From: Thelephora terrestris
Taxonomy: Eukaryota; Basidiomycota; Agaricomycetes; Thelephorales; Thelephoraceae
DNA: 64,000 nucleotides
Direction: 5' to 3'
Assembly: GCA_015956445.1 (NCBI GenBank)
Contig: WIUZ02000012.1
Span: 1,116,001 to 1,180,000, forward strand
The translations under genes and the position numbers were made by a program. Under the pieces are notes generated by a model. That model made no database searches and was not told where the DNA came from. It saw only the letters and a program-made list of their open reading frames with translations. Within the stretch, counting starts at the first letter, position 1. Every line of letters begins with the position of its first letter. Positions 1 to 64,000 of the stretch are shown here, piece by piece.

Positions 1-632
1 CAGGGTATTTATAGGTAAAGACAGTGCGATCTACGCGAAAGAGATGGGAAAAGTAGCGAACAAATGGAGAAACGGTGGGAGAATAAGAACAGGTAGATAG
101 AAGGGGATAAACGAGAGTCCGATGCAGGGTAGGGAGACAAACGGTTCATCGGGAGGCCGGAACGAGGCTGGGACAGGTCTTACCGAGAGGATGGAGCGAT
201 CGTGAGAAACAGGACCGAAAGGGGAAGTCTACGGGTTCGAGATCAAAAGATCGTAACCGGGCGGGAGAGCGGGAGCAGTCGAAGATGATTGGCGAGCGAG
301 AGGGAACGAGTCGACACGTGTATAGACTGAAGGGAACCGGACCGAGGGAGGGGACACGTCATCTCGGCGAGATAAGGGATCGGGAGACATCGGCCGATCG
401 CAACATCACGTGCCGTTCGGGGAGGACGGCCACGGAGGCAGAAACAGCGTGCGATGACGCGCGTCGAAGGGATCGCGGGAACGGTTCGATGATCGGGATG
501 TCAAGTGGGCGTGACCCTCCTGTGACCGATCGAGGGGTCGTCGGCTCGCGTAGTCAGTAGCTAGCGGGGTAGGGAGGTAGGGACTGGGGACTAGCACTAG
601 ATTCGAAGGTCGCGCGAATAGACAGCGGGTCA
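1..632 (-). repeat. Left LTR, cut by the window edge
   Basis: Matches 16200-16831 almost base for base; I see one clear difference, near 585 versus 16784. It ends in GGGTCA, the expected CA end. On the minus strand, the strand of pol, TATAAATA lies at the far left, consistent with a U3 promoter and a short R-U5. In pol orientation this is the 3' LTR. Confidence 0.9.
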
Positions 633-784
633 TCTCCTCGAGACTTTTAAAATTCAACCACCCTTGGTTGCGTGAGGTTGCCATGAGGCACACGTGAGGC
701 GTCCGAATCGGGAAGGCCGCGCGGAAGCAAAACGACGAGATCGCGGTTTCGCCAGCTCATCACTTCTCTTTTCTGGTCCTCATC

Positions 785-3450
785 ATGTCTTCCTCTTCTA
801 AATGGACTCCTCCTGCTGCTGCCAGCGACCCGATTATCCTGGCCGCTATGATACAGAGCGCCAAGGCGGTGAAGATCCCGGACGACGAGAAGCATCCCAA
901 TTGGGCTCGCCCCACGATCAAGGCCTTGGTGTCGGCTCAGGGACGTCCGGAAGCGTTCGAGCCCGTCTGGGCGACGGTCCTGCCGTTTTGGCGGCTCAAG
1001 GGGTTGGAGGAAAGGCTGGAGGGAGATAAGGAGTTGCGGGACCCTTGGGCGATGCATGCGTTGGCTTGGCTGGTGAGTCGAGTCGCGACGTTTCGATGTG
1101 GCGGGAGGGAGGGACTAAATCGTCGAGTTTGTAGGCTCGTCATCGGGACGTGTGCCGTAGTTTTGGGCTCCCGCCTCTGCAGTTGATCGTCGACTGGGCA
1201 GACGCGGCAGAGTCCATTGGTTGGTTAACTCCGGGCTCGACCCCTTTTGGCGAGGATGCAGAGGAGGCTCCCGCACCCGTGATTAGTCGTCAATCGACGC
1301 TTCGACCGGTCGGGAGTGCTGGGGGGGCTACTACGCCAGCTATGAGTCGTCAGCCGTCTATCCAGGCGGTCAGGGGCACGGTGGGCGATCTGCCGCCTCC
1401 CACCAGTCGCGAGCCCTCCATTCAGCCAACTCCACAGGTGTCCGAGCGAGACGAGGACTTTGAGATGGAGGATACGCCCAGAAGGAGCGCTGGGGGTGGT
1501 CGGAACACGACGGGGGGTAAAAGTGCGCTCATCCCATACGTTGCCGTCCCTCCTCGTCCCCAGGCTACCAGAAGGGATGTTTCGGCCACAGAGTCGAACG
1601 TCGGGTCGAAGCGGGATCTCCCCAGCTCGCCGAGTAAGGAGGAGTCCACCTCAAAACGTTCGCGGACGACGGGTACCACCGGGAAGGGGAAGGGCGTTCA
1701 ACGTGATCACGTCCCGGCCTTTTTAGCCATCGACCTCTCCGGCGAGACATATGAGGAGGAGGAGCAGCTGAATACGGTGAAGTTTCCGGGTGCGCGCAAA
1801 TACGTGAGTCTTTTAAACCTTTCGCGCTGTATCCGGGAGGTCTCATACTTCTTCCAGACATGTGATCGGTGCGACTCGTCCTCGTCGAAGGTGGTGAAGG
1901 ATGCGTGTCGTCCAACACTGGGGGCAGACCCCTACTTACCCAGCAGGCAAATTGAGGGTTTTTTGAGAGTTTTTCAACAATTTACTCAGGTTTTACCCAG
2001 TGGGTTAATTGTGAACAAATTCAAAACTTACCCACCACTTTGCCCACACTTTGATCAGTGGGTAAGTTTTGAAATTGTTCTCAACAAACTCATCAGTTTG
2101 CCCACGAGGTACTTCTTTGACAAAACTCTAAGAGTTCTTTCACAAATTGCACAAAATGCGTCCACCACATTATCTGAGCCACTCGACCAGAGTTCTTTCA
2201 CAAATTACCCAGAAATTTGCTCACAACATGTTCAATCATGTACCCAGTGGGATTGTTGAGAGTTTGTCAAGAAATTGAGCATATCAAGAGTTTGTTGTGA
2301 TTACATCAAAGAAAACCTTGTGGGTATGTTACTGAGTATGTTGTGAGCAAGTTTTGAAAGAACTCTTGATGAGTGGCTCAGAGCATGTGGTGGGCACATT
2401 TGGTGCGATTTGTGAAAGAACCCTTGGGGTTTGTCAAAGAAGTACTTCATGGGCAAACTGATGAGCTTGTTCAGAACAAATTCAAAACTTACCCACTGAT
2501 CAAAGTGTGGGCAAAGTGGTGGGTAAGTTTTGAATTTTTTCACAATTAACCCACTGGGTAAAATCTGAGTAAATTGTTGAAAAACTCTCAAAAAACCCTC
2601 AATTTGCCTGCCAGGTAAGTAGGGGTCTGCCCCCAGTGCAACCTGGTGCCTCGCGCTCAAGGAGGAGCGTCCGACCTTCATCTGCGCAGCCTGTAGGAAG
2701 GACAAGAAGGGTTGCTCCTTCAAATGGATGACTTTCGGGATCACTGGTTGGCCCACGGTTACTCGCACGCCCGCGGGAGATCGTCGTTGCAGGAAGGAGG
2801 CCGCGGACCGTCGCAAGACGGAGGTTCCTACGAACGAGCTTGCCGACGACGGTGGGAAAGTCCCGAAACCGAAGAGAGCCCCTCGCGTGAGGAAGGCTGC
2901 GACCTCTGCGGCTTCTGAGCCCTCCCCCTCCGTTTCTACCCGCTCCAAGACTAAGGCTGCCACAGCAAGTTCGAATGTTGCGCTTCCCACAGTCGCGATG
3001 GCTGGTCTGTCTGTCGGGGGTCCCTCTTCAGGACTTCACAGCTGGGAGGTCGATCTCCGTGAGTTCGAGCAGGAGTGGGGCCCGTCGACGGATTCCCCGG
3101 TTGCTGTGGAGCAACTTCGCGCGGCTCTTCGTTCCCAGCTTGCCAAGGAGCGCAACGAGGTGGACGAGATTGCTGATCTCGTCGCGAGTCGTCGGTACAT
3201 TGCGAAGAGGATCCTGGCTAGGATGAACGAGGAGATCAATCGCCGTGGTGGGGAGGAGATCTGGGACTCCTCTGACTTTGCGTGTTCGGGAGAGGAAGGG
3301 GGCGACGGTGATGTGTCTGTGGGGGCTGTGAGTGACGACGAGGTGTTTTCGGATGGTGGGGCTGCGGTGAGGGATGTGGGAGAGGAGCTTCGGGATGTTG
3401 ACGATGTTGAGGACTCGGGTATGGTTGCGGAGGGGTCGCGAAGGGTCTGA
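785..3450 (+). CDS. Accessory ORF A of the retroelement, antisense to pol
   Basis: Unrecognised protein encoded opposite to gag-pol. The first exon runs from 785 to about 1072, followed by a GTGAGT...TTTGTAG intron, and coding resumes near 1135. A second GT-AG intron is likely around 1804-1859. The frame is Ser/Pro/Arg-rich, has a Cys-rich stretch, and has a helical segment near 3050-3240 that may coil. The C-terminus is acidic. A CACTG-terminated element (1916-2638) sits inside it. It has no RT, capsid or other signature I know; similar orphan ORFs occur in agaricomycete repeats. The role is unknown. Confidence 0.55.
1916..2638. mobile_element. CACTG-terminated MITE-like element, copy 1 (723 bp)
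   Basis: The ends are CACTGGGGGCAGACCCC and its inverse. The long terminal inverted repeats cover most of the element. Flanks are CAA at 1913-1915 and at 2639-2641, a 3-bp target duplication. CACTR termini plus a 3-bp duplication are the marks of the CACTA/CMC superfamily, to which fungal Plavaka-like elements have been assigned. It has no transposase, so it would be non-autonomous. The long frames through it on both strands are by-products of the palindrome. Confidence 0.85.
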
Positions 3451-3974
3451 GGAATGGGGAGGAGGTTGCGCGAACTTTTTAGCCATCATCATCATGTACT
3501 ACTAGTTTCTTGGCCTGTTTCTTTGCTGAATTCTCGTGTTTTCTTGGTCCGTAGCGTGTGGAGTGTGGTGAGACTCGTGGAATCGAGTTGGGTAAGGCGT
3601 GAGACGAGTTCTGCAAGGTGGGTACCTCCTCTGCGTCCTTCCAGCGGGTATGAACGATGATCGGGATGCGAGCGCGATATTGGGGACTGGCTCTCCTCGA
3701 GACTTTTGAATACTGACCGTCCTCGGTCACAACAACGACGGGGTGAAATGCTGAAACGCCTGGAAATGGCGGGACGGTTGGCCAGCATTGAATCGGGAGC
3801 CCACCCGGCTCAGAGGCACGATAACACGGGCCGGACGGGATGATCGGGACGGTGCCGGCATCTTCCGAATCACGTGGGACACCGTACGGTCCGCGAGGAC
3901 GGGGGAAAACGTCAGGGAGGGGGATCGAGTGAAAAATAATAATTTTGAAGTCCACCACCACCAGCACGACCGCA
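3451..3974. other. Spacer between accessory ORFs with a copy of the LTR-adjacent motif
   Basis: No gene recognised. Positions 3692-3708 repeat the sequence that directly follows the left LTR at 633-649 (CTCCTCGAGACTTTT core), each followed by similar sequence. On the pol strand this reads as a short purine-rich tract ending in CGAGGAGA. Confidence 0.4.
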
Positions 3975-5286
3975 ATGCCTCTCATCGGGAATCACTATCT
4001 CACCGACGGCGACAATCCTGTGTGGATAAACAACCTTGAAGCTCGCGATCCCCCCACTGATCGTCCAGGGGTCGGCTTTCTCAACATCACTCTTGCAGAT
4101 ATCGTGGAACGCGTTCAGAGCGAGCGTGGGGATCGCGATGCCTTGGAAAGGGCCACGAGCTCAGATTCCCTCTTCGGATTCGCTATCAGGGCTATTGAGG
4201 ACGATCGAGGTCGCCCAGGGCGTCTGGGGGAGGACAGGGTTTGGAGGCGCCTCCTAGAGATGGGTCTCGCTGCTGATGGGATGTCGGGAGACGTTCGTGA
4301 AAGCATCGCGACACGACAAGCCGTTCGTTATACCGCTGTAATCGCGAACGAGCTCATGAGGCGTCAGGAGGGACTCGAAAACAGGGTATGTCGCTGGGAG
4401 TGGTCGCGTCCGAGCATAGTGCTAACTCTTGAATGGTAGATTGAGGAAGTCCGTCTTCGCAATGAATGGTTGAGGATCCGCGTGGGAATGATGGACCAGG
4501 CTATGGACGAAATGGATCGGCACTACACCGCAGAGAGCGAGGCTGGGAGTCACTATGTGAGTCCCCGCTGTCCCGCGCAGGGTCGTGACGCTGACTGGAG
4601 CACAGGTCAGGGGTCTGAACGGCAGGATCACGTGGCTGGAGCAATCGCTCGCGGACTTCGTCGAGGCGTCTCTCATGCGTCGGGAGTACTATGGGGAAGT
4701 TTGGGTCCGTCGCGAGGAAGTCACCGCTACCGCGGAGGAGCCGGTAGCCGTTGGTGGGGTGGAAGATCCGCCTGTGGTTACGGAGTTCCACGCTCAGGCG
4801 ACGGACGAGGACTTGGATATTGTTCTTGCGCACGGGGAGGATCGCGAGGAGGCTCCGGTGCCGCTCGAGCGCGCCGAAACCGCTGATACCACGGGGGGGT
4901 GTTGACCATGTGAGTTCATCAACTTTGTCGCGACGTCCACTGGTTGACCTGGGGAATCGTAGGTACCAACGCCAGGTGCGACGGTCGTCGGGGCTAACAC
5001 CATCCCGCAAGAGGGTCCACCGCCTTCCTATACACGCCACCGAAACTACAGGCGACTCTCTCCTGCGGAATCAGACGTGGCCGCTCGTGTACGCATGCTG
5101 CAGCACGCTGTCGCCTACATGCTCCGTGCTCGTGAGATGTTCGCGAGATCCACGGGCAGATATGCGGGATATGAAGATGACCTTGACCCCACGGAGGACG
5201 CCATGATGAACGTGGTTGGGGAGACCTCGCGACGCATTCGGGCTGAGTTTGGAGAGGGTCGCGACCGCAGAGGTGACGGGGCATAG
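3975..5286 (+). CDS. Accessory ORF B of the retroelement, antisense to pol
   Basis: Second unrecognised plus-strand gene. It looks like four exons, with GT-AG introns near 4387-4440, 4557-4608 and 4905-4961. The predicted protein is mostly helical, rich in Arg/Glu, with an acidic low-complexity middle and a helical C-terminus. It ends 219 bp before the end of integrase, tail to tail. No family recognised. The same broad layout (helical N-terminus, acidic part) is seen in the gene of the 2.4-kb insertion at 12919-14185, but I see no clear sequence match between them. Confidence 0.5.
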
Positions 5287-5504
5287 CCCAAGGTAAGAGT
5301 GAACTAGCTGGTCATTGATGCGCAACTGCAAAGACAAAGGGGTTGTAAAGATGATGAAAGAAGAATAGCGGGCGAAGGAAACGTGGGTGTCTAGAAGGTA
5401 GATCGAAAGTGAGACAGCATTAGAATCTTAGAAGGGGGCGGAAAAAGTGAATAGAGAGGTGCATAGCTATAGTCCGGAATAAATACGAGACAGGTTGGTC
5501 TGTC

Positions 5505-6616
5505 CTAGAACGAAGGGGAGGGAACCTCGCGATAAGATCCAACAGCGGGGTCCAAGGAATCGAAGAAGTGGACATCTTCAGGGTCCTCGCTGGTGGAGTC
5601 CTCGTCGTCGGGAAGAGTCGCGAAGCTTGGGTCGCGAGTCTCTGTACGAGCAAGGTAGGGAATCAGACGAAACCCGGCTACCCTGAGCTGAGACTGGGCG
5701 CCGTCGAGTTCAGCGACGATGTAAGAGGGGCCAGCCTTCTTGCGAATGACGACATAGGGGCCATTGTACCGGGGCTTGGTCTTGCGGTTCAGGGACTCTT
5801 CGATGCGGGAATTCCGAACGAGGACCAGAGATCCGGGCTTGAAATCGAAGTCTACAATCTGTGAACCATGGCGCTTCTCAAACCGTTCTAGGTTCTTGAT
5901 GCGGGAAGCGGTAACTGTCTCCTGCATCTTTTCGATATCTTCCTCACGCTTCGCCAGCTGACGAGCCCGGATCGCGATGAGTTCCTCGGTAGAGATGCCA
6001 AAGTCTTGGGCAGGGACGAGGTAAGTGGCTTCGAGAATGTCAAAGGGGAGGATGGGGTGGACACCGTGGACCATGTAGTAAGGGGAGAACCCAGTCGCCT
6101 TCCGCACAGTGACACGCTCGGCCCAGAAGACCTGCGGGAGAACCTCGCGCCACTTGGACTCGTTTCCATGACAGGTTTTCATGACAGCTTCACGGACATC
6201 AAAGTGCTTCGACTCGACAATCCCATTGGCTCGGGAGTTGTAGCCAGAGATGCGGATGTGTCGTATACCGTATCGCGATGCGAGGATGTCGAGGGCTGCG
6301 ATATAGGAGGAACTGTTGTCGGTGACAATCTCGGCGATGCCACCCCAACGACACAGGAGGTCCTGGAAGATGAAGTCGGCGATGACCTTGGCAGACTCGG
6401 AGGTAGTTGCCCGAGCTTCGGGATAAGATGTAAGCGCATCGCGAGCGTGGATGACGTATCGGTAGCTTCCAGTCCTGGGCATAAGAAAGGTATCGATATG
6501 GGCTTTCCAAAACAAGCCGGGAACGGTCGGGACGGTTGGCGGGATGTAGAAATATTCGGTTTGGCGCAGCTGACACTCGTGGCATGTCTTGACGTACCAT
6601 CGGACGTTCTCACTGA
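5505..6616 (-). CDS. Integrase part of Ty3/gypsy pol
   Basis: The minus-strand frame has the H2C2-type zinc-binding segment (CHECQLRQ) followed by a DDE-type core and a C-terminal chromo-like or GPY/F segment (YNGPYVVIRKK), as in Ty3/gypsy integrases. It inserts the cDNA copy into the genome. It is separated from the RT/RNase H part by CACTG copy 2. This is a fossil part of the element described above. Confidence 0.85.
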
Positions 6617-7143
6617 CACTGGGGGCAAGGGCCCAAATACCCACCAGGTACATTGTGATTACATTGTGGTTACAGTCAACAAGTGATCCCAATGTGCCCG
6701 GTGGGTAAAAATCAGGTACATTCAAAATGTGCCCAAAAATGTGAATTTAATATTACCGCTGGGCAAATACTGATCGCATTTACAATGTACCCAGTCATGT
6801 GACCATAATGCACCAAAACGCATGTCCTAGGCATATTTTGAATACATTTGATTCACATTGTAAAATCGACGACATTCAAAATGTGTTCACAATGTACCCC
6901 ACCAATTCCTCCACATGTTGAATACATTGTGAATGTGATCGTCGATCACATTCGAAAAACTTTTTAGGGCAAGTTTTGAATGTGATCTACATGTTTGGTG
7001 ATGGCAAAATTTGATTCACATGATGGAGTACATTCAAAATGTGTTCACAATGTACCCACTGGGCACATTGGAGTCACTTTTTGACTGTGACCACAATGTA
7101 ATCACAATGTGCCCAGTGGGTATTTGGGCCCTTGCCCCCAGTG
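6617..7143. mobile_element. CACTG-terminated MITE-like element, copy 2 (527 bp)
   Basis: Ends are CACTGGGGGCAAGGGCCC and its inverse. Flanks are TGA at 6614-6616 and TGA at 7144-7146. The interior is AT-rich with many CACATT and CAATGT repeats. It is nearly the same as copy 3 (10688-11107) but in the opposite orientation, and holds roughly 110 bp more internally. No ORF of its own. Confidence 0.9.
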
Positions 7144-10072
7144 TGAGGCAGGGCCACCAGAAACGCAGAAGGAGGTTGGCTGTCGTCGCGAAGGCTCCCT
7201 TGTGGCCGAGGTTGTCGTGGGCAAACCGAATGAGGCGGAGGCGATCTGAAGGAGGAGGAACGAGCTGTGGGCTACCCTTGCGATTCTTCCGGAACAGCTT
7301 GTTGCCAACGAGGAAGTAGTCTGTGGCTTGGCGGATGAACTGCCGGTAGTTGTGGTCAGAGAGGTCTGGAGGGCGCTCCAAGTCGGACAGGAACTTCTGT
7401 ATCACGACCAGCCGTTCTTCACGACGGAGGCCTTTGGGGGACTGGGGGATCGCGACATCAGTCTCAGAATCCGGTGAGGAGGATCGCGACGGAGCGGCAG
7501 AGTCATCGGGAGGTTCTGGAGAGGGTCGAGGGGAAGGAGAGGAGGCATGCAGAGCTGGTTCGGGTTCAATGGCGAATAATATAGAAGGTGCTGGGTCTAG
7601 GGGGGATCGAGGTGTGTTGACTTCAAGGAAGAATCCTGCGCCGAGGTCTATCCACTCTTCTAGTTCGTCCGGATCGTCGGGAGGCGGATCCTCAGGGGCG
7701 CGAGGACGACGGGAGAGACCGTCAGCTCCGGTGTGCTTGTCAGCGGGGACGTGGACGAGTTCGAAGTCAAAGAGCAGGATGGCGGATATCCATCGGTTCA
7801 CGGCATCGTTGGGATGGAGCGTAGGGTTATTGAGCATCCCCTTGATAAACTTGGCATCCATTTCCACAGTGAGTTTCTTCACGCCGATGGTGTAAATCTG
7901 CGTCTGCTTGAGTGCGCGAAACAGCCCGAAGAGCTCGAGCTTGGCCTGGGAGTATCGCGACTCGCGATCGTTGAACGTGATGGACCCGAATCGACTGGGG
8001 TAGCGCTTTCCGTCTTCACCGACCTGAAGGAGAATGAAACCAACACCGTTCATGCAGGAGTCGACGGCTAGGATGACTGGGCGTTGCGACTCGTAGTCGA
8101 TAGGGCGTAGAGCTGGTGAGTTTACGATCGCGGCCTTGAGGTTCTCGATAGCTGCCAACTGCGGGGGTCCGATTTCGAAGGGTTCGTCTTTCCGTGTTAG
8201 CTGGATGAGGGGCCTTGCGACGAGAGTGTAGTTCTTGATGAAGATTTGAAGGACTCCACAGGTTCCCAGAAAAGCTCGAACCTCTGAAACATTTGTCGGG
8301 ACTGGCCAGTCCTGGATGGCCTGGATTCGCGAAGGATCCGCGATACGACCTTCGTAAGTACAGATGTGTCCAAGGATGTCGGCCTGAGGTACTCCGATGA
8401 AGGCCTTCTTCCTGCTAAACGTAGCCCCGTAGGACTTGACGCGCTGGATGATCCGGTGGACTGCTTGGAAGTGCTCCCAGACGAATCGTCGTATGCCTGG
8501 GTTTTCGGGGATAGTCTCATACGTTCCGTCGGGAAGCTCGTATCGCGACTTTGGGCCTTTGATGGGGACGTCGTCGGCGAAAGGCTGGGTCCAGTGTGGA
8601 ATCTCAGGTCGAAGGATGTGGGATACGTCGCCCTGTAACACGGCTGGGGAGTTCGTCCAACCCATCGGTAGAACTGTGAGTCGGAACGCGCCGAGGGGAG
8701 TGTTGAACGTGGTCATGTCGCGAGAGTCGGGATGAAGCTGACGCTGGTCGAAGGAAACGTATAGGTCGAGCGTGGTGTAGATGGAGCGACCAGCGAAGTC
8801 TTCGGCAACCACATCGGTGTAGGGAGGCATAGCGGCATTCTTGATCGTAACGGCGTTGAGAGGCTCCAAGGAATGAACCAGACGTAATGACTTCCCATCC
8901 TTCTTGTAGACACAGAACCATCTACTGTTGTAGGAGGAGGACGAGGGTTCGTAGACACCGGACTGCCACTTGTTCTCGATGATCTGAGTAACCTCAGAGA
9001 GGATCCCGCGAGGGATGGGGCCTTGTCTGAGTACCCAGGGCGTGTGCGCGATGTGCGGGATCTCGATGGGGGCGAAGTACTTGGGATCAAATGTCCCTCT
9101 CTCGTCGTCAGTCCATGCGAATGCCGTGTGATGGGTGCTAACGATCCACTCCGCGAGCTTCACTTCTTCTGGTAGCAGAAGTCCTTTGCCAAGCGCCATT
9201 TGCTTCTGGCGTTCGGGAGTGAAGCGGGGGACGGGGGCGTATTCGGGAGGGTGCGTAGGCAAGGGGGGCATGTCGGCAAGGGGGTCGGGATGGTCGTGCC
9301 GAATGATCCGAAAGTTCTCTGGCAGGGTGGTGGCGACGGGTCGAGTCTTGTTCGCTACTTTCTTGTACAGGAACATGGATCCACCGAAGGTTTCGCTAGC
9401 GAGCGGGATCTGGGAGTAGAGCTCCGATAACCACATGCTGGCTGCTCGTGCGGGAGTAAGAGGGTCGAGAGGGGGAGATGGTAACTCTTCGCGAAGGGCT
9501 GCAAACTCTGTCGAAAGGTCGCGACGGGCGGGAGCGTTACCCATCGCGAGGAAGAGATGTTCTAGGCGTTCTGACGAAGTTCCTGCCACTTCGAGAGGTG
9601 GGTAACCGTCCTGGGTGCCTGCGTTGTTTTGGGGCGGTCCTTCCGTCACACTCGATCTGAGAGCTCTGTCGACCTCTAATGCCAGGTGGCGGGTGAGAGC
9701 TGGTGTCGATGAGGTGGTCGCGACGTCGGGAGGATCGGGGATATCGAGAGTGGAGCGATCCGGTGGGGTCTCAGGATGGCCATCTATAGAATCGTATCCT
9801 ATGAAGAAAAAGGAGAAAGGGGTGGGGGCAGCATAGTAGGATGATATGGGGAAGGGAGCAGAGGAGAGAAAAGGAGAAAGGACGGAGGAAATCGAGACAA
9901 GAGGAGGTGGGAGAGGAGACATAGGTGAAACTGACGCAAGTTCTGGTAGAGGGGACTGGGACAGGGAGGTATCATAGGGTATCCGATGTTTTGCGGCCTG
10001 CAGCTTGGCGTGCACTGCAGACACTGGGAGTCGGTTGGGTCGGGACGCGGGAGTAGGTTCAGACGGCTCCAC
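7144..10072 (-). CDS. Reverse transcriptase/RNase H part of Ty3/gypsy pol
   Basis: Long minus-strand frame. A Pro/Ser-rich N-terminal part is followed by an RT core (including a VYKKDGKSLRLVHSLEPLN fingers block and the LGHICTYEGRI and VRAFLGTCG blocks typical of gypsy RT), then RNase H (ILAVDSCMNGVGFIL) and a linker towards integrase. It copies element RNA into DNA and removes the RNA strand. Protease lies just upstream. Confidence 0.9.
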
Positions 10073-10140
10073 GAAGATGTGGGGCTCTTTGCGCGAGAGC
10101 GGGGGAGGTTGGGGCTCTGTCGCGACCGTAGTGCCGTCTG

Positions 10141-10687
10141 CTAATGAAAATTTACTGCTTCCTCGGGATTTGGTCGAGGAGACTTGCGGATTCGGGGCTG
10201 CGTCGCGAACACGTAGAGCTTTCCCGTTTTCGGATCTTTGACGCGGATCTCGTGCTTCCCTCCTGCGCTGCTGACTTCGGAGCAGCTGATGACATCGAAG
10301 AAAGGTCGTCCTAAAAGAACCTCGAAAGGCGCTTCTTCGACGACCTGGATCTGGAGATAGATAGTGATGGGACCGAGCTGAACTGGGTGGTCTTCAATAA
10401 GGCCTAGCGTCATGGTGGTGCTTGCATTTGCCGACTCCATTGGCATAGCGCGACTCGCGACGATGGGTGCTTGCAATCGGGACCAGACATCCTTTCTCAT
10501 CACCACGACCTGAGCACCTCCGTCGAGAATGCACTCGGGTTCGACACCCGGCCCAAACGTCGGGTGGATGACGCGAAGGGGAAGGGAGGAGGCTGCTGCG
10601 GAGGATGAGGAGTCGTACTTCACGAGGTCCAAGAAGACTGAGGGGGGTTCTGCATCGAAACATCCAGCTAGGTAAGCATCCACTTCA
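10141..10687 (-). CDS. Retroelement aspartic protease region
   Basis: Minus-strand frame with the retropepsin-like fold signature: a CILDGGAQVVVM stretch and a later VLLGRPFFD stretch, matching the two conserved blocks of gypsy-type proteases. It would process Gag-Pol. CACTG copy 3 lies immediately upstream, so only the part below 10688 belongs to the element. Confidence 0.75.
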
Positions 10688-11107
10688 CACTGGGGGCAAG
10701 GGCCCGAATACCCACTGGGCACATTGTGATTACATTGTGGTCACAGTCAAAAAGTGACTCCAATGTGCCCAGTGGGTACATTGTGAACACATTTTGAATG
10801 TACTCCATCATGTGAATCAAATTTTGCCATCACCAAACATGTAGATCACATTCAAAACTTGCCCTAAAAAGTTTTTCGAATGCGATCGACAATCACATTC
10901 ACAATGTATTCAACATGTGGAGGAATTGGTGGGGTACATTGTAAATGCGATCAGTATTTGCCCAGCGGTAATATTAAATTCACATTTTTGGGCACATTTT
11001 GAATGTACCTGATTTTTACCCACTGGGCACATTGGGATCACTTGTTGACTGTAACCACAATGTAATCACAATGTACCTGGTGGGTATTTGGGCCCTTGCC
11101 CCCAGTG
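10688..11107. mobile_element. CACTG-terminated MITE-like element, copy 3 (420 bp)
   Basis: CACTGGGGGCAAGGGCCC end and its inverse; TCA at 10685-10687 and at 11108-11110. The sequence is the reverse complement of copy 2 with an internal block missing. With two copies this similar, insertion was recent on the scale of the host retroelement. Confidence 0.9.
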
Positions 11108-12447
11108 TCATCGACTTCTACCGTGTTGGCCGAGATCTTCTTGCTGGTGACAATCTCCCTGATGTGTTTTCGAAGGTCGGGAGCGACGGCCAGAAGTTCG
11201 CGAGCGCTGAGGTTGACCTTGGAGTCGAGCACACGATGGACTATGTCGCTTGTCTTCACGTTGTGTTCGACTGGGGCCTGGAAGCGATACTTGGAGTCGT
11301 CTGGAGGTGGTCTAGGTGGATAGGAGACTGGTCGCATCGGTCCTTGGGGGCGCTGTGTCTGGCGATCTCCCGCTCGAGCTCCAGGCTTTCCGGAGGTGTT
11401 GGCGGGGTTCGTCTGGGTCTGGGTAGGAGCAGGAGTGGGCTTGGACGGTCCCGACTCGCGACTGGCTGGGGTAGGGCCCGTAGGGGCAGGTGGTAATCGT
11501 CCATCCCTTCGGGGTGGGCCCGTCCTTCTCGCGATCTCGACACCGTCAAACCTGACTTTCTTGGGGCCAGTCTGCAGGGCGTAGATCTGGGCGTTGCGAA
11601 TGGAGTCGAGCTGGGCTTGCATCAGTTCGACTTGTTCTAGTGTCTCGTCGTCGTACTTGGAGAGGGGGTTAGGAGCGTAGCGGTTCTCGACGGGAGTGTG
11701 TGGTATGCTGGTAGTCGCGTAGTCCTCTTGGTCGGGATCGCATTCCTCCTCGAAGAGGTCGTACTGTTCGTCGGGATGGGCGTAATACTCTTCGGCAGGG
11801 GGGTCTATGTCTATGGTGAACACACACTCGTCTGGGCCTTCTAAGAAGTTGGTTGCAAAGGTGTCGCGACCTTGTCCTTCGTCGAGGCCCTCTGATGTCC
11901 AGTAGTTGTCGATACGTTCGCGAAGGTTCTTGCCAGGGATGTTGCGTGGAGGGTAGCGGCCATCGGGCAAGGATAGCTTCCCGTAGCCGTTCTTGATGAC
12001 TTTCCCTTGTACGAGGTAGTCCGCTGCGATGGGGCAGTCGCGAACGAAGTGGTCATGGGCGCTACAGAACACGCAGTTCTGGGTGTACTGCTCTGGGTTT
12101 AGGGTGTTCCACCGGGGGACGTTTTGAAATACTCCTCCCGGAGTAGTCTGGGAAGTAGCGGGACGAGGGAGGCGCGGTGGAGGGGCAGAAGGAGGGGGCC
12201 CACGGCGAGGCTGTACGTTTGCGGTGAAGACCCGAGTCAGGTTTGACATTGCCTGGATGAGCTCGCTGACGCTCCCCTGCTCTGCGGGCTCCGTCTTCGG
12301 GATGATGGCTCGAGAGTCGGGGTTGTCGTCGGGAGCGCGTGCGTTAAGGACGAACAACGCAGCCTCGTGGACATCAGAGAACTGGTAACCGTCGTCGGGA
12401 AGGACGTCAGGCTTCTTGATCGACAGTCGATGCAGGATTCGTGCGCG
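11108..12447 (-). CDS. Gag, C-terminal part with zinc knuckle
   Basis: The minus-strand frame contains a CCHC zinc knuckle (CVFCSAHDHFVRDC), the nucleic-acid-binding part of Gag, set in Pro/Arg-rich sequence, followed by a linker to the protease. The N-terminal Gag part lies at 14834-15679 beyond a 2.4-kb insertion. Fossil part. Confidence 0.8.
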
Positions 12448-12453
12448 GATAGG

Positions 12454-14827
12454 CTGTGATGATTTCGCCGTTTACCCCTTTCATTTCCTTTATTTAAACG
12501 ACTCATCACCACTAAGTCAGTTGGTGCCTTGCCCTAAACACGGCGGTAAACTGTTTATTATGCAGTATGCCCTATGCCTAACGACTCAAAGTCCAATACG
12601 TGGAACGTGCTACTAGTCAAGATACCCCAGAAGACCCGAGGTATAATACGTGAACATGTACCGGCGGACCTTCATACGAAGATCCCCCCTACCTGGCCCT
12701 CCGTTGCCCCTGGACGACTAGTAGATATTCAGGCTACCGACAACAAGGGATGTATTAATAAGTGACGCGCGCTGACCTCTCGCAGAAGTCAACCGGCTTA
12801 TTAATCTGACCCTTGGATTGGACTTATGAAAACCATTATGTTTTATGACTAATGGATCACACGCAATAGACAATATAGAAAGAAGATTAATTGGAAGCCG
12901 ATAGTACAAAAGAGTTATTTAATCAATATCTCTTCGGATCCTTTGTACTACTTCCAACGCCGATCTCACCAACTCCTCATTCACCCAGTTCTGTTCCCGG
13001 ATCTCGTTCGGGTCTACGTCCGACAGGTCGTCGTAATCTGGAAGCTCTGTGTCAGAGTTCGGTTCGCTATCAGGAACGAACTCGGCATACGGATCGTACT
13101 CCAGAGCAGGCCATTGACGGCGACTACCCCAAGGAGTAGATACGAACTCAGGACGAGGGGTGTCCCTACGAACAACTCCCAAGTTCTGGTAGAACTCGTC
13201 GCTCCCGATCTCGATAACCTCATCATCAACGGGAACCAACCTGTTCTCGTGTCGAACCAACAAACGAGCGGGCGGCGACTCAGCCCGATTGGGAATTATC
13301 GGCGACCCGGCCCGATACAGAACTTCCTCTCCTTCCTCTTCTTCAACTCGGACCTCCGGCTCGTTACATCTCCTCTGGAGATCCCGGACCTCTCCGGTCA
13401 ACTCGGAGACACGACGAGTAAGGCGAACCTAAAAAGGAATAGGGTTAGAAGATATCAAAAACCTTCAACCCCTACCCCTTACCTTATCGTCCTCCAATTC
13501 TCCGGTTTTGGTAACCAGAGCCCGAACCAAGTCCTTGAGAGTAGTCACCTCTCCCTAAAAGAAAGTTTGAGTTAGAAAGGTCAATTACTCCGGACCCAAA
13601 CTTTCTTACCTTCAACAAATCGATATCGGCCCCCTGCCGAACAACAGTATCTTCTTGTCCGTGGATAACCCCCTGCATATCTTCCTTCCAGTTCTCCAAG
13701 GCTTCGATCTCCTCCCGACGACCATCAATACGCTCGTTGACATGAGCCACTTCGTCCATTAACATGGACCCAACGTTCCCTGTATGGAGAACGCTGGCCT
13801 CCAACACGGAGTTGAAGGTCTCGTTGGACTCGGTCACAAACTCGACACCCCTATTGAGGAGTTCGGTCGCATACGGGTTAGTCTCGATGCGCGCCAACTT
13901 GCGCCGAGACACCCTACGAGCGGCCTGGAGGAAGTCCCTGAAACCTAAAAGGAGTTAGCTTGAATTCCTAAACCGGAATGTGCAAGCAGGGCCCCCACCT
14001 AAATCAGAGAATCCCTCATTGGGATCGGCGGTGGCGGTCCTATCCATAACCGCTCCTAAAGTAGGATAAGGGCGGGACGGATCACGGCGGGCATGGGAGA
14101 AGCGGTCGATGTTGAAGTTGTTCTCCTGAACAGGAGAGTAGGAGGAAGAACGACGAGTGGGATTGCGAGTGGAAGCACGAGGCATGATGAGTATGAGTGT
14201 GTAACAAAGGAAGGTTTGTTGGGAGACCAGTCATCCAACCCCCTTTGGTTATATACCAAATGCCACGCCCCTTCCACGACTCAGGAGTTGAGTCATCATT
14301 TCTATTGTTTACTGCGCATGACCCACATGACATCATATGCCCCTATCTTTAGTCATATGCTCCCCTTTTGCTATTGGCTGTTAGTCAGCCATACCCACAT
14401 TCCTTCCGAACATTCTCAGGATACGTCATGCTTTGTAATTGCTCTGTAATGCTCTCAAATTGCTATTGGCCGCCACACTTTCGTTTATCAGCTGATAATT
14501 TGTAGCATTAGTCACCACGTAACGCACAGACCATGCAGTGCTGCGCACGGACCATGTTTGTCTGTGTTTGTATCATTAGGGTAGTTACATGTCACTGTCA
14601 CGTCACAAATCTAAGTAGTATATATACTCAGAGTAGTTTAGCCTGTACTCCTTAGATTTGTTATCATCAGACTCTCCGTGACCTCTACTGCTGTGTGCTT
14701 AGAGCAAGAGTGTTTGAAGACCCTTGTCTCCTTCTTTCTCCCCCTCTCTAATCTAGTCTGTGAAGAGACTTCCGATATCCCTGGGTTTGCAACAGGGTTA
14801 TAAACTGTGTGTTTGACCCCTGAGTGT
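12454..14827. mobile_element. 2.4-kb element inserted in gag, flanked by GATAGG
   Basis: GATAGG occurs at 12448-12453 and again at 14828-14833, and gag sequence lies on both sides, so this block is an insertion with a probable 6-bp target duplication. It is AT-richer than its host and lacks the TCGCGA words. Ends are CTGTGATG and GAGTGT. I see no long terminal repeats, direct or inverted. It carries one intron-bearing gene on the minus strand and a TATATATA-containing 5' region near 14620. Class not settled. Confidence 0.7.
12919..14185 (-). CDS. Coiled-coil/acidic-tail gene inside the 2.4-kb insertion
   Basis: Four or more exons on the minus strand. Exon 1 starts at 14185 (MPRASTRNP); others lie near 13484-13950 and 12919-13425, with introns bounded by GT and TTTTAG-like acceptors. 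The protein has a basic N-terminus, a long coiled coil (heptads in the 13500-13900 part and around 13360-13420), and an acidic Asp/Glu/Pro-rich C-terminus. No catalytic motif. It resembles in layout the Gag-like or DNA-binding proteins of non-autonomous elements, but this is only inference. Confidence 0.5.
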
Positions 14828-14833
14828 GATAGG

Positions 14834-15679
14834 TTTGGATAGCAAGAGTGCTATTGAACTGTAGAGGTCGCGTCGGCCTGACATAGGCTGGGGGAATCCC
14901 CTGAGATAGGCGGCGTCACGCTCCCGAGCGGTGTAGCGTCCCTTCGCAATGAGGTACGCGGAATAGGTAAGGAAGGACCGGTGGTAGTCGCCGAGGTCTT
15001 CGCGACTCATGTCCCGGTACCCGCGAGTGCGTTCCAGGAGGGTATCCAGATCTCGAGTGGTCCAGCGGCGATCCGCTTGGAGGTGGGAATAAAGATGTCT
15101 AACTTCGATCTTAAACTGGGCCCAAGTGGCGGGAGTGTGAGCGAGGACGTCCGGGTGCAAGCAGGGAACGTGCTCCCAGGATTCAGCTGCGCGACCGGCG
15201 TAACGCTGAGCCCAGTCAATCATCTGTGCGTCGTCTAGACCTGCGCGCTTGGCTACCTCCTCGAGCTCGTCAAAGAAGGTCTTGAAGCCTTGCTCAGTAT
15301 CGGAGGCGAACCGAGGAGCCTCGCGACTGTGCGTCAGGGGCATGTTGGCCGTCATTGCTGGATAAGATACGGGTGGGTGGGTGGGAAAAGTTGGTGTCGT
15401 GATCGGGAGGGCCTGCGCGAGTCGCGACGGGGAGTCTGGGGGAGTGGGCGATCGCGACGGCGGAACGGTGCCCGGCAAGTCGGTGGGTGAAGATAGTGGG
15501 GTGCGGAAGAAGGTCTCGTCTTGTTCGGGATGTGGGAGAGGGTTGTTCGATGAGGATGCGATCTGCCGGGCTACGATGGCGGAAACGACGTTGTCGAGTA
15601 GAGAGAGAGTCTGGCGAGTGTCGAGAATAGCCTGTCGGGCTTCCCGAACGTCTTGGTTAATCTCGGCTGGGGCTTGCAA
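14834..15679 (-). CDS. Gag, N-terminal part
   Basis: Minus-strand frame starting MQAPAEINQD, with a Pro/Ser-rich linker and then a helical retrotransposon Gag domain (WAQRYAGRAAESWEHV, WAQFKIEVRHLY, LGDYHRSFLTYSAYL), as in Ty3/gypsy capsids. It would form the particle shell. It stops at the 2.4-kb insertion. Confidence 0.75.
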
Positions 15680-16155
15680 AGCCAGGAGCCGAGCGCGAGA
15701 TCGCGTCTGAGGGGGGGAGAAATCTAGCGGGATAACCTTTTGCGTACGACCTCGTCCGCGGGGTGGAATGGCTGATAGCTTCTAGCCAGAAGTGACCTCC
15801 GAACCGGTCTCGGCGTGGGTTCCAAAATGAACTGCTACTATCCGGGTGGAGTCGGGACACGACCAGAATAGCAGAAGTGGGGGTGAGGGGTCACCGGTTG
15901 TGCAGAGGTCGGGAAGGGGAGAGAAGCTAGACAGAGGAGAGGGAACCACGGTAGGTCGCGACGTTGTCGGGACGAGAAGGGAGAACTCCGTACTAGCAAA
16001 CTCCTGCTAGACGATGACGATGGGCTAAGGGGCTAGTGGGCGATGGGCTAGTAGGCTAGGGGTCTATTGGAACTATGGGGCTAGTGGAATCGATGTCAGA
16101 GCGAGGAGCTGGAGGTTTTCGATGATCAGGTCGTCCAAGCAGAAGGGAGAAGAGG
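15680..16155 (-). other. Leader region between right LTR and gag
   Basis: No gene. On the pol strand this would be the 5' untranslated leader. I could not find a convincing primer-binding site (a TGG-starting stretch next to the LTR). The plus strand has a purine-rich run at 16141-16155 directly against the proposed LTR edge. Confidence 0.4.
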
Positions 16156-16831
16156 TGTGAAGAGGCCCAGGGGTTTCTTGGTCGTTCAACTAGCTAGTAC
16201 AGGGTATTTATAGGTAAAGACAGTGCGATCTACGCGAAAGAGATGGGAAAAGTAGCGAACAAATGGAGAAACGGTGGGAGAATAAGAACAGGTAGATAGA
16301 AGGGGATAAACGAGAGTCCGATGCAGGGTAGGGAGACAAACGGTTCATCGGGAGGCCGGAACGAGGCTGGGACAGGTCTTACCGAGAGGATGGAGCGATC
16401 GTGAGAAACAGGACCGAAAGGGGAAGTCTACGGGTTCGAGATCAAAAGATCGTAACCGGGCGGGAGAGCGGGAGCAGTCGAAGATGATTGGCGAGCGAGA
16501 GGGAACGAGTCGACACGTGTATAGACTGAAGGGAACCGGACCGAGGGAGGGGACACGTCATCTCGGCGAGATAAGGGATCGGGAGACATCGGCCGATCGC
16601 AACATCACGTGCCGTTCGGGGAGGACGGCCACGGAGGCAGAAACAGCGTGCGATGACGCGCGTCGAAGGGATCGCGGGAACGGTTCGATGATCGGGATGT
16701 CAAGTGGGCGTGACCCTCCTGTGACCGATCGAGGGGTCGTCGGCTCGCGTAGTCAGTAGCTAGCGGGGTAGGGAGGTAGGGACTAGGGACTAGCACTAGA
16801 TTCGAAGGTCGCGCGAATAGACAGCGGGTCA
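16156..16831 (-). repeat. Right LTR (about 676 bp)
   Basis: Outer end at 16831 is fixed by the last base shared with the left copy (GGGTCA). The inner edge is proposed at 16156 because the sequence begins TGTGAAGAGG there, giving TG...CA termini. It cannot be checked against the left copy, which is cut by the window. TATAAATA on the pol strand near 16205-16212 fits a promoter. In pol orientation this is the 5' LTR. Confidence 0.8.
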
Positions 16832-17722
16832 CCGTATGTTGAACATTCGTGACCGTCAAGCTCAGAGGAGTGGAAAAACAGACAGGGGAAATGTCACGCT
16901 TGCAGCTGCAGTGACATAACGCCGGGCCCATCAGTAACATGGAATTTTACTTATTTCTGACTTTTTTTTGCCTTTTTTTGCCTTTTCCACAACCTTTAGA
17001 CTTTTTTTCTAACTTCTATAAGTTTATGTCCTAAGCGCCCTGCCATTTATACCGCAAAATCTGTCAGATTTGGCTGGTGGGAAAAATAAGTTGATTTCTC
17101 TTTTGCTGATGGGTGAGTCAATCGGCCCGACCGGATCAAACCACATCGTTGGCAGTGGGGTCGATACATTTCGTCACGGACAAACCCTCCTCCTGTCAGA
17201 GTCGGGGATGTCCAGTAATATGGACGCGGCGCTTATAATTTAGGGGGGTCAAAGAAACCTTGCAAGCAAGGTAACTTGCGGACCCTTTCACTGGGCATCA
17301 CGCGTCACACTCATCGACGGGGCATGTGGGCTAGAGGTGCCGGCCGCCGGGCCAATGCTGGTCCGGATCACGTACAGAGTGTCCCTGGAAAGAGTCCGAT
17401 CCAAAGACCGTTTTTGCTTTAAAAATTGTGTTCAGTATGAAAAAATCATGCCTCTTGAATTTTAGCCCAAATTTGGTCCGGATCTTGCACCGGACCTCCC
17501 ACTCAATCAATTATCAGGGGTCCTGGTGTGTCGCGACTCGCAATCCGCAGAAGTTTAATTCTGGAAAACGGGCAACAAATTTGCTGGACCCTTCAATCAT
17601 GTGACCGTGAGTGGGCGCTAGTGCGGCTGCATTTATACAGCGCCCAAGGTTCCTACGTCTGCACCACCACTCTAGCCTCTCTTGTTTCCTGTTCCCTTGC
17701 GCGAATCCCCATCCCCTTCACA
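16832..17722. other. Intergenic DNA between retroelement and hsp60
   Basis: No gene seen. It contains T-rich runs near 16962-17010 and the hsp60 promoter. A TTATAC box lies near 17634. Confidence 0.5.
17559..17566. promoter_or_regulatory. Candidate heat-shock element of hsp60
   Basis: TTCTGGAA is a perfect inverted pair of the nGAAn unit bound by heat-shock factor, 157 bp before the hsp60 start, with a further GAA-type unit about 9 bp upstream (AGAAG). Inference from position and consensus only. Confidence 0.35.
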
Positions 17723-19663
17723 ATGCACCACCTTTCTCAGTCTTCAGGCAAGGTTGCCCGTCGTGTAGTTGGTGGTTCGTCAGCCACACGTGTCGCGCGT
17801 CGGTACGCGCACAAGGATCTTAAGTTTTCCAACGAGGGCCGAGCAAGCATATTGGCTGGGGTGGACGTGCTTGCGAATGCAGTTAGCGTTACGTTAGGCC
17901 CGAAAGGTCTGTTGCGTTCACTTTGTGGACTCGCTATCGGAGTTGACTGTCATTAGGGCGGAACGTCATCATTGAGCAGTCCTACGGCGGCCCTAAGATC
18001 ACCAAAGGTCTGCACCTTCACCACTGGGAGTTTTCCTATTTTAATCACTTCAACAGACGGTGTGACGGTCGCTAAGTCTATCCAACTCAAGGATAAGTTC
18101 GAAAACCTTGGCGCTCGGTGAGTGCAGTTGTTTGTTGCGTAGTCGTCCAGTAATCTCACTGTCACTCGCAGACTTGTTCAGGAGGTTGCCTCCAAAACGA
18201 ATGAGATTGCCGGTGATGGCACTACGACGGCTACTGTGCTCGCTCGAGCGATTTATTCGGAAGGTGTCAAGAACGTCGCCGCAGGTTGCAACCCCATGGA
18301 CCTTCGCCGCGGTTCACAAGCCGCTGTGGAAAGAATTGTGCAATTCTTGTCTTCGCATGCCAAAACTATCACCACAACGGAAGAGATCGCCCAGGTCGCT
18401 ACCATCTCGGCAAACGGTGATTCTCACGTCGGCAACCTCATTGCCACCGCTATGGAAAAGGTCGGAAAGGAGGGAGTGATTACTGTCAAAGAGGGGAAGA
18501 CGATCGAGGACGAAATCGAGATCACTGAAGGGATGAGGTTCGACCGGGGATTCATTTCTCCCTACTTTGTTACGGACGTCAAGTCGCAGAAGGTCGAGTT
18601 CGAGAAACCTTTGGTCCTCCTCTCCGAGAAGAAGATTTCCCTTCTCCAGGACATTCTTCCATCGTTGGAGTTTGCCGCTCAGTCTCGCCGCCCACTGCTC
18701 ATCATCGCCGAAGACATTGATGGCGAGGCTCTCGCAGCCTGCATCCTCAACAAACTCCGTGGTCAACTCCAGGTCGCTGCGGTTAAAGCCCCAGGATTTG
18801 GCGACAACCGGAAATCCATTCTGGGCGATTTAGCCATCCTCACTGGTGGAACTGTCTTTACCGATGAACTCGATATCAAGCTCGAAAAGGCCACGCTTGA
18901 TCTGCTTGGGTCCACCGGTTCCGTTACTATCACCAAGGACGACACAATCATCCTCAACGGCGAAGGCTCGAAAGACTCTATCTCAGCTCGTTGTGAGCAG
19001 ATCCGCTCCTTGATCTCTGACCCGACGACCAGCGAATTCGATAAGACAAAACTTCAAGAGCGACTAGCAAAGTTGAGCGGTGGTGTGGCTGTTATCAAGG
19101 TCGGAGGCAGCTCCGAGGTTGAGGTTGGGGAAAAGAAGGATCGGTACGACGATGCCTTGAACGCCACGCGCGCCGCGGTCGAGGAGGGCATTCTTCCCGG
19201 AGGTGGAACGGCACTCCTCAAGGCCTCTCTCGCCCTCGGCCCACCCACACCCTCTGGCTCCCACTCGAGCGCCCAAGTAACGAGGGTCATCCCCACTGCG
19301 AACTTTGACCAAGACCTGGGCGTGTCCATCATCCGTCGTGCTTTGACCCATCCTACCCGAACGATTCTCAATAACGCCGGAGAGGAGTCGTCTGTCATTG
19401 TGGGAACCCTCCTTTCTGAACCCTATTCCACGCCCGAGAAGTTCTCGTGGGGTTACGACGCAGCCAAGGGCGAATATGTGGACATGATCAAAGCCGGCAT
19501 CGTCGACCCGCTGAAGGTGGTTAGAACAGCCTTGGTTGATGCTGCTGGTGTCGCTAGCCTCCTAACCACCAGTGAAGCTTGCATCGTGGAATCCCCTGAA
19601 GAGTCCAAGGCCGCAGGAGGCATGCCAGGGATGGGTGGTATGGGCGGTATGGGAGGGTTCTAA
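17723..19663 (+). CDS. hsp60: Mitochondrial chaperonin Hsp60 (GroEL family)
   Basis: Exons 17723-17906, 17957-18007, 18057-18117, 18172-19663 give 595 aa, the normal length. The N-terminus ([14 protein letters not shown]...RRYAHKD) is a basic mitochondrial presequence. The ATP-binding signatures LGPKGRNV and [13 protein letters not shown], the [12 protein letters not shown]-type block ([18 protein letters not shown]) and the [15 protein letters not shown] tail are all present. It folds imported matrix proteins as a ring with Hsp10. A possible heat-shock element lies upstream. All introns are about 50 bp; no oddity. Confidence 0.97.
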
Positions 19664-19907
19664 CAAAAATCCCACCATCTACGGGAAAAATTTACACGTC
19701 TTCAACTAATCGATAGTTACACGTCCTGCTTTTATAGTTGTTCTAGCCCCTAGTACGAAAGTAATGTGATGTTGGCTCCCCGCTCTCGGTTGCTCCCTCG
19801 CTTGTGAGCGGTCATCACTTTGTGGGAATAAATAAGGACAAACAAGACTCGCTGTCCACCACCAGCATCTTCACTTGGTCTCCCCCAACGAGCATCTTTC
19901 AAGAACA

Positions 19908-21372
19908 ATGACTGAAGGTATCGGCATCGCCAACTTGCCCAACCAGGTTTGTTTGTGGTCCCTCCTTGACCCCCTTCATCTCAAGCGTTTTGTAGAAACA
20001 CAAAATCGTTGCCAAACGGGGCGCTCACTTCACCATCATGGTCGTTGGTCAGTCGCGACCCTCACCTCTGACAAGTTGCACAAGTGCTGATTTTCGCGCA
20101 GGTGAATCTGGTTTGGGGAAAACCACGCTCATTAATACCTTGTTTTCCACCGAACTGTCCGCTCCGAAGAATTACAACCGTCGTCACCTCAAGCAGCTCG
20201 ACAAGTTGACTGAGGTAGAAATCATCAAGGCAGAATTGGAGGAGAAGCAGTTCAAAGTCAAGTTATCCGTCATTGACACCCCGGGATTCGGTGACTACGT
20301 CAACAACCGCGATTCTTGGTCTCCCATTGTAGACTTCATCGATGACCAACATGAGGCATACATGCGACAAGAGCAACAACCTCTGAGGACCGACAAGACG
20401 GACCTCCGAGTGCATGCCTGCCTCTACTTTATCCGCCCCACTGGTCACACGTCTGTAGCTTTTCTGCCTTCCTATTTTCTCGTAACACTCACAATCCCCA
20501 TCTTAAGGCTCAAACCCTTGGATATAGAGATCATGAAGCGTCTCGGAACACGCGTTAACCTCATCCCCGTAATTGCAAAGGCGGACACATTAACCCAGAA
20601 CGACCTTTACGCGTTCAAACAGCGAGTGAGAAGCCCCCTCCTCCGCGGCGATTTGGGCCACTAACCTCTACCTTTTATAGATTCGCGAGGTCATTGCTGC
20701 TCAAGGGATCCGCATTTACCAACCTCCCATCGATACCGACGATGAGGCCGCTGCTGAAAACGCCCGAGTTCTTCTCGACGCCATGCCCTTCTCCATCATT
20801 GGATCCACCGAGGATGTCAATACCGCTGACGGCCGTGTTGTCAAGGGACGGGAGTACCTTTGGGGTGTTGCCGAAGGTATGCTACGTGCCCCCCTCTTGG
20901 AAAACTAAGGCTGAGATAATCCCGTCTTCCACAGTCGAAAATGAGAACCACTGCGATTTCCGAAAGTTGCGGTCTTGCCTAATTCGCACGCACATGCTCG
21001 ACTTGATTTCCACCACTGAAGACATTCACTATGAGAACTACCGTCAACAACAAATGGAGACCAGGAAATTCGGTGAACCTCGTGTGAAGAAGTCTGATAA
21101 CCCCAAGTTCAAAGAGGAAGAAGAGTCCCTTCGTAAGCGCTTCACCGAACAAGTCAAGAGCGAGGAGTCTAGGTTCAGGCAATGGGAGCAACACGTTCGT
21201 TTCGTAATCATCAGACACTTCAGCACGCTCATGTTCCCATCCCTTGTAGCTCATTGCAGAACGTGATCGACTCAACAAGGATTTGGAAATGGCTCACAGT
21301 GCCATCAAGAGTCTTGAAGCTGAATTGGACAACCTTCAAGTCGGCTATGGGAGGGGGTCCGGTCGACGATAG
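19908..21372 (+). CDS. cdc12: Septin, Cdc12/AspC type
   Basis: Seven exons (19908-19946, 19996-20047, 20102-20450, 20508-20625, 20681-20876, 20935-21194, 21250-21372), 378 aa. The P-loop GESGLGKTT is split by an intron in front of it. G3 (DTPGFGDY), G4 (AKAD) and the septin unique element ([14 protein letters not shown]) are present, and a short C-terminal coiled coil follows. The N-terminus [13 protein letters not shown] and the body match Cdc12/AspC-group septins best. Septin filaments form the ring at the site of septation. The gene ends about 180 bp before the next gene on the same strand. Confidence 0.93.
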
Positions 21373-21550
21373 ATCTCTCCAAGCCTTCTTCATTTATTTC
21401 GGTATACCCAATCCGCCCCCTAGCTTGTCATTCGTTTCCGCTGGAAAATATACATTGCATTAATTGGCAACGACCGTATGCCTTGATGGTGAGAAAACGT
21501 GAGAAACCGCGATCACAATCCTTCCCGTCATCCTTCGCATACAGGGCGAA

Positions 21551-23154
21551 TTGCCCGGGATGCAGGATTTGACTGAGCACAATAGCTGTGTGACTCCTCT
21601 ACCCAAGAAACGGCGCGAATGGAGGGATTCGTTTGCCAACACTTTCTCCTCCAAGAAGCGCAGACTCTCCCACTCGACCCCAGAACGTCTGCATGACACT
21701 TTAGCGGCATCTAACCCCACTCCGACTGGACAGGAAGCGATATCCAGGGCATGTCCTCTGATCCCATTCGTTCCCCCTTGTACCGCATGCTGAACACGCC
21801 ATTATCGTTTAGGGTGACAGATTCATTCCAAGCCGCCGACCATTTTCCCTTCCCCTCCACGCCAGTCCTAGGACAGTGCGCATTGCGAACGTCTTTGGCT
21901 TGGCTGAAGACCGCATTTTCTCTTATAACGACCACTCACTCCGGACTCCCGAGAGCAAAATGTTCCAATCTCTACGGAGTAACGTCATCCAGCTCTTCCA
22001 GCAACCGAAGGCCATTCCTTCCGTGTCGTCTCTAGCCAATCTAGGTGTCAACAAGCAATTCGTGTTGGCACTCGATGCACCAGGCGTCCCTTCCGACCTC
22101 CTATCTTTTCCACTCTCATGGTCTGCGTGCAACAAGATCGCTGTTGCTTGTGGTTGTGATGTATATTACCAGGACCTCGACACGCGGGAAATAACTCACC
22201 TATGCAGCACTGATCCACCCATAAGGGTCATCGAGTGGGCGAAACAAGATTCGAATGTCCTCGCCCTGGGTGCGGAGCGAGGGACTCTCAACCTGTGGGA
22301 TGCTACAGATTCAACACTTGTCAGGGATTGGTCAGACGACAAGCGCATCGGTGTCTACTCATTCAGCTGGCACGAGGAAGTACTGGCGGTGGGCGAGAGA
22401 CCAGGATCCATTGGCCTGTACGATGTCCGCGTTCCGCAGGCGATTGCAAAACTGGGGGGGCACAAGGTTCCAGTATACGCGTTGGAGTGGAGCCCAGACG
22501 GGAAATACCTTGCTAGCGGCGACGCATCAGGGGTCGTACAAATTTGGGACGCCGCTGCATCTAAGTCCCTGGGTGAGGGTAATAAGAAGGGTGGGCGAAT
22601 GAAGCACGGGGCGTTAGTCAAGGTGATTCTATCATTATCTGCCCCACAGAACCTGTGTTTAGTGTCAATTTCAGGCGCTCGCGTGGTGTCCGTGGAAACC
22701 AGAGCTATTGGCTACAGGAACTCTCTCGCCAGACGGCAGGATTCGTATTTGGAACACATTGGAAACGATCGACAAGTCCACTTCACCGATCCACACGATT
22801 CCCGTGCGTACAGCAATCACTTCACTACATTGGTCGCCCCACTGCAAAGAACTCTTGAGCACTCATGGTGACTCATGGGAAGATGGTGTCGGTGGCCTCA
22901 AGAAATATTCCACCGAATTCAGCAATTCAATCACGGTCCACTCCTATCCGAGTTACACCAGACTGCTGAATCTAACTGCACATACCTCTGCCATTGGCCA
23001 CAGCTGCCTGAGTCCAGATGGAACGAAGATTTTTACCATTTGCCCGGTTGAAGAGGCCATGAAGATGTGGAAAGTATGGGGTAGGAACGATCAAAAAGGC
23101 GCAGGAGTGGGAGGTGGGAGTATCTTGAATGGATCGAAGTTCGTGATCAGATAG
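21551..23154 (+). CDS. APC/C activator of the Cdc20/Fizzy family, divergent
   Basis: Exon 3 (22675-23154) and exon 2 (21813-22622) are clear; exon 1 (about 21551-21769) ends at a weak GTTCCC donor and is tentative. The protein is about 502 aa. It has the APC/C-binding C-box (GDRFIPSRRP) at the start of exon 2, WD40 repeats (VYALEWSPDGKYLASG, ALAWCPWKPELLATG, SLHWSPHCKELLSTHG) and an Ile-Arg tail (KFVIR). It presents substrates to the anaphase-promoting complex. The N-terminus has KKRREW and KKRRL basic patches. It is divergent from typical Cdc20 in the first WD repeats, so it could be a second or meiotic (Ama1/Mfr1-like) paralogue. Confidence 0.85.
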
Positions 23155-23380
23155 CTGGCTGCGCCTCTATCGCTGAACCTGTCGTATTGCTGTTTACCTT
23201 GCTTTACTCGTTGCCTGTACAACACACTGCTACTTGTAACCTTGCATACCATCAACGTTTATTAACACCCGCAATGCCATCACGATCGACGATCATCCCT
23301 CCAACCTCTGCACGTGATCGTGACCTCCAGCCCAATAGCCCGTGCACTGTCCCTACTAAACACAAACAGGAAACTAAGGA

Positions 23381-24189
23381 ATGTCTACCTTCCTTCGACG
23401 ATTCGCGACTTCTGCCTCAACGACTGCCAAGTGGGTACTCACGTAAACTTTCAACAATTGTTTTTCATTTTCTCTCCCGTGTACAGGCGCAACGTATTCG
23501 TGGGTGAACACGCATTACCCTGTCGGCCGAGCTTGACTGTACCCCATCCAGTTTGATATTGCCATTGATTCAGAAAAGGCTGGAAGGATCGTTTTCAAAC
23601 TCTATGACGAAGCGGTCCCAAAAACTGCCCAAAATTTTCGCGAGCTTGCCACCGGTCAGCATGGCTTTGGCTACCAGGGATCCATTTTCCACAGAGTAAT
23701 TCCGAACGTGAGTCATAATGCAACCCCCAGGCTTCATTCCACTCACTAACTCATTCCGCATTTACTCTCAGTTCATGCTCCAGGGTGGAGACTTCACTCG
23801 TCACAACGGCACTGGTGGAAAGTCCATCTTCGGAGAGACGTTCCCCGGTATGTCATCTCTTATCTTCAATCTTCGGTGTTTCTCAGTTGCACTGGTAGAC
23901 GAGAACTTCAAAATGAAGCACAGCCGACCCGGACTCTTGTCTATGGCCAACGCGGGACCCAACACCAATGGCTCACAGGTTCTTCTATCTCATACATGCG
24001 CCATCGCCCCAACTCACATAGTCTTAGTTCTTCGTGACGACTGCCGTCACCCCTTGGCTAGATGGTAAGCATGTTGTGTTTGGGGAGGTGGCAGAAGGTA
24101 TGGAGGTTGTCAAGAAAGTGGAATCTGTCGGATCCGACAGTGGGCGTACGCGAGCAAAAGTGACGATCACTTCCTCCGGAGAGGTGTAA
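23381..24189 (+). CDS. Mitochondrial cyclophilin (peptidyl-prolyl isomerase)
   Basis: Six exons: 23381-23430, 23487-23499 (13 nt), 23552-23707, 23772-23847, 23899-23978, 24028-24189; 178 aa. The start [17 protein letters not shown] is an Arg/Ser-rich mitochondrial presequence, as in yeast Cpr3. The catalytic core FHRVIP, the [12 protein letters not shown] loop and the FFVTTA and [10 protein letters not shown] blocks are intact. It catalyses cis-trans isomerisation of prolyl bonds. Both donors around the 13-nt exon read GTGGGT. Without that exon the VFFDIAID join typical of the family is lost. Confidence 0.9.
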
Positions 24190-24823
24190 CACCCGACGGT
24201 TCGGTGTGGTAGTCTTCCTGGCTTACTGCCTCATCTCTACAATCGAAATTTACGTCCTCACCTCGGACACACTGTTCCCCCTAAGGCAACTCTGATCAGT
24301 AGTGTCGCACCCGCGTCATTGCCCTTCATGTTCAGTAATATGACCGGTCACCGGTCACCACCCATGCTGTATATGCGGAAGCTTTGCGCAAAACACTGCT
24401 AGTCCTTCATCCCTTCTGTGTCCATCCCTCTGAAGGAGAATCCTGGACGGGGTTAATTAATTCAACCTCTCGCGACTGGTGATTTCACTGTAGGAAAGTC
24501 ATATCGTCGCTATCATAATGAAACAACAAGTTCATTCCAAACAAGGTCCACAGTAGAGTTGTCACGGGCGGCTTCTCCCCGTCTCGATCTCGTCGGGCCC
24601 GTTCTGCCTTCGAGAATGCAATATCAATTGAATCTTACCACTGAGGCACAACGCAATCTTATCTTGCGGCAAGAGGCCGTTTTCAATGTCTGGCCGGTAA
24701 ATTTTGGCTAGCGCAGCCTCATCCGTTACAGAGCTCATAGTTCACAATGTGATGAACGATTAATGCGAACCTTCCATTGGGCTCAGGGGCATGCACACCA
24801 CTCAGGATGAAAAATTGTGATAG
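24190..24823. other. Intergenic DNA between convergent genes
   Basis: The cyclophilin and nse3 genes converge here. I see no ORF, RNA gene or repeat. Confidence 0.5.
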
Positions 24824-26154
24824 TTACTTTATATCCGATAACTCTCCTGTGACACCGTTGATGCCCTTCAGCATCGCTTCCAGGAGTTTCCGCTGCGCCT
24901 CCTCGCCAGCTTCTGGATCTGCTGCCCGTTCCGCCATGAATTCTGCCACAAATTGAGCGACACCTTTTTCTCCTACCTCGCCATGTGCGCGGGGCCCCCA
25001 TTTCCACTCTCCGCTGTTACTCTCTTCTCCCCCGGCCTGACTAGCATTCGGAACCCTACTCCGCTTCCCGCCGGTCTTCGCGTCCCCGACCTTAGAGTAG
25101 TCAAGATAACCCTGTCTTGCTAACTGAGCAAGATATCCGTGAACAGTAAGGGACTGGTGGGTCGATTTGTCATCGAAGTACACAAATTCCGTTGGTAGCA
25201 AGTGTAGCTGTTTGAGGATCGCTCGCAATTCATCTGTAGTGACTCCATCAGTTGAGGCTGGGGCATGTGAGCACGTATGCGTACTGTCGGCAACGATCCG
25301 TCCGCTGACGAGTATGAGTGCAAGGACAACATACAGAATACCCAGCGAGCCAAGTTGGTCAGAGTCACTCCAGGAGATGATGCTCCCATACGTGACAAGG
25401 GCTGCATCATCGGCTCCGTCTGGTAAGTCCTCGATCTCCTGCTCATAAATTTCTTGATCCGTGAGGGCAGCATAATCGAGAATGGTAGAGTCTAATATCG
25501 AGCGCAAAACATAACTTTTGCTCCCGCTGGCGGCAACTATACAATTTCAAATGATCGCGACGGTCAGGGGGGGGATTCAACCGCAAGGACCCCATACCTT
25601 TCTTCTTCACGCCGGTGGCCTTCCTTCGATCACCGTTTGCGTTGTCTTTGGAATTATCGTCTTTGTCAAGCTCTGCTCGTGACTGTAGCTCAACCAGCTC
25701 CATCCCAAACGTGGTCCGTAGGATGCCTTGAGCCCGCTCCAGTACATCTTTGAATGCACGGGGAGTACCCCCAAGTACTGCGAGCTTAGAGGTGAGAACT
25801 ATCCTGATACGTATCCACTCGGCCTCAATAACGTACCTTTCTTTGAGATTTCCTCGCGTTTTAGAGGCACCCTGCGGTTTTCTGTGAAAAGCGCAAGACG
25901 GACTAGATCTCGAGCCTTTTGATCTGCTTCCTAGGGAGCTCGGGCTCATCTGGTGGATAGTGGGGATGATCAAGACCTACCTCGTTGTTTATCCCCTTGG
26001 CCTGGTCCAGGTCATCATCTTGGTCAATACCTTGAGTGTTCGTGGGAGCGTCATCCGTTTCATCCTCGGAGTCCCGAGCTCCGCGTTTCTCTTGCTTCCT
26101 TTTTTGAGTCCGCGTTGGGTGTGTGGATTTTGAATTGCGAGTGCCGAGTGGCAT
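24824..26154 (-). CDS. nse3: Nse3/MAGE-domain subunit of the SMC5-6 complex
   Basis: Exons 26154-25981, 25930-25837, 25798-25598, 25536-24824 give 393 aa. An acidic/basic N-terminus is followed by the MAGE homology start (ARDLVRLALFTENRRVPLKR), the LTSKLAVLGG block, and the tandem winged-helix core (YVVLALILVSGRI, LRAILKQLHLL). MAGE proteins of lower eukaryotes are Nse3, which with Nse1 and Nse4 forms the DNA-binding and ubiquitin-ligase module of SMC5-6, acting in DNA repair and replication-stress tolerance. The C-terminus WKWGPRAHGEVGEKGVAQF fits the family. Confidence 0.9.
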
Positions 26155-26495
26155 TGCTGGGGTGATCGGAGTGTTAAGTTAACATGTAGGTCCACGCGAC
26201 GCGACGCGATAAGATGATGACGTAACGGCGCAGCGCGTTGGAACTTTTTAGCCAAGAGTTATTTTCCACTATGTATAACTAGCCCTCGCGAGCGCAACGC
26301 ATGTTGTTGTCGTAGATTCTGCTGCATCGTAGTAACATCTAATTAGATAACATATTTGAGAGGGTGCCTGCGTTATCCTCCATCGACGGCGGTGTTGTTG
26401 ATCTACCAGTTGACTACGCGGCATGCTGAGGTCCAGTGATGTATGCGGGAGCAATGCGATGTATTCCTTCGCAGATTCGACATCTGTGAGAGGCA

Positions 26496-26774
26496 ATGAA
26501 AACGTCCCAAATCATAGTGTTATGTTATGCTCCCGGATTTTGGCTTTGCTGCATGGTTTGGTACAACGTGCAAGTCACAGAGAACGTTCATCATTCCACC
26601 ATCAAGCGAGTGGTGCTCGGACCTATGGAGAGAGACAGTTTCCGTCACCAGGGCCCTCTAGAGGATTCCAGCGAGTGTGCGAGCACGATTTGGATGCAAC
26701 TGCTGCCCCATATCGATCGTGAAGAAACTGGTAAATTAACTTTTTTTCGTTCTCGGTTGGGAACACTATTTTAA
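26496..26774 (+). CDS. Unrecognised small ORF with an N-terminal hydrophobic segment
   Basis: Encodes MKTSQIIVLCYAPGFWLCCM..., a hydrophobic segment that could be a signal anchor, then a charged tail. A good donor (GTAAATTAAC) follows the ETG codons near 26731, so the annotated end may be wrong and more exons may exist. It lies between nse3 and shp1. No family recognised; it may not be a gene. Confidence 0.3.
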   Translation: MKTSQIIVLCYAPGFWLCCMVWYNVQVTENVHHSTIKRVVLGPMERDSFRHQGPLEDSSECASTIWMQLLPHIDREETGKLTFFRSRLGTLF

Positions 26775-26903
26775 ACCCTTTGTACACGGCTCAAGAGGGC
26801 GCCAGGGTACAGAAGTGGTAATCGCACAAAAGTCTCATCATTGCTGTAGAGGAACAAGGTAGTATAGCCATAAGAGCATTATCCTCGCAGAAGACCGGTG
26901 TTA

Positions 26904-28296
26904 TCAAGCCCATCTTTGCAAGATTACACTGTTTGCAAGCCCAGCATCATTTATCGTCTGCGTGTCGTCGTCTAAAGTTTTGTTAGGAAACGCCGTTCCG
27001 ATTGTGTACGGACGCGTCAAATTAGCGGAACTGGATCTGAGGAAACGGCTGGTAAGGAGCAACAGAAGTGAATAAAAGTGAACCTACGCGTTGATGAAGT
27101 TCCTCAAGTCACCAACGGTGTGTGTGAGGTTCATCCGGCATACCATCCTATCGATTGCAATCAGCAAGAGCAGCGTTTGCACTAAAGTGGCACACGCCTG
27201 GTCCCATCAGCCAAGCGGAGCTGAATACTGGTCGTCGGTTGACTTTGATCCACCTCGAACCTCGTTGTTACCCTTTGGTGCTCACTGGGGCCAGCCCCTT
27301 CTTCGAACATTCCAGGCATTGGTTGCTCGTTTCCCGTGATCGGGAGTACGGGGGCTCCGAGTCGATTTCCAGCGCCAGAAAACGCTCGGGTTGGACCGGC
27401 AGCTTGGGGAACATAGTCTTCATTGGTACGACGGGCAACCCGCAGCTCAACAGGCTGTCCGACTTGCACGTTCAGAATCTGGGGAGGGGCCCGGCTGTAG
27501 AAAGTTATGAGAATGGAACTGGGGATGAACCAGTCAGCCGTAGGTACCCTGAATTTATTTCTTCCAAGATTTGTGCGCTATTGGGATCGTCATATCGCAT
27601 CAGTGGTCCGTCCTCGACGCTGAAGCCATCCCGCCAGAACGTCAAATGTCGAATTGCAGGTGGGATGTCTGACGGGTGTCATAATTGGCGGGCGATCAGC
27701 AGAGTAATGCCTCGGAAGACAAACCTTGTGTATCTGGGTCAGGGACATAGGTACTCTCCATATCGTCATTACCAAGGGTGTACCCGCCACCAGAAAACGT
27801 GCTGTGAGGGTTGTTATTCGCAGCCGGGCCGGCTCTAGGCATTGAGGCTCGTGAGATGGCCGATTACGGTGAATATGTGAACATGTCACCCACTCTGCAG
27901 CCCTACGTAAGAGATCCTGCACAAGGGACCCCCCTGGGAGGTTGGGGCGACCGGGGTTCTCTACCGATATCCCACTTGAGAGGGTTGGATCAGAGTGATG
28001 ATTGGCGTCGAGAATATGTAGATAGCAAACCTTCGCTCCCCACCAGCAAACCAGCTTTCGCCCTGATCCCTGGCAGAGTCATCTTCATCCTCGTCGTCGC
28101 TTACATGGTGTCTGGCTGGCGGATCTTGTTGGGAGGTGTCACGAAGTGTGGCGATCCTGGGTCCACCTGAAACGCGTCTGGGGTAGCTCTCTGGATTAGA
28201 CGTTTGCTGAAGCAGATGAGAGCATGACGCAAACCTGTTAGACCCCGACTGAGGATTGTTGTTCCAGTCTCCAATCCCGCTAATCTTCCTTGACAT
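26904..28296 (-). CDS. shp1: Shp1/p47-type Cdc48 adaptor (SEP and UBX domains)
   Basis: Exons 28296-28235, 28186-28031, 27974-27894, 27801-27725, 27668-27548, 27494-27198, 27147-27088, 27048-26904; 332 aa. Recognisable in order: the [14 protein letters not shown] motif, FSGGGYTLG, the SEP domain ([21 protein letters not shown]) and a C-terminal UBX domain ([26 protein letters not shown]). It links Cdc48/p97 to ubiquitinated and membrane-fusion substrates. The UBA domain found in yeast Shp1 is not seen at the N-terminus. Intron 6 (27148-27197) appears to use a GC donor, and intron 7 is only 39 bp. Confidence 0.9.
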
Positions 28297-28438
28297 TGTT
28301 TTCAATATCGACTACGCAATGAGCAGGGGGGTGACGTGACTGTGCCCGTGACACAAGAGGGAACATGAGGGAATGATCATGATGGCGTACATCCTCTCTC
28401 CTTACCCACATCCGCCACGGCCGACAACTTTCCCGAAC

Positions 28439-29685
28439 ATGCAAAGCAAGGTAATTAAGTTAACTCTAATTCATCCCTGCCCATTCTCACTTCATACTTT
28501 CAGGTTCCAGCGACTGATAAGGCTACCATGTCCCGAGCATTGGGTGCCGCTTTCCTAAGTCACCAGGTTGAGCAACTCGAGAAGTCGGTTAATAACCGGA
28601 TCCCAGGGACCGCCAACTGGAGAGATCGCAAAGTACCTCACAGCGACCAAAGCGGAAGGAACTTTGACAAGCATCACAACTCGCCAGGCGGCCTAACTTC
28701 CAGGCGGGTCTCTGGCTCACCACCGAAGCAGCGTATCGATGATAGGCAGCTAAGAGACTCCTTCGATAAGAAGCAGAGACGCGGTCAAGAAAACAAGGAT
28801 GCGGACATCATAGTTCTCGATGCTAGTGTGCTGATCCACGCTCTGGGTCAACTAAAGAAGTGGAGTCGGGACGGCCGCGAGGAAATCATAATTGTCCCTC
28901 TTGAAGGTGTGTGGGAAATGTGCTCCTTCTTTTGAGAGCCTAATCTCTCCTCAGTTTTGAACACCCTCGATTTACTCAAGAAGGGGACGAGCCCGCTCTC
29001 TCAACGTGCCCGTGCCGCATCTCGAGTACTTGAAGCCCAAGTCGGGACCAATCCTCGTATACGCGTCCAACAGGATGACGCCTTCGTTTCCTGGGAAGCT
29101 ATCTCCTTCAGCACCAACGCGCCAAATCCGTTGATGGGATCCCCCGAATGGCTGCGCAGAACTATTTGCTGTGCATGCTGGGAGGCAGGGCGCCCGGCCG
29201 CCCAAGAATCTTCTCCTGACGCTGAAGGGGAGTCCCAGAATGCGAACTTGAAGCTTGTTTTCGCTGTTATCGCCCAGAAATCTGAACCAGTAACGTTGGC
29301 ACCCAAAAACCCCACTCTTGTGCAATCACCCGTGCCCCTCCCTACCCCTCATGTTAACAAGTTCGAACCCCGCACCACTGGCACTCTCGCCGCCTATTGG
29401 GCTTTCCGCGCTGGGTTGAATGTGTTGGAAGTTCGGCCTCCGCATGAAGAAACGCATAACAGTAAAGGACGCGAGGAGGCTGAAGGCGCTTTTAGGAACC
29501 GTAAAAACGCCCCTCATCAAACCAATGGTAAAAACAGGAATTGTGGAGCTCCTTCCGTCCTTCGCAGCGGGAAAGGTCTTGTGGAGCGTCCACCCGCTGT
29601 GAAAGCCATGATGGACGTTGTTTCTCAACCAAGCAGGGTCGTAAGAGTCCTTGCTCGCGGCGAAAAATTGGAGCCCGACACTTAG
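28439..29685 (+). CDS. PIN-domain protein
   Basis: Exons 28439-28450, 28504-28906, 28955-29685; 381 aa. The first exon holds only four codons (MQSK). After a basic, disordered N-terminus comes a PIN nuclease core: DIIVLDASVLIHALGQL (with the conserved Asp), IIIVPLEVLNTLDLLKKG, and an acidic FVSWEAI region. PIN proteins cut single-stranded RNA; relatives include Swt1 and the Esl/SMG6 group. Which one this is cannot be told. The C-terminus is basic and ends with the gene tail-to-tail with the next minus-strand genes. Confidence 0.75.
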
Positions 29686-30103
29686 TGTGGATAGCCTGTA
29701 CGTATGGGTTTTCCGTCCAGGCTTTATCTTTTCTGATGCCAATCCTAAGTGAACACGGTCTAATACCCTGTCCTTCAAGCTTCACCCCCGAGTGAAGAGA
29801 GATCACGTTTCATCTTCGAGCGTCAAGCTTAGAGGTCGCTGACTCAGTTTGAACGCTCTTGGCGGTCTACCCTTGAAACGGCGACTTCGCATCGCCTCCT
29901 GGTGTTCTAGTAGAGTAGTGAACGGACAGACGTGGTGACAGCGCTTCCAGTTTTGCCCGGTATTCTCTCCTACCCTTCCTCTTGGACCCCGTTTCGGCAT
30001 ACGAAATGTATGTCAGGTTTTACTCCATTTATGCACACCTTTCTCCGATTTTATGTTTGTACTCGTGACATTACAGCGTGGATGGCTTGAACCGTATGTT
30101 TAC
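29686..30103. other. Gap with one doubtful minus-strand ORF (29803-30000)
   Basis: The 65-aa frame MPKRGPRGRVGENTGQNW... is very basic and starts about 100 bp after the rpf2 stop. It is like a small ribosomal-type protein in composition, but I do not recognise it and cannot exclude chance. Confidence 0.3.
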
Positions 30104-31211
30104 TCACGTCCTTACTCTCTTACGGACACGTTCACTGTCATCGCCTCGTAGGGCCTTGACCTTCTTTCGCTGTAACTTATCCAAACTCTGACTTCCGACG
30201 TGCACACGCCCGCGTAAGTCTCCCATTTCGTCCACCTCAAGGTTCTTCCTCTTCTTTCCTAAGCCACTTTCCGTGTCTTTCTTTGCGATCTTTGACCTCT
30301 TCAGGGCAGCTTTCATCAAGTCCTCGTCCGCTTCTCGATTGCGTCTCAGCACAAGATCGAAGTGTGGACCCATAGGCGTGAGTTCCACTCTCGGTGTCTT
30401 CACGCCAGAGGGGAGCATTTTGAATGTGTATGTTCGTACGTGGACCGTCGGGAGTGTTGCGGAGGAGGCCGAGATCAAGTCTTGCGTATCGGGGGCAACG
30501 GTGACGCTGATGACATGCTCTAGCCCGGAGAGGCATACCGAATCAATGACTTGCCCATTGAACAGGTCCATCAACATCGTCTTGAGTTGTGTGTATCGTG
30601 GATGGGAATCGAACAGTTCGGAGGAGAAGTGCATCAATGGTTTGTGTCCTGGAGTTGATTTTGGCGTCTTCGAAGAGATGGTCGTTAGAGCCTTAGCTTG
30701 ACGGAGAGGGCGCGGTCATACCTTCAACTGCTCCATGCTGACAATGTTCTCCACTCCGACCTCACACATATCCAATAATCGGTTGTCAAAGATTCTTGCA
30801 AAAGTGAGGTTATCGGGGCGCTTCTTGGAGTTTTGGCCGACAACGAATATTGAGGCATCGTTCTTCAGAGCCCAGAACTCTAATGAGGAATGATCTTCGA
30901 AGGGCCTGATGGTGTTCTTTTTGGAAAATGAGACCGAGTATGGTCGTTTCAACGCCATCTATGTTACCGTTCAACGACGGCGATAGGCATGTAAAGGTTA
31001 TTCACGACGGACCAGATCTTTCATGACTGTATTCAGCCTCTCCCCAGTGTGAGTCCCCTTGACAAATATCACAGTGCGCGGGTCCTCGACCTCTTTCGGC
31101 TCTCGAGCTTCAAGGGCTCGCTTCGACCGAGCATTCTTTGGTTTTCTTGGAGAATAAACATCAGTTACCTCGCGACCCTAAGACGTGTGCAGCATACACC
31201 GTTCGTAACAT
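30104..31211 (-). CDS. rpf2: Rpf2, 60S ribosome assembly factor (Brix domain)
   Basis: Exons 31211-31198 (14 nt), 31145-31013, 30958-30722, 30667-30104; 315 aa. The N-terminus MLRTVKPKNARSKRALE matches yeast Rpf2 (MIRTVKPKNAR) closely and fixes the tiny first exon. The Brix core includes RPFEDHSSLEFW and SKKRPDNLTFARIFD. The C-terminus is Lys/Arg-rich (nuclear/nucleolar). Rpf2 with Rrs1 brings the 5S RNP into the pre-60S particle. The three introns are 52-54 bp. Confidence 0.96.
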
Positions 31212-31498
31212 GATCGACTGGAGGAAAAAACGTGAATGGATATTGCCGATCGAAAGGGCGACGTCTTTGCTCGATCGGACTACAGAACCTTTACAATGAA
31301 GTCGCTGAGGTTCATCTGTTTCGATAGCAAATTTCGTAGTGGGAAATATTACAACTACAACAAGGGTGACATAAGGTAACAAAAACTAAGATTCCACACG
31401 GTGGTCCGAACGTCGATCGGATTGGCTGGAGGCCGCCTCGACGGGGAGAGTCAAGGGATTTGGTACGGACCTATAGACAAATCTGGTGTTGTGCAGAG

Positions 31499-33967
31499 CT
31501 AGATTCGAGCGCTTTGATCTTCGTGCTCAGGAGGGCTTAAGCGTTTTTCGTCCGAAACTCCCTTCGCATCCTGATCTGTCGTAGAGGACAAAACGCCACT
31601 GTCATTCTCCTCATTGGTCCTGGTCTCAAATTCTTCGCGACTCGAGTAGCCCTCTGGGGCCCACTGACGGGAGTTCCACGGCTTGCATGTCGGATCTTGA
31701 TACATCTATAGAGATCGATGAGGCAAGCGATGATTATGCAAGTGGGAGGACCATACGATGTCAACAGCTTCAAGGGATAATCCGGAAGACTCGTAAAGGA
31801 AAAAGTAGACAACAGCCGCGCCGAGTAGGTTACACCCTAGGGGTCGGAAGTTAGGTTATGTGAACCCACAATTCTGGAGAAAGCCCTACCAGCGAACACA
31901 AATCCATATGAGAACCCGATAGAGGATACGATGAATGGAGTGAAGAAAGCAAGGAGGAAATTCCAAAGCCAGTTACTTGCAGTCGAGAGCGCCCCTTGTT
32001 TCGCTCGTGTGCGAGTGGGAAATGTTTCACCAATGAGGATCCAAATGCCACTGTAGCCATCAGCCGATGTTCAACACTGTTCCTTCCGAAGTTGACTCAC
32101 GGTGCCCATGTAGTTGCGAACCCCAAGATGAAAAAGCATGCAGCAACGATCATCACTAACGCACGATTAAATCTCCAAAACCCGCAAGTGGACTACAGGT
32201 CTCTCACACGTTCCGGTCGATTTTCTGTGCTCGGGGTCCCCCCCAGTCCCAGCGCCAGCAAAGACGAAGAGCCACGCCGACTGCCAGAGACCGCCGATAA
32301 TAAGTGGCCTTCTGCGGCCGAACTGTGGTAGATTAAGGGGGGGTGGTATAGGAAGATTGGGCTCCTTACCCTTTCCATCACGTACAACCCCCCGAAGGTA
32401 CATCCAAAATTGACGGAGCCCAATATGATTTGAGTGACATAAGAGTCACTAATGCCCACAGACTGGAAAATTGTGGCACCGTAGTAGAAGAAGTAGTTTG
32501 CTCCAGTAAGTTGTTGCAAACATTGCAAGCTCATTCCTGCGAGGGCTATTGAGTTGCTGGAAGGCGATGAGATCAAAACGAGCTCACCCAATAGTGTCCT
32601 ATACAGTGTCTTTCGCTGAGGGCTGAAACATTCAAGCCATCCGGCTCGGATTTTCCTTTCGTATTCAGCGTTTTGTCGAATGCCCTCTATCTCACGGTCG
32701 AGAAGGTTGTTCGCATGTATATCGTCGACTCGCACTTGTCGCGCGCGAGCCAAAGCAAACTTTGCTTCTTCCATGCGATTACGGCTAGCCAACCACCTTC
32801 GAAGATTCGTTCAGAAAAGTTGACACCACAGTAAGAAGTGCATACCTAGGGCTCTCAGGCATAAATTGGATGCCAATACCAAGGACCAAGGCCCAGATAA
32901 TGCCAATAGCAACAACTGTCCTCCATGAGCCAGAGCCGTGCATTTCACGAGTTCCAAAAGAGATGAGGTCTTTGGAGTGTGAGGAAAATGGCTCTGGAAA
33001 TAAATGGGGTTAGGCTTACAGGCCACCAGAATACCGAAGGTTATGAATAGCTGATAGGTCGCACTGTTCAATGAATAGCATGAATCCTAGGGTCAGTAGA
33101 GGCTGATGTCTCTCACGTCATGGCTCCACGAATCTGAGGAGGTGCGGTTTCAGCTTGGTACTGTAGATAGTCTAGATTAGAACTGGACTTGGCCGTGATT
33201 GAGCGCATGGACGAACCACAGGGACTGCGGCACTGAGGCCACCAACACCGAGGCCACTGATGAACCGACCAACCATGATTTGAACCCAGGAGGTGAAAGC
33301 AGTGACCTGAATGATTACGCCAGCGATGAAGATGGCGCACTCCAGAGACATTGCGTTTCGACGGCCAAAGAAATCTGCAATGCTGTCCGACAACCGTGAC
33401 GGAGACGGACATTCGTTCGAGGGGAAAGGACATACGAAGCACCGATTAGGGCACCGATCAGAGTGCCAATGCTCAGCAGGGATACAATGAGGCCTTCACG
33501 GACACGAGAAAATTCGCAGGTTGATGCGTCTCCGGCAGTATTGCAGTGGGCGAAACGAAGTTTGAAATCACTCATTAAGAGTATATCTGAAATCTGCGTG
33601 CAACTTAGCTTCCCATACGTTTCGAGTGTGAGGGAAGGACGAACTTGACCGGTGTCATACTGGGTGTTGTAAGGAGTTCTCTTAGAGTAGGAGAGGATAG
33701 ATAAACCCAGAAGGTCTTACACCGAATATAAACTGGATTCGATCGGTCAGAAATTGTTCGAACGTGAGAATTGAGGTGCGTACGCCTCCCATGGAAGCAA
33801 CCAAGGCGAGCATGACTGCCACATATCCGACTGGAGCTGCTTGCGGAAGCTGAGGTACTGTGGATTTTACGAGACGCCACCAGAAGACTTGCCTCCGTGA
33901 CTTTTAGGGTTTGAGTAAGCGAAATGAACGAGCGAGGAGAAGCAACTCACACATGAAAGAGAGCCAT
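31499..33967 (-). CDS. MFS sugar (hexose-type) transporter, 15 exons
   Basis: Exons 33967-33953, 33900-33721, 33659-33645, 33593-33436, 33382-33217, 33160-33117, 33063-33020, 32969-32846, 32796-32588, 32536-32370, 32322-32208, 32155-32101, 32050-31890, 31836-31757, 31705-31499; 579 aa. Sugar-porter marks in order: FGYDTGQ, DFFGRRNAM (loop 2-3), PESPRWL, LQQLTGANYFFYYG, FGRRRPL (loop 8-9), TWAPG and ETFPTRTRAKQ. Twelve TM segments are expected. It imports monosaccharides (or quinate-like solutes) by proton symport; the exact substrate is unknown. Two exons are only 15 nt. The tail is acidic and hydrophilic. Confidence 0.93.
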
Positions 33968-34411
33968 TGGAGAGGGTGGGTGCAGGTGATATTTGGAGGT
34001 GGGACGGGGATGGCCAAGTCATTTATACCTCTTTAAAGTTGAAACGCCCGTGGAGTGTTTTACGGAGATCAGAGCGAACCTAGCATCTGCATCATCGAGG
34101 AGTGGCTTCGGACCTCGTCTTGGGTGGGTTCCCTCTCCAGTCGCGGTTGCGTAACCGATGACGTGACTGAAGCACTCAAGGAGCCTGCAGCGCTGGTCAG
34201 TTGACACGGGTCAACATATAGCCCGATCTGCACCCCCAGGTCGGAGTTGGCCCAAGAAGATGACATGCCACCTTCAATGACCAAATCCTCAGTCTCGTGT
34301 TTTCCGCATCGCATACACTACACAACTGATTAGAGCTCAGAGTTGTAACAGAACACAGTGGGATAGGTTATTAATCATTGATCAATACAATAACGTAACG
34401 TACAAGCACCC
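33968..34411. other. Intergenic DNA upstream of the transporter
   Basis: Short overlapping minus-strand frames only, with no recognisable protein. It holds the transporter promoter and the 3' end of mad1. Confidence 0.4.
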
Positions 34412-36852
34412 TTAATCCGTCTGACCCTGAACCTGCCCCCCTGCGTTTTCAATACAACCCAGCGTCACGCTCGCCATGAAACCCGGCATACACTGTACCT
34501 CCTCCAACCAGTGCCGCATGAGTTGCGGTAAGTCGTCTGGTCCGCCTTCACCCTGGCCTACTAGCTGTATTGAGGTCGCATCCCCGTTCATCGACGGCTT
34601 GAACACGAATACTGCGTTCAAGTCGTAAACCGATGTCATCCTCACAGTGCCGTTCGGGTTGAAGGCAAGCTTGAAACCGAGAATTGAGGATACTACCTCG
34701 CGGAACTCGCTGCTCTTTTTAGCATAGATCTAGGGGGCAGTGGGTTAGTTGATACGGAGAGAAAGTTCCAGCGAAACAACCTCTTGTAGCCGTTTGACCC
34801 GCTTCTCTTTATGCTCCAAAGCCAAGATCAACTCCGCCTTCTCCGTTTTCATCACTTCCCAGCTCTCCTTTGGGAGGAAATCGGCTGAGGATGCATTTGC
34901 ATCATGCTTTCCACCCTCTGACGCCGCTAACTTATCCAGCAGTGCCTCATTCTCGCCTTTCAGCCGATCCAAAGTTGCTTGGCGCAGGTCGACTTCCCGT
35001 TGAGCAGGGTTGTCCCTCAGCGTCAATACCCGCGTCCCAGGAGGGATATGTCGTCCTGCTCCGATTTCCCCACCGAGATCAAATAGCTTTTGTTCCAGCT
35101 CTTCAATTTTTGCGAGTCCCTCCTCGACCGCTTCTTCAGCCTCTCTCAAGTCTGTTATGGCGAATCAAAAACATAGTCCACCGAGAGGAAGCAGGAAGTA
35201 CCGTTTTCTAAAATCCCGATTTTTGCATTGGACTCTTCGATCTCCGACTGCAATTGCACTCGAGTCTTTCCGCACCCGAGAGAACCAGGGCTGCCCCCGA
35301 TGGCGTCAAGTTCGGATTCTAGCTCCTTTATGTTGGATTTGTGTTCAGAGAGAAGACTTTCGAGGTCCAGCAGGCGTTGTTCTCTGGCCTGGTCAACTGT
35401 TGTGGAACTTTTGCCAGAGTCTTCCGCACTGTAGCTGGTCTGTAATTGCATCAATGGGGGACCCCAGGAATAGTGAATCAAGACTCACGAGCATCGCCTG
35501 TAAGAACGAAACCTCTCGCTCTGCGAGGATGGCTCGTCTCTCAGTCCGTCCCGCCTTGTCATCCAAGACCTTCAGTTGTTTTTCTAATGACGCGGCGGTT
35601 TGCTTTGACCGCTCATCTTGGGTTGTTAGATCAAGTATCTCCCGCTCCTTCTGCCGCAGAACGGCTTTGAGGGCACCAAACTCCTCCAACACCCGCCCGT
35701 GTTCGAGTCGCAGGCTGGCGAGACTGCGGGTCACCGAGGCGGGAGTGCGTGCAGGAAGCTCGGATGCATGTGTCTTCGATGCCCTGGAGAACGGGAGTCA
35801 GCACGAGTCGAGAGAGTAACGCCGAGGTGGCACACCATTCCTCCCTTTCCTTTCGAGCGGCCTCGACCTCCGCTTCGAGCTTGGATACAGATTGGCGTAA
35901 TGCATCGGTAGTAGCTACCTTTCGCTCCAGATCACGCTTCTGCTCTTTGAGGACCTCGATGCTCTCGTTTCGTTGCCGAAGTTGAACAAGTTCTCCTGAC
36001 ATGCGAGCATTGGAGGATTCCAGGTTCCGTAGGTACGAAGCCTGCCTGGTGAGCTCGTCCCTCACGACCTTCCAGTCGCTATCCATAGAGGGATCTTGAG
36101 TGGTTGAAGCTTCAGAGACCTTGCGGGACTTGAGGAAATCGTTCTCCTCCTCTAACTCTCGAAGTGCCTGGCTCCTCTCCTCTGCGACGCGTTTCCACGT
36201 GATAGATTCGTCCTCGAAAAACTTCGCCTGATGTGCCAGTTCTGCAAGATGCGACTTCTGGCCACTGATCGTTTGCGTTGTCGAACGCGAGAGCTGTGAG
36301 TGAACATCATCTGAATTCGATTTCTCCTCCTCGAGTTTGAGGAGAGAGGTGCGTAGTCTCTGTATCTCAGTCTGTAGGGATAACTGTGACAGGAGGAAAG
36401 GAAATTATAGCACACGTCCGATAGCTAAGAAGTGGCACACCTTTTCTTTTTTTCGTTCTGTTTGCTCCTGCTCCTTTTCCTCCCTCTCGGACTGCTCCCT
36501 CGAAGCCAACAGCCTCCTATCGCCCTCCAATCGTTCGATAGTTGAGTCACGCTCACGTAGCTTCGCTTCCAGCTCTACTTTCTCACTCCGAACCTGGAGA
36601 AGTTGGCGCTCAAGGGAAGCATGCGCCATGCTCGAGGTGAAAGCATTGGTACGTTGTTGTCGCTTTGCGGATGAGAACTGTGGATCTGCAATGGAGATGT
36701 CAACATCACATTACCATACACTGGGTTTGGGCACACGGACCACGCTCGAGCTCAGCGGTAAGAGAGTCTCGTTTCGCGACTGCAGAGCGTGAGGACCGAG
36801 AGGTAGAAAGGTTTGCCGTTGTCGAAGCGACATTTTGCCTTGCTCCGCTCAT
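34412..36852 (-). CDS. mad1: Spindle-checkpoint protein Mad1
   Basis: Exons 36852-36741, 36685-36441, 36383-35836, 35783-35489, 35439-35202, 35151-34781, 34729-34412; 708 aa. It is almost wholly coiled coil, ending in the Mad1 C-terminal head (IYAKKSSEFREVVSSILGFK, RMTSVYDLN, FVFKPSMNG). Mad1 anchors Mad2 at unattached kinetochores and starts the checkpoint that inhibits Cdc20; a Cdc20-family gene lies 12 kb away. The start at MSGARQNV was chosen; an in-frame ATG 51 bp upstream (36903) is possible. Confidence 0.88.
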
Positions 36853-37560
36853 GGGGGGTTTCGAGGAGAGGCAGATGGCCACACAGCGGCAGGCACGTGC
36901 CAAAGTGATCGGTGGTGTCTGAAGTGTCTGAAGACGCGATCGACTTTCGGTATGCGTCTACGGATGCTTTGAGAACGAAAAGCGGTATCTATAAGCGCGT
37001 TTACCTATGGCAAAGTATCCTCGTTACACCTGATATGAGTGCCATTTGGGCCTGGGTAAGGATTGGAGAATCAACTCGGACGGTTAGTGAGGATGGAGGA
37101 ACTAGGTCAATTCCGCAGGTTCCGGCGGCACCTCTGAAGGGGTTATCTATAAATCGAGAGGAGGCATCATAGGCTCCGAAAGTGTATTCAACTCCTGAAC
37201 CAAGAGAAAAAATTGATTGGGTGAGGGTGCCGAATTAACGAACGACTCTTTTAGGCCTCAAGCTTCAAAAGTTGTCCACCCCCAAAGTGGCAGTTAAGAG
37301 CGTTAGGGGAGGGTACTAGACTTTTGTCTTGAGTAGGGAAAAGCGCGATGGTTCAACTCGTGCTACACATGTGCATTCAGGTAAGTAATACTGGCATTGG
37401 CTGGGTTTGTTTTCGGTTTTTACGAGGTGTGGAAATTTGAAATCATCCACCTCATTTTTACCCGTCCAACTCCGATCGAGCCAGCTCCGTTCCGTAACTT
37501 CCACCTCACCGACAGCCTGGTCACAGCCTCACAGAGTCCGTCGACGACGAGCCGGCGGCC
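36853..37560. other. Divergent intergenic region mad1/mef1
   Basis: 708 bp without a recognised gene. A plus-strand frame at 36912-37172 has no family match. At 37349-37382 there is a short ATG frame ending at a GTAAGT donor, perhaps a 5'-UTR exon of mef1. Confidence 0.35.
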
Positions 37561-40225
<2,665 letters not shown>

Positions 40226-40494
40226 ACTATATATAATGCATCATAGACAACCTACATACTTGAATAATATCGTACCATCTCTGAATCTGGGAGTAAGCTT
40301 TTCAAGGCTTCCCAGGGCTTCCATGGCCATTGCAAAGAGGTGACAAAGGGTGACAAGTGGGCGGTTGGTGACACGATCGACCACGTGCTAGCGGCTGTGC
40401 ACTACATCATTAGATCATGGCTTAGTGTGCGCGCGGGGGCCCGGCGCTGCGTAGTTACCTAGTGTCTCTTTTTCTCCCTCCACCACAGTCCAGT

Positions 40495-41167
40495 ATGACC
40501 AGCTGTAAGACTTCAAACGTATTCCAAGTCACAGCAGCTGAATCCTTCTGCAGTTACAATCTTACTCACGCTATCTCTGTTGACTTCGGCCGTGAAGGCT
40601 GATGAATATTGTTACTACGATTCGTCAGTCCCCTCGCTCCACCCGTCCCCCTCCAGCTGACCTTCCCTATCAGTTTCGGTGATTGGGTTTGCAGGAATCG
40701 GTTGAGCACCGGCGCACGCATTGCCATTGCGGCGGCCACTTTCGTGATCGTGTCCGCGATATTCCTTGCCTATAGCATGCGCCGGAGGCGCCAGATTGCG
40801 CGAGCGAACATGGCCTTCATCCCCACCGCACAGAACCCACAACAGGGTTACCCCAACCAATACCCTCCACAGCATGGGGGCTTCTTTGGGATGTTGTCTG
40901 GAGGCCAGAAGCCGCAACAGGATTACGGTCCACAGCAGCCCAATGGCCAGTACAGCCCACCTCAAAACGCCCAATACGACTCACAGTACAATAGTCAATA
41001 TCAACCACAGTACAATGCTCCTCAGTACCCTCCTGCCGCCTACGACCAGCAGGGCCCCAATCAGCCGGTGAGTACCGCCCCAACTAACTGAGACGCTTCC
41101 CTTCTTATTCGTCGACTTTCAGGCACCCCCGTACCCAGGCTACGCGCCGCCTCCACCTCAACGCTAA
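40495..41167 (+). CDS. RCR-like single-pass membrane protein
   Basis: Exons 40495-40504 (10 nt), 40554-40623, 40674-41067, 41123-41167; 172 aa. Signal peptide MTSFTILLTLSLLTSAVKA, a short lumenal part with Cys (DEYCYYD, WVCRNR), one TM helix (IAIAAATFVIVSAIFLAYS), then RRRR and a Gln/Pro/Tyr-rich cytosolic tail. This is the layout of fungal RCR (Congo-red resistance) proteins, which act in endosome-vacuole sorting through PY-type motifs recognised by Rsp5. The assignment is from layout, so moderate. Confidence 0.6.
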
Positions 41168-41347
41168 GTGTCTCCCTTCCGTGACGCGTGGAAGGCCGGT
41201 TTTATTCGAGGCTCTGTATGACTTTCCTGTATTGTGTCAGTGCTATTGTGCAGTTACAAGTCAGAATCCACGACAATCTTAACGACTTAATTAATTATTG
41301 AACGAGGACGTCGGAAGAACTACGATATCGAAAACGAGCTGGTAAAA

Positions 41348-41730
41348 TCACTGGATGAGAATCCTGATTGCCATGACTATACACGCCAAAGCAACGTATG
41401 GTGATAACCTCTCTCCTGTAGAGAATAGTGAATATTCGGCGTAGTCGTTTACTGGGTACAAGGCGCTCACCTATCCGAGCTGACATCCAGAACAAGCCCA
41501 AGAAGCTACAGAACAATGCGATTGGCAAGCCACGGTGAGAAATAAAGATGAGAAAGCTCACCCTTGCTTGTTTCTATCCACGATTCCCGGCGCGACAGCC
41601 CTAATGTATGTGCACGTACAAATCATGAGGATGATGACCAGCAGCAGCGACTGAAAGTTGAACAACGCCGACTTGAAAAAGAGGACTTGAGAGATGCATT
41701 TGAGTAGTTGCAAGTTCTGCAGCTCACCAT
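41348..41730 (-). CDS. Kish (TMEM167) secretory-pathway protein
   Basis: Exons 41730-41728, 41671-41562, 41505-41471, 41415-41348; 71 aa, the family's length. The protein (start [18 protein letters not shown] near the end) has two TM helices. Kish proteins sit in the Golgi and early secretory pathway. The first coding exon holds only the ATG; the acceptor TTCAAG then gives SALFNF. This start is supported by the family's invariant MSALFNF. Confidence 0.9.
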
Positions 41731-41876
41731 TTCCGTTACGTGTCCGGAACGGGATGATGGTGGGAGAACGAAAAGCTAAAGTGATGAGGCATAACTAGAA
41801 CTATATTGGCCATCTATGCCTACCAAACGTTCAAACTCTAGTCCCAGAGCCCGTATTCTCCTGCTCCGTCTCACGC

Positions 41877-42571
41877 CTAGCCTCTACTACCAGAATCCGA
41901 ACCGACGTTCTCGCCGTCTCTTTCAGTTGTCGCAATACTGGATTCCTCCTCGTCAGCGAAACAAGCATCCCTTTCGGCTGCGAACGTGTTTGCGGTCAGA
42001 TAAAGGGTGAAGGGCAAGTCATCCGATACTGCTCCCAAATCTAGGCCCAAGCAGCCCCCCTTTCTCGTATTTTCTGGCAGTAGCTCCGCGATGGCCTGCC
42101 AGTGCCCGGTCGACTGAGTGTTTCCATTGTTCACGGGACCACTTTCGCTTTGGACTCAGCACGACCTTTGAACCCTCTTTCACAGAGAACCTCTCCCCTT
42201 CCGACCATCTTAAGATCAACGGTGCAACCTTTGTAGTAAGGAGACTCTCTGAGTAGATCCTTCCTTGGACCAATGAAATTCACTGGCTGGCACCTCCCAA
42301 TCTATTGCGAGTTCACGACGTCGGTACCCAAGATTTCAGATGCCTTCTGGTCGAACGTCGGCCTTGGGGTCCGGATGGTGGGTCTAAATCATTGTCCCGA
42401 ATGATCAACGTTGGGGAGACAGCGAGGGGAGGAGCGCGGGCTACGACCCTGGCGACCGGCCGTCGCTTCCGTTCTCCCCTGACAAAAATTCACAAGATCA
42501 TCGCAATCAGGTATAGTAAAGTGTAACAACAATGCTAGGTACATATTATACAGGAAACAGATCCGGGACAT
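41877..42571 (-). CDS. Unrecognised gene, basic N-terminus and acidic C-terminus
   Basis: Probable exons: 42571 downwards (MSRICFLYN), a basic part with KRRPVARVVARAPP near 42480, a middle part with ESPYYKGCTVDLKMVGRG near 42220, and a last exon from about 42088 to 41877 with the acidic end ERDGENVGSDSGSRG. A 48-bp GT-AG intron before the last exon is convincing; the joint in front of the middle part is not solved. It begins just 24 bp past the smc2 stop. No family recognised. Confidence 0.4.
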
Positions 42572-42594
42572 TGTGCGTATACGTTCATCCCCTA

Positions 42595-45500
42595 TCACTC
42601 CTTATTGTACAGTGACGATGTGGATCGTTGGGCTGTCCGTTCCACTATTGAAGTACCGTCTCTGAACCGCGTCCGGAACAAGACATTGGCGTTTGTGAAC
42701 AACCCCTCCTTGAGCGAGACAACAATGAACTGGGAGCCCTTGAACCGAGTCCTGAACAGGTGGCCGATATGTTGGGTATGTGATAGGTCCAAGGCCGCGT
42801 CTATCTCGTCCAGGATGTACATCGGTGCGGGTTTGAATTGGAGCAGAGACATGATCAATGACAGGGCAATAAGGGACCTCGAAGGTACCAAATTCAGTTT
42901 GACGTCTCGCACCGCTCTTGTGTCACACTCACCTCTGACCGCCGCTAAGTTCCGTCAAGCTTTGTTTCCACACGTTGCCCAGACGCACTTTAACCTCCAG
43001 GCCCTGTGTCAGGTCCTGACCTTCTGGTGGCTGCAGCTTCGCAAAGTTCCCCGGCAGTAGCTCAGCAAAGATGGCACCGAAGTCGCTGTCAATGTCAGAC
43101 GGATTAAATACTACCAATAACCCGCCTGTCAGGATAAACATACCCGTTGACCTTCTCCCAAGTCTTCTCCAACGCCTCTCGTTTGCATCGGTCCAACTCT
43201 TTTATCGTCTCTTCGATTTTTTCTTTGTCTTTGAGGACTTGAGCCAGCATGCTTTTCGCTGAACCTTCTTGTTTTTCATCCTTTTCGAGCTTGCTGATTG
43301 CGTTGCGGTCCACCTTGCCACTCATGCTTTTCACGCGCTGCTCAAGTTCTTTTGCCCTATCCTTCATCCCGAGCATGTCCGTCGTGAACTCAAATTCTGT
43401 CCCCCTCTGTCCAAAGGTGCTGGGGTCAAATTTCCCTGTGAGCATGGGCCGTGGCTCGAGTGACCAGGGCAACTCACTGACACTGCTCCTTGATCCAAGG
43501 CTCTTTCTCAAGGTTCTTCAAATGTCCCAACGCTTCTTGTCTCTGGGCCTCGAGGCCTTTCAACTCCCCATCGATCTTTGTCAGCTGCACATCGCAGTCA
43601 GCGATGGAGTCTTTCTTCTTGGAAATAGCCTTGTCGAGGTCCTTCAACTGCTCATCGAAACGGGTCAAATGGGCGAGTTCCTCCGCATGAGATGCCTTAG
43701 CTTTCTCCAACTCTACCTAGCGAGAGAGGGTCCTCAATGGCTGTCCAAGCTATACCGTGGAATTCGTACCGTGATTGCGTCTCGTTGCTCGTACTGGTCT
43801 TGGAGCTCCTGACGCATTGCTTCCGCCGTCGCCTTGATTTCGACGACAGCCTGTTCTGCAGCCACAAGATCGTTTTCAAGTTGCTCTACGTCCATATTAG
43901 TTAAATCCCAGATACAAGCATTAGAATTTTACCGAGCTCCAACGTGACGGTCTGCATTTCTTTTTGCTGTGTCTTCATGACGACGTTGTGCTTCTGAATT
44001 GCAGATTTTTTCTTCGAGATGTTTGCCTGCGAATGGTCAACGGTGAGGAAACCCCTGAGGGGACAGTCCACCTACCCTGAGCTCCTCTGTCTTGCCCTCT
44101 TTGTTGTTTTTGAATTCGTTCATATCCTTCTCGAGTTTCTTCATCTCGGCCTGCGCAGCTGCTTGTTTTTCTTTAGCCATCTTCACAGCTTCCTTGAAAT
44201 CCTCTATAGCCTTTTTGGCCGCTTCAATGTCATTTCCGACCTGTGTGTAGTGGATCAACGAACGACTAGAATGATACCGGTGTGATTTACCCTCGACGCA
44301 TTGCTGCCACCGAGCTGCTCTTCAAACAACTTCTTCTCATGTTGCTTGATTTGGAGGTCTCGCGTTGCGCTGTTCCATCGTTCCCTCCTATCCCGATCCT
44401 TTTCATTCTGCTTCTCGAGAACATCGAGCCTGCCCTTCGCTTCACCAAGTCTTCTCTCGGCATCGAGGAGGTCTTGAACCTTGACCAGAATACCATTGCT
44501 GGTCGGAGCGGCACCACCACTCAAAGTCCCAGAAGGTTCGTAGACATCACCCTCTAGGGTCACGGACCTGGCGCCACCGATTTCTTTCGAGAAAGTGACT
44601 TGTTTGGCGGTCTCCGAGTCATTGCAGACGAAGGTACTGCCAAAGACAAACCCCATAGCTTTTTCCACCTCTTCGGGGTACCCGACCAACGATAACGCAA
44701 GGTCAACCTTCCCTGGAGCGAGACGGGACGCAGCGTTAACTTGCTTTGAGCACATCAGCATGAAAATCGATCGGTCATCAGCAGTTGGCTACTCGCCTGG
44801 GGACTCAGTCGCCGATCTCTGATGCCGTTCAGAGGGATAATAGTGATGCGTTTCCGGAGACGTCCTTTGTCGATGAGATCTTGGCCAACTTGCGGGTCTT
44901 GGACGATGATATTATACAGTCGCCCTCCTGCGGTGGTCTCAAGGGCGGTTGCTTTGTCGTAGTCGGTCGGTTTCAAAGAGATCAAGGAAGCGACAAGCCC
45001 CTTAACTTTCGACCGGTCAAAACCGGGGTACGGAGAATCATAGTCGAAGCTCAGAGATGGCATCCTCTGCTTCTTACTTTCTCTTTCCTAATGAGATAGC
45101 GATTATTACTAGGGGAATTGCAACGTTGCTCTGCTTACCTCCATTAGACTTCGATGTTCGCGTCGGGCGTCGTTCAGCTGTTGCTGGCTTCGTTGTTCGG
45201 CCTCCTCGCTCCACCCAGACTCTGCAACGTGCCTCTTCAACTTTTCGACCTCCGCAGAGATCGCGTCCAGCTTTGTCCGACCACTCTCGGCGTCCCTCTT
45301 GACATCCCTCCACTTCGCTTCCAGAGTCTTGAGCTCGCTTTGGCTCATCCCAAGCTTCATCGCGGATTGTTCCTCCTCGGTCGATGCCTGTGTTAGCCGT
45401 GCTCGAGCATCAGCTATCTGGCCAAGGTACCCGCCGCCAGTGTTCCCAGAAGATGACGAGGTAACTCCAGTGAGGAGCGTCTGGAGAAGCTCCTCAGACT

Positions 45501-46783
45501 TGGTAAGTGTCTGCTGAAGTTCGTCGTGCTCATTTTTGACTGAATTGAACTTCTTCTCTTTGTGTTGAGCCTCTTCGCGTTTCTTGTCGAGGTCTTTGCG
45601 AAGCTAGGGGACGTGGGTCCAATAGCATTAGCAGAGAATAGAAGCACCCACATTTTTTACTTCTTTTTCCTGTTCGGAGACTCGCTTTGCCTCTCCAGCA
45701 ACAGAGCTCTCCTTCAACTCAATCTGCGTCTTGAGCTTCACAAGTTCCATGTCGATCTTGGTGACGTTTTCCTCCAGCTTTTTGGCCTTCCCCCCCTTCT
45801 TCAGCTCCCTTTCTCGTTGCGCAGTGACGGCCTCGCGTTCCTCTTCAGCAGCATTTTGCTCTTGAATGTGCCTTTCTTTAGCCTTCTCGACCTTGGACTT
45901 TTCGTTCGTCTTTGCAGTGATCTCTCCGGCCTTCCTCTCAGAGAACTTGGTTGACTCCACCCAATCCCAGGCACTAATAATGCGCACCATTTTCTCGAGC
46001 TCGGAGCATGACTTCTGGTATTGGAGGTATGACTTTTTCTTGGCTCGCAAACTGTCGAGTTTGGGGGTGATTTCCTCGTTAAGAAGGGCAGTGATCTGCT
46101 CTACGCGTTTCTCCTTCTTACCCATGGTCTTCTTGGCCTTATCCTTGCGTTCCTCGAACATACGAGTACCGGACGCTTCTTCGACCATACCAAGGATCTC
46201 CTGTGGGCGCATATTCAGAACCTTAGTGATGCGACCTTGCATGATGAGAAAGTTGGGATTGTTGATATTGAGTTGAACGCTTTGAAAAAGGGTTTGCACG
46301 TTCTGTTGGGTTGACTTGTGGCCGTTGAGGAGATACTTGGCTATGTTAGGAAGCGCAATCTGGATGCGAACATGTAGCCAGTCAATCTGGAGGTGGAGAC
46401 GGGAGGTACATGCCTGACGCGTGACCGTGATCTGTTTACAGTTCTCAAGCCCGACCGGACTCTTTTCGCGGTCGGAGTTATCGAAGACGATGGTAACGCT
46501 TGCTTTGGTGATACCGGCCTGACCGCGCTTATATATGAGATCCTGCTGGTTCTGGGCACGCATCTAGAAGGTGATGTTAGGAGGTGGATAGATCCGCTGA
46601 ATGGGATACACCCGCCTGAGACATGTTTGTTATCCCAAGGACAAAACATATGGCGTCCAAGATGTTTGATTTGCCTGAGCCGTTGAGACCAGTGATTGCG
46701 TTGAATGAAGCATCCCAACCTGTGATTGAGGTGCGAACAGGATAAGATTTGAAGCCCTCCAAAACGAGCTCTTCGATCCGCAT
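42595..46783 (-). CDS. smc2: Condensin subunit Smc2
   Basis: About 1,190 aa in some 12 exons; the first are 46783-46616, 46563-46414, 46359-45652, 45603-45139. It has the [15 protein letters not shown] start, Walker A (GLNGSGKSN), the [14 protein letters not shown] block, two long coiled coils around a hinge ([22 protein letters not shown]), the ABC signature LSGGQR and Walker B ([11 protein letters not shown]). With Smc4 it forms condensin and compacts mitotic chromosomes. At least two of its introns use GC instead of GT donors (46564-46615, 46360-46413); a third (44744-44796) may do so. Confidence 0.96.
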
Positions 46784-46965
46784 GGCTTCGAACGGGACTA
46801 CTGCGGAAGGCGGAGAGAGATGAGCTAAGGGGGATTGAGATGAGGGCAACTTGCAATTGTCCGCCACCGACGCGTCGCGCGTCCCATTACCCACGGTCAC
46901 GCTCCCCCTTTCATTGCAGGACTGCAATTCCTAGGGTCCAGCCGTCTTTTTTCCTTTCACCTGTT

Positions 46966-49305
46966 ATGTCGACACCGGCAGACCTCGAGTTCACGGATCT
47001 CTCAGACCTCACGGAGCTGAGCTCCAGTGACGAGGCCGTGCCTTCGGTCGCCAGGGATTCCAAGGGAAAATCATCCGCTAAGGAAGCCTTCGTCCTCAAG
47101 AACACACTCCGACCACCCAGATCCGTTTCGTACACAACCAAATGGTTAAATGGTGCGATAGAATTTTGGGTCCGCGATGCAGTCGCTTAGCGCAGTCTCT
47201 CCTGCAGACCAATTGACATTGCAGCACATCGACCTCGACCCAGAATATCAGGTATTGCACCCCTGCGAATCACGATTCTTTCCTTACGACCTTCCTTCAG
47301 CGCGATGTCGTCTGGCCAGAGGCGAAACAAGTGGGCTTGATTGACTCTATTTTCCATAATTTCTACATCCCTCCCATTATTTTCTGTGAGTACACACCCG
47401 TTAGTCCCCGCCGACCACTCAGGTGGACCAAATATTGGCAGGTGTCAGGTCTGAGGAAGACGGAACTGAAAAACGGACGTGTATAGACGGAAAACAGCGT
47501 CTCACTTCCATCCACAGGTAATGACCGGTCCAATTTTTATGACTGACAATGATTTTTAACGAATGGTGGTAGATTCTTCCTGGGATTGGTACGCCTATGA
47601 ATCATTTTCTGACTCCTGCCTTACCTATCCTTGTGATAGATATGTTGTAAGTCTTGCTAATCCCGTCGCGCGGACCTCAACTTTGATGACCCCCTTCCTC
47701 CCTCACCAGTCAAAGACTCGTGAGTCACATCCGATTTCCCACCCCTCGGTATTTATCCTGACCCTCTCAGGTTTACGAACCAGAAACACTGGTACAAGCA
47801 GATGAAGGGGAAGACGGCACGTAAGCTGCTGCCCGACAAGTACAGGAACCTCTTTGAAAACAAAACAATTGTATGCATCGAGTACGAAGGACTGAATGAC
47901 GACCAAGAACGCGAAATGTTCCAGGTACTTTTTACTCTTCGGTATTCATTTCTCGACTTCTTCACACACAACTTTCAGAGAGTACAAATGGGAATGGCAC
48001 TGACTCCTGCAGGTGCGCCCTTTTACGTTTTTTCAAGGCGAGTTGCGACTTTCTTTTTTCAGAGCGCCTCCAAGCTATCAACGGCCCTTTCCCCGACTTA
48101 ATTCGGGAAGCTCGCAGGCTCATGGTCGACAACGAGCAGTTCTCGAAAGCCTTCAGGATCGAAACAGCAAGAGCTCGCGATTTTCAAAGCATCGCCTCCG
48201 TCGCATTTCTCATCGCCAAGGCTCCATCTCAAATCATGCCCACTGTTGCCAGTTTGGAGAAATGGCTGAATATTGAGACTGGCGTCGACGATACAATCAA
48301 AGAAGACGTCTTGGAGTCTTTTACCAAGTTCATATCTATCGTGTTAAACCCCAAGCTTTCCGAGCCGATCAAACGTGGCCGACTCTCTCCAGCAGAATTC
48401 ATTATGATCTGCTATTTTATGTCGTCAGTCAGGAAGAGCTGCGCTGATGAAGTGATTTCTAAAGCGATTGGCGATCTCCGCGACGATGTGCGTCGGAAGC
48501 ACGATGACATCCGAACAAACAACAAAGTTTTCAAAACTATGTTTATGTTCATCAACACCTTCCGGAGCAATCTCGTAGGCAAGACCACCGTCGGTCAGCG
48601 GGCAAAACGCAAAAGGGATAACACTGAAGATATCGGACTGGGTGGAAAGCTGGCACCCCAAGTGAGCACCCCCCCGGCAACACGTCGGACCAAGCCGGCA
48701 CCTCCATCCACTCTGTCGAGCCAGCGAACCTCACAGGCCAAAACCACCACTCCCGTGACAACGCTGACCCCCACCGCTTCATCTCGTGGGTCTGTGGTCC
48801 CGCAGCGGTCCACATTACCTCAGAAATTAGCGACGTCTGTACCGCCGCCAATCAATACCGCATTGAACAGGACAGTCCGTTTCGACCCTTTGGCAGTCGT
48901 AGAAGCGGCAAAACTTCAAGCTGGACAATACACCAGACAAGGTGGGATTTCCCTGCTGTCCGTTGTAACCTCACTGATTTACGCATGGAAATGGTAGGCA
49001 ATATGATTTCACCGGTCAACTCACAGCCGAACCCCAACCTGACACGGAACAGTCTAATTTCTCAACCCACCCCTCCACCCCCACCTCCCAACCGTCCCCC
49101 CTACCAACCACCACCACCACCCCACGGCCACATTCCAATTCAATTTACCCCTCCCGTTCATTTCCACAACCCTAGCCAATATCCGCCTCGTCCAGGGTAC
49201 CCAGGTATCGGCCGACAGTCTCCCCAACTTCCCCCACCCACGCCAACCAGGGACCCCCGTCGGCCGCAACAAGGTAGTGGTTGGCGGTACTACAACAACT
49301 CCTAG
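46966..49305 (+). CDS. DUF262 (GmrSD N-terminal/ParB-like) protein
   Basis: Eleven exons: 46966-47152, 47208-47251, 47301-47385, 47442-47517, 47573-47588, 47640-47646, 47710-47719, 47771-47924, 47979-48012, 48063-48941, 48998-49305; 599 aa. The DUF262 core shows DLDPEYQRDVVWPEAKQ, IDGKQRLTSIHR (the conserved DGxQR) and IFQRVQMG-type sequence (MFQRVQMGMALTPAERL), then a helical domain and a Lys/Pro-rich tail ending in poly-Pro. In bacteria DUF262 is the NTPase/nickase part of GmrSD restriction systems; its role in fungi is unknown. Exons 5-7 are 16, 7 and 10 nt. Confidence 0.85.
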
Positions 49306-49424
49306 ATTACTTACTTTATTTTCTCCTGTAATTTGCCGAATCCTATGGGAGTCCCCCTTTCCCCGACGTAAATCTCGTGATTGTCAGAATGTGCCACCCC
49401 GAGGCCCGAGGACCCGGCAACGAC

Positions 49425-49432
49425 TATAAAAA
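49425..49432 (+). promoter_or_regulatory. TATA box of the kinase gene
   Basis: TATAAAAA lies 91 bp before the chosen kinase start, at the usual distance before a transcription start. It argues against the in-frame ATG at 49439, which is too close to be in the transcript. Confidence 0.65.
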
Positions 49433-49522
49433 CCCCCTGTGGCTGGTGGGTCCACCCTACCACTTCTCTTCGTCAGATTACTCTCCACTTTCATCGATCT
49501 TGAACAGTCTTCTGCATTCATC

Positions 49523-51112
49523 ATGCCTCATCTGTCACAGTTCAAAAGTTCACCCCCCCCGCTCGTCGCTGGTCGACTACTCTCCTTCCTCGACTTTCAA
49601 GTGGTTTCCCTCATAGGGGCTGGATCATCTGGTTCGGTCTACCACGTCGTGGACAAGGTTACTTCTCGGGATCTCGCGATGAAGATAATCCCGACTGGGT
49701 CTGAAAACGCGGAGCTGGCGCTGCGAGAATACTCTGCACTCCGGGAAGTAGCCGGCGCACTGTTTACCATCACTCTGCGCGGATTCTTCTCTGATGATTC
49801 CAATTATTATCTCCTCACAGATTACTTCCCCTCTGGGGACGTCTACGCTCAAGTAGACCGTACGGGCAAGATGTCATCGAGCCAGGTTCGGTACTTCATC
49901 GCTGAGCTGCTCATCGCCCTGGAGCACATACACTCCAAGTGGCTCATTCACCGCGATGTGAATCCTACCAATGTCTTGGTCGACGAGGAAGGGCATATCG
50001 CTCTCGCCGACTTTGGTATATCTCGAGCTTTCGGTGATCAACAAGCCACTGGTTCTGGCGCGCGGCATACCCCTGGCATTTTTGTCACTTCGAAAGAGTG
50101 CGGAACCCCTGCGTACAACTCTCCAGAGGTGGCTCAAGGGAAACCCTATTCCTTCGAGGCCGACCTGTGGGCTGTGGGTGTCGTGATGTACCAGATGTTG
50201 ACTCACAGACTACCTTTCGGTCTTGCAGAATGCGAGGCGGCAGGATGGGAGATGGGCGACGCCATTCGCTTCGTGCCGTTGGCGATAGAGAGCTCGGACA
50301 AGATCGATAAGATCGCGTTCGACTTCATGGATCGCGTACTCAAGAAGGATGTGAATGAACGGATGTCTCTTGAGGAGATGAAGAATCATATCTATTTCGC
50401 GGGTATAAACTTTGACACCCTCTCCAAACGCAAGTCAGGGCGACCGTTCCCAGGGAAGGTCCGTGGCTCACGCGGTGTACATCTATCCCCTACCCCTACC
50501 CCTATCAACCACTCCAACGGCCTTCGAAATAGCAAGACCTACTTCCTCGACGCTGCGTTGAAACCTAGACGCCCACTCTTTTCCAAGCGGCTTGGGGTAT
50601 GGTTAGGTCGACTCGTCGGCCATATGAACAAGGCCAAGTTTGCGCTCCCCACAGCTACTCCGGCGACCATCTCTCCTTCTACTGTATCTGAGGCTTCAAT
50701 CAACGGCGGAAATATACACCGACGTTCGAGGAAGCCTTACTTCTTCGAACCGTTAGACTGGGGTGATAGCTCGTCCCCTACGGCGACACCCAGCAGGCAA
50801 AAAACGCTCTACCCCGAGCCCCGGCTGCCATCCATAGTGCGAGAGGAGATCCTGGGTCGGAGAAAATCCGTTGGGGTAAGGCGGCGAGTTTCCGCCATCG
50901 TTGATGACGATCGCGCCGACGAAACACCTCCAACTGGATTCGGCGGGCTTAGGGCCGCTCGCTTGGGACCCACAGCCTTGGATCTCGCGTCAATAGTGCT
51001 ATCGCCTGTGATGGAAGGGGAAGAAGCCGATGAGAGAAAAGCGAAGTCAAATGGCGTTGTTGGCCTAGCGAGGTCAGGAGCAGCGCACTGGGATCTCTCG
51101 TCGCTGGCGTGA
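49523..51112 (+). CDS. Ser/Thr protein kinase, AGC-like, unusual catalytic loop
   Basis: Single-exon gene, 529 aa, starting MPHLSQFKSS. Kinase core: glycine loop GAGSSGSVYHV, lysine in AMKIIP, catalytic loop HRDVNPTN (usual HRDLKPEN), DFG, and a CGTPAYNSPE activation segment end. The LK-to-VN change in the loop replaces the catalytic-loop Lys with Asn, while HRD and the metal-binding Asn are kept. The C-terminal 190 residues are Ser/Pro/Arg-rich and unrecognised. The target and pathway cannot be inferred. It is the only intronless gene of this size here. Confidence 0.85.
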   Translation: MPHLSQFKSSPPPLVAGRLLSFLDFQVVSLIGAGSSGSVYHVVDKVTSRDLAMKIIPTGSENAELALREYSALREVAGALFTITLRGFFSDDSNYYLLTDYFPSGDVYAQVDRTGKMSSSQVRYFIAELLIALEHIHSKWLIHRDVNPTNVLVDEEGHIALADFGISRAFGDQQATGSGARHTPGIFVTSKECGTPAYNSPEVAQGKPYSFEADLWAVGVVMYQMLTHRLPFGLAECEAAGWEMGDAIRFVPLAIESSDKIDKIAFDFMDRVLKKDVNERMSLEEMKNHIYFAGINFDTLSKRKSGRPFPGKVRGSRGVHLSPTPTPINHSNGLRNSKTYFLDAALKPRRPLFSKRLGVWLGRLVGHMNKAKFALPTATPATISPSTVSEASINGGNIHRRSRKPYFFEPLDWGDSSSPTATPSRQKTLYPEPRLPSIVREEILGRRKSVGVRRRVSAIVDDDRADETPPTGFGGLRAARLGPTALDLASIVLSPVMEGEEADERKAKSNGVVGLARSGAAHWDLSSLA

Positions 51113-51483
51113 GATAGGAGCGCTTTGAAGGTCCTGGGCTATGGTGATGGGGGTATGTGACCAGCATGTCTACATTGGCCCACTTGAGATACTCACACTT
51201 ACGCGTAGGGTAGTGTGGATAGTGGTTTGGTGGGCAGCTGGAGATCGCAGTGGTTTATTCTCGAAGGTGAGTACCAAAAGGGACAAGGTAAGCGGAGAGA
51301 GCCGAGGAATCCACGCAGGGGAACCTTCGAAGGTCGCTCAGGCCGGCAGTCGTCCATGGATTGGCAAAGGTTACATAGGGAGGTGTCGGAGGGAGAATCG
51401 TGAGAAAACAATGACGGCGTTTGTGATGTACAAGTGTGATGTCATAAGGAGCGGAATCCATAACTTGACAACCAACGACCACA
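51113..51483. other. Intergenic DNA after the kinase
   Basis: Frames on both strands are short and unlike any protein I know; nothing called. Confidence 0.4.
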
Positions 51484-51678
51484 ATGTCAGACGAACAAGA
51501 ACTCAAACTCTCGAACAAGGACCTTCCGAAGGCCAGTAAGGATCAGAAGGATCCCAGTCGAAGAGTCGAACACCCACCACTGGCGAACGTCAAGTTTGAC
51601 ACCTTCGTCTACATCCTCGCCTTGATCGCACTGCTTCTTGCCATCTATTACACTTTCCAAACACTCAAGTTATCATGA
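51484..51678 (+). CDS. Small tail-anchored membrane protein
   Basis: 64 aa (MSDEQELKLSNKDLP...), hydrophilic and charged for about 40 residues, then one TM helix (FVYILALIALLLAIYYTF) at the very C-terminus with four residues after it. This is a tail-anchor layout, likely in ER or mitochondrial membrane. The clean ATG context (ACAATG) and hydropathy argue that it is real. Family not recognised. Confidence 0.6.
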   Translation: MSDEQELKLSNKDLPKASKDQKDPSRRVEHPPLANVKFDTFVYILALIALLLAIYYTFQTLKLS

Positions 51679-51828
51679 TACAGCAGCCCCATGCCAGGTA
51701 ATTTACCGCTCATAGCCGCAGCAGAGACCCAAGCTAATTCTCGCTGTCTCAGCAGTTCGCTAAAGAGCAGATATCATGATATCAGGAAGTGGATAGCAGA
51801 ATACAAATAATTAGATCGATAGCAGTAG

Positions 51829-54800
51829 TCATGTCTGATAACTCTTCATAACGCTCTTCGTTAGATCCCGCAACATGTCCAACGTAACATGTTTTGTCGG
51901 CGTGAAAGAGCGCGTAATACTCGAAGATCTCGAAGATGGGCTGGGTGGTTCTTCTAGGGAACTCGGGGTTGGACTCAGTGTCTGGGCCGTTCGCGCTCTT
52001 TTATAACTGCTGTAATCCGACAATGTTTTCATTCCGCGGCATGAACCTGGGTGCAAGAAAATCCCATACCTTTGACCCTCCGAGCCGTTTGAAGGGAGTA
52101 ACGGTCGTTTGAATATCAGCCTCGAATTCCTCATGGAGCGAGATTCGACTAAGGCATCGTTCTCGCTCCTCAACAGGTCCCCAAATTCCTTGAATAGATC
52201 GTCATATTCTTCCTTCACAATGTAAATGCTGGTGTGGAAGGTTCTGCCGCATGCGATGCCCAGCGTTGCCGAGAGAAGCTGCGGTAGTCGAGAACTGAAA
52301 TCTGTGATAGAAAAATCTGCCTTCCCCCTCAGCAACGTTACCAGGTGTCCATACTGATGACTACTCACCGGCTCCCGAGGCCTCATATGGCCGGATATAC
52401 ATCAGGACGGTGCTGGATACTTGCATCCATACGGGGTCTTCTAGCCAGGATGCGATGGCTTCGAAGGCGGATCTGAAGCAATGGATCAGGTGTTGCACAA
52501 GAACGCAGCCCATAGAACGCACTTGCAATCTTGTACGTTTCCGGCAACAAGAATGGGTAAACGTATCGTCTTGGTGGTTGAGATGGTAGTGACATGATAG
52601 GCAATGCTGTCCATGATTCTGCTGGAAGCTTGAAGTACCTCGCCGTACGATACCCAGTCGACTGCGTGATGGTTAGGAGATGTCGATGCTGTACCTAGCC
52701 GGGACGTACTGCGACCATCGACTGAACAGCTCTCCGTCCACTCTGATAAATTTGCCATCCACTCCATAGACAGGGAACGCACGAGTGCTGAACGGTCCGA
52801 ATTAGGAGACTAAAATTTCCCGGGGTTAGAGCTACTCACAGCTTCCAGTACACTTGACGGCGAGTTCGCCTGCAAGATCTAACTCAATAGAAGAAACCGC
52901 CTCAGAAAACTTGGAATCTGCGTCTTTCATGGACGTAGCCATCGCAAGGGTGGAGAAGGATTTGAGAATTCCCTCGCTGACGAGATCGGATACCTATGAA
53001 CTGGCGTGAATTAACCTTACGAGATTACGATAGCCTGTTACCCACCGTGTCTTGCAGGTCGGATCCGAGGATCGAAGGCTGCCGTTCACTCCAAAGGATC
53101 ATCAGCAGTGACGGTTTGAAGTGACGTCCCTCTGGCAGCATCAACAATATTTCCCTAAGACGGGCGCAATCGTCGAGAATCCTATACTTCATCTCGAGTT
53201 CGTCTTCCAAATCTTCGAACGGGGTACATTCGAAGATGATCAACCCGGGGGATCTGCCCCCTGCGCGAGCGGTGGAGGTTGCAGCACCAATCTGGAAGAT
53301 CTTGTCGGAAAACCAGGTTCCAGAAGACGGAACGTCGAACTTGCGTTGGAGCCAAATAGCCGTGCCATCGTTGTCTTGATTAATGGACAACCAGATGACC
53401 CAGTTCGGAGGGAGGTTCTCTTTACCGAGCCGCTCACGGAGGGATCTTGTGAATGTTCCCGCAGCCCACCTCCGCTCGTTCTCTTCATGATTCTGCGATG
53501 TGCAAGAGTGAGTCGGCTGGTAGAAATTCGAACGCAGTTCGATAGATATATACCTCTCGTAAACTCCTGACCAAGTCGTCCTCCGTTCTGGGCGGGGCGT
53601 ACTTTATGGATAGCCGTTTTCGTGCACGTTTCTTCTGGGCTGCATCAGGAGACATCCCTGATACCCTACGCTTCCTATCACCTCCGCTAGAGGAGATAGA
53701 AATGCTGGCAGATGGCTCTCGCTCGGTCCAAGGCCCCCTGGTATATTCACCACTCTTCTTCACAGCTTCCAAGTACTCCACCTGCTTCATGAGTTCTCGC
53801 TTCCAACGAGAGAAACAGTTCTTGACGAGAACTCCACGGCATCTGAAGCGAGTGGCTTTCTCCTTAGCATCGTTAATCCACTGGGACCGCTTCTCTTTAT
53901 CTCTCTTGCCTTCTTCTATCCTTGCCTGCTCGGTGGCAATACTGTCGAGTTTCCTTATAGCCGTGGAAACTTCTGGTTGCTGGCAGGCGGGGATCGTGAA
54001 CGAAAATTCTCGGGCGTTGACAGAGGGCGTCAGATTCAATGGGCTGAGAATGTCTGCTGGTGTCTGGATACTCTGAATTGAAGGGAAGCCCTTCAAGGAT
54101 CTATTCAACTTGAGGGAAGGGTGAGAGGAGGGTGGTGTGTGAGGGGTGGTGGGCGGCAGAGAGATTGGCTCCGCTTTTTTCAACAGTGGCGGGATCTTGG
54201 GACTTGACGTCGTCTCGCCCGATGCGAGATCGGTATTAATTCTTGGCGGCCGTCGTGGTCCAGATGTTCCAGGAAGCTCCCACAATGTCTGCCTCCTTTC
54301 AACAAGCCGAGCGGCAGACGTAGCTAGTGCTTCTTCTAAAGGATGGGAGGGGAGGGGGAAATATGGCTCTTCCAGCTGTGCTGTAGACGAGGGGAAAGTT
54401 TTAGGCGCGGGAACTGGTTGCATTGCCTTGGGTGGTGAGGTCGATGGTATTTGTGAGACAGGGGGCGAAGGGTTCAGCGGAACAAACGCAGGTGCGTTAG
54501 GGTTCAATGATACGTTAAAGGGCGAGGGAATGGTGTCTGAGAGAGGCGGCTGGGGCTGGGGCAACCTCGCTGCCTGCAAGGACGAGAAAGCGAACGGAGC
54601 TTCCGATTTCGTTGCTGGAGGGGTAGGTTGTACAGTTTGGACGGGTAGGAAAAAAGATGGAGTCTGCGAGGACGCCGGTCCGTTAGGGTGGTGGGACTGC
54701 AGCATAGGCTCCGGCGTGTACTCTGGAAGGGGAGGGATTGAAATGGGAACAGGCTGCGCGAACACAGAGGAATGTTGATCGCCACCGAACACAGACATGG

Positions 54801-56599
54801 ATGACATTCCTCCAAATACGGGATTCGCACCGAAAGAGGTTGGGGTGGATACGAGGGCAGAGAATGCATTCTTCGGGGGCAAGGCAACTAAGTCTTGCTC
54901 GTGATGGATTCCAAACGGGGAGGGAGTAGACCCTCCAAAAACGGATGATATTTGTTGGGAGATGGAGTTTGATGTGGCGGGCAGCGAAAGCTCGCCTTGT
55001 TCGGTAGGTACGATGGATGGTTGCGGGGTTTCTTCGGTATCGAATTCTTCGGTGGATTCCCCCTGGTCCTCTTGAACTGCCTCACGTGGTTGCGAAATCC
55101 CGTCGATAATGTCGGAGATAGACAAGTCCCCACGAATCGACTCCAGATCGTCCTGGATGGCACCTTTCCCAAATATGCGCTCGAGGATACAAGCAATGAG
55201 GTATACCATTACGATGTTATTTTGCTCTTGCAGAACCTGTGCAAGCTGGGCGAAAATGGCCATTCCATCGTCTCCCACTTTCAATTGCGAGACTTTCGTG
55301 ATGGGAGCGCTTTTCTGCTGTACGTGTTGCCTGAATTCCGTGATCAGCGTAAAGACTGGGTTGCCCAAGATGTGAGGAGGGATGTCATCATGTCGTTCCC
55401 TTTGATCCCGGATGTGAATCAAACGGTGGTAAACTCGCATCTCGAGCTCTGTAGGTGATTCGAACTTCCCACGCTGGTCCTCGTAGAATTCTTTGAGACT
55501 TTGAAGAGCTAATGGAAACAGTCGAACCTTCACGGGCGGAAAGATCTATCCGTACTCACTATTCATCAACAATCGGTCCTCTTGGGCCAAGAAGGACGGT
55601 TCTTCTCCAAGAAAGTGCATTGCGAGTATATGGTACCGAGCACAACGATCGTGGCACTCGATAGCAAGTTGTCCGGTTTCATGTTGCATGGTGAAATCGT
55701 TCCTAACGGCTCTCGAACGGTCACGGATGAAGTTGTGAGCGGCGGAAAAACCCTTCTCTTCGAGCAAGACACCAAAGAGGTAGTCGAGGGTTTTCTAGCG
55801 AAGGAATAGTGACAATGGTTGGAAAATATCGGAAAAATGCACGTACCCTGAGGACTATCGGTGGACGGAGGTCGGATGGGATGGATTTATCACCAGCAGC
55901 GCGTTCGTACATCTTGACCGCCTTACGGTGAGCAACACGTTTGGTGCCGGGAATCTGCACATAATATTCGTGAAACCCTCCCAAGGGAGTGGAATGGTGA
56001 TCCACCACGTACAAATTCGAACTCGGTCAGGTTGTTCTCTCGCTCGCGCCTGTACCTTTCGAAACGGGGGCACATGTCCATACACGTCCCGACCATAGTG
56101 ATAGCATCTTCAAGTCGTTTTGGAACGGAGGGATCATCCATGGCACCTTCTGCAATCGCCCTCTTCCTCTCTGCTTCGCGAGCTTTGACAAGCTATTGGA
56201 CGAGTGACTGCTGAGGACAATGGGAGGTTCGGAAGCTTGTGGGTGACGCACTTCTCTCCAGAACTCCTCCCGTTCTTCCTGAGTAGCATCTAGCGGTAGC
56301 TCACCATCGGCTTCTTGCTCCTCCCCTTCAGTTTCATTCTCGAGATCTTCTTGGCCGGACGAGAGATCGGCTGTTTGGTGCGAACTTTCTTGTGCGAATG
56401 TCGCGGTCAGGTTTCCGCGGCCCCTCCCGCGTCCACGACCCCCTCCTCTGTGCCCACCGCGCTCCCATCTCTCGTTGTCCGAGCCACCGGAGGGAGGCCA
56501 GTGCTTATTCTTCGATCCGCGTCCTCGACCTCTCGTAGGAATGGGAGCCCTTGCGTTTGTACCAAAGCCTCTGGTAAAGGGCGAAGTGGCCTCGACCAT
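51829..56599 (-). CDS. sac3: Sac3/GANP mRNA-export factor
   Basis: About 1,400 aa in roughly ten exons, with one exon of 682 codons (53485-55533). The N-terminus (MVEATSPFTRGFG) is Arg-Gly-rich. The SAC3/GANP domain begins at TCMDMCPRFERYRRERENNL and runs through HNFIRDRSRAVRNDFTMQ and the FYEDQRGKFESPTELEMRVY block. Next are FG/SVFGG-type repeats as in nucleoporins and GANP, then a C-terminal part (DGTAIWLQRKFDVPSSG). Sac3 is the scaffold of TREX-2, which couples transcription to mRNA export at the nuclear pore. An in-frame ATG at 56674 is a possible earlier start. Divergent from gpn1, starts 160 bp apart. Confidence 0.9.
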
Positions 56600-56758
56600 C
56601 TTGGTTCGCGAGCGAGGACAAGGGAAGTGGAAGGAATTAGGCCAGACGCCCGTCGCGGCCAGGTAGACGCCCAACGTCCGTTTTTAGAAGGTGGACACTT
56701 TTGTGGTCGATTGGGACAAAAAATAGATAATAAAACCTACATCTTGTCTTGAACGGCG

Positions 56759-58140
56759 ATGGCGGCGGAAGAACAGAAGAAAAAGCCGATAGTGATAATC
56801 ACCATCGGTATGGCCGGGGCGGGAAAGTCTACCTTTGTCAACAGGATTAGCTCTCACCTTGGCTCTCAAAACAAGCCGCCCTACGTTTTAAACCTTGATC
56901 CAGCTGTGGCTGCAACCGCGTTTGAGTCAAATATTGACATACGAGACACGGTGAACTACCATGAGGTCATGAAACAGTGAGTTTCGCCCTTATTCCCTTG
57001 GATTGCTACAAAACAGTGGAACAGGTACAACCTTGGGCCGAATGGTGGCATCCTCACCGCGCTCAACCTATTTACAACAAAGTTTGACCAGGTTCTTGAC
57101 CTTGTCGAGAAAAGGGCTGATACGGTGGAGTAATCCGACTCCATTTGCTGCGTCCTCTTCAAATCTGATACTCCCCTCCAGCTATGTGATTCTAGACACT
57201 CCAGGCCAAATCGAGATTTTCACCTGGTCTGCGTCAGGGGCCATCATAACCGACGCCATGGCTTCCAGTTTTCCGGCGGTTGTGGCCTACGTCATTGATA
57301 CTCCCCGAACGATGGCCCCAGCGACTTTCATGTCCAATATGCTCTATGCTTGCAGGTAGGCGTCTAACCGTTTTCGCATCGAAAGGGTCCCGATGGACCG
57401 CGAATGACCCAGTATCCTCTACAAGACAAAGCTCCCGTTTATCTTGGTTTTCAACAAAACTGATGTGCAGCCCCACGGTTTTGCGGTCGAGTGGATGCAA
57501 GACTTTGAAGCGTTCCAGACGGCGCTAGCTTCCCACCGTGACACCAACGACGAAGATGGCGAACCGACATATATGAACAGCCTTATGAATAGCATGAGTC
57601 TGGTACTCGACGAGTTTTACAAGAACCTCAAGGTAAGCTATTGCGTTGTCTCTAATAATCGGAGCCCTGAGGAGGGCAGGCAGTTGGGGTATCGAGTGTG
57701 ACAGGCGATGGAATCATGGAGTTCTTCGAGGCGGTTGATGCCTCGCGGGAGGAATACGAAAGGTGTGTGAACACAAGTACTGTAGCAACCTCCTTTCACA
57801 GGCGGCAGGGATTACCTTCCAGAACTTGAGCGGGCGCGGGCGGCTAGAGATAAATCTCTGCAAGACATAAAGGACGAATCGATGGTTCGCTTGACAAGAG
57901 ACCTCGCAGTTGATAAGCAGTTGAATCCTGTCCTGAACGAGACATGGGAAAAAGGAGACGACGATGTAGATGAAGATGAGGAGGATAACATAATTGACGG
58001 ATGTGAGTCACCGTCGCGGATCTAGCTGCACTGCTTCACGGAACTTTGGTGCAGCCGAAAGCCATTGGACGGGAGAATACATCGATCTCACTAGACAAAA
58101 GGGGCACAGGGACGACACGAGTTGGCCTCGACCAGCCTGA
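56759..58140 (+). CDS. gpn1: GPN-loop GTPase Gpn1/Npa3
   Basis: Exons 56759-56976, 57025-57129, 57182-57355, 57413-57632, 57680-57762, 57809-58002, 58055-58140; 359 aa. G1 GMAGAGKST, the family's GPN loop (YNLGPNGGI), [15 protein letters not shown], and G4 NKTD are present. The tail is acidic ([10 protein letters not shown]). It forms a heterodimer with Gpn3 and is needed for nuclear import of RNA polymerase II. A GGCT repeat lies right after the stop. Confidence 0.95.
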
Positions 58141-58572
58141 CTGACTGGCTGGCTGGCTGATAGGGCAACATCCCCTGCTTATTTGAAGCGAGTACAGCGT
58201 TCATGAACATCAGGGTGGTCGATGGGTATCAGGGAGCCGGTGGTGATGCGCTGGGTGGGAACGCTGATCACCGCCCAGGATCCAATACGGCACAAGGCAC
58301 AAATCCGACCGCGCTGACGAGGGCCGCAGAGTACAATACCGGCTGATGGTAACCACAACGATAAACCGAGATAGAGGCTGAAGATTTTACTTATTTTTTG
58401 TCCACCAGACCTAAGTGAGGACTCGTATTACATAAGCAGATATTTTGTCCCAAAAGCAAATTGACCTTTCGACTTTAAAACGCCACCAGCAGCCATCTGT
58501 CCTCTCTCTCTTCCCAACCACCAGACCCACTCGCCCACAACCGACAAAAGCCTTCAAGTCCTCAGAATTCAT
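58141..58572. other. Intergenic DNA gpn1/cdk1
   Basis: A short tandem repeat (CTGGCTGGCTGG, 58144-58159) follows the gpn1 stop. The rest holds the cdk1 promoter; no gene seen. Confidence 0.4.
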
Positions 58573-60006
<1,434 letters not shown>

Positions 60007-60607
60007 TCGTCCCCCTCGAGCATGCGGACCCCCGTTCCCTTCCGCTCGTTGTCATTTTTTGCTCAGCTACTGATTTTTTCTGCCATGCACCCACGTTCTC
60101 GCCACACCCGTCATTTGATGTCGCTTTCAGCAACAACCATCGCCGTACGCGCAAAGTAGCCTACGTCACGTCCACCTTACGACCTGTCACCCCGCCCCCA
60201 CCTGTCTTAATTACTGAGAGTCACACCGATGACCATACCGAACTCAACTCTTATGGACCCCTTTCACTACTACTAATATTCCTATTTGACTCCACAGACA
60301 CGAATCTCATGACATTTCACTCATACGTCTTGGAATATTCGAACTTGAGAAGCGGATCGCATCGGTGAGACAAGAACGGGGATTGCATCTGGATCATGGA
60401 AAGGGACGAAATAAAATAAAACAAAGAAAAGACTACAAAGGTTCGAAAACAGGTCTGACTGAGGATTCGTGAAAATGGGCACTAAAGACCAAGCATCTGT
60501 AAACGTACAATGTCGAAACCGCGTATCGTAAAAGCAGAGGGGAACTAATGCAGGACATGAGCAAGTGGAAAATACCTTCTGATAATACAACAGAGATGTT
60601 TGGGGGA
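60007..60607. other. Intergenic DNA between convergent cdk1 and FHA gene
   Basis: 600 bp holding two 3'-UTRs; frames here are short and unconvincing. Nothing else seen. Confidence 0.5.
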
Positions 60608-62762
60608 TTAAGAGAACGCGAGGGCGGACCAGGTGGTGATGACACCGGCGGTAAAGATAGAAGCGGCCTTGACGACGTCTGTTGCGACTTGGTTCCTGGT
60701 GAACTTTGCCGTCTTCGTTGCTCGTTCGGCGTCTTCCAGTTCGTCTCTCTTTCGCTTGAGGTTGTTGAGATGGCTAGCACATGCCTAGCAGAGTGGTTGA
60801 ATTAGACGCATGGAGGTATGTCGGGTAAGTCGGAAGCTTACGATTTGTGTCTCTTGGGTCATAGCCCTCACTGCATCAAGAGCTTCCTTCTGGGCGGCCT
60901 TGAGGGCTTCGACCTCTATGGACACATGTTTATCCGTCTGTTCCCGGAGTGACTGTATTTCTGTGTACGGTGGATGTTGGCTCAGCACGAGGCAATATCG
61001 GTCGAGGTTATAGACGGACTCACCGTCCATCAAAGTTTTGCACGTCTTTTTCGCTTCCTCCTTCTCTTCCTCGCACTTACGCAGGACCTCATCCACTCTG
61101 GAAGCTTCCTTCTCAAGCATTGAGCTGAGCTTCTCATAATTGGTCTCATGTGCAGACTCCATAGCTTTGATGCGAAGATCGAGGCTGTCTACCCGCCTGT
61201 TGATATCCCAAACACTGGTTGAAGTGTTCTGCTGGGATTTCTGGAGCTCCCAGACGTCGCTCTTTAGATCGCATGAGCTACGGGCTGCAGGGGACCCGGG
61301 AACGGGGATGAGACTCACGGAGACCTGGCGGACGTTCTCCTTGATACTATCCAAGTCCTCCTTGATCTCCTCAAGCACCTTTAGGGTAGCAGGAGCGGTC
61401 GGCTCTGCAACGGCGTTCGCACCAGGGCTGGGGTCAACTACAACATCGGTGAGAAATTCCGGAGAGCGGGGGGCATCTATTATTTCTCCGGTTGCATCCG
61501 CAGAGGGATTCGTATTGTTTCCTTTGGAGACCTCGGGAACTTGCTGGTCTGGTGGGTCCTCTGTATCGGATTCGAGGTTCATGTCCACTTCACCGCCATC
61601 GATGTGATCCATGAGGCTGACTACGAACTCCTCGTGGTCAATTTGGGAACGGGGCGAAGGAGGCCAAGCACCGACAAGGCCGGGCTGTACGATGATGTTG
61701 TCGATGGTGTCTTCCAAATCGATGGGAATAGGGCTCATGAGAGCCGCAGAGGAGGGAGGGATGCTCATGTCAGTGTGATGAGTGAAGATTTGTGTGGTCC
61801 TATAAGGAGTGACGAGTAGGGAGTCATCATAGTCATCCACGTTGATCACCTCCCTCGCTATGGAAGAGGCGCTGGAAGAGGGGTCCTCGTGTTTGGATTG
61901 AGGCTGAGACTGTGAGTGGAGAGAGGGACGAGATTGGAGCTGAGGATGGGAAGTATCTGTGCGGAACCACTGTTCAATGAATCCGAAACCATGAGATAAA
62001 CTTTGGCTGGGGATTTGTGGACGGTAAGGGGTGGGTGGGAGAACGTCAGGAGGATCGACTTCTTCCACCTCGGAGTCGGAAGATGATGAGGAGGAGTCAA
62101 TATCGGTGAGAACGCCGAAGCGGCCAGAATTGGACCTTTGGATATGGATGGGCGGAGACCTTTCGGAACGGTCTGCTGGGTGAAGGAGGAAATTGACTCT
62201 GACTGTCACGGGACGAACAAGGTCGGCATCCTTGCCGACGGACTTGCCAAAAGTGACGAGATCGCCGTCGGCGAGAGGGGTAGGAGCTTCAGGAGCAAGA
62301 GCTACGGGAATAGCGTGCCCGACTTTGAGTAGGTGGGTGCCATGATGGGAGGATAGATCGATGAGGTACACCTGTCGGAGGGGTGCGGTTGGGGCATAAT
62401 GAGAGGGGGAGGGGAAGGAGGAAGAGATCAGGATACTTACATGGCCACTGTCCGCAAAACAAATCTTTGCGTGTTTCCTACTGACGACGGCGCATCTGAA
62501 CCAAGCGAGGTCGATGTCGAGATCAAGCTCAAGCTCATTGGCCCTGGACGAAGGCATACGTCCAATGTTGATGACGGGGGTTTCCACCTTATCGAAACGA
62601 AGGACTCTGGAGATGTCTTCACCTGTAGTTACTGTGAGAGTGAGACCTGTGAAAGAGGTTTGGGGGGGACTGTGAGATTATAAGAGGATGCGATGGGGCG
62701 ATAAGATTACCGGTGACTTGAGGGTGGGAGCAGGGGGCCAAACTGCCCACTGGTGGGAACAT
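60608..62762 (-). CDS. FHA-coiled-coil-TM protein, Far9/Far10/SLMAP layout
   Basis: Exons 62762-62711, 62646-62441, 62371-60842 (with a likely 63-nt intron at 60961-61023) and 60784-60608; about 633 aa if that intron is removed. FHA domain at the N-terminus (INIGR, VSRKHAKI, LSSHHGTHL), a Ser/acidic middle, a long coiled coil (61000-61400) and a C-terminal TM helix (ASIFTAGVITTWSALAFS). This is the layout of SLMAP and yeast Far9/Far10, which tether the STRIPAK/FAR phosphatase complex to ER or nuclear membrane. Identity is inferred from layout. Confidence 0.8.
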
Positions 62763-63380
62763 GGCCGTAGAGGCGAATGGAGGAAGATTGGAGGATAAAC
62801 AGATGAACTAGGATCGAACCGAGGAGGAGGCTGCGCTCAGGCGGTGGCGGCGGTCAGGGAAAGAGTACCACTACTAGTCACTCTTGGGTACTTAATTGGG
62901 CATGCGTTAATGTCACGTGGGGAAAACCAATCATCTCGCTGACTCTGAGCAATACAGTAGACGTTATATAGATCTCATTTTATTTGGTTCTGAATGGGCG
63001 GTATCCTAGTATTCCTGACCCTCAGATAGTCGCCTCGAAATTGAGACGATTGACGAACGGCCAACGCTCTACCAGCTCTACGATCGACCCCGGGAGGTGC
63101 TCGCTGACGAGTCGAAGCTAACGATAACGATAACGTGCATATATGCATCAAGAAGTCTGTACTTAGTTTGCAATGGTGTCTGGCAATCCTACCTGATTCA
63201 TTGCCAGCAGGTTCTTGATGAAAGGTAGGTTATCTTCGGCATTTACCACAGAGCGCATGATCAGCAAGGTTGAGGAGTACAAGGGTGGACAGTACGTGGG
63301 AAATTAGCTAGGCGTATGATTGTATGCCTGGAATATACATCACGTGGTACATTCACCCTTCCGCAAGCATTTCCATCCCT
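62763..63380. other. Divergent promoter region
   Basis: A TCACGTGG (E-box-like) lies near 62911-62918, with ACGTTATATAGATC near 62956-62970 as a possible TATA region. No gene recognised. Confidence 0.4.
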
Positions 63381-64000
63381 ATGGACGGAGTGTACTCAAA
63401 ATTCGGTGTCGGCGTCCCTTTCGACCCAGAGCTTTCCCTTGTAACGTCTCCAGTCTATTCTCCGTTCCTTCTCGCGACCATCAGGCTTCTTTTCGGTTTC
63501 TACTATCTACTCACTTTCATCTTTTGGTTCTCTTGGGAGTCGGTCCATTCCCCAGTGGATGTCGACCAGTCAGTTCACGTTCTGGCAACCCTGAAATCCA
63601 TCTCTGACGCGTCTCACTCTTAGGTTCTTTTCTTATTTCACTCATCTATCTGCAATCGGTCTTTGTGCTTACTTCTGGGCCGCTGGTGTTCAGACCACCG
63701 CGTACGCGCGCTGGAACAAATACCCCTTGAGGCACTGGCCAAGGCTCTTTCAATTGCTTCATCTAGGGTTGACCGCAACTGTTATCACTTTTCGTACGTT
63801 CCATTCCAACCTCTATTGCCTCTTGGACCAAAAACTCAGACCCTCTCCAGCCTTTGTCGTAACGATTGCCTACTGGGGTCTACTCGCTTCATCTACTTCC
63901 TTTTCGACGCCCTTCAATGGTACCATAAATCTCTTCCCTCCTGTTATTCGGCTCATCACATCATCTATCTATAGCCTGGGAGAACACCTCTCTCCACATC
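63381..64000 (+). CDS. Multi-TM protein, 5' part (runs off the window)
   Basis: Exons 63381-63568, 63624-63793, 63851-63919 and 63975 onward. The start MDGVYSKFGVGVPFDPEL is cytosolic-like, then TM segments (LLFGFYYLLTFIFWFSW; FFSYFTHLSAIGLCAYFW; LLHLGLTATVITFPFVV). Homologous multi-pass proteins of unknown function are common in basidiomycetes; some resemble Rolling-stone/FAR-17a types, but I cannot place it. Another in-frame ATG at 63324 is possible. Confidence 0.7.

Follow-up and report, generated by a model that had tools for sequence, protein, structure and literature searches.

Organization of the element and its antisense genes

The window, the whole stretch of DNA analysed, comprises 64,000 nt of Thelephora terrestris contig WIUZ02000012.1 (positions 1,116,001-1,180,000, forward strand; GCA_015956445.1). 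It holds a Ty3/gypsy-type LTR retrotransposon, with gag-pol on the minus strand. Two plus-strand genes, antisense to gag-pol, lie between the integrase, whose minus-strand stop codon is at 5505, and the inner end of the 3′ LTR at 632. The features of the window copy are:

1..632, minus: 3′ LTR, inner part, a copy of 15828-16831; 4-bp TSD
633..670, no strand: Site 1, polypurine-tract motif beside the 3′ LTR, with dyad CAACCA-N4-TGGTTG
785..1072, plus: gene 1 exon 1
1073..1134, plus: gene 1 intron 1, GT-AG, 62 nt, at a position common to the sister family and three cluster genes
1135..1803, plus: gene 1 exon 2
1804..1857, plus: gene 1 intron 2, GT-AG, 54 nt
1858..3450, plus: gene 1 exon 3, coding for a six-cysteine motif; interrupted in this copy
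1916..2638, no strand: inverted-repeat insert nested in gene 1 exon 3, 723 bp, 3-bp TSD (CAA); site empty in other copies
3690..3732, no strand: Site 2, second polypurine-tract motif copy, with dyad TGACCG-N4-CGGTCA
3975..4385, plus: gene 2 exon 1
4440..4556, plus: gene 2 exon 2
4606..4909, plus: gene 2 exon 3, with one extra base relative to intact copies
4963..5286, plus: gene 2 exon 4 and stop
5505..10072, minus: pol (RT, RNase H, integrase), Pfam RVT_1, RT_RNaseH, Integrase_H2C2 and rve; insert at 6617-7143
10141..15679, minus: protease and gag region, DUF4100; inserts at 10688-11107 and about 12457-14882
15809..15824, minus: probable primer-binding site, TGGAACCCACGCCGAG in sense orientation, separated from the 5′ LTR by 3 nt, named from its position and TGG start only
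15828..16831, minus: 5′ LTR, 1004 bp, TG..CA

The designation as Ty3/gypsy-type rests on the order of the four Pfam domains in pol, the LTRs at both ends and the short TSD. The Pfam search gives no protease or gag match in 10141..15679, and both names are given by position. The remaining 371-372 bases of the 3′ LTR fall left of the window; over its full length, the LTR pair has 1 mismatch in 1004. A full element measures about 13.1 kb, as in the C14 copy, and the window copy exceeds this owing to four nested inserts, so that the “giant” size noted in the first-pass annotation comes mostly from nesting.

Gene 1 has three exons and encodes 606-609 aa in intact copies, while gene 2 has four exons and encodes 384 aa. 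Neither is intact in the window copy: the 723-bp insert interrupts gene 1, and the extra base in exon 3 shifts the frame of gene 2. Both can be read through in other copies, which confirms the earlier description of intron-bearing antisense genes beside the integrase and the 3′ LTR.

Copies in the genome

Family members were defined as pol places with an RT at least 90% identical; the genome searches score the best candidates, and all counts are lower bounds. Among the matches listed, both antisense genes are present at 12 of 16 family pol places, that is, in at least 12 copies. The gene 1 frame is intact in eight of the 12 and broken in four; the same counts hold for gene 2, and seven copies have both intact. 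The copy at C59 lacks most of the block, owing to an internal deletion whose ends share a short sequence: gene 1 breaks off near codon 12 and continues directly into exon 4 of gene 2. At three further pol places the genome search for the block finds no match, or a scrap. The first-pass annotation had asked whether the block always travels with this pol and had named copies lacking it as contrary evidence. Such copies do exist, and the association holds for the 12 places only, but we read C59 and the other three as products of deletion or truncation.

Allelic duplicates do not inflate the copy number, since 10 of the 12 copies, compared by their left flanks, share no insertion site and the insertions are thus independent. 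These flanks and that of C59 have only a few repeat matches in common, of up to 338 bases, in a comparison that omits C2 and C25 and includes C4b over 133 bases only. A 4-bp TSD is found in six of the seven copies read at both ends, the C1 copy being a mismatch. The LTR pairs of seven copies have 0-9 mismatches in 973-1004, and the family is recently active.

Introns and selection on the encoded proteins

The five introns are 49-62 nt long, and GT-AG is kept at all of them in every row aligned, nine for gene 1 and 11 for gene 2. Gene 1 intron 2 keeps these ends even though it is only 36.5-38.5% identical between copies of type A and type C. The first-pass reasoning was that the genomic RNA does not present an antisense intron as a splice site, so that the intron can survive copying; the retention of all five introns in every aligned copy fits this.

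Between types, dN/dS is 0.23-0.36 for gene 1 and 0.16-0.26 for gene 2; within types, where changes are few, the values scatter up to 1.15-1.28. In the two pairs compared, the indels in exons are 6, 9, 9 and 6, 6, 6, 9, 3, 9 nt, all multiples of three, while those outside exons are 1, 29 and 5, 2, 2, 1, 28 nt. In four copies per gene, codon third positions vary most, and the coding frame has no internal stops against 3-25 in the other five frames, even though stops are few (3-6) in exon frame -1 as well. The low dN/dS, the exon indels in threes and the conserved splice sites establish that both genes are under purifying selection.

A variable gene between two polypurine-tract motifs

Gene 1 is a variable island in otherwise near-identical elements. 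Between L010 (type A) and L015 (type C), dS is 1.02 in gene 1, 0.14 in gene 2 and 0.013 in a 308-codon piece of pol. Type C and the window copy are 94-97% identical in the leader and mostly 95-100% in pieces of pol, and 63-64% in gene 1 exon 2. Since the noncoding spacer (70-74%) has diverged like the exons, an old variant appears to have been exchanged, rather than positive selection alone having acted. The highest dN/dS window between L010 and L015, 0.68 at codons 301-350, adjoins and overlaps the cysteine motif; in the pairs L010-L014, L010-L015 and L014-L015, every 50-codon window for which the ratio is defined stays at or below 1. The copy C16a is of type A across gene 1 exon 1 and intron 1 and of type B thereafter, a switch that marks a recombination joint.

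Gene 1 is bracketed by the motif copies at Site 1 and Site 2. The motif has 47 exact matches genome-wide, against none for a reversed control. It also stands alone at eight places, with no gene 1 match nearby in any of those listed, and is therefore not tied to gene 1. The sister family L038 has a gene 1 homologue and no gene 2, and this homologue likewise lies between two motif copies. A sister group with an RT 80-84% identical has a single tract. The dyads fold as RNA no better than shuffles at three of four sites, and the case for an RNA hairpin at the tract is weak.

The encoded proteins and relatives of gene 1

The gene 1 product contains the motif C-x2-C ... C-x-P-x-W ... C-x2-C-x6-C-[ST]-F, in which the six cysteines are invariant in all six aligned sequences. 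It is a putative zinc-binding protein of a larger intron-bearing family. The first-pass annotation recognised no family, and neither spliced protein matches any Pfam family at E up to 10, including families for zinc or DNA binding and the TRP28 domain (PF04195) of Retand. AlphaFold single-sequence models of single exons are uninformative (pLDDT 43 and 54), and a search of viral_contigs finds no relatives, either with the alignment of gene 1 exon 3 or with gene 2 exon 1.

Relatives of gene 1 occur in clusters elsewhere in the genome, and three of four clusters have no pol match nearby. The cluster genes and the sister-family gene have introns at positions homologous to those of gene 1. Segment by segment, the sister-family gene is 32-54% (mostly 43-54%) identical to the cluster genes, and the element genes of the two families are 32-41% identical to each other. 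One cluster is itself repeated, C1 and C23 being near identical over 7.9 kb, with 5.1 kb again at C16 and 4.1 kb (96%) at C8, and may therefore be mobile. Among the cluster pieces, one matches Pfam DUF5651 below the threshold (E 0.12).

Proposed role of the block and alternatives

We favour, with a probability of roughly 0.6, the view that the block serves as a functional accessory module consisting of two spliced, protein-selected antisense genes, of which gene 1 is exchanged as a cassette, and that the products are likely nuclear regulators. The antisense strand would be transcribed into two protein genes and spliced by the host, with selection acting on the encoded proteins. Because the splice signals would be present only in the antisense transcript, the introns would persist each time the sense genomic RNA is copied. 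Gene 1, lying between the two motif copies, would be swapped between element copies, with the repeated tract as the place of template switching or strand displacement, which would leave very different versions of gene 1 in near-identical elements. The gene 1 product would bind zinc, and the proteins would most likely act in the nucleus as regulators of the element itself; that they bind DNA is a guess. A more elaborate version is tentative at best: an antisense intron-bearing gene may have been captured together with a duplication of the tract, the tracts becoming cassette borders and the gene 1 versions being kept as swappable specificity types. Second-strand DNA synthesis would start at both tracts, and we propose that a co-packaged relative could then easily supply its own segment in place of the one between them. 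On a common gag-pol backbone, the types might differ, for example, in the LTRs or silencing factors that they recognise. If so, the element would be a modular retroelement analogous to phages with swapped repressor cassettes.

The diversity of gene 1 could instead result from an arms race, in which a captured gene counters host silencing and does not directly control transcription of the element. VANDAL DNA transposons carry anti-silencing proteins, and such a role would suit both the very diverse gene 1 in near-identical, recently inserted copies and the position of the dN/dS peak near the cysteine motif. However, none of the defined windows exceeds 1, and the divergence of the spacer points to exchange of old variants; we regard this explanation as unlikely. 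Similarly doubtful is the reverse direction, in which domestication or dispersal of element genes would have given rise to the clusters. The repetition of the cluster at four places is in its favour, but the identities among element and cluster genes are such that the element genes do not look like a single source of the rest.

A function of the antisense strand as RNA (double-stranded RNA, silencing, self-limitation), with the frames secondary, has been proposed for antisense transcripts (PMC7264820). As the sole function it is improbable here, being largely refuted by the dN/dS values, the indels in threes and the conserved splice sites. Chance open frames in a G-rich strand, for which the few stops in frame -1 might speak, and a passenger gene in a single copy are ruled out by the 12 copies with both genes, the dN/dS, the frame statistics and the kept introns.

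The functional accessory module favoured here gives several handles on its origin: relatives of gene 1 away from the element with matching introns, a sister family carrying gene 1 without gene 2, and recent copies whose pol is nearly identical while their gene 1 cassettes differ strongly. It retains five introns in a retrotransposing element where they are antisense, and the placement of an exchanged cassette between duplicated polypurine tracts is testable.

Comparison with known systems

An antisense gene of the Boty element of Botrytis cinerea, brtn, was reportedly described by Zhao et al. in 2011. It is listed as an aORF between pol and the 3′ LTR in PMC7264820. Like the genes here, brtn is an extra antisense gene in a fungal LTR retrotransposon; compared by description, one gene is reported there, whereas here there are two genes, five introns, a variable cassette and a duplicated tract. 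The earlier impression that a two-gene block of this size is unusual in a fungal Ty3/gypsy element thus stands for the pair, none being found in the literature searched, but a single antisense gene had been published.

In plants, as the first-pass annotation stated for some elements, antisense accessory genes are a known class, which includes Grande gene23, RIRE2, Retand ORF4/TRP28 (PF04195) and PvRetro13 (PMC7264820, PMC11963269). According to the same papers, Grande gene23 is driven by a promoter of its own and its product is nuclear, and TRP28 is predicted to bind DNA; the main text of the Retand paper does not use the word “intron” (PMC11963269). Such genes are known from several plant families and one fungal family, their origin and function are unknown, and genes resembling them are lacking outside TEs, as PMC7264820 reports. 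Here, in contrast, relatives of gene 1 exist, most of them at a distance from any pol detected. The two genes share with the aORF-3R class (antisense, from pol to the 3′ LTR) the position, the presence in most copies and the conservation (dN/dS 0.16-0.36).

Two retroviral genes offer further parallels by description. HBZ of HTLV-1 is a spliced antisense gene at the 3′ end of a retroelement, as the genes here would be, although the present block is separate from gag-pol. The v-src gene of Rous sarcoma virus is flanked by direct repeats and, like gene 1, sits close to the 3′ end as an additional gene between repeats of its carrier's sequence, but v-src is sense and intronless while gene 1 is antisense and keeps its introns. 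Within the literature searched, largely outside subscription journals, the new features are two intron-bearing antisense genes in one element, an exchanged cassette with a duplicated tract as its border, and relatives outside the element.

Structure of the element

The window corresponds to C4:1116001-1180000, and short introns and gene content suggest a fungal host. The window copy is an LTR element occupying window positions 1-16831, with its gag-pol on the minus strand; RT, RNase H and integrase are recognized by Pfam, as is DUF4100 in the gag-protease region. Gene 1 and gene 2, the two intron-bearing genes on the plus strand, lie between integrase and the 3′ LTR. The LTR pair differs by one mismatch in 1004. 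Four inserts, each missing from other copies, have lengthened this copy; the uninterrupted C14 copy (L010) measures 13,086 bases from LTR to LTR by its coordinates.

Features of the window copy
15828-16831: 5′ LTR
right end at 632, start left of the window: 3′ LTR
1916-2638: inverted-repeat insert, 3-bp duplication CAA
6617-7143: inverted-repeat insert, 3-bp duplication TGA
10688-11107: inverted-repeat insert, 3-bp duplication TCA
about 12457-14882: 2.4-kb insert, with an 8-base overlap at its empty site

The three inverted-repeat inserts are non-autonomous and have the ends CACTGGGGGCA, by which we take them to be CACTA-like; related copies are present in many of the extracted loci. The 2.4-kb insert has several consecutive minus-strand reading frames, and portions of it also occur in L009, L019, L024, L026, L034 and L037.

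Distribution and independence of the copies

In the genome searched (40.6 Mb, 60 contigs), RT matches of at least 90% identity fall at 16 or more places (best 102 of 120 candidates scored), where neighbouring RT pieces on one contig were merged, by our grouping, as one copy. The first-pass annotation raised the question of whether the two-gene block always travels with this pol. It does so at 12 of the 16 places, where sequence of both genes is found among the matches listed, and fails to at four. The C59 copy (L023, 4483-4737) has an internal deletion from about codon 12 of gene 1 to exon 4 of gene 2, C23:2.06M retains an 87-base scrap of gene 1, and a search for the block at C56:1.53M and C2:449-466k gave no match. 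The L023 deletion lies between short shared sequences, and the start of gene 1 now adjoins exon 4 of gene 2. An older relative on C21 has a gene 2 that is about 86% identical and a further version of gene 1.

Compared by their left flanks, C59 and ten of the 12 copies share only a few repeat matches of at most 338 bases, with no common insertion site found among them; judged from the flanks compared, the copies are independent insertions. Both ends were read in seven copies, six of which have 4-bp target duplications, all NCGN (L010 and the window copy, ccgt; L011, ccga; L012, ccgg; L014, gcgg; L015, acgg), which suggests a CG-centred target preference.

Gene 1 and gene 2

In L010, the exons measure 288, 669 and 867 nt in gene 1, and 411, 117, 303 and 324 nt in gene 2. 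The gene 1 frame is intact in eight copies (L010 and L012-L018) and the gene 2 frame in eight (L010-L016 and L018), both together in seven. Inserts disrupt gene 1 in three copies (window, C7 and C23), and in C16b it is broken by a stop at codon 545 of 610; gene 2 has one extra base in both the window copy and C2, and is interrupted in C16b and C23. GT-AG borders and near-constant intron lengths are found in all nine aligned gene 1 rows and all 11 gene 2 rows. Indels come in threes within the exons and not outside them. Between types, dN/dS is 0.23-0.36 for gene 1 and 0.16-0.26 for gene 2; within types, where changes are few, it is scattered from about 0.2 to about 1.3. These antisense, intron-bearing genes are under purifying selection. 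That antisense orientation lets the introns survive is expected from the way retrotransposons are copied, and every copy is consistent with it; both genes are presumably transcribed and spliced.

Exchange of gene 1 between copies

Among these copies, gene 1 occurs in three types.

Copies carrying each gene 1 version
Type A: C14, C7, C5, C1
Type B: C16a (exon 2 onward), C16b, C23
Type C: C13, C4b, C2, C25

With the window copy as reference, the leader is 94-99% and gene 2 92-99% identical across the types, and pol and gag pieces are mostly 95-100% (two C13 pieces, 91-92%). Gene 1 exon 2 is 80-83% identical in type B and 63-64% in type C, and the spacer between the genes 70-74% in both. Between L010 and L015, a type C copy, dS is 1.02 in gene 1, 0.14 in gene 2 and 0.013 in a 308-codon pol piece. 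Both copies are recent, their LTR pairs having one and zero mismatches. C16a is type A over exon 1 and intron 1 and type B thereafter. Positive selection on gene 1 would be an alternative source of this divergence; in the three pairs tested, dN/dS stays at or below 1 in every 50-codon window where the ratio is defined, and because the spacer has diverged as much as the exons, exchange of old variants explains more. At the level of sequence, the divergence and the one joint in C16a show that gene 1 is exchanged as a cassette. The LTRs (10 compared) differ between types mainly in the part adjoining the block, which linkage may explain.

The duplicated polypurine tract

The tract adjoining the 3′ LTR reads, in sense, AAAAGTCTCGAGGAGA, followed by the TG of the LTR, and from its position is the putative working polypurine tract. 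A second copy lies upstream of gene 2. Each tract is followed by a dyad (plus strand), CAACCA-N4-TGGTTG at site 1 and TGACCG-N4-CGGTCA at site 2; in L016 the outermost pair of the site 2 dyad is non-complementary. Genome-wide, the tract-plus-dyad pattern has 47 exact matches, against 0 for a reversed control. Although the pattern demanded purine/pyrimidine partners without forcing A-T or G-C, all 47 are complementary at the dyad partners. By sequence, 24 belong to this family (13 site 1, 11 site 2), with one more site 2 on C23 a base off the pattern, and 15 to a sister family (nine site 1, six site 2). The two sites vary together between the families: at each, the tract is CTCGAGACTTTT here (type A) and CTCGGGACTTGA in the sister family. 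RNA folding did not support a stable hairpin at three of four tract/dyad sites. The duplicated tract was probably used in the cassette exchange of gene 1.

The remaining eight matches, all identical to one another, are single sites and make up a third group; two of them are linked by distance to RT matches of 82-83%. At the two places measured, C15:536482 and C2:660762, the single tract lies 4,161 bases past the RT match. In this group the interval from pol to the tract, estimated at 2 kb, could hold another gene.

Relatives of gene 1

The sister-family locus L038, with an RT 85% identical, has a gene 1 homologue between two tract sites. Its pol frame ends about 240 bases past site 2, so that there is no room for gene 2, for which the matches listed in a genome-wide search fall only in this family and C21. 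Of the seven full-length sister-family RT matches at 85%, six have a gene 1 homologue no more than about 3 kb away; at C45, the exception, the closest one is at about 12 kb. At C12:2812836-2818988 and C24:623-6346, gene 1 and pol differ in their degree of decay: sister-family gene 1 has match scores equal to those of another copy, beside pol pieces of only about 36-78% identity, several of which contain stops.

The gene 1 protein also matches clusters at C1:2.635M, C23:1.628M, C16:0.103M and C8:0.758M. The C1 cluster (L039, C1:2634900-2642800, 7.9 kb), the one read, holds several genes resembling gene 1, some in each orientation. Among the matches listed, no pol lies near the C1, C23 and C8 clusters, whereas the C16 cluster has one at a distance of about 6 kb. 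Intron 1 (55-62 nt) interrupts the element gene, its sister-family counterpart and three cluster genes at one shared codon and phase. The sister family also has a matching intron 2, and in three cluster genes a candidate GT-AG intron can be seen by eye ahead of the cysteine motif. Six cysteines are invariant in all six aligned sequences; a third cluster motif, outside the alignment, also has all six and ends in C-T-F rather than C-S-F. By segment, the sister-family gene is 32-54% (mostly 43-54%) identical to the cluster genes and 32-41% to gene 1 of this family; on these identities it is closer to the former. The cluster itself recurs, nearly identical, in C1, C23, C16 and C8 and also at the start of contig C8, so that its genes are only putative host genes; the repeats may be a mobile or duplicated unit of their own.

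Comparison with known systems

The cysteine motif, together with analogy to Grande gene23 and TRP28 (PMC7264820, PMC11963269), points to a possible regulatory DNA-binding function. Antisense accessory genes are a class already known, with brtn as one fungal case (PMC7264820), and the present family is therefore a variant of that class with an unusual modular design.
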